In this document: positions 1 to 64,000 of the stretch, in pieces
How positions within the stretch are numbered: position 1 is the stretch's first letter
Layout: every line of letters starts with the position of its first letter
Assembly: GCF_000300875.1 (NCBI RefSeq)
Contig: NZ_AMSG01000004.1
Location: 1-64,000 of the forward strand
Length of the DNA: 64,000 nt
Direction: 5' to 3'
Source of the DNA: Galbibacter marinus
Lineage (GTDB): Bacteria; Bacteroidota; Bacteroidia; Flavobacteriales; Flavobacteriaceae
Position numbers and translations under genes: made by a program
The notes under the pieces: model-generated
Told to the model about the DNA's origin: nothing
The model's input: the letters and a program-made list of their open reading frames with translations, nothing else
The model's database searches: none

Positions 1-345
1 AGAAACAAAAAATTTAGAACCAAACTTGGACAATGGTCTTTTGGACAACTTCGCTCCTTTTTGGAGTACAAAGGATTGCTTATGGGCGTCCCTGTAGTAG
101 TTGTTAATCCTCGATACACTAGTCAGATCTGTAATGTATGTAAATATATTGGTAAACGAACTAACAAGCACTTTAAGGGCCAAAACTGTGGAAGCCATAT
201 GGATGCTGATGTGAACGCATCTATCAATATAGCTACCCTTGGACGCGCCATAAACCGTGTCGGAAAATCGAATGATATGTGTTGCACTATTGCTCATGTT
301 CATTCAGGTTTAAAACCCAATCCATCGCTATGCGTTGTTGGGTAG
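1..345 (+). CDS. IS200/IS605-family TnpB-like protein, C-terminal part (5' end outside window)
   Basis: The frame is open from base 1 and ends at TAG 343-345, giving about 114 residues of a longer protein (family usual length about 370-420). The tail carries the TnpB/OrfB zinc-ribbon signature: NPRYTSQICNVC, then FKGQNCG, then DADVNASINIA, which holds the last RuvC aspartate. TnpB proteins are RNA-guided nucleases of IS200/IS605 elements. The ribbon normally has two CxxC pairs. Here the third cysteine is Gly (codon ggc, one base from tgc), so the zinc site is probably damaged and the copy may be decaying. No TnpA is visible, but the 5' side is outside the window. An imperfect hairpin overlaps the stop codon (separate entry). 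Confidence 0.85.
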   Translation, partial: RNKKFRTKLGQWSFGQLRSFLEYKGLLMGVPVVVVNPRYTSQICNVCKYIGKRTNKHFKGQNCGSHMDADVNASINIATLGRAINRVGKSNDMCCTIAHVHSGLKPNPSLCVVG

Positions 346-363
346 TTTATAGTTAAAGCTACC
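341..363 (+). repeat. Imperfect hairpin at the 3' end of tnpB; candidate element right end
   Basis: A 5'-side arm ggtagttta (341-349) pairs with taaa (354-357) and ctacc (359-363) around a tagt loop, with one bulged g at 358. It overlaps the tnpB stop codon. IS200/IS605 elements carry subterminal hairpins and lack terminal inverted repeats, and the guide RNA of TnpB comes from this 3' end. It could also simply be a weak terminator. The element boundary cannot be fixed without the left end. Confidence 0.45.
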
Positions 364-418
364 GTTTTAGGGTAAGAATGACAAAATATAACCGCTTGTG
401 TTTTAAAGCATGAACCTG

Positions 419-2104
419 CTATTTATTTTTGCCAATTTGATTGCTGACCCAGCTTAGGAATTGGTTTTTAAAATCAGTTGTGCTCCATTGTTTATCATTG
501 GCAACATCACTGGCTTGTTCTACTACAGCATTGGAAACCGTTTTTTGGTAATTTATACTGATCTTATTATTAGCATGGCTACTCCAATAGGTTTCTCTAA
601 AAGCTATTCCTTTTCCATCTGCAAGCATATTAACAATGCGTACACTGTAATCGTCTGCCCCTATTTTAGCGGTGTAGATGGCTAGTTTATGATCCTTATC
701 TAATAGGATATATGGCGCAAGGGAAGGCCCTGTGAGCGTATCATTTTTAAGATATGTTTTTAGTTGTGGGTCATAAATGTAGGCCGCATGAGTGGCATTT
801 CTGTTAAGGTCATAACCATCCGGGAAACTCAAATCATTATAACCGTCAAAATTGATATCAAAATCCCTAGGATTAAATTCATGCTGAGATAACTGCGCTA
901 TGGCAGAAGGTTTTTTAATCGGGGCTAAAGGAGCTTCAAAGACAACACTACTATCGGCTAATCGTATAAGCTCTCTACTAGAGATAGATACTTCAATTGG
1001 ATTTGGATTGGTGTTAGTCTTTCTGGTATAGCGCACCGAATAACGCCATAATAGCTTTTCATTATTCATCTCAAAGTCCTTACTATAGGTATAGAAGGTA
1101 CTATCGATTAGATTTGGATAATACTGCGGGTAATTTTCATACCTCTGGAAGGAGTCAATGCTCTTTAGGGTGAATTCAAATTCTTTATTGTACTGGTAAT
1201 TTTTTATAACAGAATCGATGGTGTAACTAACTAGGTGTTTTGAATCTTTCTGCAAACGTTCAGCTAGCTCGGTTTGTTGAAAACTTTGGTCATCTTTAAA
1301 AATACTGCTAATACTCACCTTTTCTTTAGGGTTGTTAATTTGGCCACTTAAGGTCATCTGATCACCAAGTCCTTTAGTGCTATGAACAATTAATTTTTCT
1401 AAAACACTATTTTCTAAAACATAATAATAGGTATCTATCTTAAGGTTTTGCCCAATTCGAAGTAATTCTTGATCCGTATATACGAGAGCTCCATAACTAA
1501 TAGAATCCAATATGGGATTATCAGTGATTCGTTGATCTTTTTTGGAATTAAAATACTTTTGAATGTTATCAATATCAAACTTAAATTCTTTTTTAGGGAG
1601 TAGATCATAATAGAAATTACCAGTCTGAAGACTACGTTTTATGCTGACTGGTTCTTTGTCAAAATCGATATCATAGGCTACAAATCTATCGAGGTCTGAT
1701 TCATAGGTGTATATCTTATAAACCTCGTCTTTTAACTGATCAATTCTAAAGACACTTCCTTGGATGTCAGAAGTGACTGTTTGTTGGTTCTTTAGGATCG
1801 CGGTTTGTTTAAATTCCTTTAACTTGTTTTCCTGTTTTGTTTTTCCGTACAAGTTAAGGGCGGTAAAACTGGAGTCAGAAGGTCTTTTAATCACTCCTCT
1901 ATAATACACGCTGTCTGATCCATTTAGCCCGCTGTTTTTTATTCGTAGTAATTTTGAGACTAGTTCATCATCACTAAGACGTATAGGCTCTTTTTGTTGT
2001 AATGCTAATGAATCCGTAGCGCTGTGACTATTGGCCTTTTTATGGTCATTATCACATGCAAGAATACTTAAGGCAATACTGATGATAAATACTATTTTTT
2101 TCAA
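419..2104 (-). CDS. Lipoprotein of unknown function with a C-terminal Ca-binding-like DxNxDG segment
   Basis: The 561-residue protein starts at TTG; no in-frame ATG lies close upstream. Residues 1-17 are a lipoprotein signal ending in the lipobox LSILAC, so it should be lipidated at Cys17 and sit in the envelope. The body is rich in charged and aromatic residues and looks like beta-rich repeats. Near residue 420 it has DINFDGYNDL followed by YIYDPQLKTY, resembling FG-GAP/XAC2610-type segments that bind calcium. I do not recognise a catalytic motif. It is 54 bases downstream of the aromatic amino acid hydroxylase gene on the same strand and may be co-transcribed, but a functional link is not evident. 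Confidence 0.75.
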   Translation of the reverse strand: MKKIVFIISIALSILACDNDHKKANSHSATDSLALQQKEPIRLSDDELVSKLLRIKNSGLNGSDSVYYRGVIKRPSDSSFTALNLYGKTKQENKLKEFKQTAILKNQQTVTSDIQGSVFRIDQLKDEVYKIYTYESDLDRFVAYDIDFDKEPVSIKRSLQTGNFYYDLLPKKEFKFDIDNIQKYFNSKKDQRITDNPILDSISYGALVYTDQELLRIGQNLKIDTYYYVLENSVLEKLIVHSTKGLGDQMTLSGQINNPKEKVSISSIFKDDQSFQQTELAERLQKDSKHLVSYTIDSVIKNYQYNKEFEFTLKSIDSFQRYENYPQYYPNLIDSTFYTYSKDFEMNNEKLLWRYSVRYTRKTNTNPNPIEVSISSRELIRLADSSVVFEAPLAPIKKPSAIAQLSQHEFNPRDFDINFDGYNDLSFPDGYDLNRNATHAAYIYDPQLKTYLKNDTLTGPSLAPYILLDKDHKLAIYTAKIGADDYSVRIVNMLADGKGIAFRETYWSSHANNKISINYQKTVSNAVVEQASDVANDKQWSTTDFKNQFLSWVSNQIGKNK

Positions 2105-2158
2105 AATGGTGTGTATATAGATTTGGGGATAAATTTAAAAAACTTTTGGAGATTTGAC

Positions 2159-3919
2159 TTAATTGATTACTAATGCTTGCTCAACCAAGGAGATTCCGTC
2201 ATCGATTAGGTGGCCCACTTCAGGTTGACGCTCTTTGATGCCTTCAAGATGCTGAACAATTTCTTGGGCGAATTGTTTGTCAGCGGAAGTTTTAGCGAGT
2301 TCATACAACTCTATCGTTAATAACCACTGATCAGGGAAACTGTTTTGAATTTGTTCAAATACCTTATGTCTGGAGATGGTTTTATTTTTGCCTTCTCTAA
2401 AATCACGAACTTGTTGGTACAAGGCCTCTAATTGTTTTTGATAGTCACTTTTAGGTTTTGCAACGGGATTAGGAGAACTTTGATGGGTGATTAAGTCAAA
2501 GCCCTTCACATCTGCGACACCATTATAAGCGGAGATGGCTTCTTTACCAATGGCCAATTGATATATTCCTTGGTTAGGAGAAAATAAAATCCGCCCCTTA
2601 TGTTTAACGGTACAGTTTTCCAGGCTGATAAGAATAATTTTACCCATTAAGTTTCGGGTTCCTGTAATAATTTTACCACTTATATAAATATCCCCTTCAA
2701 ATTCAAGCTGAACATTATGTCCTTCATAGATATTGTAAGCCTTTAAATCACGTGGACTCATATCTTCTATAGCAAGGTTGATTCCTTTGAGTTTACCAAT
2801 GGTACTTCCAAAACCTTTTGGGTAGCGATCGGTGCCATGTCCTACGAGTTCCTTATCTCTATAGGCTAGAGCTGTTTTTCCTTTGGTTTGAAAATATATA
2901 GCCGACTTGTGATGTTCAATTACCTCAGAGAATACCCCTGAAATTTGAATTCCTGTACTGAGTTCAAGGGTTCCTAATGCATTGGAGGCAATGAGTTTTT
3001 TTATACCAGATAAACCACCACGCCTAATTGCCATGGTATTGGCAAATTCTTCTAATACTTGGCTCAGGTGTGCAAAATCTGGTGTGACGTATAATTGGGG
3101 TTGAGGTTTTGTGATATCAAAACCTTGTTCAGCCGCCTCTATGCTATAGGGTATCTTTTGAACTTTATCGGTCATACACCATTTACTTTCTCCGATTGAG
3201 GAAAGTAGACCTGCTCCATATATTTTGGGATCAGTAATATTACCTATAAGTCCGTATTCTACGGTCCACCAGTGTAAATTTCGAATGCGTGCCATCTCAC
3301 TGAGCTGAGTAGTTGTTTCTTGCAGTTGATTTACTTTTGCTTCTGCCTCTTCAATTGCTTTAGAATCTGGGTTTTCCGCTTCTTTTAAAATGGACAGCGT
3401 GCGAACAGCATGGTATATTTGATGATCCTGCTCATTTGAAATGGCCTTGGCACCAATCTCTCCAAACCTCCTTAAATATTCTGCGTACTCTGGATTGGCT
3501 ATAATAGGGGCGTGGCCAGCTCCCTCGTGAATAATATCTGGAGCAGGAGTGTATTGTATATGATCAAGTTGTCTTATTTCACTGGCAATAACTAGCACGT
3601 TATGTGCCTGGAATTCCATAAAGGCATTTGGGGGTATAAAACCATCGACAGCTACTGCTGCCCATCCTATATCCTTTAGAATACGATTCATACCATACAT
3701 ACTTGGAATATGGTCAATGTCAATTCCTGTTTTCTTTAGACCATCGGTATATGAATGATGAGCTACTTTTTTTAAGTAATCCACATTTTTTCGCATCACA
3801 TACCTCCAAGTGGCTTGGTTTATGGCAGAGTAATGCTCATAATTTTGTGGTTTGATGTACTGTTTAAGATGCGCTGGTAAGCGATCTATTAAAGGATTGC
3901 TTTGATAATTTGAGTCCAT
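2159..3919 (-). CDS. phhA: Aromatic amino acid hydroxylase (phenylalanine 4-monooxygenase type), long form
   Basis: This is a non-haem iron, pterin-dependent hydroxylase that converts phenylalanine to tyrosine. The iron-binding triad is visible in IIHEGAGHAP (two His, about residues 131 and 136) and WWTVEYGL (Glu, about 221). ATG 3919 gives 586 residues; a GTG at 3925 would add two. Typical bacterial enzymes are about 260-300 residues, so the region from about residue 295 to the end is an extra C-terminal part. That architecture is common in Bacteroidota, but the function of the extension is unknown to me. A TAACTTTA element (3939-3946 on the minus strand) lies 20 bases before the ATG and may be its promoter. 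Confidence 0.9.
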   Translation of the reverse strand: MDSNYQSNPLIDRLPAHLKQYIKPQNYEHYSAINQATWRYVMRKNVDYLKKVAHHSYTDGLKKTGIDIDHIPSMYGMNRILKDIGWAAVAVDGFIPPNAFMEFQAHNVLVIASEIRQLDHIQYTPAPDIIHEGAGHAPIIANPEYAEYLRRFGEIGAKAISNEQDHQIYHAVRTLSILKEAENPDSKAIEEAEAKVNQLQETTTQLSEMARIRNLHWWTVEYGLIGNITDPKIYGAGLLSSIGESKWCMTDKVQKIPYSIEAAEQGFDITKPQPQLYVTPDFAHLSQVLEEFANTMAIRRGGLSGIKKLIASNALGTLELSTGIQISGVFSEVIEHHKSAIYFQTKGKTALAYRDKELVGHGTDRYPKGFGSTIGKLKGINLAIEDMSPRDLKAYNIYEGHNVQLEFEGDIYISGKIITGTRNLMGKIILISLENCTVKHKGRILFSPNQGIYQLAIGKEAISAYNGVADVKGFDLITHQSSPNPVAKPKSDYQKQLEALYQQVRDFREGKNKTISRHKVFEQIQNSFPDQWLLTIELYELAKTSADKQFAQEIVQHLEGIKERQPEVGHLIDDGISLVEQALVIN

Positions 3920-3938
3920 TTCCACTTTTTTGTCTTTC

Positions 3939-3946
3939 TAAAGTTA
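3939..3946 (-). promoter_or_regulatory. Putative -7 element (TAACTTTA) for the hydroxylase gene
   Basis: On the minus strand the octamer TAACTTTA lies 20 bases before ATG 3919. It differs from the flavobacterial -7 consensus TAnnTTTG only in the last base. The same variant occurs at matching distances in front of other genes here (17283, 34186, 48436, 48626). No clear -33 TTTG was seen. Confidence 0.45.
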
Positions 3947-4163
3947 CAAAAGCTTATCATAATCTGCTAAAATTCAATTCAAAAGCTTTTAAAGTCCCAT
4001 TCTTCGATGGGTGCATAGTGAAATAGAGTATGTCGGTTATGTTATAGTGGTAGTATTTGATAGCCTAGGATGAGAAATCGAACTTGTATAAAATTATTCG
4101 TATGTATGATAAGATAGGGTCTTAATGTCTGAGAATTTTAAGTACTATTCCAAGTTAGCAGAC

Positions 4164-4192
4164 AAAAAAACCACGCGAACAAGGCGTGGTTT
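4164..4192 (-). terminator. Rho-independent terminator after the hutU-DUF4136 genes
   Basis: On the minus strand, AAACCACGC (4192-4184) pairs perfectly with GCGTGGTTT (4176-4168) around a 7-base loop and runs into a T tract (4170-4164). It starts 26 bases past the DUF4136 stop codon. Confidence 0.85.
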
Positions 4193-4217
4193 GTACTTAG
4201 ATATATTAACTTAACTA

Positions 4218-4781
4218 TTACTCTGAAACCCCGGCTACTTGAGAGGTTGGTTGTACTGGTGGGAACTTCTCTAGAATTTCTTGAACAAATTCTCTTATAC
4301 GCTGCTCCTTTTTGGCTAGATCACCATTTGTAATTAAAGAGCCTGTTCCTTTACCTTGCCATACGAGTTCCTTTCTATCAGCATCTATTAAATCGATGTA
4401 TAAAGAACCTTCTGTATCTCTGGAAATTGTATTATAACCCATACCTGCATAGGGATAACCATACCAACCCCATCCCCAACCAACATTGTTGTAAACACTT
4501 ACGCGATCTACTTCTTTGGTAAAGATACTCACCAAAATATCAGGGTTCTCCGAAAGCTGATACCCTCTAGATTGTAATTCATATTGGATGGATCTCAAAA
4601 TTCGCTTAATATCTAAATCAGAAATTTCTGCTTTATCTATCCCAGGTTTGTAAAACGCAAAGGTCTTGTATTTATTAAAATCGACTTGTCTATCGTAGTC
4701 GGTGGCTACCTGAATGGTACTACAAGCTCCCATTAGGAGTGCAATAACTAGTATTCCAGAAAATAGTTTAATGGCTTTCAT
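4218..4781 (-). CDS. DUF4136 domain-containing lipoprotein
   Basis: The 187-residue protein has a lipoprotein signal with lipobox LLMGAC (Cys20). The mature part opens with the DUF4136 pattern: VATDYDRQVDFNKYKTFAFY, a Gly/Trp/Tyr-rich stretch (about residues 102-116), and a DAdrKELVWQGKGTGSL segment. DUF4136 proteins are envelope lipoproteins whose role is not established. It lies 23 bases downstream of hutU and is followed by a strong terminator, so the two are probably co-transcribed. No connection to histidine breakdown is implied by the sequence. Confidence 0.85.
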   Translation of the reverse strand: MKAIKLFSGILVIALLMGACSTIQVATDYDRQVDFNKYKTFAFYKPGIDKAEISDLDIKRILRSIQYELQSRGYQLSENPDILVSIFTKEVDRVSVYNNVGWGWGWYGYPYAGMGYNTISRDTEGSLYIDLIDADRKELVWQGKGTGSLITNGDLAKKEQRIREFVQEILEKFPPVQPTSQVAGVSE

Positions 4782-4804
4782 CGGTACTTATTTATTTATT
4801 GTTT

Positions 4805-6793
4805 TTATATTATTGTATCCAGTAAATCTTCATCTACGTGGTTTGGAAGATAAACCTTTAAATTGGGTTCTGCTTCCATAGCTCGTTTTATTGCAAATTC
4901 AGCCCCTTTATTTCGGGCCCAACTTCTTCTAGCAATGCCGTTGTTTACATCCCAGAATAACATGGATTGTAAGCGATTGCTAGACTCCTTAGTACCATCA
5001 AGAACCATGCCGAAGCCTCCATTTATCACCTCCCCCCAGCCAACGCCTCCACCATTGTGAATGCTTACCCAAGTGGCGCCCCTGAAGCTGTCTCCTATCA
5101 CGTTTTGTATAGCCATATCTGCTGTAAAACGTGAACCATCATAAATGTTTGAGGTTTCTCGATAAGGAGAATCCGTTCCACTGACATCGTGATGATCTCT
5201 ACCTAAAATTACAAAACCTATTTCATTTTTTGAAATAGCTTTGTTAAAAGCTTCAGCAATTTTTATTCTCCCAAGAGCATCTGCGTATAAAATTCTTGCT
5301 TGCGAGCCTACTACCAGCCGGTTTTCCTCTGCTGATTTGATCCAATGAATGTTGTCTTGTAGTTGTTGTTGAATTTCTTCTGGCGCATCTTTTTTAAGGT
5401 CTTCTAACACTTTGATGGCCAGATCGTCTGTTTTACGTAAATCTTCTTCCTTTCCACTGGCACATACCCAACGAAATGGACCAAAGCCAAAATCAAAGCA
5501 CATAGGACCCATAATGTCTTGCACATAACTGGGGTATCGGAAGGTACTTCCATCTTCACTCATAATATCAGCGCCTGCTCTAGAGGCTTCTAGTAGAAAG
5601 GCGTTTCCATAATCGAAAAAGTAAGTGCCTTTAGCGGTGTGTTTGTTTATAGCATCAGCGTGTCTACGCAAACTTTGTTGTACCAAAACTTTAAACTGAT
5701 CACTGTCTTTAGCCATGAGTTCTTGAGCTTTCTCAAAAGTTATCCCTACTGGGTAGTATCCACCTGCCCATGGGTTGTGAAGCGAGGTCTGATCCGATCC
5801 TAAATCAATTTTTATTTCTTGAGAATCAAATTTTTCCCATACCTCTACGATATTTCCTTGGTAAGCTATTGAAACCACTTCCTTGTTTTGAATTGCCTTT
5901 TTAACTCTATTGGCTAATTCATCTAAATCTTTAATTACAATATCTACCCACCCTTGGGAATGACGTGTTTCTATGGCTTTTGGATTAACCTCAGCGCATA
6001 CGGTAATACATCCTGCGATGTTTCCAGCCTTTGGTTGAGCGCCGCTCATTCCTCCTAGGCCCGAAGTGACAAAGAGTCCTCCTTTTGGACTACGTCCTAG
6101 TTTTCTAAATCCATTTAAAACCGTTATGGTGGTTCCATGTACAATTCCCTGCGGCCCAATATACATATAACTTCCGGCGGTCATTTGACCGTATTGACTA
6201 ACACCTAGAGCATTGAATTTTTCCCAATGATCCGCACTAGAATAATTTGGAATCATCATACCGTTAGTCACCACCACTCTTGGCGCATTTTTATGTGATG
6301 GAAACAGTCCCATAGGATGTCCACTATACATCACCAAGGTCTGCTCATCAGTCATCTCTGCTAAGAATTGCAATGTAAGACGGTATTGTGCCCAGTTTTG
6401 AAATACGGCCCCGTTGCCGCCATAGGTGATGAGCTCATCGGGATGTTGGGCTACGTTAGGATCTAAATTATTCATTATCATCAGCATAATAGCTGCTGCT
6501 TGTTTACTTTTCGCAGGATACTGATCAATTCCGCGAGCAAAGATCCGATAACTCGGTTTAAAACGATACATATAGATGCGACCAAAGCGCTCGAGTTCTT
6601 CCTTTAGCTCAGGGAGTAGTTGGGGGTGTACTTCTTTATCGAAATAACGCAGGGCGTTTTTCAGGGCTAGTTTCTTCTCCTGTGGGTTTAAAATATCTTT
6701 GCGCTTGGGGGCGTGATTGACTTTACTGTTATATGGTTTTGGCTCGGGAAGTTGTTTTGGTATGCCTTGAAGTATTTCTTCTTGAAATGTCAT
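4805..6793 (-). CDS. hutU: Urocanate hydratase
   Basis: It adds water to urocanate to give 4-imidazolone-5-propionate, the second step of histidine degradation, using tightly bound NAD+. The 662-residue protein is the longer form found in Bacteroidota (about 660-680; the Pseudomonas enzyme is about 560). Supporting segments are YSGHPMGLFPS, VTNGMMIPNYSS and GGLFVTSGLGGMSGAQ, with the C-terminal IHNGGGVGWGEVINGGFG that is highly conserved in the family. The other hut genes (hutH, hutI) are not in this window. The gene probably belongs to a transcript starting near 7030 that includes the 50-residue protein upstream and DUF4136 downstream. Confidence 0.95.
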   Translation of the reverse strand: MTFQEEILQGIPKQLPEPKPYNSKVNHAPKRKDILNPQEKKLALKNALRYFDKEVHPQLLPELKEELERFGRIYMYRFKPSYRIFARGIDQYPAKSKQAAAIMLMIMNNLDPNVAQHPDELITYGGNGAVFQNWAQYRLTLQFLAEMTDEQTLVMYSGHPMGLFPSHKNAPRVVVTNGMMIPNYSSADHWEKFNALGVSQYGQMTAGSYMYIGPQGIVHGTTITVLNGFRKLGRSPKGGLFVTSGLGGMSGAQPKAGNIAGCITVCAEVNPKAIETRHSQGWVDIVIKDLDELANRVKKAIQNKEVVSIAYQGNIVEVWEKFDSQEIKIDLGSDQTSLHNPWAGGYYPVGITFEKAQELMAKDSDQFKVLVQQSLRRHADAINKHTAKGTYFFDYGNAFLLEASRAGADIMSEDGSTFRYPSYVQDIMGPMCFDFGFGPFRWVCASGKEEDLRKTDDLAIKVLEDLKKDAPEEIQQQLQDNIHWIKSAEENRLVVGSQARILYADALGRIKIAEAFNKAISKNEIGFVILGRDHHDVSGTDSPYRETSNIYDGSRFTADMAIQNVIGDSFRGATWVSIHNGGGVGWGEVINGGFGMVLDGTKESSNRLQSMLFWDVNNGIARRSWARNKGAEFAIKRAMEAEPNLKVYLPNHVDEDLLDTII

Positions 6794-6843
6794 CGTTGTT
6801 TGATTTAATACATTATTAACTTACTTAGCCCAAGGTGGATCCC

Positions 6844-6996
6844 TTAATCCTTGTTTTTGTCGTATCCATAGGGGCAGTGTCTACAGCCACTTTTACAACA
6901 ATACCCTCTTCTTAGGTGGTATTGTTCTGTGAAAACCCTATAACCCTCTGGAGATAGGTAAAAATCTCCCTCTTGGTCTGGAATAATTTTTTTCAT
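6844..6996 (-). CDS. Small Cys-rich protein of the DUF5522 type (50 aa)
   Basis: ATG 6994-6996 to TAA 6844-6846 encodes 50 residues. It contains YLSPEGYRVFTEQYHLRRGYC and CCKSGCRHCPYGY, which match the small DUF5522 family: an invariant cluster of four cysteines plus His, probably a metal or Fe-S site. The family's function is not established. It lies 50 bases upstream of hutU on the same strand. A TATCTTTG -7 element on the minus strand (7030-7037) lies 33 bases before the ATG and likely drives this gene and the following hutU and DUF4136 genes. Confidence 0.85.
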   Translation of the reverse strand: MKKIIPDQEGDFYLSPEGYRVFTEQYHLRRGYCCKSGCRHCPYGYDKNKD

Positions 6997-7021
6997 AAAA
7001 AAGCTGTAAATTAGATTATGC

Positions 7022-7037
7022 TATCTTTACAAAGATA
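7022..7037. promoter_or_regulatory. Divergent pair of -7 elements forming a near-perfect palindrome
   Basis: The 16-mer TATCTTTACAAAGATA contains TATCTTTG on the minus strand (7037-7030) and TATCTTTA on the plus strand (7022-7029). Both fit the flavobacterial -7 consensus TAnnTTTG/A. The minus element fits the DUF5522-hutU-DUF4136 transcript; the plus element fits the small HExxH protein at 7087. Overlapping -7 elements would make the two promoters mutually exclusive. Confidence 0.6.
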
Positions 7038-7086
7038 ACTGAAATGGAAAAATACAAATAAGCGGTTACTTAAACCAAATTTTAAT

Positions 7087-7413
7087 TTGATTCTAGTCTT
7101 TAAATACATATTGCCAAAACGTTATGATGGTCTTACATTATGGCCACTGATCATTCTTAAAGAAAACAAACTAAAGTTTGATGCTGTATTAATCAACCAC
7201 GAGCGCATCCATCTTCGGCAGCAACTTGAGCTTTTGATTGTCTTGTTCTACCTTTGGTATTTAATGGAGTGGTTTATAGGTTTACTGCGCTATAGAAATT
7301 CTGTGAAAGCGTATAGAAACATTAGTTTTGAAAAGGAAGCATATGCTTATGAATCTGATCTCAATTACCTAGATAAACGTCCCTTTTTCAGTTTTTTAAA
7401 GTACCTTTTTTAG
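7087..7413 (+). CDS. Small membrane protein with HExxH metalloprotease-like motif, unknown function
   Basis: The 108-residue protein is read from TTG 7087; no ATG exists in frame after the stop at 7036-7038. The putative plus-strand promoter at 7022-7029 is compatible with this start. Around residues 36-46 it has INHERIHLRQQ, an HExxH zinc-ligand motif, followed by a hydrophobic helix (about residues 47-63) and then FEKEAYAYE, whose Glu could serve as a third ligand. This order (HExxH, transmembrane helix, downstream Glu) recalls membrane metallopeptidases such as the M56 or M48 groups, but the protein is far shorter than these. I cannot name a family with confidence. It is divergent from the hutU transcript. 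Confidence 0.65.
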   Translation: MILVFKYILPKRYDGLTLWPLIILKENKLKFDAVLINHERIHLRQQLELLIVLFYLWYLMEWFIGLLRYRNSVKAYRNISFEKEAYAYESDLNYLDKRPFFSFLKYLF

Positions 7414-7448
7414 GACTTCTGTCATTTTTCTTTGGCTTGGGATTGTTG

Positions 7449-7456
7449 TATCTTTG
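7449..7456 (+). promoter_or_regulatory. Putative -7 element (TATCTTTG) that decides the deaminase start
   Basis: TATCTTTG matches the consensus TAnnTTTG and lies 20 bases before TTG 7477. It makes the earlier in-frame TTG at 7432 an unlikely start, because that codon would lie upstream of the transcript start. Confidence 0.6.
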
Positions 7457-7476
7457 CCAACTTAAAAAAGGAGCGT

Positions 7477-8370
7477 TTGTACAATCAGCATGTCAATTTA
7501 CCGTTACTGAAAAACAATGCAATTGAGTTGTTTGTAAAAAGGGAAGACCAGATACATCCGTTTGTTTCAGGGAATAAATTTCGTAAACTGAAATATAATC
7601 TTTCTGTAGCTAAAACTAAATGCTATGATTCGCTGCTTACCTTTGGTGGCGCGTTTTCAAATCACATTGCTGCTACTGCATATGCTGGGTTTGAGCAAGG
7701 CTTTAGTACCATTGGTGTTATCCGAGGGGAAGAACTTCGCCTAAAAGAAAATAATTCAACTTTGGCTTTTGCAAAATCCCATGGAATGGAACTTGATTTT
7801 GTGGATAGAGAGAAATACCGTGAGAAGGATTCTGAAAGCTTTATTAAGGAGCTGCGAAAGAAATTTGGAAACTTCTATTTAATCCCAGAAGGAGGAACTA
7901 ATGATTATGCAGTTCGAGGATGTGAGGAGATTTTACAGGATCAAGATGAGGATTTTGATTACATCTGTGTAGCGGTTGGCACTGGGGGAACGATCAGTGG
8001 TTTAATCAATAGTGTTCAAGCTAATCAACAAGTTTTGGGATTTCCAGCCTTAAGAGGAGATTTTTTACAAGCAGAAATCCGTAAGTTTGCTACCGGCAGT
8101 AAGTGGAAATTGATTCGTGATTATCATTTTGGGGGCTATGGGAAAATAAATCTTCAACTTGTCGAGTTTATCAATCAATTCAAACGCGACACTGGTATAC
8201 CTCTTGATCCAGTTTATACAGGAAAAATGATGTATGGAATTTTGGATCTTGTGGAAAAAGGGTATTTTAAAAGTCCCTGTAAAATTTTAGCAATACACAC
8301 TGGGGGACTACAGGGCATAGAAGGTATGAATCAAGTTTTAAAACGAAAAAAATTACCATTATTAGCATGA
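7477..8370 (+). CDS. PLP-dependent ACC deaminase / D-cysteine desulfhydrase family protein
   Basis: This fold-type II PLP enzyme belongs to the group that opens 1-aminocyclopropane-1-carboxylate or releases sulfide from D-cysteine; the sequence does not settle which. Evidence: IELFVKREDQIHPFVSGNKFRKLKYNL (the PLP lysine lies in GNKFRKLK), TFGGAFSNHIAA (substrate and phosphate loop), VGTGGTISG (phosphate-binding glycine loop) and DPVYTGKMMYG near the end. I choose TTG 7477 (297 residues) because AAAAGGAG precedes it, a -7 element lies at 7449-7456, and homologues start close to NLPLL. The reading frame is open back to TTG 7432. Its end overlaps the next start by 4 bases (ATGA). Confidence 0.85.
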   Translation: MYNQHVNLPLLKNNAIELFVKREDQIHPFVSGNKFRKLKYNLSVAKTKCYDSLLTFGGAFSNHIAATAYAGFEQGFSTIGVIRGEELRLKENNSTLAFAKSHGMELDFVDREKYREKDSESFIKELRKKFGNFYLIPEGGTNDYAVRGCEEILQDQDEDFDYICVAVGTGGTISGLINSVQANQQVLGFPALRGDFLQAEIRKFATGSKWKLIRDYHFGGYGKINLQLVEFINQFKRDTGIPLDPVYTGKMMYGILDLVEKGYFKSPCKILAIHTGGLQGIEGMNQVLKRKKLPLLA

Positions 8371-9173
8371 TGATAAAAAAGATTTTTGTGGTTTTCGTGT
8401 TAGTTTTATTAGCCAGTTGCGGTAGTAAAAAGAAGGCTTCTCAGTCCAAAAGATATCCTGAAAAGGAAGTGGTTAAAGAGACAAGTGATCGAACAGGAGA
8501 TAGAGAACGAGAAACTCAAACTTTGGAGTCAACCTCTAGAACAACGGTCTATACAGAAACTGTAGAAGATTATATCCGTGTCTATAGTCCAATTGCTGTG
8601 CGTCAGATGCGTGAATTTGGTGTTCCGGCAAGTATAACGCTCTCCCAAGGAATTTTAGAAAGTGGAGCAGGAAAAGGTGAACTAGTTCGTAAGGCCAACA
8701 ATCACTTTGGGATTAAATGTCACACAGGATGGCAGGGTGATAGGGCTTATCACGATGATGACGCCAAGGGTGAATGTTTTCGAAAATACGATTATGCTGA
8801 ATTATCTTTTGCAGACCATTCCAGGTTTTTAACCACCAGAAGTAGGTATGCTTTTTTGTTTGATTTAAAAGCAGACGATTATAAAGGCTGGGCGCGAGGA
8901 CTTCGAAAGGCGGGCTATGCTACTGATAGACGTTATCCAGAAAAATTGATTTCACTTATTGAGCGCTACCGTCTTTATGAATATGATGACCAAGGCCTGG
9001 GTAAAAAATCTCGAAAGCGAACCAATACTTCGGGCAGACAACATGTTGTTTCAAAAGGGGATACGTTATATTCAATTTCTAGGCGACATAATATATCGGT
9101 AGATGAATTAAAAAGAAAAAACGACTTGAGAGATAATACCATTCATGTCGGACAAATATTATATTTAAATTAA
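8367..9173 (+). CDS. Glucosaminidase-LysM lipoprotein (peptidoglycan hydrolase)
   Basis: The 268-residue protein has a lipoprotein signal (lipobox LLASC, Cys19), a charged linker, a glucosaminidase domain (about residues 70-205) and a C-terminal LysM (about 223-267). The glucosaminidase shows [19 protein letters not shown] with the catalytic Glu, then NNHFGIKCH. The LysM shows [17 protein letters not shown]. It should bind and cut the glycan strand of peptidoglycan at the outer-membrane/periplasm face. Two ATGs lie in tandem (8367 and 8370); the first overlaps the deaminase stop. Only 13 bases separate it from hemL, so deaminase, hydrolase and hemL probably share a transcript. Confidence 0.9.
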
Positions 9174-9186
9174 AAAAAAGAGAACA

Positions 9187-10470
9187 ATGCTTTATAAAAG
9201 AAGTAGTGCCCTTTTTGCTGAGGCCAAAAAATATATTCCAGGTGGCGTAAACTCACCAGTTAGAGCTTTTAATTCGGTTGGTGGTGAGCCTATATTTGTA
9301 AAACAAGCTAAAGGTGCGTATATCTATGATGAAGATGATCGTACTTATATTGATTATATAGCCTCATGGGGTCCTATGATTCTAGGACATGCTTTCGAGC
9401 CTGTTGTCAACAGCGTAATTGAAAAGGCGGCCCTGGGAACTTCTTTTGGAATTCCGACCAAGATAGAGACTGATATTGCCAAATTAGCAATATCCATGGT
9501 GCCGAATATTGATAAAATAAGGTTTGTAAACAGTGGGACGGAAGCTTGTATGAGCGCTGTTCGTTTAGCAAGAGGTTTTACCTCAAAGGATAAAATTATA
9601 AAATTCGCAGGATGTTACCACGGTCATTCTGATTCCTTTTTAATACAAGCCGGTAGTGGAGCGGTTACCTTCGGTAGCCCAAATAGTCCTGGCGTTACTC
9701 AAGGAACAGCGAAGGATACTTTGCTAGCCAATTATAATGATTTGGAAAGTGTCAAGCAACTCATAGATGCTAATGCAGGTGAGATAGCAGCAATAATATT
9801 AGAACCTGTAGCTGGGAATATGGGATGTGTTATTCCACAAGAAGGCTTTTTAAAAGGCTTACGGGGGCTATGTGATCAGCATGAAATTCTACTGATTTTC
9901 GATGAGGTCATGACAGGCTTTAGGCTAGCTAAGGGTGGTGCTCAGGAATTTTTAGGAATCGACGCTGATATTGTAACTTTTGGAAAAGTGATCGGAGGAG
10001 GGCTTCCAGTGGGTGCCTTTGCGGCAAGAGATGAAATTATGAGCTTTCTAGCTCCATTAGGTCCAGTTTATCAAGCTGGTACCCTTAGCGGGAATCCATT
10101 AGCGATGGCTGCTGGTTTTGCGATGTTAAATCATTTGTCACAGAATCCGGAAGTATTTCAAAGCCTTACTGATAAAACCGCCTACCTACACAAAGGATTA
10201 CAACAGGCATTGTCTAAGACCCAAGTACCGAACACTATCAATACCATAGGTTCCATGATATCGGTTCATTTTACAGAGGAGGTTGTTGATTTTAAGACAG
10301 CTGCCAATGGTAATAATGAGTATTTTAAGAAGTTTTTCCACGGTATGCTTCGAGAAGGGATTTATCTTCCACCGAGTGCATTTGAAAGCTGGTTCCTTAA
10401 TGATGCACTAAGTTACCAGGATTTAGATCGCACCATTGAAGCTGCCTCTAAAGTGGTTAATAGCTTTTAA
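9187..10470 (+). CDS. hemL: Glutamate-1-semialdehyde 2,1-aminomutase
   Basis: This class III aminotransferase-fold PLP enzyme converts glutamate-1-semialdehyde to 5-aminolevulinate, the first committed step of haem synthesis by the C5 route. The 427 residues match the family (about 425-430). Motifs include the N-terminal [13 protein letters not shown], the PLP pocket [32 protein letters not shown], and [16 protein letters not shown] with the Schiff-base Lys about residue 265. [13 protein letters not shown] follows. It is the last gene of the short plus-strand cluster. Confidence 0.96.
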
Positions 10471-10722
10471 GAGTAGGTCTTTTTATTTGATTCAAAGCGC
10501 TAATAAGGTAATTCTATTCCAAAGGGATGTATAACAATTTTGTTTATACTTTTCTTTGGATAGAAACTGTGGTGTTTTGTTCCAACTAATTTAAGTTTAG
10601 AAACCCACTGATATTATTTATCATCAAAAGTAAATCCCTCTTTTAGTTTATAAGCGTATAAAAGTTGTGGATACAAAACCAAATTTATTTTTAAATGAAA
10701 TAAAAATTAAGATTGATAGTAA
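10471..10722. other. Intergenic stretch without a supported gene
   Basis: Lies between hemL and a small minus-strand gene. It is AT-rich. A short minus-strand frame ending in KLKEGFTFDDK has no start and runs into a stop after about 25 codons, so I do not call it. No convincing terminator was seen for hemL. Confidence 0.5.
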
Positions 10723-10896
10723 CTAATTAATACTGCCAATCTTAGGTGTTCTATAAAAGCCGAAGTTTTCAAAGTGGGATACCGTAGTTTGACGTCTTTT
10801 CTTTTTGGAAAATAAAGATGGATATGCCGTTTTTTCTTCAATTGGTTTAAAATGTGCTTTTTGACAAGGTTTTTTTCCGTTGAACGATTGTGTCAT
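10723..10896 (-). CDS. Small basic protein of unknown function (57 aa)
   Basis: ATG 10894-10896 to TAG 10723-10725 gives 57 residues with one cysteine (MTQSFNGKKPCQKAHF at the start), a basic KKKRRQ patch about residues 31-36 and an aromatic tail ending in FGFYRTPKIGSIN. I do not recognise a family. Its composition (few rare residues, a balanced mix) looks protein-like rather than random, but no promoter with the TAnnTTTG element was seen upstream. It lies divergent to the 113-residue gene at 10996. Confidence 0.55.
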   Translation of the reverse strand: MTQSFNGKKPCQKAHFKPIEEKTAYPSLFSKKKRRQTTVSHFENFGFYRTPKIGSIN

Positions 10897-10930
10897 AGGA
10901 AAAACACCCTTTTAAAACCAAGCTTTTACC

Positions 10931-10963
10931 TCTGTTTTCCCCTATAGTGATTCTATAGATTTG
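10931..10963 (+). promoter_or_regulatory. Promoter of the 113-aa gene (TCTG and TAGATTTG)
   Basis: TAGATTTG at 10956-10963 matches TAnnTTTG. TCTG at 10931-10934 lies 21 bases upstream and resembles the -33 TTTG. The start codon is at 10996. Confidence 0.6.
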
Positions 10964-10995
10964 TTGTATAACAAACCAACTTAATACTTAGAATC

Positions 10996-11337
10996 ATGAC
11001 TGCATTAAATTTCAAAATCGAACGGACTAACATTGACACCGAACCAAAAGATATTCTTTGGAATGGAAATAAGATTCCGATTAAAGGAACGATGATTAGT
11101 AGTGGAATGTCGTATCGTTTTATGGTTTATTTTGTGGATCGTCAATACTGTAATATTCCCTCTACTTATATGGAACATCAGCGACTTGTAGTGAAATTTG
11201 TTCCCGTAGATGAAATCTTTAACTATTATACTGTTGCAGAATGCAGAAATAAAGCAGTCTATGGATATTTCAACGTGGAATGTCCTGAACTGAATTGTAT
11301 ATCAGTAAATCAGCCAGTTCGCGAATTGTGCTACTAA
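10996..11337 (+). CDS. Hypothetical protein, 113 aa
   Basis: There is no signal peptide and no membrane segment. The protein looks soluble and beta-rich, with aromatic residues through the middle (SYRFMVYFVDRQYCNIPS, FVPVDEIFNYYTV) and five cysteines, four of them in the last third (AECRN, VECPEL, NCIS, LCY). I do not recognise the family. It has its own promoter at 10931-10963 and is convergent with the Mla-type genes. It may be a clade-restricted cytoplasmic protein. Confidence 0.7.
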   Translation: MTALNFKIERTNIDTEPKDILWNGNKIPIKGTMISSGMSYRFMVYFVDRQYCNIPSTYMEHQRLVVKFVPVDEIFNYYTVAECRNKAVYGYFNVECPELNCISVNQPVRELCY

Positions 11338-11367
11338 TTTACTGCTGAACTAGTACTTTGTTTATTG

Positions 11368-11437
11368 CTAGCCTCTGGCTAGAGTTTTGAGATGTTATTT
11401 GGCGATCCTGTTTAATTTGTTTTAAATAGCAGGGTCG
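11368..11437. terminator. Weak hairpins between two convergent genes
   Basis: A perfect 6-bp hairpin CTAGCC/GGCTAG with a 3-base loop (11368-11382) is followed by AGTTTTG. A second one, CGATCCTG/CAGGGTCG (11403-11437), has a long AT-rich loop. They lie between the stops at 11337 and 11457. The T tracts are short, so the assignment is tentative. Confidence 0.4.
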
Positions 11438-11456
11438 TCAGATATTTTTATGCTTT

Positions 11457-12218
11457 TTACTTTTTAAGGTAGACCTCTCTAACTTTTTTAAATAAATCAG
11501 AAGAGTATACAAAGTCTGTAACTGTTTTGTTGTCTGTCCTGAATATTTCTTCATTAGTGCCTTCCCAGGCCTTTAAACCATCTTTTAGAAATAGGATTTT
11601 TTCGCCTATTTCCATTACAGAGTTCATATCGTGTGTATTGATCACTGTTGTGATGTCGTATTCTTTAGTGATTTCCTGGATGAGGTTGTCGATTACAATA
11701 GCTGTTTTTGGATCTAGTCCTGAATTGGGTTCATCACAGAATAGATACTTTGGTTGGTTGACAATGGCGCGAGCGATGGCTACCCGCTTTTGCATTCCAC
11801 CCGATATTTCAGAGGGTAATTTATTGTCTGCATCAACTAAATTCACGCGTTGTAGAACCATCGCAGCGCGATCCTTCATTTCTTCTCTTGTAAGGTTGGT
11901 AAACATTCGAAGCGGGAACATGACATTCTCTATAACGGTCATAGAATCAAAAAGAGCACTACCTTGGAATACCATACCCATTTCTTGTCGAAGTTGTGTC
12001 TGCTGATCCTCGTCCATCTCAGAATAATCCTGATTGTTGTATATGATCCTGCCTTGATCTGGCTGGAAAAGACCTAATAGGCACTTTAAAAATACCGTTT
12101 TTCCCGATCCACTTTGGCCTATGATAAGATTGGTTTTACCCTTGTCAAAACAACTAGAAATCCCATTAAGTACCTGGGTGCTTCCAAATGATTTATGTAT
12201 GTTTTCAACTTTGATCAT
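11457..12218 (-). CDS. ABC transporter ATPase, MlaF type
   Basis: The 253-residue ATPase has Walker A GQSGSGKTVFLK (about residues 34-45), a Q-loop MGMVFQGSALFDSM, signature SGGMQKRVAIARA, Walker B YLFCDEPNSGLDP and the H-loop NTHDMNS. The signature variant SGGMQKR and the SALFDSM segment are typical of the MlaF group that powers phospholipid or lipid movement between inner and outer membrane. It overlaps the permease gene by one base (TAATG), so the two are translationally coupled. The substrate-binding MlaD and the MlaC/A partners are not adjacent here. Confidence 0.9.
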   Translation of the reverse strand: MIKVENIHKSFGSTQVLNGISSCFDKGKTNLIIGQSGSGKTVFLKCLLGLFQPDQGRIIYNNQDYSEMDEDQQTQLRQEMGMVFQGSALFDSMTVIENVMFPLRMFTNLTREEMKDRAAMVLQRVNLVDADNKLPSEISGGMQKRVAIARAIVNQPKYLFCDEPNSGLDPKTAIVIDNLIQEITKEYDITTVINTHDMNSVMEIGEKILFLKDGLKAWEGTNEEIFRTDNKTVTDFVYSSDLFKKVREVYLKK

Positions 12219-12955
12219 TATCCTAAGAGTAATTGGGTGAGTAAATAGTTGGCTATAATAATAGCAACACTAGTCCAGACAAAGGAGGAAGTACTTGCTT
12301 TTCCTACCTCTAGAGCGCCACCTTTCATATAATACCCATAAAAGGAAGGTATTGTAGCAAGTAAAAATGCAAAAACTATTGTTTTTAAAAAAGCGTATAT
12401 GACATGGAAGGTGTTAAAATCAATTTGTAAACCTTGTATGAACTGAGCGCTAGTGCTATATCCGCCAAATACAGCAGCCATCCAGCCTCCTAAAATTCCC
12501 ATGTACATGGCAATCGCGATAACAAATGGGTAAAGCATAAGAGCAACAATTTTTGGTAATACCAGATAATTTAAGGAGTTAATTCCCATAACTTCTAAGG
12601 CGTCAATTTGCTCTGTTACCCGCATTGTTCCGATACTGGAGGTAATATAAGATCCCACCTTACCTGCCATGATAATAGAGGTGAAGGTAGGAGCAAATTC
12701 TAAAATCACAGATTGTCTTGTGGTAAATCCAACAAGATATTTTGGGATTAGTGGGTTGTTGATATTCAGGGCTGTCTGAATGGATACAACACCACCTATA
12801 AAAAAAGAAATAAATATAATGATGCCCAAAGAGCCGTAAATGAGATCATCGATATCCTTTAAAATAAGATTTTTTAGCATTGGCCATTTGGTAGCTCTAC
12901 TAAATACTTCTCTTAGCATTATAAAATACCGACCAATATTTTCCAAATATACCAT
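12218..12955 (-). CDS. MlaE-family ABC permease
   Basis: The 245-residue inner-membrane protein has five or so hydrophobic segments (about residues 38-62, 90-108, 130-162, 185-210, 222-245). It carries the MlaE signature region GKVGSYITSSIGTMRVTEQIDALEVMGINSLNYLVLP, here around residues 97-134, where the EQIDAL core couples to the ATPase. It works with the downstream ATPase to move lipids between the two membranes. ATG 12955 is used; ATG 12919 (MLREVFSRAT) is an alternative, because a TATTTTTG element at 12960-12967 lies only 4 bases from the first ATG. Confidence 0.88.
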   Translation of the reverse strand: MVYLENIGRYFIMLREVFSRATKWPMLKNLILKDIDDLIYGSLGIIIFISFFIGGVVSIQTALNINNPLIPKYLVGFTTRQSVILEFAPTFTSIIMAGKVGSYITSSIGTMRVTEQIDALEVMGINSLNYLVLPKIVALMLYPFVIAIAMYMGILGGWMAAVFGGYSTSAQFIQGLQIDFNTFHVIYAFLKTIVFAFLLATIPSFYGYYMKGGALEVGKASTSSFVWTSVAIIIANYLLTQLLLG

Positions 12956-13022
12956 AAAACAAAAATAGGATAGTTAATGCGAATATTATACTATTAAGTA
13001 GGCTTTTAATCTGAATTTTAAC

Positions 13023-13052
13023 TTTGCTGCTGTTTTTAAAATAGTAGCTTTG
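13023..13052 (+). promoter_or_regulatory. Promoter of the phosphatase gene (TTTG-18-TAGCTTTG)
   Basis: TTTG at 13023-13026 and TAGCTTTG at 13045-13052 give a near-consensus flavobacterial promoter, 21 bases before ATG 13074. Confidence 0.75.
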
Positions 13053-13073
13053 TAATATTCAACATTAAAAAAC

Positions 13074-14720
13074 ATGAAAAAATATTTATTGCTCAGCCTG
13101 TTTGTCGCTGGGTTTATTGGCGCTAGTGCGCAAAGTAAAGATGAAGTAAAACCTTTTAGTAAACCTAAACTTGTAGTGGGAATCGTAGTGGATCAAATGC
13201 GCTATGATTATTTAGTTCGTTTTTGGGATCGTTATAACGACGGTGGCTTTAAACGAATGGTAAACGAAGGCTTTAACTGTAAAAACAATCATTTTAATTA
13301 CATTCCTACCTATACCGCCGTGGGTCATAGTTCTGTTTACACAGGGACAACTGCAAAGGTCCATGGAATCATCGGGAATAGTTGGTATGATAAAACAGAG
13401 GACAGAATGGTCTACTGTACAGAGGATGAAAATGCAAACTCTGTAGGTACAAAATCTGATGCCGGAAAAATGTCTCCATGGAGGCTCGAGTCATCTACTG
13501 TGACAGATCAATTAAAATTGGCCACAGTTTCTAAAGGCAAGGTAATTGGTGTGTCTTTAAAAGATAGAGGTTCTATATTACCAGCTGGACATGCTGGCGA
13601 CGCTGCTTATTGGTTTCACGGTAGTGATGAAGGCGTGTGGATTACCAGTGATTACTATATGAAAGAACTCCCAAAATGGGTGAAGAAATTTAATAAATCA
13701 GACCAGGCAGAAAGGTATAAAAAAGTTTGGAACACCCTATATGATATTGGTACCTACACCGCGAGTCTTGCAGATGAAAATCCGTATGAGGGTTCTTTTA
13801 AAACACAAAAAACAGCGGCGTTCCCTTATGATCTCCCTGCTTTATGGGAAGAAAATGGAAAGTTTGATTTGATTAAAGGAGTACCTTATGGAAATTCTTT
13901 AACTGCTGATTTTGCGATGGCTGCCATAGAAGGTGAGGAGTTAGGACAGGATGAGATTACGGATTTTATTGCTGTTAGTTTTTCCTCTGCAGATTATGTC
14001 GGACACCGCTTTGGAGTGAGTGCTGTTGAGACTGAGGACATGTATCTTCGATTGGATCTTGATCTTGGGCGATTATTTGACTTTTTAGATGATAAGGTTG
14101 GCCAGGGTGAGTACACTGTGTTTTTAACCTCTGATCATGCTGCTGTAGAAGTTCCTGCTTATTTGGAAGATATGAAAATCTCTGGCGGATATGCAGATAG
14201 TAAAGGGTTCCGCACTAATTTAAATGAATTTTTGAAAGAGACTTTTGATAGTGATGATCTGGTAAAGAACATCTCCAACGGGCAAATATTTTTAGATCAA
14301 CAAGAGATCAAGGAATTAGGAATTAACTCTAGAGAAATAGAGGATGCCATTGTAAATGAAATTAAAAATTACAAACATGTAGCAGAGGCTTATACAGGCT
14401 ATGCTATGCGGAATCAAGAATTTACTAGAGGGATAGCATCCAAATTACAATTGGGATATAACTTTAACCGCTCTGGTGACGTTCTATTTGTATGGGAGCC
14501 TGGTTATCTAGACTCGAGCTCACGAACTGGTACCTCACATGGATCAGGGTATGCCTATGATACACATGCCCCACTTTTATTCTTTGGTAAAGGAATTAAA
14601 CATGGAGAGACCGTGAAAAGAACTGAGATTCCAGACATCGCCAATACGATCTCTGCGCTTTTAGGAATAACCTTTCCAAGTGGAAGTAATGGAGAGCCTA
14701 TTAGTGAAGTCCTTCAATAA
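13074..14720 (+). CDS. pafA: PafA-like alkaline phosphatase family protein
   Basis: The 548-residue protein has a signal peptide (about residues 1-19, ending ASAQ), so it is exported to the periplasm. Metal and catalytic features of the PafA branch of the alkaline phosphatase superfamily are present: VDQMRYDY (metal Asp about 40), IPTYTAVGHSS (nucleophile Thr about 81), GNSWYD (Asn about 102), SLKDRGS (Lys/Arg about 163/165), SADYVGHRFG (Asp and His), SDHAAVE (Asp-His) and a C-terminal DTHAPLLFFG (His). Such enzymes release phosphate from many monoesters without strong Pi inhibition. It has its own promoter and terminator, so it is probably a single-gene unit. Confidence 0.93.
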   Translation: MKKYLLLSLFVAGFIGASAQSKDEVKPFSKPKLVVGIVVDQMRYDYLVRFWDRYNDGGFKRMVNEGFNCKNNHFNYIPTYTAVGHSSVYTGTTAKVHGIIGNSWYDKTEDRMVYCTEDENANSVGTKSDAGKMSPWRLESSTVTDQLKLATVSKGKVIGVSLKDRGSILPAGHAGDAAYWFHGSDEGVWITSDYYMKELPKWVKKFNKSDQAERYKKVWNTLYDIGTYTASLADENPYEGSFKTQKTAAFPYDLPALWEENGKFDLIKGVPYGNSLTADFAMAAIEGEELGQDEITDFIAVSFSSADYVGHRFGVSAVETEDMYLRLDLDLGRLFDFLDDKVGQGEYTVFLTSDHAAVEVPAYLEDMKISGGYADSKGFRTNLNEFLKETFDSDDLVKNISNGQIFLDQQEIKELGINSREIEDAIVNEIKNYKHVAEAYTGYAMRNQEFTRGIASKLQLGYNFNRSGDVLFVWEPGYLDSSSRTGTSHGSGYAYDTHAPLLFFGKGIKHGETVKRTEIPDIANTISALLGITFPSGSNGEPISEVLQ

Positions 14721-14744
14721 CACTAGAATACTATTAAAAATAAC

Positions 14745-14779
14745 GCATCTCTTGGTTGGCCAGGAGGTGCTTTTTTTTT
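14745..14779 (+). terminator. Strong terminator after the phosphatase gene
   Basis: An 11-bp stem (14745-14755 with 14760-14770, two G-T pairs, loop TTGG) is followed by nine T residues (14771-14779). The reverse orientation ends in GTTATTTTT and may also stop the glycosyltransferase transcript. Confidence 0.92.
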
Positions 14780-14805
14780 GCCGATAATGAGCTGGGTTTA
14801 AAATA

Positions 14806-15663
14806 TTAGTTTAATCCGATTTTAGATTTTATCTTCCTCCATCGATAGGTGCGAATAAACGTGGCTTCCTGATTACTAACAATCAAAGGGGTTTGAGTAT
14901 TCTTTGCTTTAAAAAATCCTTGGAGGTTGTCTATGAAAACCCTTGGTTTTTTATTCATAAGTGCCATTTTTAAAGAGGCAATCATTGTTAAACTGAGCCC
15001 ATAGCCCATGGTATACATGGCTTTTCCTTGTAGTAGGCGTGCCTTTTTATTATAAGATCCTCCAGTGGGTCGAAGGTGTTTTACTTTTAAGGATTCAATA
15101 CTTTGGACTCGGTATCCATGGTATCTGACTAATAATTCATCTAAGGTATCCCAACCCATGGCGCAGCGCAATCCATTAATAGCACTAAAAGCTTCTTTCC
15201 TATAGGCTTTAAAAGCTCCTCTAATGTGATCTTTTCCCATGGGGTGATTGAGTAACCAACGCCCGTTTTGATCTTGTTCATAGGCAAAACCGCCAGTTAT
15301 GCCAATCTGCGGATCTTCTGTAAATACCGCAGCTATCTTCTCAAAATATGTTTTGGGAAGAATAATGTCAGCATCCAATTTGACGATAAAATCATAATTT
15401 TGATCCAAAAGCGCTAGACCCTTATTAAAGGCGTTAACCACTTTGCTTCCTGGCATATGATCCTCAGATGATTGGGTGTTTAATTTGGTGAAAAAGGCAT
15501 GTTTTTCAATATACTGATCGATAAGTTGTTCTGTAGTATCAGTGGAATGGTCATTCACCACGATCACCTTTACAGGGAGTAAACTTTGATCCACCAGGCT
15601 CTGAAGTGTTTTTTCAATAAAACCAGCCTCATTATGTGCTGGAATAACCACGTAATATCTCAT
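14806..15663 (-). CDS. Family 2 glycosyltransferase
   Basis: The 285-residue GT-A enzyme has no predicted membrane segment. It opens with YVVIPAHNEAGFIEKTLQSL, followed by VVNDHSTD and the metal-binding FIVKLDADIILP (DAD motif about residue 96-98). The later GWDTLDELLV segment holds the acceptor-site acidic residues. It transfers a sugar from a nucleotide-sugar donor; the acceptor cannot be read from sequence. It is the third gene of an operon with a ketoacyl synthase III and a methyltransferase (15 bases downstream of the latter). Confidence 0.88.
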   Translation of the reverse strand: MRYYVVIPAHNEAGFIEKTLQSLVDQSLLPVKVIVVNDHSTDTTEQLIDQYIEKHAFFTKLNTQSSEDHMPGSKVVNAFNKGLALLDQNYDFIVKLDADIILPKTYFEKIAAVFTEDPQIGITGGFAYEQDQNGRWLLNHPMGKDHIRGAFKAYRKEAFSAINGLRCAMGWDTLDELLVRYHGYRVQSIESLKVKHLRPTGGSYNKKARLLQGKAMYTMGYGLSLTMIASLKMALMNKKPRVFIDNLQGFFKAKNTQTPLIVSNQEATFIRTYRWRKIKSKIGLN

Positions 15664-15678
15664 AGGCTTCGAATGGAA

Positions 15679-16209
15679 TTATTGATTGTTAACACGCTCA
15701 GCATAGATCAAATAATATCGTGGTGTGAAATTTCGCAATAAAGGCCGGAAACCGAGTTTCTTCACTGGGTTTGTAAATTTTTCTGATTTTTTAATTTGCC
15801 ATCCAGTTTTCTCCAAGAGCCAATCGAATTGCCAATCTTCAAATTCGTGGTAATGCCTATCCCATGGATCGGTTTTACTTCTATAGGCTTCTGAAAACCA
15901 TAATCGTAGTGGGACAGAGGCTACTAGCTTTTCAGCTTTAATGGCCTTTAATAAATTATAAGGAGCGAGTAAGTGTTCGAATATTTCAAAGGCGGTTACT
16001 GCCTCTACCTGTGGGTTTTCTACTGCTTTGAAGTCTAAATCGAGGTCTTCTCCAGTAGTGTTAATCACCTGATACCCTCTTTGTCGCATAAGCTGACTAA
16101 AAGGGTTTTCCACTCCTAAATCTAGTATTTTAGAAGGCGATGGAAGTGAATCTTCTAGAAATTCAATGGTTTTTTTATAACGTTTGCTCGGAAAGCTATT
16201 TTCGTACAT
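15679..16209 (-). CDS. Class I SAM-dependent methyltransferase-like protein
   Basis: ATG 16209 gives 176 residues (MYENSFPSKRYKK at the start) and places the start just after the upstream stop at 16211. An earlier in-frame ATG at 16233 would overlap the ketoacyl synthase gene by 23 bases. The Rossmann motif I is ILDLGVENPFSQLM (a modified DxGxGxG), followed by the acidic DLDLDF of motif II and AVTAFEIFEHLLAPYNLL. This is the pattern of a methyltransferase of the Methyltransf_11/23 type. The glycine-poor motif I is unusual. Substrate unknown; likely linked to the lipid or glycan made by its operon partners. Confidence 0.75.
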   Translation of the reverse strand: MYENSFPSKRYKKTIEFLEDSLPSPSKILDLGVENPFSQLMRQRGYQVINTTGEDLDLDFKAVENPQVEAVTAFEIFEHLLAPYNLLKAIKAEKLVASVPLRLWFSEAYRSKTDPWDRHYHEFEDWQFDWLLEKTGWQIKKSEKFTNPVKKLGFRPLLRNFTPRYYLIYAERVNNQ

Positions 16210-16210
16210 A

Positions 16211-17266
16211 TCAATATTTATAAACCAGCGCATTAATGTTCATTCCTGCGCCTACGCTTGCAAATATAATAACATCTCCTTTATGTAATTCTTGATGAGC
16301 CATGTTTCCTTTACGTACCATATCAAAAAGCGTGGGTATGGTTGCTACCGAGCTATTTCCTAAAGTATGAATGTTCATAGGCATGATGTGCTCTGGTACC
16401 GAAGAATTGTATTGGCGATAGAATCGCTTCAAAATGGCATTGTCCATTTTTTCATTTGCCTGATGCAAAAATATTTTTTTTACTTCATCTATTGGCACCC
16501 CACTTTTATCTAGACATTCTTTCATTGCTTTGGGGACATGAGTAACGGCAAATTCATAGATTTTGCGCCCGAACATTTTTATGTACTTTCTATTTTCTTG
16601 TAACTCTTTATTATAGGACTCTCCAAAGAAAAGATAATATGCTTCTTCTGAGGTGTATGTTGCTGAGAGTTGTGAAAGGATGCCTTCTTCTGTGGAAGCA
16701 GTAAGAACAGCAGCCCCAGCGCCATCTGCGTAAATCATCGAATCCCTGTCGTGTTTGTCGACGATTCTAGAAAGGGTTTCGGCGCCGATTACAAGGCAGT
16801 TTTTAGCCATATTGGCTTTGATAAATGCTGTGGCGTGATTGCAACCTTCGATCCATCCTGGGCACCCGAAGAGTAGATCATAGGCAACACATTTAGGGTT
16901 GTTAATACCAAGAGAATGTTTCACTCGAGTGGCAATACTAGGAACAGTATCACCCTGTACACTTCCACTTGCAACATCCCCGAAATTATGAGCTACAATA
17001 ATGTAGTCTAAAGTTTCTTTGTCGATTTTTGCATCCTCAATAGCTTTCTCAGCGGCTAAAAAAGCAATATCTGAACTATTTTGGTCTTCTCTGACGTAAC
17101 GTCTTTGTTGGATCCCAGTAATAGACTCAAATTTCTCAATGATTTCTTCAGTCTCACTACCAAAGGTGCTACCATCTATATTGAGAAAATTGTGATTGAT
17201 AAAATCTTCATTTTTTGTAATCACTGATGGAATGTAAGATCCAGTTCCAATAATCCGTGTATGCAT
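16211..17266 (-). CDS. Beta-ketoacyl-ACP synthase III family protein (FabH-like)
   Basis: The 351-residue thiolase-fold enzyme has the catalytic triad of the family: Cys135 in LLFGCPGWIEG, His in FLHQANEKMDNAI (about residue 268) and Asn in HTLGNSSVAT (about 303). It condenses an acyl-CoA or acyl-ACP with malonyl-ACP. Housekeeping FabH proteins usually have DTACAG/GSACSG around the Cys, whereas FGCPGW marks the FabH-like subgroup found in secondary or special lipid pathways. Its operon position ahead of a methyltransferase and a GT2 enzyme fits a dedicated acyl product rather than bulk fatty acid synthesis. Confidence 0.85.
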   Translation of the reverse strand: MHTRIIGTGSYIPSVITKNEDFINHNFLNIDGSTFGSETEEIIEKFESITGIQQRRYVREDQNSSDIAFLAAEKAIEDAKIDKETLDYIIVAHNFGDVASGSVQGDTVPSIATRVKHSLGINNPKCVAYDLLFGCPGWIEGCNHATAFIKANMAKNCLVIGAETLSRIVDKHDRDSMIYADGAGAAVLTASTEEGILSQLSATYTSEEAYYLFFGESYNKELQENRKYIKMFGRKIYEFAVTHVPKAMKECLDKSGVPIDEVKKIFLHQANEKMDNAILKRFYRQYNSSVPEHIMPMNIHTLGNSSVATIPTLFDMVRKGNMAHQELHKGDVIIFASVGAGMNINALVYKY

Positions 17267-17282
17267 AGAGTCTATATTTTCT

Positions 17283-17290
17283 TAAAGATA
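17283..17290 (-). promoter_or_regulatory. Putative -7 element (TATCTTTA) for the ketoacyl synthase operon
   Basis: On the minus strand TATCTTTA lies 16 bases before ATG 17266. It is one base off the TAnnTTTG consensus and matches the elements at 48436 and 48626. Confidence 0.5.
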
Positions 17291-17357
17291 AGTTATGTTT
17301 TGGAGAAATTAATACCAATAATGATCTAATTACGATGTCCAACGCCAAATTTGTGAA

Positions 17358-17390
17358 TAAAAAAAATAGCCCTCTGAATATCAGAAGGCT
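17358..17390 (-). terminator. Terminator after gcvP
   Basis: On the minus strand AGCCTTCTGA (17390-17381) pairs with TCAGAGGGCT (17377-17368) around a 3-base loop, with one G-T pair, then TATTTTTTTTT. It lies 27 bases past the gcvP stop. Confidence 0.92.
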
Positions 17391-17416
17391 ATAAAAGATA
17401 TAATTTGTATGGAATG

Positions 17417-20266
17417 TTAAGCTTCCATATAAGCTTCTATCGGAGGACAGGTACACATTAAATTACGATCTCCATATGCCTCATCTACACGACGTACAGT
17501 AGGCCAAAATTTGTTTTCTGCCACATAGGGTAGAGGATATGCAGCCTCTGTTCTACTGTATGGGAACTCCCATGTATCAGAGGTGACCATTCTTAATGTA
17601 TGCGGTGCATTTTTTAATATATTTTCTGCATTGATATCAGTGATTTGATCAATTTCATTTTTAATAGAAATTAATGCTTCACAGAAACGATCTAATTCAT
17701 CCACACTTTCACTCTCAGTAGGCTCGATCATGATAGTTCCAGCTACTGGGAAGGAAACAGTAGGTGCGTGGAATCCATAATCAATAAGGCGTTTAGCGAT
17801 ATCTGTAACTTCGATTCCTTTAGCTTTAAAGGGTCTACAATCAATGATCATCTCATGAGCTGCTCTTCCTTTTTCACCTGTGTATAATACCTCAAAAGTT
17901 CCAGTGAGTTTAGCCTTGATATAATTGGCATTTAAAATAGCTGCATGAGTAGCTGTTTTAAGTCCTTTACGTCCTAACATTTTGATATAACCATAGGAGA
18001 TTAAACAAACGAGTGAGCTTCCAAAAGGTGCAGATGAGATGGCTTCTATAGCGTTATCTCCACCAGTTGTAATAATTGGATTTGAAGGTAAGAACTCTAC
18101 CAAATGTGGTGCCACACAAATTGGACCTACACCTGGGCCACCACCACCGTGTGGTATGGCGAATGTTTTGTGTAAATTCAAGTGACATACATCAGCTCCA
18201 ATAGTTGCCGGGTTGGTAAGGCCTACTTGTGCGTTCATATTTGCGCCATCCATATAGACCTGTCCACCGTTTCGGTGTATGATTTCTGTGATTTCTTTGA
18301 TAGATGATTCAAATACCCCGTGGGTAGAAGGATAGGTAACCATTAAAGCGGCTAATTCATCCTTGTATTTTTCTGCCTTCTCACCTAAATCTTGAACATC
18401 GATGTTCCCTTTTTCATCTGTTTTGGTAACCACGACTTTAAAGCCTGCTAATGCAGCCGATGCTGGATTGGTTCCGTGCGCAGAGGCCGGTATAAGACAA
18501 ATATTTCTATGCCCTTGTCCGTTGGCTTCATGATATGCTCTAATGACCATGAGTCCGCTAAATTCTCCTTGAGCACCTGAGTTAGGCTGAAGTGAAGTTC
18601 CAGCGAATCCAGTGATGACATTGAGCTGATGCTCTAGTTCATTTAATACTTCCAAATATCCTTCCGCTTGGTTTAAAGGAACAAATGGGTGAATGTTACC
18701 CCACTCATCCCAGCTAATAGGAAGCATTTCAGAGGCCGCATTTAATTTCATAGTACAGGAGCCAAGAGAAATCATCGAATGGTTAAGCGCTAAGTCTTTT
18801 CGTTCTAACTTTTTGATATAACGCATAAGTTCTGTCTCGGAGTGGTAATTGTTAAATACCTCGTTCTCCATAAATGGACTTTGTCTTTGATTTTCTTCTA
18901 AAATGGTGGTTTTCTGGGTGATTTCTGATATGTCGTTCGCTGTTTTTCCAGCAGCTTCAGCAAATATCCTAACAATGGCATTTAGATCGTTAAGACTTAC
19001 TGTTTCATTCAAAGAAATAGCAACCTTATCTTCCTTAGGATATAAAAAGTTGATTTGTTGTGCTTCCGCTAATGGTCTTATTTTTGAAGCATCTGCTTCG
19101 ATTAAAAGGGTGTCAAAATAAGATGCGTTATTTTGTTGATATCCTAAAGATTTTAATGCATCACTAAGGCTTACAGCGGAATGATGTACCTTGTCTGCAA
19201 TATATTTTAATCCTTTGGGACCGTGGTAAACAGCATACATTCCAGCCATTACTGCTAGAAGTACCTGAGCGGTACAAATATTTGAGGTTGCTTTGTCTCT
19301 TTTAATATGCTGTTCACGAGTTTGTAAAGCCATACGGAGTCCTATACGTCCATCCATATCTCTTGTAACCCCAATGATTCTTCCTGGGATATTTCTTTTA
19401 TAGGCTTCTTTGGTCGCGAAATAAGCAGCGTGTGGTCCACCATATCCTAATGGAATACCAAAGCGCTGTGTTGTTCCCACTACTACCTCAGCTCCAAATT
19501 CACCAGGAGGTGTTAAACTCACCAAACTTAATATGTCTGCAGCAACGGCTACTTTAATTTCGTTTTCGTTGGCTTTAGCTACAAATTCATGGTAGTTGTA
19601 GACCGCTCCAAATTTCCCAGGATATTGAAGCAGGGCTCCAAAATAATCACTTGAGAAATCAAAATTTTCGTATGTATCTATTTGCAGTTCGATATCAAGT
19701 GGAGCTGCATGCGATTTAAGGATCGAAATGGTCTGTGGTAAAACCTGATCTGAAACAAAGAATTTGTTAGCTCCGTTTTTCTTTTGATCACGGCTTCGAA
19801 CACTAAAAAGCATAGACATTGCCTCTGCAGCAGCGGTACCTTCATCTAGCAAGGATGCATTTGCAATTTCCATTCCAGTTAGGTCACAGACCATTGTTTG
19901 GAAATTTAATAGGGCTTCTAATCGACCCTGGGCGATCTCTGCTTGGTAAGGAGTGTATGCGGTATACCATCCTGGGTTTTCAAGGATATTTCTCTTAATC
20001 ACCGAAGGAGTAATGGATTCGTGATATCCTAGTCCAATAAATGTTCTGAAAACTTTATTCTTTTTTGCTAGGTTTTTTAAATGACCTAGGTACTCATATT
20101 CCGACATTGCCGGAGGTAAGTCTAATTCGTCCTTGAGTCTAATCCCTGCAGGGACAGTTTGTGCTATAAGTTCGTCAATAGTATCAACGCCTATGACGTT
20201 AAGCATACTATTTAAATCATCTTCTTGAGGTCCAACATGACGAGTAACGAAAGAATCTGTTTTCAT
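17417..20266 (-). CDS. gcvP: Glycine dehydrogenase (decarboxylating), P-protein
   Basis: The 949-residue PLP enzyme is the single-chain P-protein of the glycine cleavage system. It decarboxylates glycine and passes the aminomethyl group to the H-protein lipoamide. It opens with FVTRHVGP and contains the two tandem aminotransferase-like halves. The PLP lysine lies in HLNLHKTFAIPHGGGGPG (about residue 700). SLGSCTMKLNAASEM and DGANMNAQVG are further family blocks. gcvH and gcvT are not in the window. The strong -7 element TACTTTTG (20297-20304) gives a leader of about 25 bases, too short for a glycine riboswitch. Confidence 0.97.
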   Translation of the reverse strand: MKTDSFVTRHVGPQEDDLNSMLNVIGVDTIDELIAQTVPAGIRLKDELDLPPAMSEYEYLGHLKNLAKKNKVFRTFIGLGYHESITPSVIKRNILENPGWYTAYTPYQAEIAQGRLEALLNFQTMVCDLTGMEIANASLLDEGTAAAEAMSMLFSVRSRDQKKNGANKFFVSDQVLPQTISILKSHAAPLDIELQIDTYENFDFSSDYFGALLQYPGKFGAVYNYHEFVAKANENEIKVAVAADILSLVSLTPPGEFGAEVVVGTTQRFGIPLGYGGPHAAYFATKEAYKRNIPGRIIGVTRDMDGRIGLRMALQTREQHIKRDKATSNICTAQVLLAVMAGMYAVYHGPKGLKYIADKVHHSAVSLSDALKSLGYQQNNASYFDTLLIEADASKIRPLAEAQQINFLYPKEDKVAISLNETVSLNDLNAIVRIFAEAAGKTANDISEITQKTTILEENQRQSPFMENEVFNNYHSETELMRYIKKLERKDLALNHSMISLGSCTMKLNAASEMLPISWDEWGNIHPFVPLNQAEGYLEVLNELEHQLNVITGFAGTSLQPNSGAQGEFSGLMVIRAYHEANGQGHRNICLIPASAHGTNPASAALAGFKVVVTKTDEKGNIDVQDLGEKAEKYKDELAALMVTYPSTHGVFESSIKEITEIIHRNGGQVYMDGANMNAQVGLTNPATIGADVCHLNLHKTFAIPHGGGGPGVGPICVAPHLVEFLPSNPIITTGGDNAIEAISSAPFGSSLVCLISYGYIKMLGRKGLKTATHAAILNANYIKAKLTGTFEVLYTGEKGRAAHEMIIDCRPFKAKGIEVTDIAKRLIDYGFHAPTVSFPVAGTIMIEPTESESVDELDRFCEALISIKNEIDQITDINAENILKNAPHTLRMVTSDTWEFPYSRTEAAYPLPYVAENKFWPTVRRVDEAYGDRNLMCTCPPIEAYMEA

Positions 20267-20296
20267 ACTAATCGACTAATTATGTTATATTTTGCG

Positions 20297-20335
20297 CAAA
20301 AGTACATATTATATTTCTTTAAAAAAGTACTTTTG
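20297..20335. promoter_or_regulatory. Divergent -7 elements as an inverted repeat (gcvP / UbiA-like gene)
   Basis: CAAAAGTAC (20297-20305) and GTACTTTTG (20327-20335) are exact inverted copies separated by 21 bases. Each outer octamer reads TACTTTTG in the direction of its gene: minus toward gcvP (start 20266) and plus toward the gene at 20402. Confidence 0.65.
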
Positions 20336-20401
20336 AAATGCCTTTAATTAAAGTTTTAAACAACTTGTTAGAAGTTATAAACTTGATGGGACTTATCGAA
20401 T

Positions 20402-21214
20402 ATGGAATGGTTAAAAAAGATGTTCAACTTTTATCTGGATGCTAATATACATGTGGCCTTGGGCGTGTATGCACTAGTTCAGGTGACCTTGTTGGAGTAC
20501 GACCTTCCTTATGATGAACCTATATCCTTAGCCTTGTTTTTTGGAACCATAGTAGAATATGGCTTTATCAAATACGCCTCTTTGGCGAAGCATTATCTTT
20601 TTGTAAGACAGAAATATCTGAAATTAATACAGTTTTTTAGTTTTTCATGTGCTCTTATTGCCATATATTATGTGAGTCAGTTGAATTTAAGAACGATTTT
20701 GGTGACAGCGGCCTTGGTTCTTGTCGCTTTTTTATATGTGGTGCCTTCCATGACAACTAAAAAAAATCTTAGAAGTTTAAAAGGTATTAAGGCCTTTGTG
20801 GTTAGTTTAACCTGGTCAGCCTCCACGCTGTTGTTGCCACTTTTAAATAATGATGTGCCGATAACCTCAGATGTACTAATCGATTTGGTGCAGCGCTTTT
20901 TGTTTATTCTTGCCCTGATGGTTCCTTTTGAAATAAGAGATCTTAAGTATGATGAACCCAATTTAATAACCATACCTCAAGTTTTTGGTGTTAGTGGTTC
21001 GCGCTTATTTGGTATGGTGTTGTTGGTATTTTTTGTTGTATTTGGGTTGTTGAAATCCGATTTAAATACAAATAGTCTGTATGTGGAGTGGGCCGTTGCC
21101 TTAATGCTACTTTTAGCCTTGGCCTTTACTAGAGAAAATCAATCTAGATATTTTGCTAGTTTTTTTGTTGAGGGAATCTCGATTCTTTGGTGGTTGGGGT
21201 TATTATTGTTTTAG
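20402..21214 (+). CDS. Polytopic membrane protein, UbiA-like fold suspected
   Basis: The 270-residue protein has about eight hydrophobic segments and almost no soluble part. The segment NLRSLKGIKAFVVSLTWSAST (about residues 122-142), followed later by FEIRDLKYDEPN, resembles the second half of UbiA-type prenyltransferases, in which an Asp-rich loop binds diphosphate. The first Asp-rich motif (NDxxDxxxD) is not visible; the corresponding region reads DANIHVALG. It may be a diverged or non-catalytic relative. Its stop overlaps the convergent stop of the next gene by 4 bases. The putative promoter is at 20328-20335. Confidence 0.6.
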   Translation: MEWLKKMFNFYLDANIHVALGVYALVQVTLLEYDLPYDEPISLALFFGTIVEYGFIKYASLAKHYLFVRQKYLKLIQFFSFSCALIAIYYVSQLNLRTILVTAALVLVAFLYVVPSMTTKKNLRSLKGIKAFVVSLTWSASTLLLPLLNNDVPITSDVLIDLVQRFLFILALMVPFEIRDLKYDEPNLITIPQVFGVSGSRLFGMVLLVFFVVFGLLKSDLNTNSLYVEWAVALMLLLALAFTRENQSRYFASFFVEGISILWWLGLLLF

Positions 21215-21462
21215 GAGAAACCATCAATTTTTCGCTTCATCTCAACTTTCTTTTCTTTGTCTAGGGTCTTGATTTTTGCTTCTTTGCAAAGTTGAGTTAA
21301 ATCAGAGTTCTTTTTAGAGTAGGACTTGGTGGCTTTACACCACATGATTCGAAACCTTAGTTTTAATCGTTCGAGAAGAGTCGCTTCTCCATACTGCATC
21401 TTGTCACAAATATGTTTTGCCTGCTCACAGGAGACCAAAAGCGTGTTCTTTTTTTTACTCAT
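21211..21462 (-). CDS. Small Cys/His protein coupled to an ECF sigma factor; possible anti-sigma factor
   Basis: This 83-residue basic protein has CEQAKHICDKMQYGEAT near the start and then ERLKLRFRIMWCKATKSYSKK and LCKEA. The spacing HxxxC with two later cysteines resembles the short zinc-binding anti-sigma domain. There is no transmembrane segment. It overlaps the 3' end of the sigma factor gene by 8 bases, so translation is coupled. This supports, but does not prove, a sigma/anti-sigma pair. Confidence 0.6.
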   Translation of the reverse strand: MSKKKNTLLVSCEQAKHICDKMQYGEATLLERLKLRFRIMWCKATKSYSKKNSDLTQLCKEAKIKTLDKEKKVEMKRKIDGFS

Positions 21463-22036
21463 TTTTATACCAATTATTTTCCAAGCACTCCATTAAGGTG
21501 GTTCTTGCTCTATGGATGATTACCCATAGGTTAGACGCTGTGATATTCAATTCTTTACAAATATCTTCCGTCTCCATGCCCTGAATGGTTTTCTTGATAA
21601 AGACTTCCGCTTGTTTTTTTGGAAGTTTTGTTAAACAATCTTGAATGGCTAATCCTAGTTCTTTATTTTGTATTGCGTCCTCTGCGTTTAGGTCATAGGT
21701 ATCAGCTACTTTTTGTTCGAGCCAAGAACCTTCCTGCTCACCATCAAAGTTTAAATCCATCTTGACCTCTGCCTTTCCTTTGTTGGAATTGATTTTTCGG
21801 TAGTGGTCGATAATTTTTCTTTTTAAAATGGAAATAAGCCAAGTTCGTTCTGCTGCTTCCCCTTTGAAATTTTCTGCGGATTTTAAGCCGGCCAAAAAAG
21901 TATCTTGTACCAAATCTTCAGCGATGATGGTATCATTTACTCTGGAAATTGTGTAATTGAATAGGTAGTCTGCATAGAGATCAACCCATTTAGAAGGATT
22001 TAACTTGTGTTTTGGCACGGTTGTGAAAGTTTCCAT
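21455..22036 (-). CDS. ECF-type RNA polymerase sigma factor
   Basis: The 193-residue protein has region 2 around residues 20-85 (ADYLFNYTISRVNDTIIAEDLVQDTFLAGLKS, then RTWLISILKRKIIDHYRK) and region 4 around 128-185 (LTKLPKKQAEVFIKKTIQGMETEDICKELNITASNLWVIIHRARTTLMECL). No region 1.1 or 3 is present, as expected for group 4 factors. ATG 22036 is preferred to TTG 22039. It lies just ahead of the small Cys/His protein and diverges from the rhodanese gene. The regulon cannot be inferred. Confidence 0.92.
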   Translation of the reverse strand: METFTTVPKHKLNPSKWVDLYADYLFNYTISRVNDTIIAEDLVQDTFLAGLKSAENFKGEAAERTWLISILKRKIIDHYRKINSNKGKAEVKMDLNFDGEQEGSWLEQKVADTYDLNAEDAIQNKELGLAIQDCLTKLPKKQAEVFIKKTIQGMETEDICKELNITASNLWVIIHRARTTLMECLENNWYKNE

Positions 22037-22063
22037 CAAATGTAAAATAAAAAGTTTAAATAC

Positions 22064-22071
22064 TACCTTTG
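22064..22071 (+). promoter_or_regulatory. Putative -7 element (TACCTTTG) for the rhodanese gene
   Basis: TACCTTTG matches TAnnTTTG and lies 22 bases before ATG 22094. A -33 element is not obvious. Confidence 0.6.
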
Positions 22072-22093
22072 TAAAGAATTAAATTAGATAACA

Positions 22094-22465
22094 ATGAGAA
22101 ATCTAGTCTTATTGACATTTTTACTTACAAGTGCTTTGATGAGTGCGCAGTTTAAATCTGCTCCTATTTCTACCTGGGAGGGAAATCAAAGCGAGCATGC
22201 TATTTTGATCGATGTAAGAACAGCCGAGGAGTTTGACCAGGGTCATCTTTGTGATGCTTTAAATATCGATTATAAGGCTGAGGATTTTAAAGAACATATT
22301 GAAAAACTACCCAAATCAACTCCAGTGTATCTGTATTGTAGAACTGGCAAGCGAAGTGAAAGTGCAGCAACTCTGCTTCAGGAGTTAGGTTTTGAAAATA
22401 TCACTAACCTTGAAGGTGGGTATGTGGCCTACTCTGAGGACGGTGGGACGCCATGTCTTGAGTAA
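22094..22465 (+). CDS. Exported rhodanese-like domain protein
   Basis: The 123-residue protein has an N-terminal signal peptide (about residues 1-19, ending SALMSAQ) followed by a single rhodanese domain. The domain shows ILIDVRTAEEFDQGHL (CH2A motif) and the active-site loop YLYCRTGKRS with Cys about residue 82. Single-domain periplasmic rhodaneses carry persulfide sulfur or act in envelope redox chemistry; the acceptor is unknown. It sits between the sigma factor (divergent) and the MFS exporter (convergent). Confidence 0.9.
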   Translation: MRNLVLLTFLLTSALMSAQFKSAPISTWEGNQSEHAILIDVRTAEEFDQGHLCDALNIDYKAEDFKEHIEKLPKSTPVYLYCRTGKRSESAATLLQELGFENITNLEGGYVAYSEDGGTPCLE

Positions 22466-22474
22466 AGATGTCAC

Positions 22475-23725
22475 TTAAGCTGGTGAATCATCTAGTTCAC
22501 TTTGATTTCCTAATGGCAGCATTTCTTTGCTTAAAAATGAGCATACTCCAATTAGTATAATTGTTGTTCCTAAGATGATGAAAGTGACGTTAATTCCAAT
22601 GGTGTCTGCTAGAAAACCTGTACCTAACAACCCTATTAATGAAGGAAGTAAAGAGATACTAAAAAACATAGCGAAAACTCTTCCTAAAAGTAAAGGGTCG
22701 ATATTCTGTTGTATAATGGTTGTAAAGCACGCATTGTAAAGCGATCCCGCGATACCAGATAGAGTAGTTAACAATACAAAGATCCAAAAAGCCCAAGCTG
22801 GTAACAATCCTGATATAGCAAAAGCTAGTCCCATCAGAAGATAGGTGTAATTTATTAATGTAACTTTGTTTGTCTTTAATTTTAATACACCTAGAACACC
22901 GCCTCCAATTAGCATGCCTACACCCCAGCTTGCCTCAACTATACTCATGTGGAATGCCTCACCGTTATAATGTTCTAAAGTCATCAGAGGAAACAATACA
23001 GCTATAGGCATAATACAAATGGTGGCCAGGACGGAAAACAAAAACAAGAGTGAAATTCCTTTATTTGAGGTGATCGCTTTTAACCCTAATTGCATATCCG
23101 CAAAGAGTTGTCTACTTCCAGTGGAGGTTTGCTTTTCTTGTTTAGGGTGTGGTATTTTAACTAGTAATAAGGAGGCTATTGCAAATACTGCTCCTATAAT
23201 ATCAATATACATCACATACGCGATATCCATAAATCCTATAGCCAAGGCTCCAAGTGCTGGTCCTGCTATATTGGAAACCGATTGGATAATTTGATTGATG
23301 CCAGCAACTCTCAGTAATTCAGATTTGGGAGCTAGCATTGGAACTGCGGCCTGCATTGCAGGCATGTGGAAAGCTGATCCCGCGGATCTAAATGCTAATA
23401 GGGTGTAGATTAGCCACAAGGAAGCGTTCCCGTAATGGAATAATAGTGCTATGATTAAGGTGCAACATGCTATAAAGCCATCGGAGAAAATCATTGTTTT
23501 TCTACGGTCCCAACGATCGACGAAAACACCCGAAAATAACCCTATAATGGACTGTGGTAGCAAGGCAGCGATAGCTGCATAGGCTAACACCTCCGCAGAT
23601 CCAGTCTCAAGGCTTAGCCAGATAATGATCGCAAAGTTTACAAGGGAACTACTGATTAGGGACATGAACTGCCCTGCCCATATGATCCCGAAGTTGCGCT
23701 TCCAATTAAGTTTGATGTCCGACAT
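22475..23725 (-). CDS. MFS transporter, drug/solute exporter type
   Basis: The 416-residue inner-membrane protein has about 12 hydrophobic segments. The inter-TM2/3 motif reads GVFVDRWDRRKTMIFSDG, the MFS motif A (GxxxDRxGRR). It begins NFGIIWAGQFMSLISSSLVNFAI, typical of the enterobactin-exporter/MefA-like branch of antibiotic and siderophore efflux pumps. The substrate is unknown. It is monocistronic as far as can be seen, convergent with the rhodanese gene at a 9-base gap. Confidence 0.88.
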   Translation of the reverse strand: MSDIKLNWKRNFGIIWAGQFMSLISSSLVNFAIIIWLSLETGSAEVLAYAAIAALLPQSIIGLFSGVFVDRWDRRKTMIFSDGFIACCTLIIALLFHYGNASLWLIYTLLAFRSAGSAFHMPAMQAAVPMLAPKSELLRVAGINQIIQSVSNIAGPALGALAIGFMDIAYVMYIDIIGAVFAIASLLLVKIPHPKQEKQTSTGSRQLFADMQLGLKAITSNKGISLLFLFSVLATICIMPIAVLFPLMTLEHYNGEAFHMSIVEASWGVGMLIGGGVLGVLKLKTNKVTLINYTYLLMGLAFAISGLLPAWAFWIFVLLTTLSGIAGSLYNACFTTIIQQNIDPLLLGRVFAMFFSISLLPSLIGLLGTGFLADTIGINVTFIILGTTIILIGVCSFLSKEMLPLGNQSELDDSPA

Positions 23726-24076
23726 AACTTTTTTAACAATAAGCTATTAAAGATGGATTTGCTTGTAAATGGTTGCTTAAAATTAATAGAAAAATGATTT
23801 GTTTGGATGTATCATTTTTTGACTACAATAATAGGTTAACGCGGAGGGTCAAATTGGTAGCATGAAGGTCCAAAGTAAACATGGTAATTTTACAAACGTT
23901 ATAGTTTTAGAGGTTATATAGTAGGTTCCATTTTTCCTTGGTAATTTCATATTTGTAGGTGCCATAAAATGTATTGACTAAGCAGCTTTTGTGCAGAACA
24001 GCTACTTTAAGAACATTTGCTCAAGCTAAATAAGGCGATTTTTCAATGTATCGAAACACCATCATTAGGATATAAA
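23726..24076. other. Intergenic stretch with no recognisable content
   Basis: This lies between the start of the MFS gene and the stop of pdxJ. It is AT-rich. The longest plus-strand frame with an ATG has only about 19 codons. I saw no tRNA-like fold, strong terminator or TAnnTTTG promoter. Confidence 0.5.
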
Positions 24077-24790
24077 TTACTTCAAGCGATGCAGATACAT
24101 TTGAATGACATTTTCCAATCCGAGATATAAGGATTCTGCGATAAGTGCATGACCTATTGAGACCTCTAATAGGTTAGGGATGTTTTGTTTAAAGAAAGCA
24201 GTGTTTTCCAAGTTCAAATCGTGACCTGCGTTTAAACCTAACCCGACTTCTGCTGCTATATTAGCAGCATCAATATAAGGCTTGATGGCAGTTTTATCTC
24301 CTTTTTCAAAGGCAGCTGCATAACCTTCTGTATAGAGTTCAATGCGATCAGTCCCTGTTTGTGCTGCTCCTTGAACCATGGTAACATCAGGATCTACAAA
24401 AATAGATGTTCGAATGTTGTTTTGTTTAAACTCCTTAATGATTTCAGTTAAATAATCTTTGTGCTTTACGGTGTCCCAACCTGCATTTGATGTAATGGCA
24501 TCTTCTGCATCTGGAACCAAAGTGACCTGTGCAGGCTTTACTTCCAAAACTAATTTGATAAAACTATCAATAGGGTTTCCTTCGATATTAAATTCTGTGG
24601 TTATTACCCCAGGAAGGTCTCTTGTATCTTGATATCGGATATGACGTTCATCTGGTCTTGGGTGGACCGTAATTCCTTGTGCTCCAAAAGACTCAATGTC
24701 GCGGGCTACTTTTAAAAGGTCAGGTACATTTCCTCCTCTTGAATTACGAAGGGTTGCTATTTTGTTGATGTTAACGCTTAACTTAGTCAT
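24077..24790 (-). CDS. pdxJ: Pyridoxine 5'-phosphate synthase
   Basis: The 237-residue TIM-barrel enzyme condenses 1-deoxyxylulose 5-phosphate with 3-amino-2-oxopropyl phosphate to pyridoxine 5'-phosphate in the DXP-dependent vitamin B6 route. Visible family blocks are [55 protein letters not shown] and [14 protein letters not shown], with the last carrying the phosphate/His contact. The length fits the family (about 236-245). It appears monocistronic. Confidence 0.95.
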
Positions 24791-25209
24791 AAGGATATTC
24801 TTCTATGTAAAGTACTCTAGTTAAAAGGTGTTTTAGACATTAAAATATGGAATGCGAAGATACTTAAAAATATGATTTGATGTCGTATTTATCATGTGCT
24901 TTGAAGGTGACTTCGATTGATAGAGTTGGAATGTGTCGAGCTATATTGCCCTTAATTTGTATTTATGCTTTCAAATATTGAAGTTTTAAGGTTCTAAATT
25001 TAGTTACTTGTCTATTTTAGAAGCTGCGATTTATTTGGTGACTCTGGCCTAATAGAATAATTAAATAGCCTGTAATTGCCCTAGAGGCTAATCTTCTTAA
25101 AATCTTTAAAAAGGCTCGTAAGGACATTTGTTTGAAAACTTTAAAATACAAACTAAAGCCTGCTATATTTAAACAGAAAATCATTAATTTGCATTTCAAT
25201 ACTATTGCG
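24791..25209. other. Divergent intergenic region between pdxJ and the CBS-nadK genes
   Basis: About 420 AT-rich bases. The only feature I can point to is a TTAATTTG octamer (25184-25191) 18 bases before ATG 25210, a -7-like element with one mismatch. A TATCTTCG-like octamer about 65 bases before pdxJ is weaker. No gene or RNA fold is evident. Confidence 0.45.
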
Positions 25210-25866
25210 ATGAATTTACATTCCTATATAAATAACGACGTGTTGCCATTGTTGCCGAATTATCCGGTGAAAATGGTGCTTGGAATGTTCTCTGTCTGTA
25301 CTAATACGCATATTCCACTAGTAGAGGATCACAAATTACTCGGTCTTATTTCGGAGGATGATGTGCAAGGTTTTGATCCAGATAAGCGGATGAGTGATTA
25401 TTTATACGCCTTAGATCTGTTTTTTGTGCGCAAAACCACCAATTGGATTGATGTCTTAGAAGCTTTTGCTAAGTTCAACGCTAATGTGATGCCAGTACTT
25501 GACGAGCACAACAACTATATTGGTTATTATGAACTGATCGATATTATGAGTTTATTTAAAGAAACACCTTTTTTAAATGAACCAGGTGGGGTGTTAATTG
25601 TAGAGAAAGGGCATAAGGATTATTCCTTTAGTGAAGTTTCTCAAATTGTCGAAAGTAACAATGCAAAACTATTGGGGGCATTTATTTCAGATGATAAGGA
25701 TGATATCACTCAAATCACCATGAAAGTAGGGGGCAGTGGTCTTTCTGAAATTATCCAAACCTTTAGAAGGTATAGTTATAAAATCGTAGTAGGTATTGAG
25801 GAGGATTCCTATGTTGAAGGACTTAAGGAGCGATCGGATTATTTGAATAAATTTCTTGAAATATAA
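25210..25866 (+). CDS. CBS-domain protein upstream of nadK
   Basis: ATG 25210 gives 218 residues; the frame extends back to TTG 25132, but the -7-like element at 25184 and the good ATG favour the shorter form. Residues about 20-120 form a pair of CBS motifs (HIPLVEDHKLLGLISEDDVQGF and ANVMPVLDEHNNYIGYYELIDIMSLF). CBS pairs bind adenosine nucleotides and regulate partner activity. The last third (about 135-215) holds an ACT-like beta-alpha pattern (ITMKVGGSGLSEIIQTFRRYSYKIV). It lies 35 bases before nadK. A role in sensing the nucleotide pool for NAD kinase is possible but only inferred. Confidence 0.85.
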   Translation: MNLHSYINNDVLPLLPNYPVKMVLGMFSVCTNTHIPLVEDHKLLGLISEDDVQGFDPDKRMSDYLYALDLFFVRKTTNWIDVLEAFAKFNANVMPVLDEHNNYIGYYELIDIMSLFKETPFLNEPGGVLIVEKGHKDYSFSEVSQIVESNNAKLLGAFISDDKDDITQITMKVGGSGLSEIIQTFRRYSYKIVVGIEEDSYVEGLKERSDYLNKFLEI

Positions 25867-25901
25867 TTATAATAACGCTTGTGTTAAACAACATCGACTA
25901 A

Positions 25902-26789
25902 ATGAAAATAGGTATTTACGGGCAATATTATAAGGAGGATTCCAAAGACTGTGTCACCAACCTGCTTAACATTCTTCGAAAAAATAATATAGAGGTTCAT
26001 ATTGAGGCCAATTATTTGAAGCAACTCGGAAAGTTTCTTAAAGTGGAACAGACTTATGAGACTTTTTCTGGTTTTGAGGACCTCGATGATACATTTGATG
26101 TCTTTCTAAGTGTTGGAGGGGACGGAACTATGCTAAGTACTGTGCTTTATGTCAGAGATCTTAATATACCGATCCTAGGGATTAATACAGGTCGACTTGG
26201 CTTCTTAGCGACAGTTCAAAAGGATGACGTAGAGAAAGCCATGGAAGAATTACTTGAGCGCAAGTACGAGGTGGAACAGCGTGCCTTATTACAGGTAAGT
26301 ACCAGTAATGGCAGTATTGAGGATCAAACAGTAGTGAATTTTGCACTCAACGAGGTTACGGTAGTTCGTAAAAACACAACTTCCATGATCACGATCGAGA
26401 CTTGGCTTGATGATGAATATTTGACTTCATACTGGGCGGATGGACTTATTCTTGCCACTCCTACAGGTTCAACAGGGTATTCGCTGAGTTGTAATGGACC
26501 TGTGATTGCTCCAAGTACGGATGCTTTCGTATTAACGCCTATCGCACCACATAACTTAAATGCACGTCCTCTGGTAATTCCAGATAAAACAAAAGTGAAA
26601 TTAAGAGTCTCTGGAAGAGTAGATCAATATTTGATATCTTTGGATTCACGCATTGCGACTTTAAGGAATGATACCGAAGTTTTTATAGAGCAGGCACCCT
26701 TTAATATTAAATTGATACAGTTAAAAGATGAGAGTTTCTTGAAGACCCTTAGACAGAAACTGCTCTGGGGAGAAGATAGACGTAATTAA
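25902..26789 (+). CDS. nadK: NAD kinase
   Basis: The 295-residue cytoplasmic enzyme phosphorylates NAD to NADP with ATP. The family signature LSVGGDGTMLST (GGDGT, about residues 70-75) is present, as are the NE segment NFALNEVTVV and the conserved DGLILATPTGSTGYSLSCNGP block with the catalytic and NAD-binding residues. The length fits (about 290-300). Confidence 0.96.
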   Translation: MKIGIYGQYYKEDSKDCVTNLLNILRKNNIEVHIEANYLKQLGKFLKVEQTYETFSGFEDLDDTFDVFLSVGGDGTMLSTVLYVRDLNIPILGINTGRLGFLATVQKDDVEKAMEELLERKYEVEQRALLQVSTSNGSIEDQTVVNFALNEVTVVRKNTTSMITIETWLDDEYLTSYWADGLILATPTGSTGYSLSCNGPVIAPSTDAFVLTPIAPHNLNARPLVIPDKTKVKLRVSGRVDQYLISLDSRIATLRNDTEVFIEQAPFNIKLIQLKDESFLKTLRQKLLWGEDRRN

Positions 26790-26876
26790 TAGCCCTTGAT
26801 TAACATTATTAACCAAACCATGATATTTTTATAGCATATAAATAGCGACTTACTGCTTATAAAATATCAGAATGTA

Positions 26877-26884
26877 TATATTTG
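26877..26884 (+). promoter_or_regulatory. -7 element (TATATTTG) that fixes the DUF6089 gene start
   Basis: TATATTTG matches TAnnTTTG. It overlaps the in-frame TTG at 26882, so that codon cannot be the start; ATG 26900 follows 15 bases later. Confidence 0.65.
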
Positions 26885-26899
26885 CAAACTTTGAAAGGT

Positions 26900-27607
26900 A
26901 TGAACTTTAGAAACTTAGCCATACTATTTATGCTGACCACAAGCTTGTCAAGCGCTCAGATGTTTGAGATTGGCGGATTTGTTGGAGGGAGTAATTATAT
27001 CGGTGATGTCGGATCTTCATGGTATATAAACCCCAATAGTTTAGCCGTTGGAGGTGTTTTTAAATGGAATGTCAGTGAGCGATATGCCTATAGGGCATCC
27101 GTTACTGCTTCACAATTACGTGCCTCGGATAAAGATGCTGATACATACGGACGATTTAAACGAGGATTAAATTTTTCGAATAATGTAATTGAAGGTGCTT
27201 TGGGAATGGAGTTTAATTTTTGGGAGTTTGATCTAGGTCCATTTTCAAGATCCGTGACACCTTATATTTATGGTGGTGGAGCAGTATTGTGGTATGAAAA
27301 TTTGTACTACGACGAGTTGAACTTCCAAAATGGAAATAATGGTGATAAAAGTGCTCTAGTAGACAAAAATAAAATTACTTTTGCCATCCCGATGGCCTTG
27401 GGGGTGAAAGCAAAGATTAATACACGATTTGTATTAGGAGCCGAAGTAGGGGTGCGTTATACCTTTACCGATAATTTGGACGGGAGTTACCCAAGCGATG
27501 ACACTAAGGTGAGGTTTGGTAACGTTTTAAGTGATGACTGGTATGTTTTCTCTGGGATTACCTTAACCTATACATTCGGAAAGGAATCGTGTTATAGCTG
27601 TTTTTGA
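26900..27607 (+). CDS. DUF6089-type outer-membrane beta-barrel protein
   Basis: ATG 26900 gives 235 residues. The signal peptide ends near LSSAQ (about residue 20). The mature part has alternating beta-strand patterns (FEIGGFVGGSNYIGDVG, AYRASVTASQLRAS, GVKAKINTRFVLGAEVGVRYTFTDN) and ends GITLTYTFG, followed by ESCYSCF. This is the DUF6089 pattern of small outer-membrane barrels found just upstream of uppS-bamA in flavobacteria. The role is unknown. Ten bases separate it from uppS. Confidence 0.82.
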   Translation: MNFRNLAILFMLTTSLSSAQMFEIGGFVGGSNYIGDVGSSWYINPNSLAVGGVFKWNVSERYAYRASVTASQLRASDKDADTYGRFKRGLNFSNNVIEGALGMEFNFWEFDLGPFSRSVTPYIYGGGAVLWYENLYYDELNFQNGNNGDKSALVDKNKITFAIPMALGVKAKINTRFVLGAEVGVRYTFTDNLDGSYPSDDTKVRFGNVLSDDWYVFSGITLTYTFGKESCYSCF

Positions 27608-27617
27608 TTGATCAATA

Positions 27618-28355
27618 ATGAATGAAGATATAATTAATAAAGATAATTTACCAAAGCATATTGCTATAATTATGGATGGCAATGGGCGTTGGGCCAAACA
27701 AAAAGGGAAGCTTAGGGTTTTTGGCCATGAGCATGGGGCTAAAACGGTAAAGAAAATAGTTGAAGCCTGCGGATCCTTGGGCATCGAAAATTTAACCTTA
27801 TACACCTTTTCTACCGAGAATTGGAGTAGGCCAAAGCTAGAGGTCGAAACTCTGATGCGCCTTTTGGTGTCTTCTTTAAAGAAAGAGTTAAATACCCTGA
27901 TTAAAAATAATATTAAACTTAGGGCCATTGGAAGCCTTGAAAGTCTACCATCTTTAGCCCAAAAGGAATTGTTGGAAGTGATAGGAAAAACCAAGGACAA
28001 TTCAAAAATGACACTCACCTTGGCGCTTAGTTACGGGTCTAGAGAAGAACTAAAAAATGCCATAGTACAGATAAGTACTAAAGTTAAAAATAATATAATT
28101 TCTCCCGATTCTATTGATGAATCGATTATTAATAATCATCTTTACACGCATGATTTGCCAGATGTGGACTTGTTGATCAGAACAAGTGGAGAGTGCAGGA
28201 TAAGTAATTTTTTACTTTGGCAGATAGCTTATGCGGAATTGTACTTCACCGATACACTTTGGCCAGACTTTACCAGAGAACACTTGTGTGAGGCAATTGT
28301 AAATTATCAAAACAGAGAACGTAGATTTGGAAAAACAAGCGAACAACTTAACTAA
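27618..28355 (+). CDS. uppS: Isoprenyl (undecaprenyl diphosphate) transferase
   Basis: The 245-residue cis-prenyltransferase extends farnesyl diphosphate to the C55 lipid carrier used in peptidoglycan and O-glycan synthesis. It opens HIAIIMDGNGRWAKQKG (the catalytic Asp in MDGNGRWA) and has the distal LLIRTSGECRISNFLLWQIAYAELYF with the diphosphate-binding Arg residues. The end overlaps the possible upstream start of bamA, but ATG 28363 of bamA lies just past the stop. Confidence 0.96.
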   Translation: MNEDIINKDNLPKHIAIIMDGNGRWAKQKGKLRVFGHEHGAKTVKKIVEACGSLGIENLTLYTFSTENWSRPKLEVETLMRLLVSSLKKELNTLIKNNIKLRAIGSLESLPSLAQKELLEVIGKTKDNSKMTLTLALSYGSREELKNAIVQISTKVKNNIISPDSIDESIINNHLYTHDLPDVDLLIRTSGECRISNFLLWQIAYAELYFTDTLWPDFTREHLCEAIVNYQNRERRFGKTSEQLN

Positions 28356-28362
28356 GAATATC

Positions 28363-30906
28363 ATGTTGAAGCGATATTTGGGTATCCTTTTATTACTACT
28401 AATTTTTACGAAATACGCAAGTGCACAGGATACTACCTTTGATAAGGGAGAGGAATACATTCTCGGAGGTATTGATGTTACTGGAGTAGAGACTTATAAC
28501 GACCAGAGTGTTATTAGTTACACAGGATGGAGAATTGGACAAAAGATTACTGTTCCGGGAGAGCAAATCAGCGATGTGATTAGTAAGCTTTGGGGACTTA
28601 ATTTATTTAGTGACATCAACATCTACAAAACTAAGATTGAAGGCGATAAGATATTTCTTGAAATAAGTGTTGTTGAGCTTCCCGTTCTAGCTGATGTAAA
28701 GGTAACTGGTATTAAAGAAAGAAAGATTGATGACCTTATTGAAGAGGCAGATCTTAAAAAAGGTAAAAAAGTAACTGAAGGTTTTCTTGCCAATACCAAA
28801 AGCTACCTTACTAATAAATATAAAAAGGAAGGTTTCTTAAATACTAAGGTGAATATCAACACCATTAAATCCGATACTGTTGAAACCAGTAATGAGGTAA
28901 AAATGGTCGTAGCAATTGATAGGGGTGAAAAAGTAAAAGTTGGTAATATTGAGTTTCACGGTAATGAAATGCTAAGTGATAGGAAGCTCAGAAAGTCCAT
29001 GAAAAATACCAAGCAGAAGGTGTTCGGTCGTTTTTGGAAAAAATCGAAATTTATTCCAGAAGATTTTGAAGCTGATTTAACCTCTGTGATTGACACATAT
29101 AAAGAAAACGGTTACCGTGATGCGCGTATTATAACTGATACAGTTGTTCGTCAAAATGAAAAAACTATTGACATAGACATTACCCTACAGGAAGGTGATA
29201 AATATTACTTCGGAGAAATCGACTTTGTAGGTAATACAGCTTATTCAGACCAGCAATTAGGAAGAATCCTAGGGCTTAAAAAAGGAGATGTATACAATGG
29301 TGTTTTATTCGACAAACGAATTGAGGATAACACCAAGCCTGATGGTAACACTATTGCAAACTTATACCAAAATAATGGGTATTTGTTCTCACAAATTAAC
29401 CCAGTAGAGGTTTCTGCAAAAAATGATACGATCGATTTTGAAGTGCGTATTGTTGAAGGTAAATTGGCTTATTTCCAAGAAGTGAGTGTTTCTGGAAATG
29501 AGAGAACCAATGACCATGTAATTTATAGAGAACTTAGAACACGTCCTGGACAGTTGTATTCCAAAGAGAATGTTGTTCGAACCATCCGAGAATTAGGACA
29601 GTTAGGATTCTTTGATCCTGAAACAATTAATCCTGAGATCAAAGATGCCAATCCAGAGGCTGGTACTGTAGGAATTAACTATGCCTTGACGGAAAAAGGA
29701 TCCAGCCAGATCGAACTTCAGGGTGGTTACGGTGGTGGTGGATTCATCGGAACTGTAGGACTTTCTTTTAATAACTTTTCTATTAAAAATATCTTTAACG
29801 GAGAAGAATACAAACCTGTTCCAATGGGTGATGGTCAAAGATTGTCACTTCGTTTACAAGCAAGTAGATTCTTCCAAACCTATAGTTTCTCTTTTGTAGA
29901 GCCTTGGTTAGGAGGGAAGAAGCCAGTTCAGTTTTCTACTTCTATATCAAGAACATTACAATTTAGATATAACCCAAGAACGGGAGATGCTGATAAGGAT
30001 CAACGTTTTGTAATCACGGGTGCTACAGTTGGTCTTGCCAAAAGATTGCGTTGGCCTGATGATCACTTCCAGTTATCTCATGCCTTGAGCTACCAGCACT
30101 ATGATCTTCAAAATTACAACACTTCGTTGTTTACTTTTGGAAATGGGTATTCTCACAACTTTGCATACACAATTCAGCTAAGTCGAAATAACACTTATGT
30201 GAATCCAATTTTCCCGATGGGAGGATCAGAGTGGAATATTAGCTTAAAGCTCAGTCCACCATATTCGTTGTTTAATAATATTGATTATGGGAATTTAGAG
30301 AATGATCCTGAGTTCCAAATGATCAATTCTCAGAATCAGGTGGTGCCAGATCAACCTAAAATTGATCAGGAAAAGTATAAATTGCAAGAATTCTATAAAG
30401 TTAAGTTTTCTGGAAACTGGTATACCAATATTGTAGCTAAATTGGTTTTGAAAACAGGAATCGAATTTGGGTTCTTAGGTGCCTATAATGATGAGAGAGG
30501 TGTGATACCCTTTGAGCGTTTCTTCTTAGGAGGAGATGGTTTAGGGAATTATACACTAGATGGAAGGGATAATATTTCTTTAAGAGGATATCCGAATCAA
30601 TCCTTATCAGGTATTGATGGTTCTACAGTGTATAATAAGTTCTCTTTGGAACTTAGATACCCGATTACTTTAAAACCAACAGCATCTATTTATGGATTGA
30701 CATTTGTCGAAGGAGGTTCAGCCTATGACACCTTTAATCAATACAATCCGTTTAATTTAAAAAGATCTGCAGGCCTTGGGGTGCGTATTTTTATGCCAGC
30801 CTTTGGACTATTGGGAATCGACTTTGGATATGGATTTGATCCAATTCCAGGAGAGGTTGAGCCAAGTGGATGGCAAACGCACTTTATAATTGGGCAGCAG
30901 TTTTAA
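28363..30906 (+). CDS. bamA: Outer-membrane protein assembly factor BamA
   Basis: ATG 28363 gives 847 residues with a signal peptide ending YASAQ (about residue 22). The frame extends back to TTG 28327, but that would put a hydrophilic segment before the signal. Five POTRA repeats cover about residues 30-430 (for example VKVGNIEFHGNEMLSD, YYFGEIDFVGNTAYSD, AYFQEVSVSGNERTND), and a 16-strand barrel follows (about 460-847). The barrel includes the SLRGYPNQSLSG loop, the family's VRGF/Y-type motif, and ends with Phe (FIIGQQF), as usual for OMPs. It folds outer-membrane barrels. uppS is directly upstream and Skp-like chaperones directly downstream. Confidence 0.95.
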   Translation: MLKRYLGILLLLLIFTKYASAQDTTFDKGEEYILGGIDVTGVETYNDQSVISYTGWRIGQKITVPGEQISDVISKLWGLNLFSDINIYKTKIEGDKIFLEISVVELPVLADVKVTGIKERKIDDLIEEADLKKGKKVTEGFLANTKSYLTNKYKKEGFLNTKVNINTIKSDTVETSNEVKMVVAIDRGEKVKVGNIEFHGNEMLSDRKLRKSMKNTKQKVFGRFWKKSKFIPEDFEADLTSVIDTYKENGYRDARIITDTVVRQNEKTIDIDITLQEGDKYYFGEIDFVGNTAYSDQQLGRILGLKKGDVYNGVLFDKRIEDNTKPDGNTIANLYQNNGYLFSQINPVEVSAKNDTIDFEVRIVEGKLAYFQEVSVSGNERTNDHVIYRELRTRPGQLYSKENVVRTIRELGQLGFFDPETINPEIKDANPEAGTVGINYALTEKGSSQIELQGGYGGGGFIGTVGLSFNNFSIKNIFNGEEYKPVPMGDGQRLSLRLQASRFFQTYSFSFVEPWLGGKKPVQFSTSISRTLQFRYNPRTGDADKDQRFVITGATVGLAKRLRWPDDHFQLSHALSYQHYDLQNYNTSLFTFGNGYSHNFAYTIQLSRNNTYVNPIFPMGGSEWNISLKLSPPYSLFNNIDYGNLENDPEFQMINSQNQVVPDQPKIDQEKYKLQEFYKVKFSGNWYTNIVAKLVLKTGIEFGFLGAYNDERGVIPFERFFLGGDGLGNYTLDGRDNISLRGYPNQSLSGIDGSTVYNKFSLELRYPITLKPTASIYGLTFVEGGSAYDTFNQYNPFNLKRSAGLGVRIFMPAFGLLGIDFGYGFDPIPGEVEPSGWQTHFIIGQQF

Positions 30907-31031
30907 ATTTTGGCACGATATTTTCTATATATAAGTAGTTGTTGTTTTTTGGGGGAAGTAGTACAATGGATACTTGATATATAAATTTTTTTTAGTTTCT
31001 TCGTATTCTGTATGTAATTAAACCTAAAACC

Positions 31032-31835
31032 ATGAAACCAACTACCGTTCTTTTAGTATTGTTATTATCTATTGGGAGCTTTTGTGTAAATGCTCAAAGA
31101 GGTGTTCGTATTGGATATGTGGATATGGATTATATCCTTGAGAGTGTTCAAGAATACCAAACGGCTAACGAACAATTAGCCAAGAGAGTTCAAAAGTGGA
31201 AGGTTGAGGTAGAGGAGCAAAAGGCAAGTATCGCGCAAATGAGAAGTGATCTTGCGGCAGAGAAGGTGCTACTTACTAAGGAGCTCATACAGGAGCGCGA
31301 GGATGAAATTAATGCCTTGGAACTTCAAATGAAGGACTATCAGCAAGATAGGTTTGGACCCCAGGGTGATTTAGTGCGTCAGCGTAGTCAATTGGTCAAG
31401 CCAATACAGGATCAAGTTTTCAATGCGGTTCAGGAAATTGCAGCCAATAAAAAATTTGATTTTGTTTTTGATAAGTCTGCTGATGTTGTTATGTTGTACT
31501 CCGATAGACGTTTTGATATAAGCGATCAGGTATTGCGTAGTATCAATGCTACTAGAAAAAGAGGCGGTGTAAATGAAAATAGTGCTTTGGAAAAGTACGA
31601 AGAAGTAGAGCCAGATCCTGAGCTTTTAGAGCGTCAACAAGCCTATGAACAAAAGAAAGAGGATAGGGCAGCGGAGATTGAGCAAAGACGTGCTGATAAA
31701 TTAAAAGAAATTGAGGCGCGTAAAAAAGCCTATGAAGAGCGAAGAAAGAAGATGTTAGAGGAAAGAGAAGCTAAAAGACAAGAAAAATTAGAAGAAAGAG
31801 CAAAGCTCATAGAAGAGAGAAAGAATTCAAACTAA
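31032..31835 (+). CDS. OmpH/Skp-family periplasmic chaperone with charged C-terminal coiled coil
   Basis: The 267-residue protein has a signal peptide (about 1-21, ending VNAQ) and the Skp start VRIGYVDMDYILESVQEY. A coiled-coil arm covers about residues 40-120, with the IQDQVFNAVQEIAANKKFDFVFDKSADVVMLYSD closing strand near 130-165. Unlike usual OmpH (about 160-180 residues), it has an extra tail of about 80 residues rich in Glu, Lys and Arg (repeated EERRKKMLEEREAKRQEKLEER pattern), likely a long helix. It probably carries unfolded outer-membrane proteins toward BamA. It lies 125 bases after bamA. Confidence 0.85.
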   Translation: MKPTTVLLVLLLSIGSFCVNAQRGVRIGYVDMDYILESVQEYQTANEQLAKRVQKWKVEVEEQKASIAQMRSDLAAEKVLLTKELIQEREDEINALELQMKDYQQDRFGPQGDLVRQRSQLVKPIQDQVFNAVQEIAANKKFDFVFDKSADVVMLYSDRRFDISDQVLRSINATRKRGGVNENSALEKYEEVEPDPELLERQQAYEQKKEDRAAEIEQRRADKLKEIEARKKAYEERRKKMLEEREAKRQEKLEERAKLIEERKNSN

Positions 31836-31901
31836 AAGGGAAACGACTAGGGCGTTGACAGTTAATTAATAAGTAAAACAATTTAGAAATTTTTAAAAAC
31901 C

Positions 31902-32411
31902 ATGAAACAGTTTAAAACATTAGTAATTGCAGTTGTATTGGCCATAGGTTCAGTAGGTTTTGCTAGCGCACAGAGTAAAGTAGCTCATATTGATGTACAG
32001 CAATTGGTACAGGATATGCCGGAGATGAAGGCTGCACAAGCAGAATTACAAAAACTACAAGGAACATATAAGACTGATATTGATGCAAGCTATCAAGCGC
32101 TTCAAAGTAAAATGAAGACATATCAGTCTGAAGCTGCTACACAATCTCAAGAAGAGAACCAAAAACGTGCTCAGGAGGTTGAGGGAATGCAACAAAACAT
32201 CATGCAAGCGCAACAACAAGCACAACAAGAGCTTAGTCAAAAAGAAATGGAGCTATTAAAACCAATTCTAGAAAAGGCGAATGCTGCTATCTTAAAAGTT
32301 GGTAAAGCACAAGGTTTTGATTATGTTCTAGATGCCTCTAGTGGTTCTGGAGTAATCTTAGCTGATGGTAAAGATCTTTTAGCTGAGGTTAAAAAAGAAC
32401 TAGGATTTTAA
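31902..32411 (+). CDS. OmpH/Skp-family periplasmic chaperone (second paralogue)
   Basis: The 169-residue protein has a signal peptide ending FASAQ (about residue 24), the Skp start SKVAHIDVQQLVQDMPEMKAAQ, a Gln-rich coiled coil (about 45-115) and the closing segment QGFDYVLDASSGSGVILADG. The length is that of standard Skp. With the longer paralogue 66 bases upstream it forms a tandem pair behind bamA, a usual arrangement in Bacteroidota. A strong terminator follows at 32440. Confidence 0.9.
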   Translation: MKQFKTLVIAVVLAIGSVGFASAQSKVAHIDVQQLVQDMPEMKAAQAELQKLQGTYKTDIDASYQALQSKMKTYQSEAATQSQEENQKRAQEVEGMQQNIMQAQQQAQQELSQKEMELLKPILEKANAAILKVGKAQGFDYVLDASSGSGVILADGKDLLAEVKKELGF

Positions 32412-32439
32412 GATTTAAATTTTAGTATAATATGCACTG

Positions 32440-32470
32440 AACTGTCTATATTTACATAGGCAGTTTTTTT
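32440..32470 (+). terminator. Terminator after the bamA-skp genes
   Basis: A 10-bp stem AACTGTCTAT / ATAGGCAGTT (32440-32449, 32456-32465; one G-T pair), loop ATTTAC, then a run of T through 32470. It sits 14 bases before the murI GTG start, so murI must be read from its own promoter or by readthrough. Confidence 0.92.
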
Positions 32471-32483
32471 ATTTTATAAACAG

Positions 32484-33272
32484 GTGAACGCAAACCCTAT
32501 TGGTATATTCGATTCTGGACTTGGTGGACTTTCCGTTTGGGAAGCCCTTTATGATTTGATGCCTGAAGAGTCCATGTTGTATTTGGCTGATAGTAAATAC
32601 GCACCTTACGGTCATCGTCCTCAAAGTGAAATTATCCAGCTCAGTATCAAGAATATGGATTACTTGCTTGAAAAGGGGTGTAAAATAGTTGTAGTGGCTT
32701 GTAATACTGCAACCACCAATGCTATAGAGATTTTACGCCAATCCTATAGTGTTCCAATCATCGGTATAGAACCAGCTATAAAACCAGCTGCACTGAATTC
32801 TAAAACTGGTGTGGTAGGAGTGCTAGCAACAAGAGGAACCTTAGCGAGTAGTTTGTTTACAAAAACGGCTGCTTTGTATGCTAAGGATCGTAAAGTGATA
32901 GAGCAGTACGGTGATGGACTAGTAACCTTGATTGAAGCTGGAGAAATGCAGTCCGATCAGATGCATCAATTACTTTTGGAGTACCTAAACCCCATGATTA
33001 GTGCAGGGATCGATTATCTGGTACTCGGATGTACACATTACTCCTTTTTACGCCCTCAACTTGAAGAAATCCTCCCTAAGCAGGTCAAGATCATCGATGC
33101 GGCTAATGCAGTGGCTAAACAAACTAGAAGTATTTTAGAGAAGCAGAACTTACTAAATCAGGGAGCTCAAAGGCCAACCCTTAGGTTTTATACCAATAAG
33201 GACATCAGCGTCATGCAGCGCTTTTTACAGGCGCATCCAGCAGATAAAATTATTCAACAAGTCGATTTCTAA
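32484..33272 (+). CDS. murI: Glutamate racemase
   Basis: The 262-residue enzyme interconverts L- and D-glutamate, supplying D-Glu for peptidoglycan. The start is GTG 32484 (MNANPIGIFDSGLGGLSVW). The two catalytic cysteines lie in VVACNTATTNA (about residue 73) and LGCTHYSFL (about 184). The length fits (about 260-270). It directly follows a strong terminator; no TAnnTTTG element was seen between the terminator and the start. It converges on folA with a 6-base gap. Confidence 0.95.
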   Translation: MNANPIGIFDSGLGGLSVWEALYDLMPEESMLYLADSKYAPYGHRPQSEIIQLSIKNMDYLLEKGCKIVVVACNTATTNAIEILRQSYSVPIIGIEPAIKPAALNSKTGVVGVLATRGTLASSLFTKTAALYAKDRKVIEQYGDGLVTLIEAGEMQSDQMHQLLLEYLNPMISAGIDYLVLGCTHYSFLRPQLEEILPKQVKIIDAANAVAKQTRSILEKQNLLNQGAQRPTLRFYTNKDISVMQRFLQAHPADKIIQQVDF

Positions 33273-33278
33273 ATAAAT

Positions 33279-33767
33279 CTATTTTTTCCTTATGTAAGTA
33301 AGGTAGCTAAAGGAGTATTTATGCCTATCATCTTTTAGGTGGTGTTCCTGCGCGGTTAGTTCCCACTCCTGAGGATCGATTTCAGGAAAAAAGGTATCTG
33401 CTTCAACAGTTGCGTGAACGCGGGTGAGTTCTATTTTATCGGCAATATCCATAGCTTGCTTGTAGATTTCTCCACCACCGATAATAAAGGGTTGTGGATC
33501 GCTCACAGATGCTTTTAAGGCAGTTTCTAGACTGTGAGCCACAATACAGTTCCCCACTGCTTTGTAGTCTTCTTTTCGCGTAATAATAATATGGGTTCGG
33601 TTTGGAAGTGCTTTGGGTAAACTTTCAAAGGTTTTGCGTCCCATGATAATATGGTGACCACTGGTAAGCTCCTTAAACCTCTTAAAATCATCAGGTAGGT
33701 GCCAAACCAGATCGTTGTCTTTTCCAAGAGCGTTATTTTCTGCTGCAGCTGCTATAATAGTGATCAT
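33279..33767 (-). CDS. folA: Dihydrofolate reductase
   Basis: The 162-residue enzyme reduces dihydrofolate to tetrahydrofolate with NADPH. It has the N-terminal IIAAAAENNALGKDNDLVWHLPDDFKRFKELT with the catalytic Asp (DDF), HHIIMGRKTFES and PFIIGGGEIYKQAM (the NADPH loop), and TRVHATVEADTFFPE near the end. The ATG overlaps the upstream 2TM gene's stop by one base, so the two are co-translated. Confidence 0.96.
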   Translation of the reverse strand: MITIIAAAAENNALGKDNDLVWHLPDDFKRFKELTSGHHIIMGRKTFESLPKALPNRTHIIITRKEDYKAVGNCIVAHSLETALKASVSDPQPFIIGGGEIYKQAMDIADKIELTRVHATVEADTFFPEIDPQEWELTAQEHHLKDDRHKYSFSYLTYIRKK

Positions 33768-34168
33768 TAAGGTAATGGGTTTTGCGGGTTTGTACTAGCT
33801 TTTTTAGCGGCTTCTCTTTCCATTTCTTCTTGGATTTTTGCTAGTTTATTTTTCTGTAGATTAACTAATTTTTCACGCTGTTCGCGTTCCCATTTTTTAC
33901 CCAAAAATCTATTGGTGACAAAGACATTGATCAAATGCAATAGAAATATGAAAGTCCAAATACAAATCCCCCAAACAAACCAGTTGTATTGCACATAATA
34001 GTTTAGAAACTTATTGGCTACAATCATAAATATACTTCCTAAAAGAAAGATTACAAAATGATAATATAATCGCTTTTTTTGTCGAATCCTGCTTTGTGCT
34101 GTCTCAATGAGTTCGTGTTGGTCGATGTCGATCTCTAGAAGCTTCTTCGGGTCTTTTTTAGAAAACAT
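33767..34168 (-). CDS. 2TM-domain membrane protein
   Basis: The 133-residue protein has two hydrophobic helices (about residues 38-58 and 66-87) joined by YNWFVWGICIWTF, preceded by a charged N-terminus with a RIRQKKRLYYHF segment. The C-terminus is a charged helix ending in a Lys/Ala-rich tail. This is the 2TM domain, often fused to sensor kinases in Bacteroidota; the stand-alone version has no known role. The TAACTTTA element at 34186-34193 may be its promoter. It is the first gene of a two-gene unit with folA. Confidence 0.85.
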   Translation of the reverse strand: MFSKKDPKKLLEIDIDQHELIETAQSRIRQKKRLYYHFVIFLLGSIFMIVANKFLNYYVQYNWFVWGICIWTFIFLLHLINVFVTNRFLGKKWEREQREKLVNLQKNKLAKIQEEMEREAAKKASTNPQNPLP

Positions 34169-34185
34169 AGTTCTGATATTTTTAC

Positions 34186-34193
34186 TAAAGTTA
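34186..34193 (-). promoter_or_regulatory. Putative -7 element (TAACTTTA) for the 2TM-folA unit
   Basis: The octamer is identical on the minus strand to that before the hydroxylase gene and lies 18 bases before ATG 34168. Confidence 0.45.
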
Positions 34194-34244
34194 CAAAATA
34201 CAAGTCATTACCGGTAAAAATAATTCCAGGTCACCTAATAATAA

Positions 34245-34784
34245 TTAAAGAATTCTTCTAGCATGATCAAAAGCGTAATTCCAATAACCTTCACTTAGAA
34301 ATGAAACAAGAACGCCTCTTGATGTGGTGGAATGAATGAATTCAATATCACCTGCTCGGGTACTCACCACTAGTCCCACATGGTTGATTCTTTTTCTGTT
34401 TTTACTAGTGGTAAAGAATAAAAGGTCGCCTTTTTCAACTTCTTTTAGCTTAATTTTTTTGCCCTGTTTTGCCATTTGGGCAGATACTCTTTGCAGTGGT
34501 ATGCCATGCTCTTTAAAAGATACATAGATAAGTCCTGAACAATCCATTCCCTTTTTTGTGGTTCCTCCATATCGGTATGGAGTTCCATTATAGTTCATGG
34601 CTGTTTTTATAATGGCATTTGATTTTTTAGATTCTTTCCCAGACTTCTCTCTGCGATCTTCTTGATCAGATGTAGGTTGGGTGTTTTCACTCTTAGGTGT
34701 ATCTGCTGAAACCGATACAGTCCGTTGGTTGGATTTACATCCGATAAGGCTAATAAGAAGTATTGCGATAAATAAATTTCTCAT
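34245..34784 (-). CDS. NlpC/P60-family lipoprotein (cell-wall endopeptidase)
   Basis: The 179-residue protein has a lipoprotein signal (lipobox LIGC, Cys16), a Ser/Glu/Lys-rich linker (about 20-60) and an NlpC/P60 domain (about 62-179). The catalytic Cys is in KKGMDCSGLIYVSF (about residue 81), the His in KRINHVGLVVS (about 135) and the third polar residue in FIHSTTS (about 150). Such cysteine peptidases cut peptide stems of peptidoglycan. It lies 27 bases downstream of lpxB on the same strand. Confidence 0.9.
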   Translation of the reverse strand: MRNLFIAILLISLIGCKSNQRTVSVSADTPKSENTQPTSDQEDRREKSGKESKKSNAIIKTAMNYNGTPYRYGGTTKKGMDCSGLIYVSFKEHGIPLQRVSAQMAKQGKKIKLKEVEKGDLLFFTTSKNRKRINHVGLVVSTRAGDIEFIHSTTSRGVLVSFLSEGYWNYAFDHARRIL

Positions 34785-34811
34785 GTTGTTATTTTGGGCT
34801 TGGAGGGCAAA

Positions 34812-35924
34812 TTAAGAAATTTTATCATAAATCAGTTGGGCCGTCTTTAAACTTGCGCCATTTCCACCTAACTTTTGTTCAAGTTCAAAATAATCTAGGA
34901 ACATCTTCTTTCGAACTTCTTCACTGAGGATTTTTTCAAGTTCTAATTTGAGGTTTTTTGAATTAAATTCCGATTGTATAAGTTCCTTGACCACTTCCTT
35001 GTCCATTATTAAATTGACTAGAGAAATGTATTTCAAGGTAATAATACGTTTTGCAATTTGATAACTGATCCAGTTTCCTTTATAACACACGACCTCTGGT
35101 ACTTTGAATAGGGCAGTTTCTAAGGTCGCTGTTCCACTTGTAACAAGCGCTGCCTTTGAAACACTCAGTAATTCATAGGTTTTGCCACTGACAAATTGAA
35201 CATTACTTTTTTTGATAAATTGTGCATAGAACTGGTAGTCTTGACTTGGGGCTCCTGCGATTACAAATTGATACTGCTTAAAATCATCTACAATGCTTAG
35301 CATCACGCTTAACATATTGGAAATTTCTTGTTTTCTACTACCAGGAAGTAGGGCGATGATTTCACGTTGATCCAAGTTGTTTTCCAATCTAAACTGATCG
35401 GGAGTAATTTGCGGGGCGTAATGAATGGCATCCAATAGGGGGTGACCTACAAAGTGGACTGGAAACTTATGTTTTTCTTCGTAAAACTCCTTTTCAAAGG
35501 GAAGAATGACAAACATCTCATCGATGTCTCTTTTGATGGCTTCTATCCTTGATTCTCTTGAGGCCCATATTTGAGGGGATACATAATAAAAGGTTTTGTA
35601 TCCTAAAGGCTTTGCCCATTTGGCAATGCGTAAATTAAAACCGGAATAATCGATAAAGATCAGTACATCGGGTTGAAATTTTTCAATATCCTGCTTGCAA
35701 TATTTTATGTTTGAAAAGATCTTTCTCAAATTCAGGAGCACCTCGAAAAACCCCATAAAGGCTTGTTGTTTGTAATGGCGAACAAGTTCTACCCCTTGGT
35801 CCTTCATCAGATCTCCTCCCCATCCCCTAAAGTCAGCATTATCATCAACTGTTTTAAGTGCCTTAACTAAATTGGAGGCATGCAAGTCGCCTGATGCTTC
35901 TCCTGCAATGATATAGTACTTCAC
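34812..35924 (-). CDS. lpxB: Lipid-A-disaccharide synthase
   Basis: The 370-residue peripheral inner-membrane GT-B (family 19) glycosyltransferase joins lipid X to UDP-2,3-diacylglucosamine. Evidence: YYIIAGEASGDLHASNLVKAL at the start (the invariant GEASGD motif), the conserved FIDYSGFNLRIAKWAKPLG, KTFYYVSPQIWASRESR, FVGHPLLDAI, ALLPGSRKQEIS and TSGTATLETAL. The length is slightly shorter than the E. coli enzyme (382). It is in the surE-membrane protein-lpxB cluster with 17-base spacing. Confidence 0.96.
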   Translation of the reverse strand: MKYYIIAGEASGDLHASNLVKALKTVDDNADFRGWGGDLMKDQGVELVRHYKQQAFMGFFEVLLNLRKIFSNIKYCKQDIEKFQPDVLIFIDYSGFNLRIAKWAKPLGYKTFYYVSPQIWASRESRIEAIKRDIDEMFVILPFEKEFYEEKHKFPVHFVGHPLLDAIHYAPQITPDQFRLENNLDQREIIALLPGSRKQEISNMLSVMLSIVDDFKQYQFVIAGAPSQDYQFYAQFIKKSNVQFVSGKTYELLSVSKAALVTSGTATLETALFKVPEVVCYKGNWISYQIAKRIITLKYISLVNLIMDKEVVKELIQSEFNSKNLKLELEKILSEEVRKKMFLDYFELEQKLGGNGASLKTAQLIYDKIS

Positions 35925-35941
35925 GATCTTTTAATTTAAAT

Positions 35942-36226
35942 TCAAAATAACTTTAACAGCAAAATTATTATTGCCGTTAGAAATGTAGCAATTAACACCC
36001 CTTTTGCTCTATGGTCACGTTTTAACTTAATGAAACCAAAAAATGCAGCTAGATTTAAAAGCGCACCTAAGGCTAAGATACTTCCTATGTGACCTTGTTC
36101 TCTAGCGATTTGTAGGCTGGTAGCAATAGAAAGGTCTGAAAAAATTAAGATATAACCTAGTGTTCCAATGACGTTGGCTATAATTCCTACGATAAAGCCA
36201 ATGGTGATTTCTTTTCTAATGATCAA
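35942..36226 (-). CDS. Small membrane protein between surE and lpxB, unknown function
   Basis: The 94-residue protein has three hydrophobic helices (about residues 8-30, 46-66, 75-93) and a Lys/Arg-rich loop (KLKRDHRAKG). No family recognised. Its start overlaps the end of surE by 11 bases and it is 17 bases from lpxB, so it is co-transcribed and translationally coupled. The position between surE and lpxB is suggestive but says nothing specific about function. Confidence 0.8.
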   Translation of the reverse strand: MIIRKEITIGFIVGIIANVIGTLGYILIFSDLSIATSLQIAREQGHIGSILALGALLNLAAFFGFIKLKRDHRAKGVLIATFLTAIIILLLKLF

Positions 36227-36995
36227 ATTCCCAGGTGTTTAAATCTTGAATTGTGTGATGTGCTGTCAGGTCAAATTGCACTGGAACAACAGAGACATAG
36301 CCGTTTTCTAAAGCCCATTCATCGGTGTCTTCACCTTTGTCTTGGTTGACAAATTTTCCAGATAGCCAGTAATAATCTCTACCCATGGGGTTGGTTCTTT
36401 TGTCGACAGACTCTATCCAACGGGCTTTGGCTTGACGACAAATCTTGATGCCTTTAATTTCGTTTTTCTTTAGTTTGGGAAAGTTAACATTTAATACCAC
36501 TCCTTTTGGGATGCCGTTTTTAAGGGCATTTTCAGTAATGGTTTTAACGTAATCCTTCACCGCGTCAAAGTCAGCCTCCCAAGAATAGTCACATAGTGAA
36601 AACCCTATACCTGGGATCCCTTCAATTCCTGCTTCAACAGCAGCACTCATGGTTCCAGAGTAGATAACGTTAATCGAGGAGTTGGACCCGTGATTAATAC
36701 CACTGACGCAAATATCTGGTTTACGGTTGAGTATTTCATTGACTGCGAGTTTTACACAATCCACTGGCGTACCGCTACAACTGTATTCTAAATGAATGTC
36801 TTTTTCGTCTATGGTGATGGGACTGCAGTATAATGTTGAATTTAAAGTAATAGCATGTCCCATAGCACTTTGTGGGCTATCTGGTGCTACTACAATTACA
36901 TCTCCAAGTTGATTCATTACCTCTATGAGCGCTCGCAAACCAGGAGCGGTAATACCATCGTCATTGGTGACAAGGATTAAGGGTTTTTTTTCCAT
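36216..36995 (-). CDS. surE: 5'/3'-nucleotidase SurE
   Basis: The 259-residue enzyme removes phosphate from nucleoside 5'- and 3'-monophosphates. The metal site is in LILVTNDDGITAPGLRAL (Asp-Asp pair, about residues 10-11), VVAPDSPQSAMGHAI, and ICVSGINHGSNSS with the Asn and His. TVSGTMSAAVEAG follows in slightly changed form (YSGTMSAAVEAG). The length fits (about 250-260). It is the first gene of the surE-membrane protein-lpxB-NlpC cluster. Confidence 0.95.
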   Translation of the reverse strand: MEKKPLILVTNDDGITAPGLRALIEVMNQLGDVIVVAPDSPQSAMGHAITLNSTLYCSPITIDEKDIHLEYSCSGTPVDCVKLAVNEILNRKPDICVSGINHGSNSSINVIYSGTMSAAVEAGIEGIPGIGFSLCDYSWEADFDAVKDYVKTITENALKNGIPKGVVLNVNFPKLKKNEIKGIKICRQAKARWIESVDKRTNPMGRDYYWLSGKFVNQDKGEDTDEWALENGYVSVVPVQFDLTAHHTIQDLNTWEFDH

Positions 36996-37279
36996 TTTTA
37001 TACAAAATTGATATCGCTAAAATAATGAAATTAAAGTACAATGGAGGTACTTAGATGTTTAACAAAATATTAGTTGATATTTAGGTATTTGGCATAATAT
37101 TTTCTTTAATTTAGTCGTCCTTTTGCCATGATATCGCAAAAAAGGTAAATCATATGAAGGTAAGAATTACTTTAACACAAAAGTTTTTTCTTATATTGGA
37201 GGCATCACAGGGATAATGGTTTAGAGTGTGCCATTGAAAAAATGATGAGATAAGAATCTCTGTAAAAAAAAATTAATAA

Positions 37280-39475
37280 ATGAAAAGGAATTTAGTGTAT
37301 GTATTGGCCGTATTGCTTATATCGGCCGCATCGTGTAGTTTTACCAATAAGTCGTTTGACAATCCAGATAAGGACAAACTTCTCATAGATCTTATTACCT
37401 ATGTATTAGAAAACGGTCATTTTGATCCAAAGAATTTTAACGACGAATTTTCCCAACAGGTCTACGATAATTATATTGAGAGCCTAGATCCGTTGAAGCG
37501 TTACTTTCTACAATCCGATATTGATGAATTCAGTGCCTATCGCGAGGCTATTGACGATCAGATTAAAACCTCAGATATCAGCTTTTTTACCTTGACCTAT
37601 GAGCGGTTAATGCAGCGCATGGATGAGGCTTCGGTGATGTATAAAGATGTTTTGGAGACTCCATTTGATTATTCAAAGGATGATAGCATTGATGTAAATT
37701 ATGACAAGCTGGGTTATGCTAAAAACAAAGAAGAGTTGTGGGAGCGTTGGAGAAAACAACTAAAATTCTCCACTCTTGAACGATACGCCTCTGCACTGGA
37801 GAGTGCAGAAGACTCTATTGATAGTGATTTAGACCAAGAAGATAAGGCTGCTTTAAATGAAGAGGTTGAATTCCAAGAGGCAATCGATACTACTTATTTG
37901 CCAACTGATGATCCTGTGGCACTGGAGAAAAAAACCAGAGAGGCAACACTTAAAACTCTTGGAGAGTATTTTGAATTTATGGAAGACCTAGACCGTGAAG
38001 ATTGGTTTTCAGCGTATCTGAATGCTATTGTAGGTGGTTTTGATCCTCATACGGTGTATTTTGCACCAGAGGAAAAGGAGCGTTTTGATACCAGTATGTC
38101 TGGGAAGTTTGAAGGAATTGGGGCAAGGCTTCAGAAAAAAAGTGACCATATTAAAATTGTTGAAATTATCTCAGGAGGACCTGCTTGGCGCGGTGATGAC
38201 CTAGAGGTAGGGGATGAGATTGTTAAAGTTGGTCAGGAAGGTGAAATCCCAGTGAGTATTGTTGGAATGCGATTGGAGGATGCGGTAAAACTCATTAAAG
38301 GTCCAAAAGGAACCAAAGTACTACTTACCGTAAAACGCGTTGACGGATCCATTGAAGAGATTCCAATTGTACGTGATGTGGTTGAATTGGAAGAGTCTTA
38401 TGCGAAGTCTTCTATTGTTAAAAAGAATGATCGCATCTTTGGAGTTATTAATTTGCCTAAGTTCTATATTGACTTTGAAGATTATAACGGAAGGAATGCA
38501 TATTCTGATGTAGCTAAAGAGGTAGAGAGAATGAAGGAAGCTGGTGTAGAAGGTCTAGTGTTGGATTTAAGAAACAACGGCGGTGGATCACTAAAAACAG
38601 TGGTTGATATGGCAGGACTTTTTATTAAAGAAGGGCCTATAGTACAAGTCAAATCTACTGGAAAGAAAAAGGAAATATTATCCGATAAGGATGATCGTAT
38701 ACAATGGGAAGGTCCACTAGTGATTCTGGTGAACGAATTATCAGCATCTGCCTCTGAGATTTTAGCAGCTGCAATGCAAGACTATAAAAGAGCGATTGTC
38801 CTTGGGAGTAAGCAAACCTATGGTAAGGGTACTGTTCAAAATATCATTAATCTAAATCAGTTCTTAAGAGGAAGTAATGAGTTTGGTGATGTTGGAGCGC
38901 TGAAAGTAACCACTCAGAAGTTCTATCGTATTAGTGGAGAATCAACACAATTAGAAGGCGTGAAGAGTGATGTGATTGTTCCAGATAAGTATAGTTATAC
39001 TGATATAGGTGAAAAAGATCAAGATAATCCACTACCCTGGGATAAGATTGAGGCTGCGCCTCATAAGCCATGGAGCGGTTATATTGACTATGATCTTACC
39101 ATTGAGAGAAGTAAAGAGCGCATGGCTCAAAATCCACAGCTTCAGTTGATCGATCAAAATGCACGATGGATCAAAGAGCAGCAGCAGGAAAAAGTATATT
39201 CGCTGAATCTAAATGATTATAAGCTGGAAGCTGAGCAAGATAAAGAAGTCATGAAACGCTTTAGAGATATTTCTGAGTATGAAACTAATCTGAGCTTTAC
39301 CTCGCTTGGTTACGAGAAGGAATTAATGGCCAGTGACACCATTTTAAAGGCAAAAAGAGAGCGTTGGCATGCTAATTTATCCAAAGATGTATATATTGAA
39401 GAAGCGATTCATGTGTTAGAGGATTTAAAGGTAAGTACTATGAAAAGTGGAAAGGTCGCTCGAATAAGAGATTAA
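37280..39475 (+). CDS. prc: Carboxy-terminal (tail-specific) processing protease
   Basis: The 731-residue envelope serine protease belongs to family S41A. The signal ends in a lipobox-like SAASC (about residue 19). A helical N-terminal domain (about 20-240) precedes a PDZ domain (about 265-350, FEGIGARLQKKSDHIKIVEIISGGPAW). The S41 domain follows, with the GLVLDLRNNGGG segment, the catalytic Ser in ELSASASEILAAAMQDY (about residue 489) and Lys in GSKQTYGKGTVQ (about 511). A C-terminal helical extension (about 600-731) matches the E. coli Prc type. It trims or degrades proteins from the C-terminus in the periplasm. Confidence 0.93.
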   Translation: MKRNLVYVLAVLLISAASCSFTNKSFDNPDKDKLLIDLITYVLENGHFDPKNFNDEFSQQVYDNYIESLDPLKRYFLQSDIDEFSAYREAIDDQIKTSDISFFTLTYERLMQRMDEASVMYKDVLETPFDYSKDDSIDVNYDKLGYAKNKEELWERWRKQLKFSTLERYASALESAEDSIDSDLDQEDKAALNEEVEFQEAIDTTYLPTDDPVALEKKTREATLKTLGEYFEFMEDLDREDWFSAYLNAIVGGFDPHTVYFAPEEKERFDTSMSGKFEGIGARLQKKSDHIKIVEIISGGPAWRGDDLEVGDEIVKVGQEGEIPVSIVGMRLEDAVKLIKGPKGTKVLLTVKRVDGSIEEIPIVRDVVELEESYAKSSIVKKNDRIFGVINLPKFYIDFEDYNGRNAYSDVAKEVERMKEAGVEGLVLDLRNNGGGSLKTVVDMAGLFIKEGPIVQVKSTGKKKEILSDKDDRIQWEGPLVILVNELSASASEILAAAMQDYKRAIVLGSKQTYGKGTVQNIINLNQFLRGSNEFGDVGALKVTTQKFYRISGESTQLEGVKSDVIVPDKYSYTDIGEKDQDNPLPWDKIEAAPHKPWSGYIDYDLTIERSKERMAQNPQLQLIDQNARWIKEQQQEKVYSLNLNDYKLEAEQDKEVMKRFRDISEYETNLSFTSLGYEKELMASDTILKAKRERWHANLSKDVYIEEAIHVLEDLKVSTMKSGKVARIRD

Positions 39476-39502
39476 CAATTTTTAAAATATACAAAAGAGA
39501 AG

Positions 39503-39537
39503 GGCCGTTTAGTTTTAACAATTAAGCGGTCTTTTTT
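39503..39537 (+). terminator. Terminator after the tail-specific protease gene
   Basis: A 12-bp stem GGCCGTTTAGTT / AATTAAGCGGTC (39503-39514, 39520-39531; three G-T pairs) with loop TTAAC is followed by six T residues. Confidence 0.88.
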
Positions 39538-39703
39538 GTTTTAATTATAATTCCAAGCTGTTAGATAGCCTATAAAACTTTAAAGGACTAAGGAATGTTT
39601 CGCAATTATCTTTTTGCGTTATAAGATTGTTTATACATTATGGATTACTGTCTTGTAATGTGACTGAAAATAATCGCTCTTATTTCCCTTTAGTTTTTGG
39701 GTC

Positions 39704-40981
39704 TTACCATTCGTTGATACGGTTGGCATCGAGTTTTAAAAATATAAACAAGAGCATGGTAAATCCTAGAAGACCAGAGCCTCCATAACTAAAGAAAGGC
39801 AATGGTATTCCAATTGTGGGTAACAGCCCAATTACCATTCCTATATTGATTGCAAAATGAAAGAATAGAATCGATGCAACGGAGTAGCCATAAATCCTGC
39901 TAAAGGATGATTTCTGTCGCTCTGCAAGAAAGATTACTCGAAGTACCAAAGCTGCGAATAGAAGCACAACAAGACCACTGCCCATAAACCCCCATTCTTC
40001 TCCCACGGTACTAAATATATAATCGGTGTGTTGTTCTGGCACAAAATTTCCTTTGGTACGGGTCCCCTCTAAAAAACCTTTTCCACTAAATCCTCCAGAG
40101 CCTATAGCTGATTCTGACTGATAGGTGTTATAACCTATTGTCTTTCGAATATGATCCAACTCTGCTGGGTTGTGTTCTAAGCGTAGCCATAAGCTGAAAC
40201 GATCTCGGTGACGTTGTTCAAATACATGATCATAGATAAAGGATACCGAATAAGAAACCGCAATAGTGACTATAGTTATTGTGACAAGTCTAAAAACTGA
40301 AATTTTTCTTTTTCTTCGCTTTGTAATAAAATACCATAAGATAAGGATTACTATGGTTATTAAGCTCACCCATAGGGTTCCTATTAACAAGGTAGATATA
40401 AAGACAATGGCTCCAAATACTCCGACAAGCAAATAGTTGGCCGATAGTCCTTCTCTGTAGAGTACAAAGAAAAAAGCCAGGTATACAAGTGCACTACCTG
40501 GGTCAGGCTGAGGAATAATCAGTAGGGCAGGCAAGCATATAATTGCAAAAGCCTTTAAAAGGTCTTTAAAGTTGTTGAGGTCCGTTTGAATATCACTGAC
40601 AAAATTAGCCAAGGCAAGAGCCGTAGCTGCTTTTGCAAATTCAGAAGGCTGTAAGGTCATACCTCCGATGGCATACCAGGAAGTGGCCCCGTTAATGTTC
40701 TTACCAAATAGAAAAAGGCCAGCTAGAGATAGTATGGTCGCTAGATAGATCACACTAGAGAAACGTTCATAAAATTTGGTTTCAATAGCCAGGGTAATAA
40801 TAATGGTCAAGAAACTAACTATGATAAACATTAGTTGTTTACCGTGGAAGGTGTCAAGGTTCATGAGTCCTTGATGGTCGGAAGAATAGGTAGTTGAATA
40901 GATGTTTATCCAACCTATAAACACCAGACAAGCATATAGCAAAATGCTAAACCAGTCAATTGATTTAATAAAATTATTCAT
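39704..40981 (-). CDS. rodA: Rod-shape-determining SEDS glycosyltransferase RodA
   Basis: The 425-residue polytopic membrane protein (about 10 helices) polymerises lipid II into glycan strands during elongation. SEDS motifs include the LQPSEFAKAATALALANF block, PQPDPGSALVYLAFFFVL, the extracytoplasmic NFVPEQHTDYIFSTVGEEWGF and GIPLPFFSYGGSGLLG near the end. Its start overlaps the PBP2 gene by 8 bases. It is the last gene of the mreBCD-pbp2-rodA operon. Confidence 0.96.
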   Translation of the reverse strand: MNNFIKSIDWFSILLYACLVFIGWINIYSTTYSSDHQGLMNLDTFHGKQLMFIIVSFLTIIITLAIETKFYERFSSVIYLATILSLAGLFLFGKNINGATSWYAIGGMTLQPSEFAKAATALALANFVSDIQTDLNNFKDLLKAFAIICLPALLIIPQPDPGSALVYLAFFFVLYREGLSANYLLVGVFGAIVFISTLLIGTLWVSLITIVILILWYFITKRRKRKISVFRLVTITIVTIAVSYSVSFIYDHVFEQRHRDRFSLWLRLEHNPAELDHIRKTIGYNTYQSESAIGSGGFSGKGFLEGTRTKGNFVPEQHTDYIFSTVGEEWGFMGSGLVVLLFAALVLRVIFLAERQKSSFSRIYGYSVASILFFHFAINIGMVIGLLPTIGIPLPFFSYGGSGLLGFTMLLFIFLKLDANRINEW

Positions 40982-42920
40982 CGGTTGTTGGGGTGTTTAT
41001 AGCCTTGCTTTGAGGTATTTCTTCTTCCTTTGGTTTAGGCCATTCGTTGTAGGTTTTACCATCGTTTATATAAAATGATTCTCCACCTAGTGGTTTTTCG
41101 TATTCGTCGATTAAACTACCCTGAAGTACATAGGCCTCTAAATCGGTACGACTAACAGTGCCGTTTATGTACTTATCTATCATTAAACCAGATATTCTAC
41201 CAGCCCATCGGCTTCCCCAATAACCGTTTTCAACAAATACTGCAATGGCAATTTTTGGATTATCCACAGGGGCGAAGGCCACAAAAATTGAGTGGTCGGT
41301 CAATTGAACTCGTTTGCCTTCTATTCTAGTGAAGTTTTCAGCGGTACCCGTTTTTCCTGCTATTTCGATTCCTGGGATCTTTAAGAATCTCGCTGTTCCT
41401 TTTTCATAAACATCATGCATTCCTTGAACAACGGGTTCAAAATTCTCAGGGTCTATGGAAGTATGCTTTTCTATAATGAAATCGTGCGCAATGGTATCGT
41501 TTTCAATTTTCTTTATTATATGAGGCGTATAGTACGATCCTCTGTTTGCAATTATAGCTGTTAGATTGGCCAGCTGAATCGGTGTGGTGAGAATTTCTCC
41601 TTGGCCGATGGAGTTTGAAATGGTGTTGGTGGCAAACCATCTGTTTTCTCCGTAAATACTGTTGTAGGTAGTGGCGCTTGGAACGCGTCCCGCTTTCCCA
41701 ATTGGCAGGTCATAGCCTAAGAAGTCGCCCAAACCAAAACTCTTTACGTGTTCATTCCACGCATTGAGTCCTTCTTCAGCACTTGGATACTTTTCAATTA
41801 TTTTTCGATAAGTCGACGCAAAATACGTGTTACATGATCTGTATATCCCACGATTCATGTCGTTTATACTACCATAACTACAATGGCAACGCATAAATGC
41901 GCCACGTCCGTAGTGATAACCCCCATTACAAACCACCGTGGAATTTTCGTCGATTACCCCTTCCTGTAGACCGATTAGGGCATTGACAGCCTTAAAAGGA
42001 GAGCCTGGAGGGTACATTGCAATAAGACCTCTGTCGTATAAAGGTTTTGCAATGGAGTCGTAATAAAGTTGTGTATAGTTCTTTGATCGCTCACGTCCTA
42101 CAAGCAGAGCTGGGTCATAGGAGGGTGCCGTGACTAGAGTTAGAATCTGACCCGTAGAGGGTTCAATTGCTACGATACCACCTCGCTTATTTTGCATTAA
42201 TTTCTCCCCGTAGGCTTGAAGGTCAATATCAAGTGTTAGCTGGATGTCTTTTCCTGGTACTGGTAGGGTATCGTAAATGCCACCTTTATAGGAGCCGATT
42301 ACCCTATTAAAACGGTCTTTCTGAATAAACTTTACGCCCTTTCGACCTCTTAGTGTTTCTTCATATTGTTTTTCAACACCTTGTCGACCGATAAGTTCTC
42401 CTGATTGGTAATAGGTGTTGTTTTTAAGATCCCGCTCGTTCACCTCACTAATATACCCTAGAACATTTGCCCCGACATGGGTGATATAATGTCTAAGGGA
42501 CCGCTTTTGAATATAAAAACCTTCGTACTTTCTCATTTTCTCCTGAAGTACGGCATATTCCTTTTTGGATAATTGTTGTACAAAAACCGAAGGGAGTCGG
42601 GGAGAGTAGTTATTAGCTTTTCTGAATTTTTTATCGAAATCCTCTGTAGTAATATTTAATAAGGTGCAGAATTCTAAGGTATCTAATGGCTTTACTTCCC
42701 TTGGAATGACCATTACATCATAAGAGGGCTGATTGTCTACTAGTAATTTGCCATTTCTATCGTAGATATGGCCTCGTTCAGGATAATCGTAAACAGCCTT
42801 AATAGCAGTATCATCCAATGGGTTTTGACTACTATTATCTATTAATTGCAGATAGGTTAACCTGCCCAAATAAACAAATGTAGTTAGGATAATAATAAAT
42901 GCTAAAAGTAATTTTCTCAT
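40974..42920 (-). CDS. mrdA: Penicillin-binding protein 2 (elongasome transpeptidase)
   Basis: The 648-residue class B PBP has a single N-terminal membrane helix (about residues 1-22), a dimerisation domain, and the transpeptidase. The transpeptidase shows SxxK in PPGSPFKAVNAL (about residue 305), SxN in YRSCNTYFAS and KTG in IAGKTGTAENF. It crosslinks glycan strands made by RodA. The start overlaps mreD by 4 bases. The C-terminal about 60 residues are a hydrophilic tail. Confidence 0.96.
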   Translation of the reverse strand: MRKLLLAFIIILTTFVYLGRLTYLQLIDNSSQNPLDDTAIKAVYDYPERGHIYDRNGKLLVDNQPSYDVMVIPREVKPLDTLEFCTLLNITTEDFDKKFRKANNYSPRLPSVFVQQLSKKEYAVLQEKMRKYEGFYIQKRSLRHYITHVGANVLGYISEVNERDLKNNTYYQSGELIGRQGVEKQYEETLRGRKGVKFIQKDRFNRVIGSYKGGIYDTLPVPGKDIQLTLDIDLQAYGEKLMQNKRGGIVAIEPSTGQILTLVTAPSYDPALLVGRERSKNYTQLYYDSIAKPLYDRGLIAMYPPGSPFKAVNALIGLQEGVIDENSTVVCNGGYHYGRGAFMRCHCSYGSINDMNRGIYRSCNTYFASTYRKIIEKYPSAEEGLNAWNEHVKSFGLGDFLGYDLPIGKAGRVPSATTYNSIYGENRWFATNTISNSIGQGEILTTPIQLANLTAIIANRGSYYTPHIIKKIENDTIAHDFIIEKHTSIDPENFEPVVQGMHDVYEKGTARFLKIPGIEIAGKTGTAENFTRIEGKRVQLTDHSIFVAFAPVDNPKIAIAVFVENGYWGSRWAGRISGLMIDKYINGTVSRTDLEAYVLQGSLIDEYEKPLGGESFYINDGKTYNEWPKPKEEEIPQSKAINTPTTDE

Positions 42921-43426
42921 GAACTCCTCCTGCTAAATAATGAGATGAAAATTAAACACAAAAGTAGGGTGAATATTGCAGAAAACACCGTTTTTTTCAA
43001 GATCAATACAATATGTGCAAAACTAAAAATCTCTAAAGAGAAAAGGATCAGATGATGTGTTAAAATTAGGATAAGAAGGAAGTTAATACGCTGCCCGAAA
43101 TGCGTCTTTTCAATTTTGATGTTATAATAGTCATAACTCAGGCCAAAAACAAAGCGCATCATCATGGGTCTTAAGTACCCTATTACAAGACATGCTGCTG
43201 CGTGAACCCCTCCAGAATCGCTAAAGATATCAATACAAAACCCTAGAATGAAGCAGCATAAGATAAAAAAGATCCTGTTGTCCTTGTTATAAGGGAAAAA
43301 AACAATAAACAGAATGTAGATATATGGATTGATATATCCCAAAAAGTTAATGTGGTTAAATAGTACTACTTGGAAAAGCACCAAAACCAAAAAATTGACT
43401 GTATTTATAAAGACAGTTTTATTCAT
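42917..43426 (-). CDS. mreD: Rod shape-determining membrane protein MreD
   Basis: The 169-residue protein has about five hydrophobic helices and a small basic tail (SLFSRRSS). Identification rests on its position between mreC and the PBP2 gene, its size and its hydropathy; MreD sequences diverge strongly. Features such as NPYIYILFIVFFPYN and FCIDIFSDSGGVHAAACL fit. It overlaps mreC by 8 bases and the PBP2 gene by 4. Confidence 0.88.
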   Translation of the reverse strand: MNKTVFINTVNFLVLVLFQVVLFNHINFLGYINPYIYILFIVFFPYNKDNRIFFILCCFILGFCIDIFSDSGGVHAAACLVIGYLRPMMMRFVFGLSYDYYNIKIEKTHFGQRINFLLILILTHHLILFSLEIFSFAHIVLILKKTVFSAIFTLLLCLIFISLFSRRSS

Positions 43427-44240
43427 CGAGGCTGTTTTCCAATTCTAAAATTTCTTTTCTATTCAGGTTTTCTAATATATAGACTTGGTCTAAGGTGGTC
43501 ATGTCATTAAATAAGTCCACATCGATAAGATAGTAATTCTCTGAGACATCTAATGAAAAGTCTTTTATGGTCCCAATGAGTATTCCTTTTGGAAATATAC
43601 TGGACATCCCTCCAGTTATGATGGTGTCTCCTTTTTTAATCGGAGCCGAACGTAGTACATCGACTAGTTGAACCACATTGAAATCATCTCCATTCCATTT
43701 TAAGGATCCGAAATTATTGGTGTTTTTTATAGCAGCGTTTATTTCGGAGTACGTGTTGAGTACCGATTGAATGTTGGCATAGCCAGAAGAGGTGTTCTCG
43801 ATAATACCAACGATTCCTTTACTGGTTATAACGCCCATATCCTGTGCGATACTATCCGAGCTTCCTTTATCAACTAAAAGATAATTGTTTAATTTGTTGT
43901 AGCTGTTCTTTATAATGGAGGCAGGACGAACTTTAAATTTTCTATCCAGAGAATCAGAATCCTTAAGACTATCCTTAATAGGAATGCCGCTATTTAAGAG
44001 CAATTTTCTTAAATAGCTGTTCTCCTGTATTAATTGTTGATTGTATTGTTTGAGATACAGGTAATCACCTATGTTGTTGGAAGTGTTATATATACCTCCT
44101 GAAACCCAATTCGCGGAATTTACAAACTTTGTATTGTGATAGGAGTGTGACTGAATTACAAGAAAAAGTGAGAAGCAAAAAAGCACAAAAAATGTAATAA
44201 AGGTTTTATGCCTTATTAAAAAATTGACTATTTGTTGCAT
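43419..44240 (-). CDS. mreC: Rod shape-determining protein MreC
   Basis: The 273-residue protein has an N-terminal membrane helix (about 12-30), a coiled coil (about 62-85, the QLIQENSYLRKLL region) and the periplasmic beta domain. That domain shows NYLLVDKGSSDSIAQDMGVITSKGIVGIIENTSSGYANIQSVLN and DTIITGGMSSIFPKGILIGTI. It links MreB to PBP2/RodA. It lies 9 bases after mreB. Confidence 0.95.
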   Translation of the reverse strand: MQQIVNFLIRHKTFITFFVLFCFSLFLVIQSHSYHNTKFVNSANWVSGGIYNTSNNIGDYLYLKQYNQQLIQENSYLRKLLLNSGIPIKDSLKDSDSLDRKFKVRPASIIKNSYNKLNNYLLVDKGSSDSIAQDMGVITSKGIVGIIENTSSGYANIQSVLNTYSEINAAIKNTNNFGSLKWNGDDFNVVQLVDVLRSAPIKKGDTIITGGMSSIFPKGILIGTIKDFSLDVSENYYLIDVDLFNDMTTLDQVYILENLNRKEILELENSLDE

Positions 44241-44249
44241 TCACTTGTT

Positions 44250-45278
44250 TTATTTTATCAAGATAGGTTTGTACTTCTCTAAATTTTTTAATGCAATTCC
44301 TGTACCTCTTACTACTGCTCTGAGTGGATCTTCTGCAATGTAAACTGGAAGGTCTGTCTTTTGAGAGATTCGCTTGTCTAGTCCTCTTAGCATAGAGCCA
44401 CCTCCAGCTAAGTAAATTCCAGTGTTGTAAATATCTGCAGCTAGCTCTGGTGGGGTTTGAGATAATGTTTCCATTACTGCATCCTCGATACGCAAGATAG
44501 ACTTATCTAGGGCTTTTGCAATTTCTCTATAAGAAATCTGCACTTGTTTTGGCTTACCAGTAAGCAAATCACGACCCTGTACACTCATTTCTTCCGGCGG
44601 AATTTCTAAGTCCTCAGTGGCTGCTCCAATGGCGATCTTTATATTTTCTGCTGTAGTTTCTCCAACATATAGGTTGTGTTGGGTACGCATATAATAGATG
44701 ATATCGTTGGTGAATACATCCCCAGCTATTTTTACTGATTTATCACAGACGATTCCTCCAAGAGCGATCACGGCGATCTCTGTTGTTCCACCTCCTATAT
44801 CGACAATCATGTTTCCTTTGGGTTGCATGATATCAAGCCCAATACCGATGGCTGCTGCCATGGGCTCGTGGATTAGATATACCTCTTTTCCGTTGACACG
44901 TTCTGCGGATTCTTTAACTGCACGCATTTCAACCTCTGTGATTCCAGAAGGAATACAAATTACCATTTTTAGAGTTGGTTGGAAAAAGCGTTTTTTCAGC
45001 GCTGGAATACCCTTGATGAACATGTTGATCATCTTTTCAGAGGCATCAAAATCAGCAATTACTCCGTCTTTTAATGGGCGGATTGTTTTGATGTTTTCAT
45101 GGGTTTTACCTTGCATCATACTAGCTTCTTTCCCAACTGCTATAATTTTCCCAGTCATTCGGTCTCTGGCAACAATTGAGGGACTGTCTACCACAACCTT
45201 ATCATTGTGTATAATCAAGGTGTTCGCAGTTCCTAAGTCAATGGCTATTTCTTCGGTCAAGAAGTCAAAAAATCCCAT
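44250..45278 (-). CDS. mreB: Rod shape-determining actin-like protein MreB
   Basis: The 342-residue cytoskeletal ATPase forms membrane-bound filaments that position the elongation machinery. Actin-fold blocks are IAIDLGTANTLIIHNDK (phosphate 1), MIVDIGGGTTEIAVIALGG (phosphate 2) and GIYLAGGGSMLRGLD (adenosine). The first gene of mreBCD-pbp2-rodA. It lies 134 bases downstream of purH on the same strand; a hairpin without a T tract (45350-45378) lies in between. Confidence 0.97.
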   Translation of the reverse strand: MGFFDFLTEEIAIDLGTANTLIIHNDKVVVDSPSIVARDRMTGKIIAVGKEASMMQGKTHENIKTIRPLKDGVIADFDASEKMINMFIKGIPALKKRFFQPTLKMVICIPSGITEVEMRAVKESAERVNGKEVYLIHEPMAAAIGIGLDIMQPKGNMIVDIGGGTTEIAVIALGGIVCDKSVKIAGDVFTNDIIYYMRTQHNLYVGETTAENIKIAIGAATEDLEIPPEEMSVQGRDLLTGKPKQVQISYREIAKALDKSILRIEDAVMETLSQTPPELAADIYNTGIYLAGGGSMLRGLDKRISQKTDLPVYIAEDPLRAVVRGTGIALKNLEKYKPILIK

Positions 45279-45349
45279 GAATAATTATTGTGTTAATAGG
45301 TTATTTCTATTTTAAAGGGCTCTATAATATACCGTTTTATTTTTATTTA

Positions 45350-45378
45350 AACCCCACAGTTTTAGTTGCTGTGAGGTT
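45350..45378. repeat. Hairpin between purH and mreB
   Basis: AACCCCACAG (45350-45359) and CTGTGAGGTT (45369-45378) form a 10-bp stem with a 9-base loop and one G-T pair. It lies 35 bases past the purH stop. There is no T tract on the minus strand (the following bases are A-rich), so it is not a standard terminator. It may stabilise the purH transcript end. Confidence 0.5.
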
Positions 45379-45412
45379 CATGATTTTTATAAATCTCCCA
45401 AATGTAATAAAA

Positions 45413-46945
45413 TTAATGTTTAAAATGACGCGTTCCCGTAAATACCATGGAAACATTGTTTTCATTACAGTAATCGATGCTTAATTGGTCTTTAATGGAG
45501 CCTCCTGGTTGGATGACGCTTTCAACACCAGCCTTGCTTGCGATTTCTACACAATCAGGGAATGGGAAAAATGCATCACTTGCCATGGCAGAACCTTTGA
45601 GATCGAATTCAAAAGACTGCGCTTTTTCAATGGCTTGTCTTAAAGCATCAACTCTACTTGTCTGGCCTGTTCCACTTGCACACAATTGTTTATTCTTAGC
45701 CAACACAATGGTATTGGATTTTGTGTGCTTGCAAATTTTAGAAGCAAAGATTAAGTCCTCTAACTCATTTTCTGAAGGTTTATTGCTCGTAACATACGTA
45801 AGATCTTCAACAGTGTCTGTTTTAAGGTCTTTTTCTTGTACTAATACACCGTTAAGACAGGTTCGAACACTTTGCTTAGAGAATTCAACTTCTTTTTGAA
45901 TAAGGATAATTCTATTCTTTTTACCTTTAAGTGCCTCTAGAGCCTCAGGTGCGTAAGAAGGTGCAATGACTACTTCACAGAATAAATTGTGTATTTCCTC
46001 TGCTGTTTCTAAGTCGATTTCTTTGTTTGAAATTAATACGCCTCCAAATGCAGATACTGGGTCTCCAGCTAAGGCATCAACGTATGCTTGTTTGATAGTG
46101 CTTCTTGTAGCAAGTCCGCAAGCGTTGTTGTGTTTTAAAATCGCAAAAGTTGGATCATCGTTTTTAAATTCTCCCATCAAATTCACTGCTGCATCAACGT
46201 CCAATAGATTGTTGTACGAAAGTTCTTTTCCGTGTACTTTGTCAAAGAGTTCTTCTAAATCACCATAGAAGTACCCTTTTTGATGTGGATTCTCACCATA
46301 TCGTAGGGTTGAACCATTGGTTTGACTTACTTTAAAAGCTTCTAAAGATTCCTTTTCATTAAAATAATTGAAAATGGCGGAATCGTAATGAGATGAGATG
46401 TTAAATGCTTTGGCAGCAAAACGTCTTCTGCTTTCAATTGATATGTTACCGTTGTCTTGAAGTAAGAGGTCTAAGAATTCTTTGTAGTCATCCATAGAGG
46501 CAACACAAAGAACGTCTTTATAATTCTTAGCTGCTGCTCTGATTAATGAGATACCACCTATGTCGATTTTCTCGATTATATCTTGTTCAGATGCGCCACT
46601 GGCAACTGTCTTTTCAAATGGATAAAGATCGACAATGACAATGTCTAGTTGAGGGATTTCAAATTTCTCCAGTTCTTGTTGATCTGTTTGGTTATCTTGT
46701 CGGTTTAAAATACCTCCAAAAACTTTTGGGTGAAGTGTTTTAACACGCCCGCCTAAGATAGAAGGGTAACTAGTTACATCCTCTACTGGAACAACTGGGA
46801 TCCCCAAATCTTTGATGAACTTTTCTGTACCACCTGTTGAGTATATGGTTACACCTAGTTCATCTAATTTTTTTACAATTGGCTCAAGGCCGTCTTTACT
46901 AAAAACTGAAATTAAAGCCGATTTGGCTGATTTGAAATCGTTCAT
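45413..46945 (-). CDS. purH: Bifunctional AICAR formyltransferase / IMP cyclohydrolase
   Basis: The 510-residue cytoplasmic enzyme carries out the last two steps of IMP synthesis. The N-terminal MGS-like IMP cyclohydrolase domain (about 1-200) shows ALISVFSKDG, STGGTEKFI, GGRVKTLHPKVFGGIL. The AICAR transformylase domain (about 200-510) shows LRYGENPHQKGYFYG, ILKHNNACGLA with the catalytic Lys-His, GDPVSAFGGVLISN, and the closing SDAFFPFPDCVEIASKAGVE and QPGGSIKD. It has its own promoter at 46969-46976. Confidence 0.97.
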   Translation of the reverse strand: MNDFKSAKSALISVFSKDGLEPIVKKLDELGVTIYSTGGTEKFIKDLGIPVVPVEDVTSYPSILGGRVKTLHPKVFGGILNRQDNQTDQQELEKFEIPQLDIVIVDLYPFEKTVASGASEQDIIEKIDIGGISLIRAAAKNYKDVLCVASMDDYKEFLDLLLQDNGNISIESRRRFAAKAFNISSHYDSAIFNYFNEKESLEAFKVSQTNGSTLRYGENPHQKGYFYGDLEELFDKVHGKELSYNNLLDVDAAVNLMGEFKNDDPTFAILKHNNACGLATRSTIKQAYVDALAGDPVSAFGGVLISNKEIDLETAEEIHNLFCEVVIAPSYAPEALEALKGKKNRIILIQKEVEFSKQSVRTCLNGVLVQEKDLKTDTVEDLTYVTSNKPSENELEDLIFASKICKHTKSNTIVLAKNKQLCASGTGQTSRVDALRQAIEKAQSFEFDLKGSAMASDAFFPFPDCVEIASKAGVESVIQPGGSIKDQLSIDYCNENNVSMVFTGTRHFKH

Positions 46946-46968
46946 TGTCGTTGTGTTATGATGGAGTG

Positions 46969-46976
46969 CAAAAGTA
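46969..46976 (-). promoter_or_regulatory. -7 element (TACTTTTG) of purH
   Basis: On the minus strand TACTTTTG lies 23 bases before ATG 46945. A TTCG tetramer 19 bases upstream of it resembles the -33 TTTG. Confidence 0.65.
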
Positions 46977-47009
46977 GTTTTTTTGCATTAATTTGCGAAT
47001 CTATACGTG

Positions 47010-47480
47010 CTAAAAATCTTTTTTCTTAATTATATGGGCAACACTTTGGTTAACAAAGGTCAAAAAGTCTTCATCCTCTTTAGAAAATGGATCTACAGTG
47101 TGTGAATCGATATCGATTTGACCGATGTTTTCACCCTCTACAAATAGTGGAATGACTACCTCGGCTTTTACATCAATACTGCAGGAAATATAATTGTCCT
47201 GAGCTTTAACATCAGGGACTACAAAGTTTTGGTTTGAAACTGCAACTTGACCACAAATTCCTTTTCCAAATGGAATGATCACGTGATCCGTCGGCTGACC
47301 AGCAAAGGCTTTTAGCTTTAATTCTTCTTTATCTCCATTTTTAAAATAGAAGCCCACCCAATTGTAGTAATCGATGGACTGTTTTAAAAGTTCGCAAACT
47401 GCTGTAAGTTTCTCGGTAAGGGTTTGCTCTTGTTTAGAAAGAAGCGCTACCACCTTTGGTTTTAAGCTCTCAAATGGCAT
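47010..47480 (-). CDS. GAF-domain protein of the free methionine-R-sulfoxide reductase type
   Basis: ATG 47480 gives 156 residues; the in-frame TTG at 47498 lies inside the -7 element at 47496-47503. The protein is one GAF domain with ydrogen-bond pattern YYNWVGFYF, IPFGKGICGQVAVSN, VVPDVKAQDNYISCSIDVKAEVVIPLF and GQIDIDSHTVDPFSKED, the layout of fRMsr enzymes. Of the three reductase cysteines, two positions are present (GICG and ISCS), but the first, normally in PACxRI before GVCG, is replaced (QPTDHVI). Activity is therefore uncertain; it may use a two-cysteine route or only bind a ligand. Confidence 0.82.
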   Translation of the reverse strand: MPFESLKPKVVALLSKQEQTLTEKLTAVCELLKQSIDYYNWVGFYFKNGDKEELKLKAFAGQPTDHVIIPFGKGICGQVAVSNQNFVVPDVKAQDNYISCSIDVKAEVVIPLFVEGENIGQIDIDSHTVDPFSKEDEDFLTFVNQSVAHIIKKKDF

Positions 47481-47495
47481 ATTATATTGTTTTTG

Positions 47496-47503
47496 CAAAG
47501 GTA
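47496..47503 (-). promoter_or_regulatory. -7 element (TACCTTTG) that fixes the GAF gene start
   Basis: On the minus strand TACCTTTG ends exactly in the in-frame TTG codon at 47498-47496. The next ATG (47480) lies 15 bases downstream. Confidence 0.7.
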
Positions 47504-47549
47504 ACTTTCTTGTCCTTGGAATCCTCTTAAATTTTAAAAATTGTTTTAC

Positions 47550-48419
47550 TTAAGGCATATCGATGTATGAATCGTCACCCTGAACTTTTAGGAAGTCTTT
47601 GTTCTTCCAATCCGCCTTTGCTTGTTCTATGGTTTGGGGACTTGAGGATACAAAGTTCCAAAATATGTGACGTTTGTCCTCAAATGCTTCTCCTCCAAAG
47701 AGTAATAGATGTGTTTGATTGGAAACTTCCACGCTGCAGGCATCCTCGGTTTTGGATACGATCATGTTACCTTCTTCAATCACTTCTCCACAGGCGGTAA
47801 TACTTCCTTTAATAATGCAAATGCCAATTTCTCCTTTGACCTGGTCTTGTATCTCTAATACGGTTTCTTGTAAACTTTTAATCTCGAGCATAAATAACGA
47901 AGAGTAAACAGGTACTGGTGCTTTTTGGTGATACCCTTCTCCAGCAACTAATCGGAATTTCAAACCATTTTCTTCCCAATTTGGGAGTTGGTCTTTTTCA
48001 AAATGATGAAACTCAGGTTCCATTTGTTCAAGATCCTTTGGAAGGGCTACCCATATTTGGAATCCGTGTAGGGGATAGGTTTTGCCGTCTCTGATCTGCT
48101 GTGGGGTACGTTCGGTATGTGTCACTCCTTTGCCAGCTGTCATCCAATTAACAGACCCTGGGGTGATGATTTGATCACTCCCTATACTATCTTTGTGATG
48201 TATTTGACCTTCAAAAAGGTAGGTGAGTGTGGAAAGCCCTATATGAGGGTGTTGTCCTACATCTAAATAATTTCCCGGTCTTATGGAAGCCGGTCCCATG
48301 TGGTCGATAAATATAAAAGGTCCGACCATTCTTTTTTTGCGAAAAGGTAAATAGCGACCAACTAAAAAATCTCCTATATCCCTGCTTCGTTGTTCAATGA
48401 TTAATCCTTTGTTTGACAT
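47550..48419 (-). CDS. Pirin-family protein
   Basis: The 289-residue bicupin has the pirin block GPFIFIDHMGPASIRPGNYLDVGQHPHIGLSTLTYLFEGQIHHKDS with four metal-ligand positions (His, His, His, Glu/His; about residues 54-105). SVNWMTAGKGVTHTERTP and the C-terminal LLLFGGEAF and IFWNFVSSS follow. Pirins bind iron, and some act as quercetinases or redox-responsive cofactors; the role here is unknown. The TATCTTTA element at 48436-48443 is a candidate promoter. The gene is divergent from the frameshifted XRE gene. Confidence 0.92.
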   Translation of the reverse strand: MSNKGLIIEQRSRDIGDFLVGRYLPFRKKRMVGPFIFIDHMGPASIRPGNYLDVGQHPHIGLSTLTYLFEGQIHHKDSIGSDQIITPGSVNWMTAGKGVTHTERTPQQIRDGKTYPLHGFQIWVALPKDLEQMEPEFHHFEKDQLPNWEENGLKFRLVAGEGYHQKAPVPVYSSLFMLEIKSLQETVLEIQDQVKGEIGICIIKGSITACGEVIEEGNMIVSKTEDACSVEVSNQTHLLLFGGEAFEDKRHIFWNFVSSSPQTIEQAKADWKNKDFLKVQGDDSYIDMP

Positions 48420-48435
48420 CTGATCATGTTTTCTT

Positions 48436-48443
48436 TAAAGATA
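48436..48443 (-). promoter_or_regulatory. Putative -7 element (TATCTTTA) for the pirin gene
   Basis: On the minus strand TATCTTTA lies 16 bases before ATG 48419. Confidence 0.5.
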
Positions 48444-48625
48444 CTATTATTTAGGATAGTACTGCTAATGGAAAAATAATATTAGCATTATAATTAGTTG
48501 CTCAATTATTAAAGTTCCCGTGTAATAATATATTTCATGTAAATTTACCGAATCAGTCCTGTTTCTGTAGAGCGATCAGGCAGTAGAAGGGCTTTTAGAC
48601 GCAACACAATGGATGTGATCACAGG

Positions 48626-48633
48626 TATCTTTA
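48626..48633 (+). promoter_or_regulatory. Putative -7 element (TATCTTTA) for the frameshifted XRE gene
   Basis: TATCTTTA lies 22 bases before ATG 48656, supporting that ATG, rather than a later codon, as the gene's original start. Confidence 0.5.
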
Positions 48634-48655
48634 CGCAAAATTAAAAGAATAATTT

Positions 48656-49248
48656 ATGGACGATTCTGGTTTATCGAAAAAATTAAAGATTTAAGAATTC
48701 AAAACGGAATTACTCAGGAAGCTTTGGCTGAAAAGTCTGGATTAAGTCTAAGGACTATTCAAAGAATAGAAAACGGTGAATCTATCCCAAGAGGAGATTC
48801 CTTAAAGCGATTGGCTATTGCTTTGAACACATCTCTTGATGACATTATTGATTGGAAAATCCAAGAGGATAGAGGCTATCTCACAGTGATGTGTTTGTCT
48901 GCTTTAGCATTTTTGTTTTTTCCAATTCTAGGTATTATTGTCCCGCTAGTATTCTGGGTTCTTAAAAAGGACAAAGTCAAAAATGTTGATAGGGTAGGTA
49001 AGTCTATTTTAAATTTTGAGATCACTTGGGTGATTTTCTTTTTTTCGCTAATTATCTTGTTATTTACAGGTGTGATTGGTAAACTGGTGCTCTTTATTAA
49101 TCCTGAAGCAAGGTTTAGTCTTGGACTAGTATATGCAGCTGTCCTTATCATTTATGGTTATAATTTGATAGTAATCATTGTAAATACAGTTCGTGTAGCA
49201 AGCGGTAAGCCTACAAAATATATTCCGGCAATTAGAATATTTAGATAG
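48656..49248 (+). pseudogene. XRE-family regulator with membrane domain, start frameshifted at an A6 run
   Basis: From ATG 48656 the frame reads MDDSGLSKKLKI and stops at 48692-48694. The neighbouring frame continues ...KDLRIQNGITQEALAEKSGLSLRTIQRIENGESIPRGDS, a complete XRE helix-turn-helix, but has no ATG. One extra A in the six-A run 48677-48682 would join them as SGLSKKIKDLRIQNG. The rest (to 49248) holds three or four hydrophobic helices (for example FLFFPILGIIVPLVFWVL and a C-terminal pair), like DUF4870-type tails. It may be a real disruption, a sequencing error in a homopolymer, or a gene expressed by slippage. If intact it would encode about 197 residues of a membrane-bound DNA-binding regulator. 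A TTG-started fragment from 48724 would lack the first HTH helix. Confidence 0.7.
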
Positions 49249-49336
49249 TAAAACGAGAATCAAGTGATATTTCAAAAATTTGTGAATTGTATTGTATTTT
49301 CACAATGGAATTAATGATTCAGATACTACTAATAAT

Positions 49337-49372
49337 AAACAAAAGAGCCGTACTTAATTAAAAGTACGGCCC
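49337..49372 (-). terminator. Terminator after groEL
   Basis: On the minus strand an 11-bp stem (49372-49362 with 49355-49345, one G-T pair, loop TTAATT) is followed by TTTTGTTT. It starts 24 bases past the groEL stop. Confidence 0.88.
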
Positions 49373-49395
49373 TTTGTATTGTGATGGTATGGTTT

Positions 49396-51039
<1,644 letters not shown>

Positions 51040-51098
51040 TTAATTCAAAAATAAATTTTTGAGTGTTTTGAAAATTAATTGGTTAAAAAAGTTTGGGC

Positions 51099-51377
51099 TT
51101 AAACGATCGCAAGAATATCGCTCTCTCTCATCATTAGGTAATCAGTTCCTTCTAATTTAAGTTCTGTACCTGCAAATTTCCCATACATTACGGTATCTCC
51201 AACTTTAACGGTGATGTTTTCATCTTTGGTGCCAGGACCTACTGCGACAACTGTACCTTTTTGAGGCTTTTCTTTTGCGTTGTCAGGAATAATAATACCA
51301 GAAGCTGTTTTGGTTTCAGCTGCAAGAGGTTCGATAAGAACTCTGTCTGCAAGCGGCTTGATGTTTAACTTGGACAT
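51099..51377 (-). CDS. groS: Co-chaperonin GroES (10 kDa)
   Basis: The 92-residue lid of GroEL starts at ATG 51377 ([17 protein letters not shown]); a TTG three codons upstream is less likely. The mobile loop [19 protein letters not shown] and [16 protein letters not shown] are canonical. No CIRCE repeat (TTAGCACTC/GAGTGCTAA) is visible in the 145 bases upstream. The terminator of secG lies at 51465-51501, so groESL has its own promoter in the roughly 90 bases before the start; I could not pick a -7 element with confidence. Confidence 0.97.
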
Positions 51378-51464
51378 ATTTTTCAATATTTGATTAATTA
51401 ATTTTTAATTTAACTCTTATTAGTAGGCAGAAATTGTGCCATCCCATAAAAAACTGACATCTGT

Positions 51465-51501
51465 AAAAAATAAATGCCAGCTTGTCATTAAGCTGGCATT
51501 T
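51465..51501 (-). terminator. Strong terminator after secG
   Basis: On the minus strand AAATGCCAGCTT (51501-51490) pairs perfectly with AAGCTGGCATTT (51483-51472) around AATGAC, then ATTTTTTA. It separates the miaB-secG operon from groESL. Confidence 0.93.
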
Positions 51502-51522
51502 AAATCTATAGAATAATATATT

Positions 51523-51885
51523 TTACTGTCCTGATGTACTATCTCCTGCATTTGTGGCAGGGGCTGCTGGCTGAGGTAATTCTGCCGCAGGTACTTGGCG
51601 GTTTTCAATACCACTTCCTTCTAATAATTTAGAATCAACTGATGTGGTGTTTGAGATTAGTGTAATGTTAGATAGCAGTATTAAGGCCACCAGAATTGTC
51701 GCTAATGTCCAAGTACTTTTATCTAAAAAGTCCCCGGTTTTCTTTACACCTCCGACAATTTGACTTCCACCTCCACCGAATGAAGAAGACAATCCGCCTC
51801 CTTTAGGGTTTTGTACCATTATGACTAAAACCAACAGAAAGGATACGATGATAATAAGTATCAAGAAAATTGAAAATGTGCTCAT
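51523..51885 (-). CDS. secG: Preprotein translocase subunit SecG
   Basis: The 120-residue protein has two membrane helices (about residues 1-22 and 55-77) joined by MVQNPKGGGLSSSFGGGGSQIVGGVKKTGDFLDKST, the SecG loop with the GGG and conserved Gly-Gly. The C-terminus is a Pro/Ala-rich tail that extends beyond the minimal E. coli form. It aids SecYEG-driven export. Last gene of the operon before a strong terminator; 7 bases after the TPR gene. Confidence 0.95.
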   Translation of the reverse strand: MSTFSIFLILIIIVSFLLVLVIMVQNPKGGGLSSSFGGGGSQIVGGVKKTGDFLDKSTWTLATILVALILLSNITLISNTTSVDSKLLEGSGIENRQVPAAELPQPAAPATNAGDSTSGQ

Positions 51886-51892
51886 TATAATA

Positions 51893-52792
51893 TTAATTAT
51901 TGTCTTTTAATTTCGTTACTGCTTTAATTTGGTCTGCAAAGAAACCACTTTTTTCTGGATATTTCAAACTTAAAATTTTATAAGCTTGTATTGCTTTTTT
52001 ATATTTTTTTTGCTCTAAGTACACACGGGCTAGAGTTTCGGTCATCAGTTCATTTTTTTCTAGTACCACTGCCTTTGCCAAATTCCCTTTGTTTTGTGTT
52101 GTGTTTCCTGCTGGCGGAATCTTAGGATTGTTCTCGATAAAGCGATCGATTAATTTTAACTTTTGCTCGATTGCTGATAAGTGATTTTTTTTATCCGATG
52201 TTGGTTTTTCTACTTTTTCTCGGTTAATAGGCTTTGGAGTAGAAGACAATTGTAACCACTCCACGAAAGAATGGGATTCGGAGGTGTTAAAATCTAATGG
52301 CTTGCCAATTTCTAGGGTTTCACTTGGACTTTTAACTTCATCCGGCTTACCAATAGGCTTTATTTGTTTCTTTTTCTCTGCTGGTGTTTTAGGCTGAAAT
52401 AATTCTGGGTCCATGACGGCCTCTGCATCCACTTGGTTAAAGTCAAAGGCTGTTTTATGGTCTCTTACGATGACCTCCTCGGCTATGACCTCGATAGGGT
52501 AGAGTTGTTCATTGGCAATATGACTAGCTATTTTTTTTGCTACCCCATGTTGTTTAAATTCCTCTGAGGTTATGAACTCAAAAAGTATAGAGCGATCTGT
52601 GGTATATGCAGCCGTTTGTTTTAATTCACCATTGTATTTATAACTACCTTGCTGCTTTAAAGCCTTAAGATAGACAGCGCGTGCTGATTGGAAATAGGGG
52701 AATGCGTCGATAACCTTTTCTAGGGCTTCGATATTCTCCTGGGATAAATTCTCAGGTTTGCTAAGTAAGTTTGAAAAATCTGAAATATTCAT
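51893..52792 (-). CDS. TPR-containing protein of unknown function
   Basis: The 299-residue soluble protein has no signal peptide. The N-terminal part (about 1-90) reads SQENIEALEKVIDAFPYFQSARAVYLKALKQQGSYKYNGELKQTAAYTTDR, a helical pattern with the repeating (A/F)P(Y)F residues of the family. A charged linker follows (about 110-200), and the C-terminal TETLARVYLEQKKYKKAIQAYKILSLKYPEKSGFFADQI is one TPR-like helix pair (about 245-290). Homologues lie beside lptE and secG in flavobacteria. The role is unknown. Seven bases from lptE. Confidence 0.82.
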   Translation of the reverse strand: MNISDFSNLLSKPENLSQENIEALEKVIDAFPYFQSARAVYLKALKQQGSYKYNGELKQTAAYTTDRSILFEFITSEEFKQHGVAKKIASHIANEQLYPIEVIAEEVIVRDHKTAFDFNQVDAEAVMDPELFQPKTPAEKKKQIKPIGKPDEVKSPSETLEIGKPLDFNTSESHSFVEWLQLSSTPKPINREKVEKPTSDKKNHLSAIEQKLKLIDRFIENNPKIPPAGNTTQNKGNLAKAVVLEKNELMTETLARVYLEQKKYKKAIQAYKILSLKYPEKSGFFADQIKAVTKLKDNN

Positions 52793-52798
52793 ATCACT

Positions 52799-53290
52799 CT
52801 ACCAATTGGCCAGCGTTTCATTAAAAATATCTTGAGTAATTCGTTCAAAAATAACATCCTGAGCTGCTTGACGCACCGTAACTAACTGCGCTGTAGCTGG
52901 GTAGTCGTAGAAAAACGAAAAACGTCGTTCGAAATCTTGCTCTGGGTCGTCTGCATTAAAGAAACGCACATTTACACTAACGGTTAATCTGTTTTGAGCA
53001 GCTCTTTGATCTGCCGTTGCAGACATTGGAGAAACACGATAATCTACAATCTCTCCTTCATAGATAAGATCTGCATTTCTGGTTACCAACTGCAAATTGG
53101 TTTGATTTACAATTAAGTCCTGAAGGGCATTGGTAAAATCGTAATCCATTCCAGGCTCTACAATAGGTGCTTCATTTCTGAAGAAATTTACTTGGAAACT
53201 TTCAGCTGTTGTGTTAACCCCTGTAAAGGAGTAGGGGCCGCAACCCCATAGTAACATACAACTGATTAAAAGAACTAAACTGTTTTTCAT
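52799..53290 (-). CDS. lptE: LptE-family outer-membrane lipoprotein
   Basis: The 163-residue protein has a lipoprotein signal (lipobox LLWGC, Cys17) and the LptE pattern CGPYSFTGVNTTAESFQVNFFRNEAPIVEPG, followed by LTVSVNVRFFNADDPEQDFERRFSFFYDYP. LptE plugs LptD and helps place LPS in the outer leaflet. It lies 22 bases after the sigma-54 activator gene and 6 bases before the TPR gene, within the miaB-secG operon. Confidence 0.9.
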   Translation of the reverse strand: MKNSLVLLISCMLLWGCGPYSFTGVNTTAESFQVNFFRNEAPIVEPGMDYDFTNALQDLIVNQTNLQLVTRNADLIYEGEIVDYRVSPMSATADQRAAQNRLTVSVNVRFFNADDPEQDFERRFSFFYDYPATAQLVTVRQAAQDVIFERITQDIFNETLANW

Positions 53291-53312
53291 ACCTCTGGAA
53301 TGCTATAACGCT

Positions 53313-54596
53313 TTATAAATCAAATTGTTTTATTTTTCTGTAAAGGGTGCGCTCGGAAATTCCCAACTCACTAGCAGCTGCTTTTCTTTTTCCTTTATTG
53401 CGCTCTAAGGCCTTTTTTATTAACTCCAGCTCCTTGTCGTGTAAAGAGAGGGTCTCTTCTTCTTGGATGTCTTCAGCAAAGTGGTATTTATCCTCTAAGG
53501 CTGCAGGAATCGTTTTTAGAGATGAAGGGTCCTTTTGTTGTTCTATTTCTAGAATCTCCACTGGAGTATCGTCATTTTCTGCTGGTTCATAATCCACCTC
53601 ACTCTCATCGCCATAAATTTTATTGATTAAGCTTTTGTTTTCCTGTTGAACTTTTTGACGATCACCCCCGTTTTTCATTAGTTCCATGGTTAGCTTTTTC
53701 AAGTCATTTAAATCCCCTTTCATGTCGAAGAGGAATTTATATAAAATTTCACGTTCGCTACCAAAATCACTATCAGAGCTTTGACTCTTCACAACCGCTG
53801 GGAGGTTGCTTCCTGTGTCTGGTAAGTATCCCCTTAAGGTGTCCAGAGTGATGGTTCTGTTTTGCTCTAGAACCGAAACTTGTTCAGCGACGTTTCTTAA
53901 CTGACGTACATTTCCCGCCCATCTATACTTTTTTAAAAGATCAATTGCATCCTCCTCAAGGCGTATAGTTGGCATCTTGTACTTTTGAGCAAAATCAGAG
54001 GCGAATTTTCGAAACAATAAATGAATGTCTTCTTTTCGATTTCGTAAAGGGGGAAGAAATATCTCAACGGTGCTTAACCGATAATAAAGGTCCTCTCTGA
54101 ATTTCTCCTTTTCTATAGCTTCGAACATATTAATATTCGTAGCTGCTACAATTCGAACATCGGTTTTTTGAACCTTGGAAGATCCAACTTTTAAAAACTC
54201 ACCATTTTCCAACACACGAAGTAGTCTGACTTGGGTGGTTAGTGGAAGTTCACCAACTTCATCTAAAAAGATGGTTCCCCCATCAGCTTCTTCGAAATAT
54301 CCACTACGGGTTTGTGTAGCTCCTGTAAAGGCTCCTTTTTCGTGTCCAAAAAGCTCGGAGTCTATAGTTCCTTCTGGAATAGCTCCACAGTTAACTGCGA
54401 TAAACTTTCCGTGTTTACGGTGTGATAAACCGTGAATTATTTTAGGTAGTGCTTCCTTACCAACACCACTCTCACCTGTAACTAACACAGAAATATCGGT
54501 CGGTGCCACTTGAATAGCTTTTTCAATGGCACGGTTTAGTTTCACATCATTCCCGATGATACTAAATCGTTGTTTTATGGCCTGAACATTTTCCAT
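53313..54596 (-). CDS. Sigma-54-dependent transcriptional activator without a receiver domain
   Basis: The 427-residue protein is AAA+ (about residues 5-240), a linker, and a Fis-type HTH at the end. Walker A is GESGVGKEALPK, the sigma-54 contact loop EKGAFTGAT (GAFTGA) about 90, Walker B GGTIFLDEVGELP about 108-120, and the arginine-finger region FREDLYYRL. The HTH reads RKAAASELGISERTLYRKIKQF. There is no N-terminal receiver, GAF or PAS domain, so activity may be set by level or by an interaction rather than by phosphorylation. The partner sigma-54 gene (rpoN) is not in the window. It sits between miaB and lptE, an unusual mix of functions kept together in Flavobacteriia. Confidence 0.92.
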   Translation of the reverse strand: MENVQAIKQRFSIIGNDVKLNRAIEKAIQVAPTDISVLVTGESGVGKEALPKIIHGLSHRKHGKFIAVNCGAIPEGTIDSELFGHEKGAFTGATQTRSGYFEEADGGTIFLDEVGELPLTTQVRLLRVLENGEFLKVGSSKVQKTDVRIVAATNINMFEAIEKEKFREDLYYRLSTVEIFLPPLRNRKEDIHLLFRKFASDFAQKYKMPTIRLEEDAIDLLKKYRWAGNVRQLRNVAEQVSVLEQNRTITLDTLRGYLPDTGSNLPAVVKSQSSDSDFGSEREILYKFLFDMKGDLNDLKKLTMELMKNGGDRQKVQQENKSLINKIYGDESEVDYEPAENDDTPVEILEIEQQKDPSSLKTIPAALEDKYHFAEDIQEEETLSLHDKELELIKKALERNKGKRKAAASELGISERTLYRKIKQFDL

Positions 54597-54616
54597 GAGA
54601 ATTGTTTTTGGTGAAA

Positions 54617-56062
54617 TTAATTATTGTCTGAATATCCAACAGCTTCTCCGATTAGGGTCGCTGAGGTACAATCCTTAATCGTAACGTTTACAAATTCACC
54701 AACATTATAATTTTCTTTTGGGAAAACAACCACTGTATTTTGAGAATTTCTCCCCATCCAGTGCATGTCTGATTTTTTGGAAGTACCTTCAATTAATACC
54801 TCTTCAGTTTTTCCTAAGTGCTGTTGGGTTCTGTAATGGGAATGTTTTTGTTGAAGGTTTATGATCTCTGTAAGTCTTCGTTTCTTTACATCTTCCGGTA
54901 CATCATCCTCCATTTTTCGTTCTGCTAAAGTCCCTGGACGTTCTGAGTATGCGAACATAAAGCCAAAATCATATTTTACATACTCCATTAAAGATAGTGT
55001 GTCTTGATGATCTTGTTCAGTTTCTGTAGGGAATCCGGTGATCATGTCTTGAGATATAGCACATTCTGGCAAAATTTTTCGAATATTATCAATTAATTCA
55101 AAATACTCAGCTCTGGTGTGTAGACGATTCATAGCTTTTAAAATTGCATCGCTTCCACTTTGAACTGGTAGGTGAATGTAGTTGCATATGTTTTTATGGG
55201 CTGCCATGGTGTGAATCACATCCAAGGTCATATCCTGTGGGTTGGAAGTGGAAAATCGAATGCGCATTTTGGGTTGTGCAAGCGCTACTAATTCTAGTAA
55301 ATTAGCGAAGTTAACTGCAGTGGCTTTTTGAATGTCGGTGGCTTTGGCAAAATCTTTTTTAAGTCCTCCACCATACCATAAATAACTATCTACATTTTGA
55401 CCTAAAAGGGTGATTTCTTTAAATCCACGATCCCATAGGTCTCTTACCTCGTCTAAAATAGATTGAGGATCTCGGCTTCGCTCTCGACCTCTTGTGAAAG
55501 GAACCACGCAGAATGTACACATATTATCACAACCTCTGGTGATGGATACAAATGCACTGACACCGTTGGAATTCAGTCGAACAGGGGAGATGTCTCCATA
55601 GGTTTCTTCTTTGGATAATATGACATTTACTGCATCACGTCCTTGATCAATTTCTTGTACTAGATTTGGAAGATCTTTATAGGCATCTGGACCAACAACT
55701 AAGTCCACAATTTTTTCCTCCTCTAAGAATTTGTCTTTTAAACGTTCAGCCATACAGCCTAATACCCCAACTTTCATTTTCGGATTAATCCTTTTTACTG
55801 CATTAAATTTTTCTAACCGTTTTCTAATGGTTTGCTCTGCCTTGTCCCTGATAGAACAAGTGTTCACAAGTACAAGGTCCGCATCCTCCATTTCCTGTGT
55901 GGTGTTAAACCCTTCTTTGGATAATATGGATGCAACAATTTCACTGTCAGAAAAATTCATCTGACAACCATAACTCTCGATATATAGTTTGCGGTTGTTG
56001 TTTTTGTTTTGTTGTAAAACTAAACTATTTCCTTGTTGATTTTCGTCAATTATCTTCTCCAT
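54617..56062 (-). CDS. miaB: tRNA-2-methylthio-N6-isopentenyladenosine methylthiotransferase MiaB
   Basis: The 481-residue radical-SAM enzyme adds a methylthio group to i6A37 of tRNA. The N-terminal UPF0004 domain shows [29 protein letters not shown] and [11 protein letters not shown], with the three auxiliary-cluster cysteines. The radical-SAM domain shows [20 protein letters not shown], and a C-terminal TRAM domain (about 420-475) follows. ATG 56062 is used. The promoter element TATCTTTG lies at 56091-56098. First gene of the five-gene operon to secG; 20 bases before the sigma-54 activator. Confidence 0.97.
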
Positions 56063-56090
56063 TATTCAATGATAAAATTGTATTGCTGCG

Positions 56091-56098
56091 CAAAGATA
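56091..56098 (-). promoter_or_regulatory. -7 element (TATCTTTG) of the miaB-secG operon
   Basis: On the minus strand TATCTTTG matches TAnnTTTG and lies 28 bases before ATG 56062. Confidence 0.65.
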
Positions 56099-56526
56099 CA
56101 ATTTATAATAAAGTAGTGACATATTGGCATATTAATTTTAAAAAGTTAGTCACACTCCTTTGATTATAGTTGTATTGCTATAAGTCAGATTTTTATGACT
56201 GTTTTTTAATGGAGGTGGATATACTTTTAACAATGTAATGATTCAAAAAAGTATTATAAAGCTTCCTGTTTTTGCCTTCAACTTTTAGAGTCGATTAATT
56301 CTAATTCTCTTTGAGATTGGTTAATCATATTTCGCTTAAAATTTCGGACTAATTTGGTTTAGTAAATTGAATTATAATCCGTTTTAATCATAATATTAAG
56401 GTATTGTAATACTTGTATTATTATCCTTTTGAAGTATTAAATCTTAATATGGATAATTACCTTAAGTTACTATACACTATTTTTTTTGATTCTTAATTTA
56501 CCCCTTTGTTATTTATGGTTTTTTTG

Positions 56527-56534
56527 TAGGTTTG
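56527..56534 (+). promoter_or_regulatory. -7 element (TAGGTTTG) of the membrane protein gene
   Basis: TAGGTTTG matches TAnnTTTG and lies 16 bases before ATG 56551. Confidence 0.65.
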
Positions 56535-56550
56535 CTTTTACTAATCAATA

Positions 56551-57330
56551 ATGAGAACCATGAATCTAACTGAACTATCTAACAAAATTACAAACGCCCC
56601 CGATTTAGATTTCGGCAATATCTTTGGAGAAGCCTTTGAATTGTTTAAAAAAACATGGGGGGAAGGAATCCTTATGCTATTGCTAAGCACAATTTTAGTA
56701 ATACCAGCAGTTTTAATTCTTTACATTCCGATATTCGCCGCTGCGGCTAGTGGAATACCAGAATCAAGCATCGAGGCTGGTAATCTATCTCCTTGGTATA
56801 TGATAACTTTCGGGTTGCTTTTTCTCCCAGTAATGGCTTTAGTTCAAACTATAGTATTAGGGCTTACAGCGGGGTATTATCGAGTTGTGAAAGAAAAGGA
56901 CTTAGGGCTTGGAAGCGGTCAAGCAAATATGTTTATGTTTCTTAAAAAAGAATATTTGGGTAAGTTGTTTCTACTTTCCATAATGAGTCTAGGTATTGCT
57001 CTGCTTGCAGTAATCCTGTGTTATTTACCAGTTTTTTACGTTGCTGTACCTATAGGTCTTATTCCTATTATACTTGCTTTTAATCCAGAATTAACGGCTA
57101 AAGAGATTTTAAAGGCTTCATTTAAATTAGGTAATAAAAAATGGGTATTGTTATTCGGATTGATTATAGTTTCTTACTTGCTTTCTAGCATCGTTGGAAT
57201 GTTATTATGTGGGATTGGTATATTATTTACCTCATCATTTGTGTATCTTCCTTATTATTTAGTATACAAACATTCAGTGGGATTTGAAGAGACGGATAAA
57301 ATTTCTCAAATCGAGGCTACGGAAATTTAA
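56551..57330 (+). CDS. Polytopic membrane protein, unknown function
   Basis: The 259-residue protein begins with a short soluble stretch containing DLDFGNIFGEAFELFKKTWGEG, then has about five hydrophobic helices (about 37-60, 78-105, 128-165, 182-212, 220-240). The GEAFELFKKTW opening followed by membrane helices and a later ILKASFKLGNKKWVLLFG repeat resembles the membrane domains of the glycerophosphodiesterase-like or DUF975 families. I cannot name it with certainty. The start could be ATG 56551 or 56560 (MNLTELSN). An inverted repeat follows at 57366. Confidence 0.75.
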   Translation: MRTMNLTELSNKITNAPDLDFGNIFGEAFELFKKTWGEGILMLLLSTILVIPAVLILYIPIFAAAASGIPESSIEAGNLSPWYMITFGLLFLPVMALVQTIVLGLTAGYYRVVKEKDLGLGSGQANMFMFLKKEYLGKLFLLSIMSLGIALLAVILCYLPVFYVAVPIGLIPIILAFNPELTAKEILKASFKLGNKKWVLLFGLIIVSYLLSSIVGMLLCGIGILFTSSFVYLPYYLVYKHSVGFEETDKISQIEATEI

Positions 57331-57365
57331 AGGGTTGCATATTAAGGATATGTAATAATATTTTA

Positions 57366-57404
57366 GGGCTTAAAGCTGAGCTTTAGAAGAGTTTTAAGCC
57401 CTTT
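57366..57404 (+). terminator. Inverted repeat before topA, weak terminator
   Basis: GGGCTTAAA (57366-57374) pairs perfectly with TTTAAGCCC (57393-57401), followed only by TTTG. The inner AAAGC/GCTTT pair gives an alternative smaller fold. The T tract is short. Confidence 0.5.
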
Positions 57405-57440
57405 GATCATGCTCGAGTATGGCAAATTAAAAATTCTATA

Positions 57441-57448
57441 TACTTTTG
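57441..57448 (+). promoter_or_regulatory. -7 element (TACTTTTG) of topA
   Basis: TACTTTTG matches TAnnTTTG and lies 19 bases before ATG 57468. Confidence 0.65.
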
Positions 57449-57467
57449 TAAACCTAAAATTTGGTGT

Positions 57468-59996
57468 ATGGCAAAGAATTTGGTTATTGTAGAGTCACCT
57501 GCAAAAGCAAAAACAATTGAGAAATTTCTTGGTAAGGATTATAAGGTAGCGTCCAGTTTTGGACATATATCTGATCTTCCTGCTAGAGAGATGGGTGTGG
57601 ACGTGGAAAAAGGTTTTAAACCCAAGTATATTGTATCCTCAGATAAAAAAGCGGTTGTTAAGAAACTTAAGGAACTTGTTAAAAATGCAGAAACCGTCTG
57701 GCTAGCAAGTGATGAGGACCGAGAAGGGGAGGCCATTGCTTGGCACCTAGCAGAGACACTTAAATTAGACCAAGCAAATACCAAACGAATTGTATTTAAC
57801 TCCATTACTAAAAATGCCATTCAAAAGGCAATTGAAAATCCTAGAAGTATAGATTACAACCTAGTGAACGCGCAACAAGCGCGTAGGGTTTTGGATCGCC
57901 TTGTGGGCTATGAGTTGTCTCCTGTACTTTGGAAAAAAATAAAAACAGGGCTTTCTGCTGGTAGGGTTCAGTCCGTTTCTGTTCGTCTTATTGTAGAACG
58001 TGAACGTGAAATTAAAGAGTTCAATCCAGAGGCATCTTTTAGAGTGGTCGCTGAATTTAAAAATAGTGAAGAAACAGTCTTTAAAGCTAAACTAAACACT
58101 AATTTCGATACCAAAGAAGAGGCTAAAAAGTTTCTGGAAAAAAATATAGGCACCTCATTTCATATAGCTGACTTGGATACTAAGCCAGCCAAAAAGAGTC
58201 CTGCCGCTCCATTTACAACATCGACCCTTCAACAGGAGGCTTCAAGGAAATTATATTTTTCAGTTTCCAAAACCATGACTATTGCGCAGCGTCTATACGA
58301 GGCTGGGTTGATCACCTATATGAGGACCGATAGTGTTAATCTCTCACCTGAGGCTATTAATGCAGCAAAGGAGGAGATCGTTAGGTCTTATGGAGATAAG
58401 TTTTCGAAACCAAGAAATTATAACAAAAAATCTAAAGGAGCACAAGAGGCTCACGAGGCGATTCGTCCAACGGACATGAGCCGTCATAGCGTTCAAATCG
58501 ATAGAGATCAAGCTCGATTATATGATCTGATTTGGAAACGTACTTTGGCCTCACAGATGAGCGATGCACTTTTAGAGCGCACCAATGTGAAGGTTAAGGC
58601 AGAAAAGCACAATGAATTATTTGTTGCCAACGGGGAGGTGCTGAAATTCGAAGGATTCCTTAAAGTGTACTTAGAAGGAACCGATGAAGAGGATGAGGAT
58701 AGAGCAGGAATGTTACCTGCCTTAAAAGTGGGTGAACAAGTTTTTGAACAAAATATCACTGCAACTCAGCGATTTACTAGACCACCGTATCGTTACACGG
58801 AGGCCTCTTTAGTAAAAAAGCTCGAAGAACTTGGTATTGGTAGACCATCGACATATGCGCCTACCATATCCACCATACAAAATAGAGGTTATGTAGAGCG
58901 TGGTACCATTGAAGGGGTAGAGCGAAAATATTTGCAGTATTCTATTGTTAATAATACAGTTGCAGAGGCTACCCTAACTGAAACAGTAGGATCCGATAAA
59001 GGGAAACTCGTGCCAACAGATATTGGAATGATTGTAAACGATTTCTTGGTCAATCACTTTTCGAATATTTTAGATTATAACTTTACCGCTAAAGTGGAGC
59101 AAAGTTTTGATGATATTGCCTCTGGTGAGGAAGATTGGACTAAAATGATAGCATCTTTCTACAAAGATTTTCATCCCAACGTACTGCATGTAGAAGAAAA
59201 TGCAGATCGTGAAAGTGGAGAGCGTGTACTAGGTACAGATCCTGAGTCTGGCCGACAATTAAGTGTTCGTCTAGGGAGGTTTGGCCCAATGGCACAAATC
59301 GGAACTGTAGAAGAAGAGGAGAAGCCTCGTTTTGCGAGTTTGCTTCCAGATCAATCGATCGATTCCATAACTTTTCAAGAGGCGTTATCCTTGTTTAAAC
59401 TTCCCAGAACATTAGGGGAATATGAAGGAGAAGAAGTTCAAGTGAACGTTGGTCGATTCGGTCCTTATGTGCGATTCGGAAAGAGTTTTGTTTCGCTATC
59501 TCCAGGTGAAGATGTTTTTGATGTGAATTTCGATCGGGCTGTTGAACTCATTGAGCTTAAGAAGAAAGCTGATGCGCCAATTGCATGGTATAAGGATAAG
59601 GAAGTTACCAAAGGTAAAGGACGTTTTGGGCCATTTATTAAATATGATGGAATATTTATCAATGTTAACAAAAAGTACGATTTCGATAATCTCTCCCAAG
59701 AGGATATAGAAACCTTGATTGAGGATAAGCTTAAGAAGGAACGTGAAAAGGTAATTCACAATTGGGAGGATGAAGGAATACGCGTTGAAAAGGCGCGTTG
59801 GGGAAGATCCAATATTATTAAAGGAAAGACTAAGGTTGAATTGTCTAAAGATATAGATGCGACTAAACTTACTTTGGATCAGGTCAAAGAATTGATTGAG
59901 AAAAGCTCTTCGAAGAAGAAGACAGCTGCCAAGAAAAAGACCACCAAGAAAACCACCGCTAAAAAAACGACAACCAAATCCAAAACCAAAAAATAA
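57468..59996 (+). CDS. topA: DNA topoisomerase I
   Basis: The 842-residue type IA enzyme relaxes negative supercoils. The TOPRIM domain shows NLVIVESPAKAKTIEKFL and the acidic ASDEDREGEAIAWHL. The active-site Tyr is in LITYMRTDSVNLS (about residue 284). The C-terminal part has GRFGPMAQ, GRFGPYVRFG and GRFGPFIKYD repeats (about 600-730) and ends in a Lys/Thr-rich tail (about 815-842). The protein contains no cysteine at all, so it lacks the zinc-ribbon domains of E. coli TopA. It has its own promoter and is 10 bases ahead of the arginase-like gene. Confidence 0.97.
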   Translation: MAKNLVIVESPAKAKTIEKFLGKDYKVASSFGHISDLPAREMGVDVEKGFKPKYIVSSDKKAVVKKLKELVKNAETVWLASDEDREGEAIAWHLAETLKLDQANTKRIVFNSITKNAIQKAIENPRSIDYNLVNAQQARRVLDRLVGYELSPVLWKKIKTGLSAGRVQSVSVRLIVEREREIKEFNPEASFRVVAEFKNSEETVFKAKLNTNFDTKEEAKKFLEKNIGTSFHIADLDTKPAKKSPAAPFTTSTLQQEASRKLYFSVSKTMTIAQRLYEAGLITYMRTDSVNLSPEAINAAKEEIVRSYGDKFSKPRNYNKKSKGAQEAHEAIRPTDMSRHSVQIDRDQARLYDLIWKRTLASQMSDALLERTNVKVKAEKHNELFVANGEVLKFEGFLKVYLEGTDEEDEDRAGMLPALKVGEQVFEQNITATQRFTRPPYRYTEASLVKKLEELGIGRPSTYAPTISTIQNRGYVERGTIEGVERKYLQYSIVNNTVAEATLTETVGSDKGKLVPTDIGMIVNDFLVNHFSNILDYNFTAKVEQSFDDIASGEEDWTKMIASFYKDFHPNVLHVEENADRESGERVLGTDPESGRQLSVRLGRFGPMAQIGTVEEEEKPRFASLLPDQSIDSITFQEALSLFKLPRTLGEYEGEEVQVNVGRFGPYVRFGKSFVSLSPGEDVFDVNFDRAVELIELKKKADAPIAWYKDKEVTKGKGRFGPFIKYDGIFINVNKKYDFDNLSQEDIETLIEDKLKKEREKVIHNWEDEGIRVEKARWGRSNIIKGKTKVELSKDIDATKLTLDQVKELIEKSSSKKKTAAKKKTTKKTTAKKTTTKSKTKK

Positions 59997-60006
59997 TTAG
60001 TGAATT

Positions 60007-61164
60007 ATGAATGTTGAATTCCTAACACCTGTTTCAAATGCTGTATTGGCTCACAAAGAAGTTTTGCCTTCACAGGCTATAGGGAACAGCATTCGCATTC
60101 ACACCAAGACCGACGGCGTTCCAGAGCTTGATAATGTGCAACTTGCCATTATCGGAGTTAAGGAATCTCGCTCAGAGAGTGAGGTGGATATACAGGCTGT
60201 AGATCTAAATGTAATTCGAAAGGAATTTTACCAACTCTTCCAAGGTAATTGGCCATCTAATTTGGTGGATCTAGGGGATATTGAACCTGGAGAAACCCTA
60301 AAGGATACCTATTTTGCCTTAAGTTCCCTAGTGACCGATTTGTTGAAAAAGAGTATTGTTCCTATTGTAATTGGTGGGAGTCAGGACCTAACTTTTGCCA
60401 TGTATAGGGCTTATGATACCTTGGAGCAAATGGTAAATCTGACCTCAGTGGACAGTAAATTTGATCTTAGTGTCAATGATGAACTGATCTCTTCGAATGC
60501 TTTTATGAGTAAGATTATTATGGAGCAACCTAATAATTTGTTTAACTGCAGTATTGTGGGGTATCAAACTTATTATAATGCTCAGGAAGAAATTGATCTG
60601 ATTGAAAAATTGTTTTTTGACGCCTATAGACTAGGGGAGGTGATTAATGATATCACAATTGTAGAGCCTGTCTTTAGAGATACCGACCTAGTGAGTATCG
60701 ATATTACTTCGGTCAAAGCTACCGAGCTTGGGTATGCTGCCAATACTTATCCCAATGGCTTTGATGGGCGAGAAATTTGTGCCATCAGCCGTTATGCGGG
60801 AATAAGTGATAAGGTTACGTCCTTTGGGTTGTTTAACACCAAAAAGACCCCTCAGAGTGCACAATTGAGTGCTCAAATTATTTGGTATTTTATAGAAGGC
60901 TATAATTTTAGAAAAAAAGATTACCCTTTTATCACAAATGCGAACTACACGAAGTATATTGTGCCTTTAGAAGATATGGAACTTTGTTTTTTCAAGAGTA
61001 ATATCTCTGGTAGATGGTGGCTAGAGGTGCCACAAATTGAAAATTTAGATAATAAATTTAAAAGGCATGCGTTATTACCTTGCACACACAGTGAATATGT
61101 TCAAGCCAGCAAGGGTACCATACCTGAAAGATGGTGGAAAGCATATAAGAAAATGTTAGTTTAA
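60007..61164 (+). CDS. Arginase/formimidoylglutamase-fold protein with degenerate metal site
   Basis: The 385-residue protein aligns with the ureohydrolase fold. Blocks: VQLAIIGVKESRSE, VIGGSQDLTFAMYRAY (family GGDHS), the DSKFD segment at 149-153 (family DAHxD) and LVSIDITSV at about 230-236 (family SxDiDxxDP). Six metal ligands are expected; Asp149, Asp153 and Asp232 remain, but the GGDH His is Gln126, the DAHxD His is Lys151 and the second Asp of DxD is Thr234. It is therefore unlikely to bind two Mn ions and may be non-catalytic. About 80 extra residues follow the core, ending in a WWLEVP and RWWKAYKK tail. It lies 10 bases after topA and before gldK. Databases tend to label such proteins formimidoylglutamase; I do not support that activity. 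Confidence 0.8.
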   Translation: MNVEFLTPVSNAVLAHKEVLPSQAIGNSIRIHTKTDGVPELDNVQLAIIGVKESRSESEVDIQAVDLNVIRKEFYQLFQGNWPSNLVDLGDIEPGETLKDTYFALSSLVTDLLKKSIVPIVIGGSQDLTFAMYRAYDTLEQMVNLTSVDSKFDLSVNDELISSNAFMSKIIMEQPNNLFNCSIVGYQTYYNAQEEIDLIEKLFFDAYRLGEVINDITIVEPVFRDTDLVSIDITSVKATELGYAANTYPNGFDGREICAISRYAGISDKVTSFGLFNTKKTPQSAQLSAQIIWYFIEGYNFRKKDYPFITNANYTKYIVPLEDMELCFFKSNISGRWWLEVPQIENLDNKFKRHALLPCTHSEYVQASKGTIPERWWKAYKKMLV

Positions 61165-61311
61165 TGATTCTAAAAATCTAAGGATATATTCCATTGACTG
61201 TGCTTTAGAGCCATTTGACAACAAAAATAACGAGTTTATTGTTTTTTTAAAATTTATTAAATAGGTTTACCGTCTTAAATCTAAGAATGTAATTTAACCT
61301 CAATTTTGTAT

Positions 61312-62667
61312 ATGAAAAAGCTATTTCTTTTAGCATCTGTTACATTATTATTGACCAGCTGTGGTTCTAATGACAGAGGAGAATTAGTTGGTGTTCAAGG
61401 GAAAAAATGGCATCCAGAAAAGCCCTACGGGATGTCTCTAGTTCCTGGAGGTGCCTTCATAATGGGTAGGTCTGATGAAGACATGGCCGATGTTCTCAAT
61501 GCTCCAACTAAAACAGTGACTGTTCGTTCATTTTATATGGACGAAACAGAGATAACCAATAGTGAATACAGGCAGTTTGTAGAGTGGGTAAAGGATTCTA
61601 TAGTCCGAACCAAGTTAGCTGTGCTAGCGGATGAACTTGGAGAAGTCCCTGGAACTGGTGGTATTGGTGAATTTGCTTTTAAAGATGCGGACACTTCAAA
61701 TCTGTCAGAGTACGATAAATACATGCTCTTTAATTATGCAGGAATGGGGGAAACTGGTTATGAAGGTAGAAGTCTGAACAAGGATGTAGATTTGATCTGG
61801 GATGTCACTGAGTATCCAGATGAATATTATGCGGAAGTTATGGATAGTGTTTATCTATCTACAGAGGAGTCCTATAACGGCCAACGCACTATTGATGTGA
61901 AGGAGCTCAAGTATAAATATAGCTGGATGGATATCCAAGCAGCTGCTAGAGCTAAAGGAGGTGGGAGTCGTTTGGACTTTATCAAACATGAAGAACTTAA
62001 TATTTATCCAGATACTACGGTTTGGATAAAGGATTTTGCATACTCTTATAATGAACCCATGCACAACGATTACTTTTGGAGTGAAGCTTATAGCGATTAC
62101 CCAGTGGTTGGTGTGACTTGGAAACAAGCCAAAGCATTTTGTGCTTGGAGAACTAAATACAAGAACGATTATCAAAAAGAAAATGGCAAGCAATTTGTCA
62201 ATCATTTTAGATTACCTACCGAGGCAGAATGGGAATATGCTGCTAGAGGTGGTATCCAATCTGGGACGTACCCCTGGGGAGGACCATATATATTGAATGA
62301 CCGTGGCTGTTTTATGGCTAACTTTAAGCCATTAAGAGGAGATTACGCAGCTGACCAAGCACTGTACACAGTGGAGGCAAAGTCGTATGATCCAAATGAC
62401 TACAATCTTTACAATATGGCAGGTAATGTTTCTGAATGGACAAATTCTTCATACGACCCCAATTCGTACGAATATGTTTCCACAATGAACCCTAATACTT
62501 ATGATGGCGAAAACAAACGTAAAGTTATTAGAGGAGGTTCATGGAAGGATGTAGCTTACTTTTTACAGGTTAGTACTAGAGATTATGAGTACCAAGACTC
62601 TGCGAGAAGTTACATCGGCTTTAGAACGGTACAAGACTATATGGGTACAGAGTCCACCGTTAATTAA
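61312..62667 (+). CDS. gldK: Gliding motility / type IX secretion lipoprotein GldK
   Basis: ATG 61312 gives 451 residues; an in-frame TTG two codons earlier is less likely. The lipoprotein signal has lipobox LLTSC (Cys17). The protein is a formylglycine-generating-enzyme-like (FGE-sulfatase) domain with SLVPGGAFIMGRSDEDM, YMDETEITNSEYRQFVEW, FRLPTEAEWEYAARGG and MAGNVSEWTNSSYD, then RKVIRGGSWKD and SYIGFRTV. GldK (PorK) sits in the outer membrane and forms the periplasmic ring of the type IX secretion system with GldN. It is followed by gldL and gldM. Confidence 0.95.
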   Translation: MKKLFLLASVTLLLTSCGSNDRGELVGVQGKKWHPEKPYGMSLVPGGAFIMGRSDEDMADVLNAPTKTVTVRSFYMDETEITNSEYRQFVEWVKDSIVRTKLAVLADELGEVPGTGGIGEFAFKDADTSNLSEYDKYMLFNYAGMGETGYEGRSLNKDVDLIWDVTEYPDEYYAEVMDSVYLSTEESYNGQRTIDVKELKYKYSWMDIQAAARAKGGGSRLDFIKHEELNIYPDTTVWIKDFAYSYNEPMHNDYFWSEAYSDYPVVGVTWKQAKAFCAWRTKYKNDYQKENGKQFVNHFRLPTEAEWEYAARGGIQSGTYPWGGPYILNDRGCFMANFKPLRGDYAADQALYTVEAKSYDPNDYNLYNMAGNVSEWTNSSYDPNSYEYVSTMNPNTYDGENKRKVIRGGSWKDVAYFLQVSTRDYEYQDSARSYIGFRTVQDYMGTESTVN

Positions 62668-62720
62668 GAATCCAAATACTACTTGTTTAATAACGTAACT
62701 TAACTTAAAAATTATTTACT

Positions 62721-63383
62721 ATGGCACAATCGAAATCATCTAAGAAATTGTTTACCATGGCCTACGGGCTAGGAGCATCTATTGTAATTTTAGGTGCATT
62801 GTTTAAACTTACTCACTGGGAATTTGGTCCTTTAAACGGAACCGTCCTATTGGCAGTGGGGTTAATTGCAGAGGCAATTATATTTGCTATTTCTGCATTT
62901 GAGCCTGTTGATGAAGATTTAGACTGGACACTTGTATATCCAGAACTTGCTACAGGGGCTGCAATTGGAGCTTCTCGTAAAAACCAAGCTTTGGAGATTA
63001 AAGAAGCTGAAGGACAGCTTTCAAAAAAACTAGACGATATGTTGAAGGAGGCTAAAATTGATTCTTCTTTAATGGCTAGTCTTGGTGATAGCATCCGAAA
63101 CTTCGAAGGCGCTGCAAAAGGAATTGCTCCTACCGCTGAAGCCTTGACTTCAACTAAAAAATACAGTGAAGAACTTTCTCTAGCTGCAGCTCAAATGGAG
63201 TCGCTTAACAGCCTCTATAAAGTGCAATTAGATAGCGCTAATAGACAAGCGGCGATTCAAGAAGAAGTTGCATCTAATGCTGGTAGATTAAAAGACGAAA
63301 TGCGTTCCCTTACTTCAAACCTGAGCTCGTTGAACTCGGTGTATGGTGGAATGTTAACTGCTATGAATAAAACGGCTAATTAA
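62721..63383 (+). CDS. gldL: Type IX secretion / gliding motor protein GldL
   Basis: The 220-residue inner-membrane protein has two helices (about 12-30 and 38-60). The second carries the conserved membrane Glu (VGLIAEAIIFAIS, about residue 51) that is essential for the proton-driven motor, and the first a Lys (about 29). The rest is a cytoplasmic helical domain with coiled coil (about 90-220). GldL surrounds the GldM dimer. It follows gldK by 53 bases. Confidence 0.95.
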   Translation: MAQSKSSKKLFTMAYGLGASIVILGALFKLTHWEFGPLNGTVLLAVGLIAEAIIFAISAFEPVDEDLDWTLVYPELATGAAIGASRKNQALEIKEAEGQLSKKLDDMLKEAKIDSSLMASLGDSIRNFEGAAKGIAPTAEALTSTKKYSEELSLAAAQMESLNSLYKVQLDSANRQAAIQEEVASNAGRLKDEMRSLTSNLSSLNSVYGGMLTAMNKTAN

Positions 63384-63436
63384 TTTAGCGTGTTTTGTTT
63401 AAAGTTTATTTGAGAATCATAAAAACTGATTAAATC

Positions 63437-64000
63437 ATGGCAGGAGGAAAATTATCACCACGTCAGAAGATGATTAACCTGATGTATCTGGTTTTCATCG
63501 CAATGTTGGCGTTGAATATGAGTAAAGAAGTCTTATCGGCTTTCGGTCTACTGAACGAAAAGCTGACAAACTTCAATGAAAAAGCAACAGAGAGAAACTT
63601 GGCTGCTTTTAACGATTTGAAATTAAAATCCACGGAGCAACCTGAAAAATACGAAGCCCTATTTAACAATGTTGAAAAGGTGAGGGAATCTTCAGTGAAT
63701 TTCAATAGTTACCTAGACAGCCTAAAATCTGCAATGGTTGCTGAGATTGACCCTGAAGAGCGTTCGGATTACGAGGTTATGGATAAGTCGGCATTTCTTG
63801 ATCAGGCCTTTTTTGGAGGTGGTATTTATACCGCTGAGGGTCAAAAGTTTGTCGATTACATCGACGAATTTAGAAATACCACCATTAGCACCATAAACCA
63901 AATCCCTGATTCACTAATGAGAGTTGATCGAAAAGAATCCTTAGTGTCTTCTATTGAAGCGAGATTCAATACCGGGGATGAAAATGGTAAGGTGCTCAAT
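63437..64000 (+). CDS. gldM: Type IX secretion / gliding motor protein GldM, N-terminal part (3' end outside window)
   Basis: The frame is open from ATG 63437 to the window end (188 codons). It starts AGGKLSPRQKMINLMYLVFIAMLALNMSKEVLSAFG, the single membrane helix (about 13-33), followed by the first periplasmic domain helices (LTNFNEKATERNLAAFNDLKLKSTEQ). GldM crosses the membrane with GldL and reaches the GldK-GldN ring. Family length is about 510 residues. Confidence 0.95.
   Translation, partial: MAGGKLSPRQKMINLMYLVFIAMLALNMSKEVLSAFGLLNEKLTNFNEKATERNLAAFNDLKLKSTEQPEKYEALFNNVEKVRESSVNFNSYLDSLKSAMVAEIDPEERSDYEVMDKSAFLDQAFFGGGIYTAEGQKFVDYIDEFRNTTISTINQIPDSLMRVDRKESLVSSIEARFNTGDENGKVLN

Follow-up and report, generated by a model that had tools for sequence, protein, structure and literature searches.

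Non-catalytic proteins with an arginase fold are already known. In T. brucei, an arginase-like protein reportedly keeps the arginase fold without the binuclear Mn cluster, PDB 4rhi and other entries presumably being structures of this protein. A second case is MetCb (MfmB) of metformin hydrolase (8x3g, 8snf, 8ryi), a metal-free arginase-fold subunit that acts as a binding partner, needs the active paralogue MetCa and has an extended C-terminal loop at the interface (excerpt of PMC11271267). Two further systems bear on the locus described here, namely the formimidoylglutamase HutG (TIGR01227; 2a0m, 3m1r, 1xfk) and the T9SS/gliding core gldK-gldL-gldM with porP.

The window, that is the whole 64,000-nucleotide stretch of Galbibacter marinus DNA that was analysed, carries a 385-aa open reading frame between topA and gldK (Table 1). 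HutG is the family nearest to its product in both fold and sequence (Z 33.8; 42.3 bits), but the window protein lies below the HutG cut-off, has three metal ligands and the guanidinium-binding Glu replaced and bears an 82-residue tail. With MetCb/MfmB it shares the arginase fold, the apparent loss of the metal cluster, a C-terminal extension and, putatively, the role of a binding partner; it differs in being 14-18% identical to the metformin hydrolase structures compared and in belonging to other taxa. Unlike MetCb, which needs MetCa, it stands in 8 of the 20 genomes chosen with no second arginase-family match. The protein of T. brucei is likewise an arginase fold without the binuclear cluster and a weak sequence match, but it belongs to a trypanosome and is reached at an E of 0.27 only (4rhi_A). 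The T9SS/gliding core is an old chromosomal neighbour of the gene, but no NCBIfam T9SS model matches the protein, and the gene and T9SS markers are each found without the other. In a full-text literature search covering few subscription papers, no paper among the matches listed connects a protein of the arginase family with T9SS, gldK or gliding, and no description of the tail-bearing family was found; in the excerpts of PMC9169529 (gldK and arginase) and PMC4755523 (type IX secretion and arginase) the words are used apart. The reading preferred here, at roughly even odds (about 0.5), is that of a class-wide, cytoplasmic, metal-free arginase-fold pseudoenzyme with a binding or regulatory role, possibly a T9SS/gliding accessory and perhaps made together with topA.

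Table 1. Features of the 385-aa reading frame and of its neighbours in the window.
Feature	Coordinates	Strand	Evidence
Putative arginase-fold pseudoenzyme gene, 385 aa	60007..61164	+	ORF; PF00491 and TIGR01227 scores
topA	57468..59996	+	Stop 10 bases upstream of the 385-aa gene; frequent upstream neighbour of the family
gldK, first of the downstream T9SS/gliding core	61312..62667	+	TIGR03525 613.4 bits, above cut-off 350
gldL	62721..63383	+	TIGR03513 213.1 bits, above cut-off 68.3
gldM by position, runs off the window	63437..64000	+	ORF; named by its position behind gldL and from family knowledge
Arginase-fold core (predicted), residues 20-303	60064..60915	+	AF2 model and structural alignment
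C-terminal tail, residues 304-385, near-invariant W337 and C359	60916..61161	+	Absent from 13 ligand-keeping relatives
Gln126 replacing ligand His (GGSQD)	60382..60384	+	Q 179, H 16 of 206 tail-bearing; H 11, N 2 of 13 tail-less
D149-S-K151-F-D153, Lys151 replacing ligand His, both Asp kept	60451..60465	+	Alignment, 206 tail-bearing
E220-P-V-F-R224 (EPxxR)	60664..60678	+	E220 and R224 about 100%, P221 99% of 206; near-invariant in the tail-bearing lineage, not in tail-less relatives
D232-I-T234, Thr replacing second Asp of DxD	60700..60708	+	D234 in 5/206 tail-bearing, 13/13 tail-less
Asn277 replacing guanidinium-binding Glu	60835..60837	+	E 121, N 64 of 206 tail-bearing; E 13/13 tail-less

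The place and 10-base gap after topA (stop at 59996) are as the earlier note had given them; its downstream neighbour gldK is also borne out, the gap being 147 bases to the in-frame ATG at 61312 and not the 148 proposed. By profile, the window protein belongs to the superfamily (PF00491, 27.7 bits for a cut-off of 22) and falls outside the curated HutG equivalog, its best NCBIfam model, whose cut-off of 229.15 bits is far above its score. No Pfam or NCBIfam model dedicated to the tail-bearing family is found among the matches. Among 38 family members scanned with NCBIfam, 37 match the HutG model at E 0.001, 24 match agmatinase models and five match arginase models, and the T9SS models match neither these members nor the window protein. 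One member of the family alignment A2 is weakly matched by SecA models (best E 2e-4), the tails being free of SecA matches. No signal peptide is seen by eye in the window protein, which is accordingly predicted to be cytoplasmic.

An AlphaFold2 model made from the window protein and 53 relatives reaches a mean pLDDT of 88.5 and a pTM of 0.90. VIA-align, applied to Foldseek matches, superposes model residues 20-303 on the T. cruzi formiminoglutamase 2a0m/4myn with a Z of 33.8, at 2.2 Å over 273 residues. Together with a PF00491 score above the cut-off, the predicted structure upholds the arginase fold that had been proposed from the letters alone. The additional segment, put earlier at roughly 80 residues outside the core, comprises 82 residues after the matched core, where the ligand-keeping relatives have just 3-8 residues past position 300. 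Taken alone, this tail is modelled by AF2 at a pLDDT of 77.7; Foldseek gives no match to it at E up to 0.001, and the best VIA-align score is a Z of 3.6 at 4.5 Å. Several small DNA-binding domains figure among the weak rows and are read as chance. Across 38 tails, no Pfam family is common to more than two and no NCBIfam family to more than one.

Of the six metal-binding positions (H, D, H, D, D, D), three are replaced in the window protein, as is the Glu of column 277, which we take to be the guanidinium-binding Glu of arginases; the numbering of Q126, D149, K151, D153, D232 and T234 is confirmed. These positions were compared in 219 distinct sequences, 206 tail-bearing and 13 tail-less, the former unevenly sampled since up to 80 come from one mostly Flavobacteriaceae search. 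Duplicates (L075, L127, L128, L137) were dropped, L233 gave no match and L124-L126 were not inspected; also outside the set are the window's own gene (L004, L005, L066) and two paralogues from its genome without a family-profile match (L059, L060). Five or six ligands are kept by none of the tail-bearing sequences, four by 15, three by 175, two by eight, one by seven and none by a single sequence, whereas the tail-less relatives keep six (10 sequences) or five (three sequences). The loss is therefore not a matter of chance, since the two sets do not overlap: 0 of 206 tail-bearing and 13 of 13 tail-less sequences reach five or six ligands.

The replacements are not uniform across the family, positions 126, 151 and 234 being mixed. 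Position 151 is Lys in 78 tail-bearing sequences, Arg in 69 and His in four, and the column that is Asn277 in the window protein holds a residue other than Glu in 85 of 206. Asp149 is kept in 199, Asp153 in 185 and Asp232 in 199 tail-bearing sequences, all three together in 185; Lys or Arg at 151 accompanies the complete triad in 141 of these 185 and is found in 6 of the 21 others. Within the 54 sequences of the window's taxonomic order (window included), position 126 is Gln in 45, His in five, Asn in three and Asp in one, position 151 is never His and position 234 is Asp in three. Six orthologues of the same genus (L006-L011, 73-77% identical) all lack His151 and Asp234, L011 alone keeping His126. 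A sequencing error is unlikely for that reason, and was discarded as the cause of the ligand changes. None of the homologues examined at the topA-gldK boundary keeps all six ligands; the case that the earlier note named as refuting its view did not turn up there. Outside the ligand positions, residues near-invariant in the tail-bearing set and not in the tail-less one include R208, E220, R224, C258 and W293 of the core, with F328, W337, W338 and C359 of the tail.

From these alignments, catalysis appears to have been lost in the tail-bearing family. The earlier argument, that losing three ligands makes the usual mechanism unlikely, is in keeping with the absence of any tail-bearing sequence with five or six ligands. 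The replaced Glu at 277 was not part of that earlier argument. The three kept Asp could still hold one metal ion, and an alternative, which we regard as improbable, is that the protein remains an enzyme of altered chemistry, using the Asp triad, with or without a single metal, together with a new nucleophile or base. The strong retention of the three Asp speaks for it, as do the near-invariant R71, D88, Q187, E220, R224 and C359, but positions 151, 234 and 277 vary widely, and the f5 members examined (L056, L057, L111) have lost all three Asp while fold and tail are retained in the alignment. The f19 members L101-L103, degraded in their N-terminal half, also stand against continued catalysis. 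Our reading is rather that the chemistry would have been lost in the common ancestor and that other constraints have acted on the protein since.

A tree of 54 of the 219 rows, built by a short search on core columns only (tail excluded), separates its 41 tail-bearing rows from the others by a single branch with an SH-aLRT of 96; some of its branches are long. Among the matches listed from 395 genomes of the phylum, no tail-bearing form occurs outside class Bacteroidia, matches in other classes reaching no further than position 322 of the 387 in the profile. A single origin of the pseudoenzyme is probable, from an enzyme like formimidoylglutamase and at the base of class Bacteroidia or close to it. 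Profile A2 finds the family at E 1e-20 in 371 of 396 sampled Bacteroidia genomes, G521 being counted as present at 3e-21 without a check of its tail. Twenty-five genomes are without the gene, five of them (G719, G731, G743, G755, G767) taken as such from being GldK-table genomes missing from the gene positives. The family is thus class-wide and far larger than is visible from the window alone, and, as judged by comparison of sequences, a non-canonical class-wide arginase-fold protein is real.

Comparisons within the genus point to purifying selection. Two same-genus pairs give, by NG86, dN of 0.156 and 0.178 with saturated dS of 2.6 and 3.6, and two further pairs dN of 0.176 and 0.183 with no dS obtained; internal stops are absent from the best 150 gene rows listed. 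That the gene is a decaying hutG-like remnant with no function is a very remote prospect: the lost ligands and the three strongly degraded f19 copies would fit it, but the match in 371 of 396 genomes, dN of 0.16-0.18 with saturated dS and residues invariant across families do not.

The gene order is also conserved. Both topA and gldK are matched beside the gene on 49 of the 53 stretches from the window's taxonomic order (L006-L058), the exceptions being L044, L056, L057 and L058. Over a broader range, a same-strand gldK is found no more than 6 kb from the gene in 65 of the 76 genomes that appear in both the gene and the GldK listing, and in 17 of 18 families (f17, 0 of 10). As this count draws on the 150 best rows of either listing, it is weighted towards typical members. 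In 26 further loci from 26 families (L207-L232), the order topA - gene - porP - gldK is found in 21 (L208 counted by gene-match coordinates, its gene row being hidden by a longer opposite ORF). Gene - porP - gldK occurs without topA in L215, topA without porP or gldK in L228, L229 (on a short contig, with an intervening ORF) and L230, and neither neighbour in L226. The ORF often found between the gene and gldK is PorP/SprF (L042 by search, others by clustering). The old gene order also includes miaB and topA, though these are not T9SS genes. In the fetched loci of f17, f18, f22, f23 and f99, neither topA nor gldK stands beside the gene; three of four f18 loci have the gene adjoining an S13 D-Ala-D-Ala carboxypeptidase gene (L097 by search, L095 and L098 by clustering). 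Among the five f19 loci, three (L101-L103) have the N-terminally degraded gene beside murF and gldJ, another gliding locus, with porP next in two, the names murF and gldJ being taken from L101.

Spacing within this order is asymmetric. The gene's frame opens a median of 11 nt after the topA stop (23 loci), as against a median of 130 nt between the end of the gene and the porP frame (21 loci). This tight spacing to topA and loose spacing to porP suggests that topA and the gene share a transcript and that porP-gldK forms a unit of its own downstream; a scan for sigma-70 promoters and terminators around the gene gave only chance-level results. The main rival explanation starts from the same figures and from the 10 and 147 bases of the window: the protein would be functionally tied to topoisomerase I or to another housekeeping process, gldK being merely an old neighbour. 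It gains from the families in which topA stands beside the gene without gldK (f79, f82 and f103, the last with a 149-aa ORF between and a contig that ends soon after), from one of three f5 loci with topA directly beside the gene and no gldK (L057), and from G495, where topA adjoins the gene and no T9SS marker is matched. We nevertheless consider it rather unlikely, since f20 and f105 keep gene - porP - gldK without topA, f17, f18, f22, f23 and f99 have neither neighbour beside the gene, and G045 and G047 have lost the gene but retain topA.

Co-occurrence has to be read with caution. Over the 396 Bacteroidia genomes, GldK (E 1e-60) is found in 384 and the gene in 371; 366 have both, five the gene only, 18 GldK only and seven neither (Fisher p 1e-6), a table confounded by family f25, which supplies 11 of the 25 genomes without the gene, with or without GldK (five of the seven double negatives and six of the 18 with GldK only). 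Of the gene-only genomes (G415, G495, G559, G621, G683), four are assemblies of 130-360 contigs. Assembly gaps play a part in these counts, because SprA is present in G559 and G683, SprA with GldL in G621, and SprA in G497, a genome counted as having neither. The table therefore does not prove a functional tie. Among the marker genes themselves, a gldL match with four in-frame stops (G770:C22:42123-42809) may be a broken gene or faulty sequence, and in the single-contig genome G061 (f17) GldK and GldL are found with no SprA match.

The exceptions go both ways. GldK, GldL and SprA occur without a tail-bearing copy in G044, G047, G048 (weak core matches only, E 7e-14 and 3e-4), G057, G246, G403 and G587; in G045, GldK and GldL are present with no SprA match and no copy of the gene. 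In G047 (L237) topA is directly followed by porP - gldK and in G045 (L236) by gldK, which indicates a clean loss of the gene from its place. Conversely, G415 (L234) and G495 (L242) keep the gene while neither GldL nor SprA gives a match and GldK gives none at E 1e-60, the best GldK-model match of G415 scoring 95.5 bits, below the cut-off. In G495, where the gene follows topA, a gap in the 130-contig assembly is possible; it is less so in G415 (30 contigs, 99% complete). From these exceptions in both directions it follows that the gene is neither required for keeping T9SS nor useless without it, and a strict dependence between the two is rejected either way. As to the suggestion in the earlier note of a repurposed fold linked to the gliding/T9SS module, repurposing and an old gldK neighbourhood are upheld by the ligand counts and the conserved order, but the functional link is weakened by the tight topA spacing, by G415 and G495 and by the seven genomes with T9SS and no gene. 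The T9SS/gliding link is only partly supported.

The MetCb precedent raises another alternative, in which the protein would pair with an active ureohydrolase as the non-catalytic half of a heteromer, on the pattern of MetCb and MetCa. The window's genome offers candidate partners, as it has four PF00491 matches, of which the 385-aa gene is the weakest (28.4 bits). The other three are an agmatinase above the cut-off (L059), an agmatinase below it (L060) and a HutG below it (L061). The partner need not be an active arginase paralogue, because another PF00491 match is absent in 8 of 20 chosen, mostly small, genomes. These absences are not certain, as three of the eight genomes are 86-93% complete and the PF00491 model, which overlooked the gene itself in G026 and G056, may pass over divergent members. 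Seven single matches were placed at the gene, the place of that of G645 not being compared. A heteromer with an active paralogue is thus quite improbable as a general role.

The paralogues have contexts of their own. On contig C3, the agmatinase gene lies between arginine decarboxylase-like and deoxyhypusine synthase-like genes (L059:554-3792), a probable polyamine cluster. The second HutG-like protein (L061:1857-2870, also contig C3) scores 92.1 bits, below the HutG cut-off, keeps all six ligands and adjoins the EttA gene.

Taken as a mechanism, the preferred pseudoenzyme reading would run as follows. Starting probably from a formimidoylglutamase-like ancestor, the lineage has, as sequence comparison shows, lost metal ligands throughout and gained a new C-terminal tail and the EPxxR motif. 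The side chain of Lys or Arg151 may stand in for the charge of the metals and hold the former active site shut. The conserved fold and tail would bind a partner, protein or ligand, instead of catalysing hydrolysis. More tentatively, the protein may be made on one transcript with topoisomerase I and serve as an accessory or regulatory factor for the neighbouring T9SS/gliding machinery. Such a role would not be strictly required, and some use without T9SS must exist. The narrower proposals are held with less confidence: a binding or regulatory pseudoenzyme with a T9SS/gliding tie is a possibility on the doubtful side, and the same tentative standing goes to its fullest form, an overlooked class-wide cytoplasmic T9SS/gliding accessory or regulator derived from a formimidoylglutamase turned metal-free binder, with an Asp triad and a Lys/Arg in place of metals and a tail of conserved Trp and Cys.

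Matches of formimidoylglutamase, agmatinase or arginase models at this locus may mislead. Pathway predictions that take them at face value would be wrong there, because no tail-bearing member examined keeps the residues for ureohydrolase chemistry. The old place of the gene before porP-gldK makes it a natural and easily deleted candidate for the T9SS/gliding field, and the genomes in which it has been lost, or kept alone, are natural experiments.
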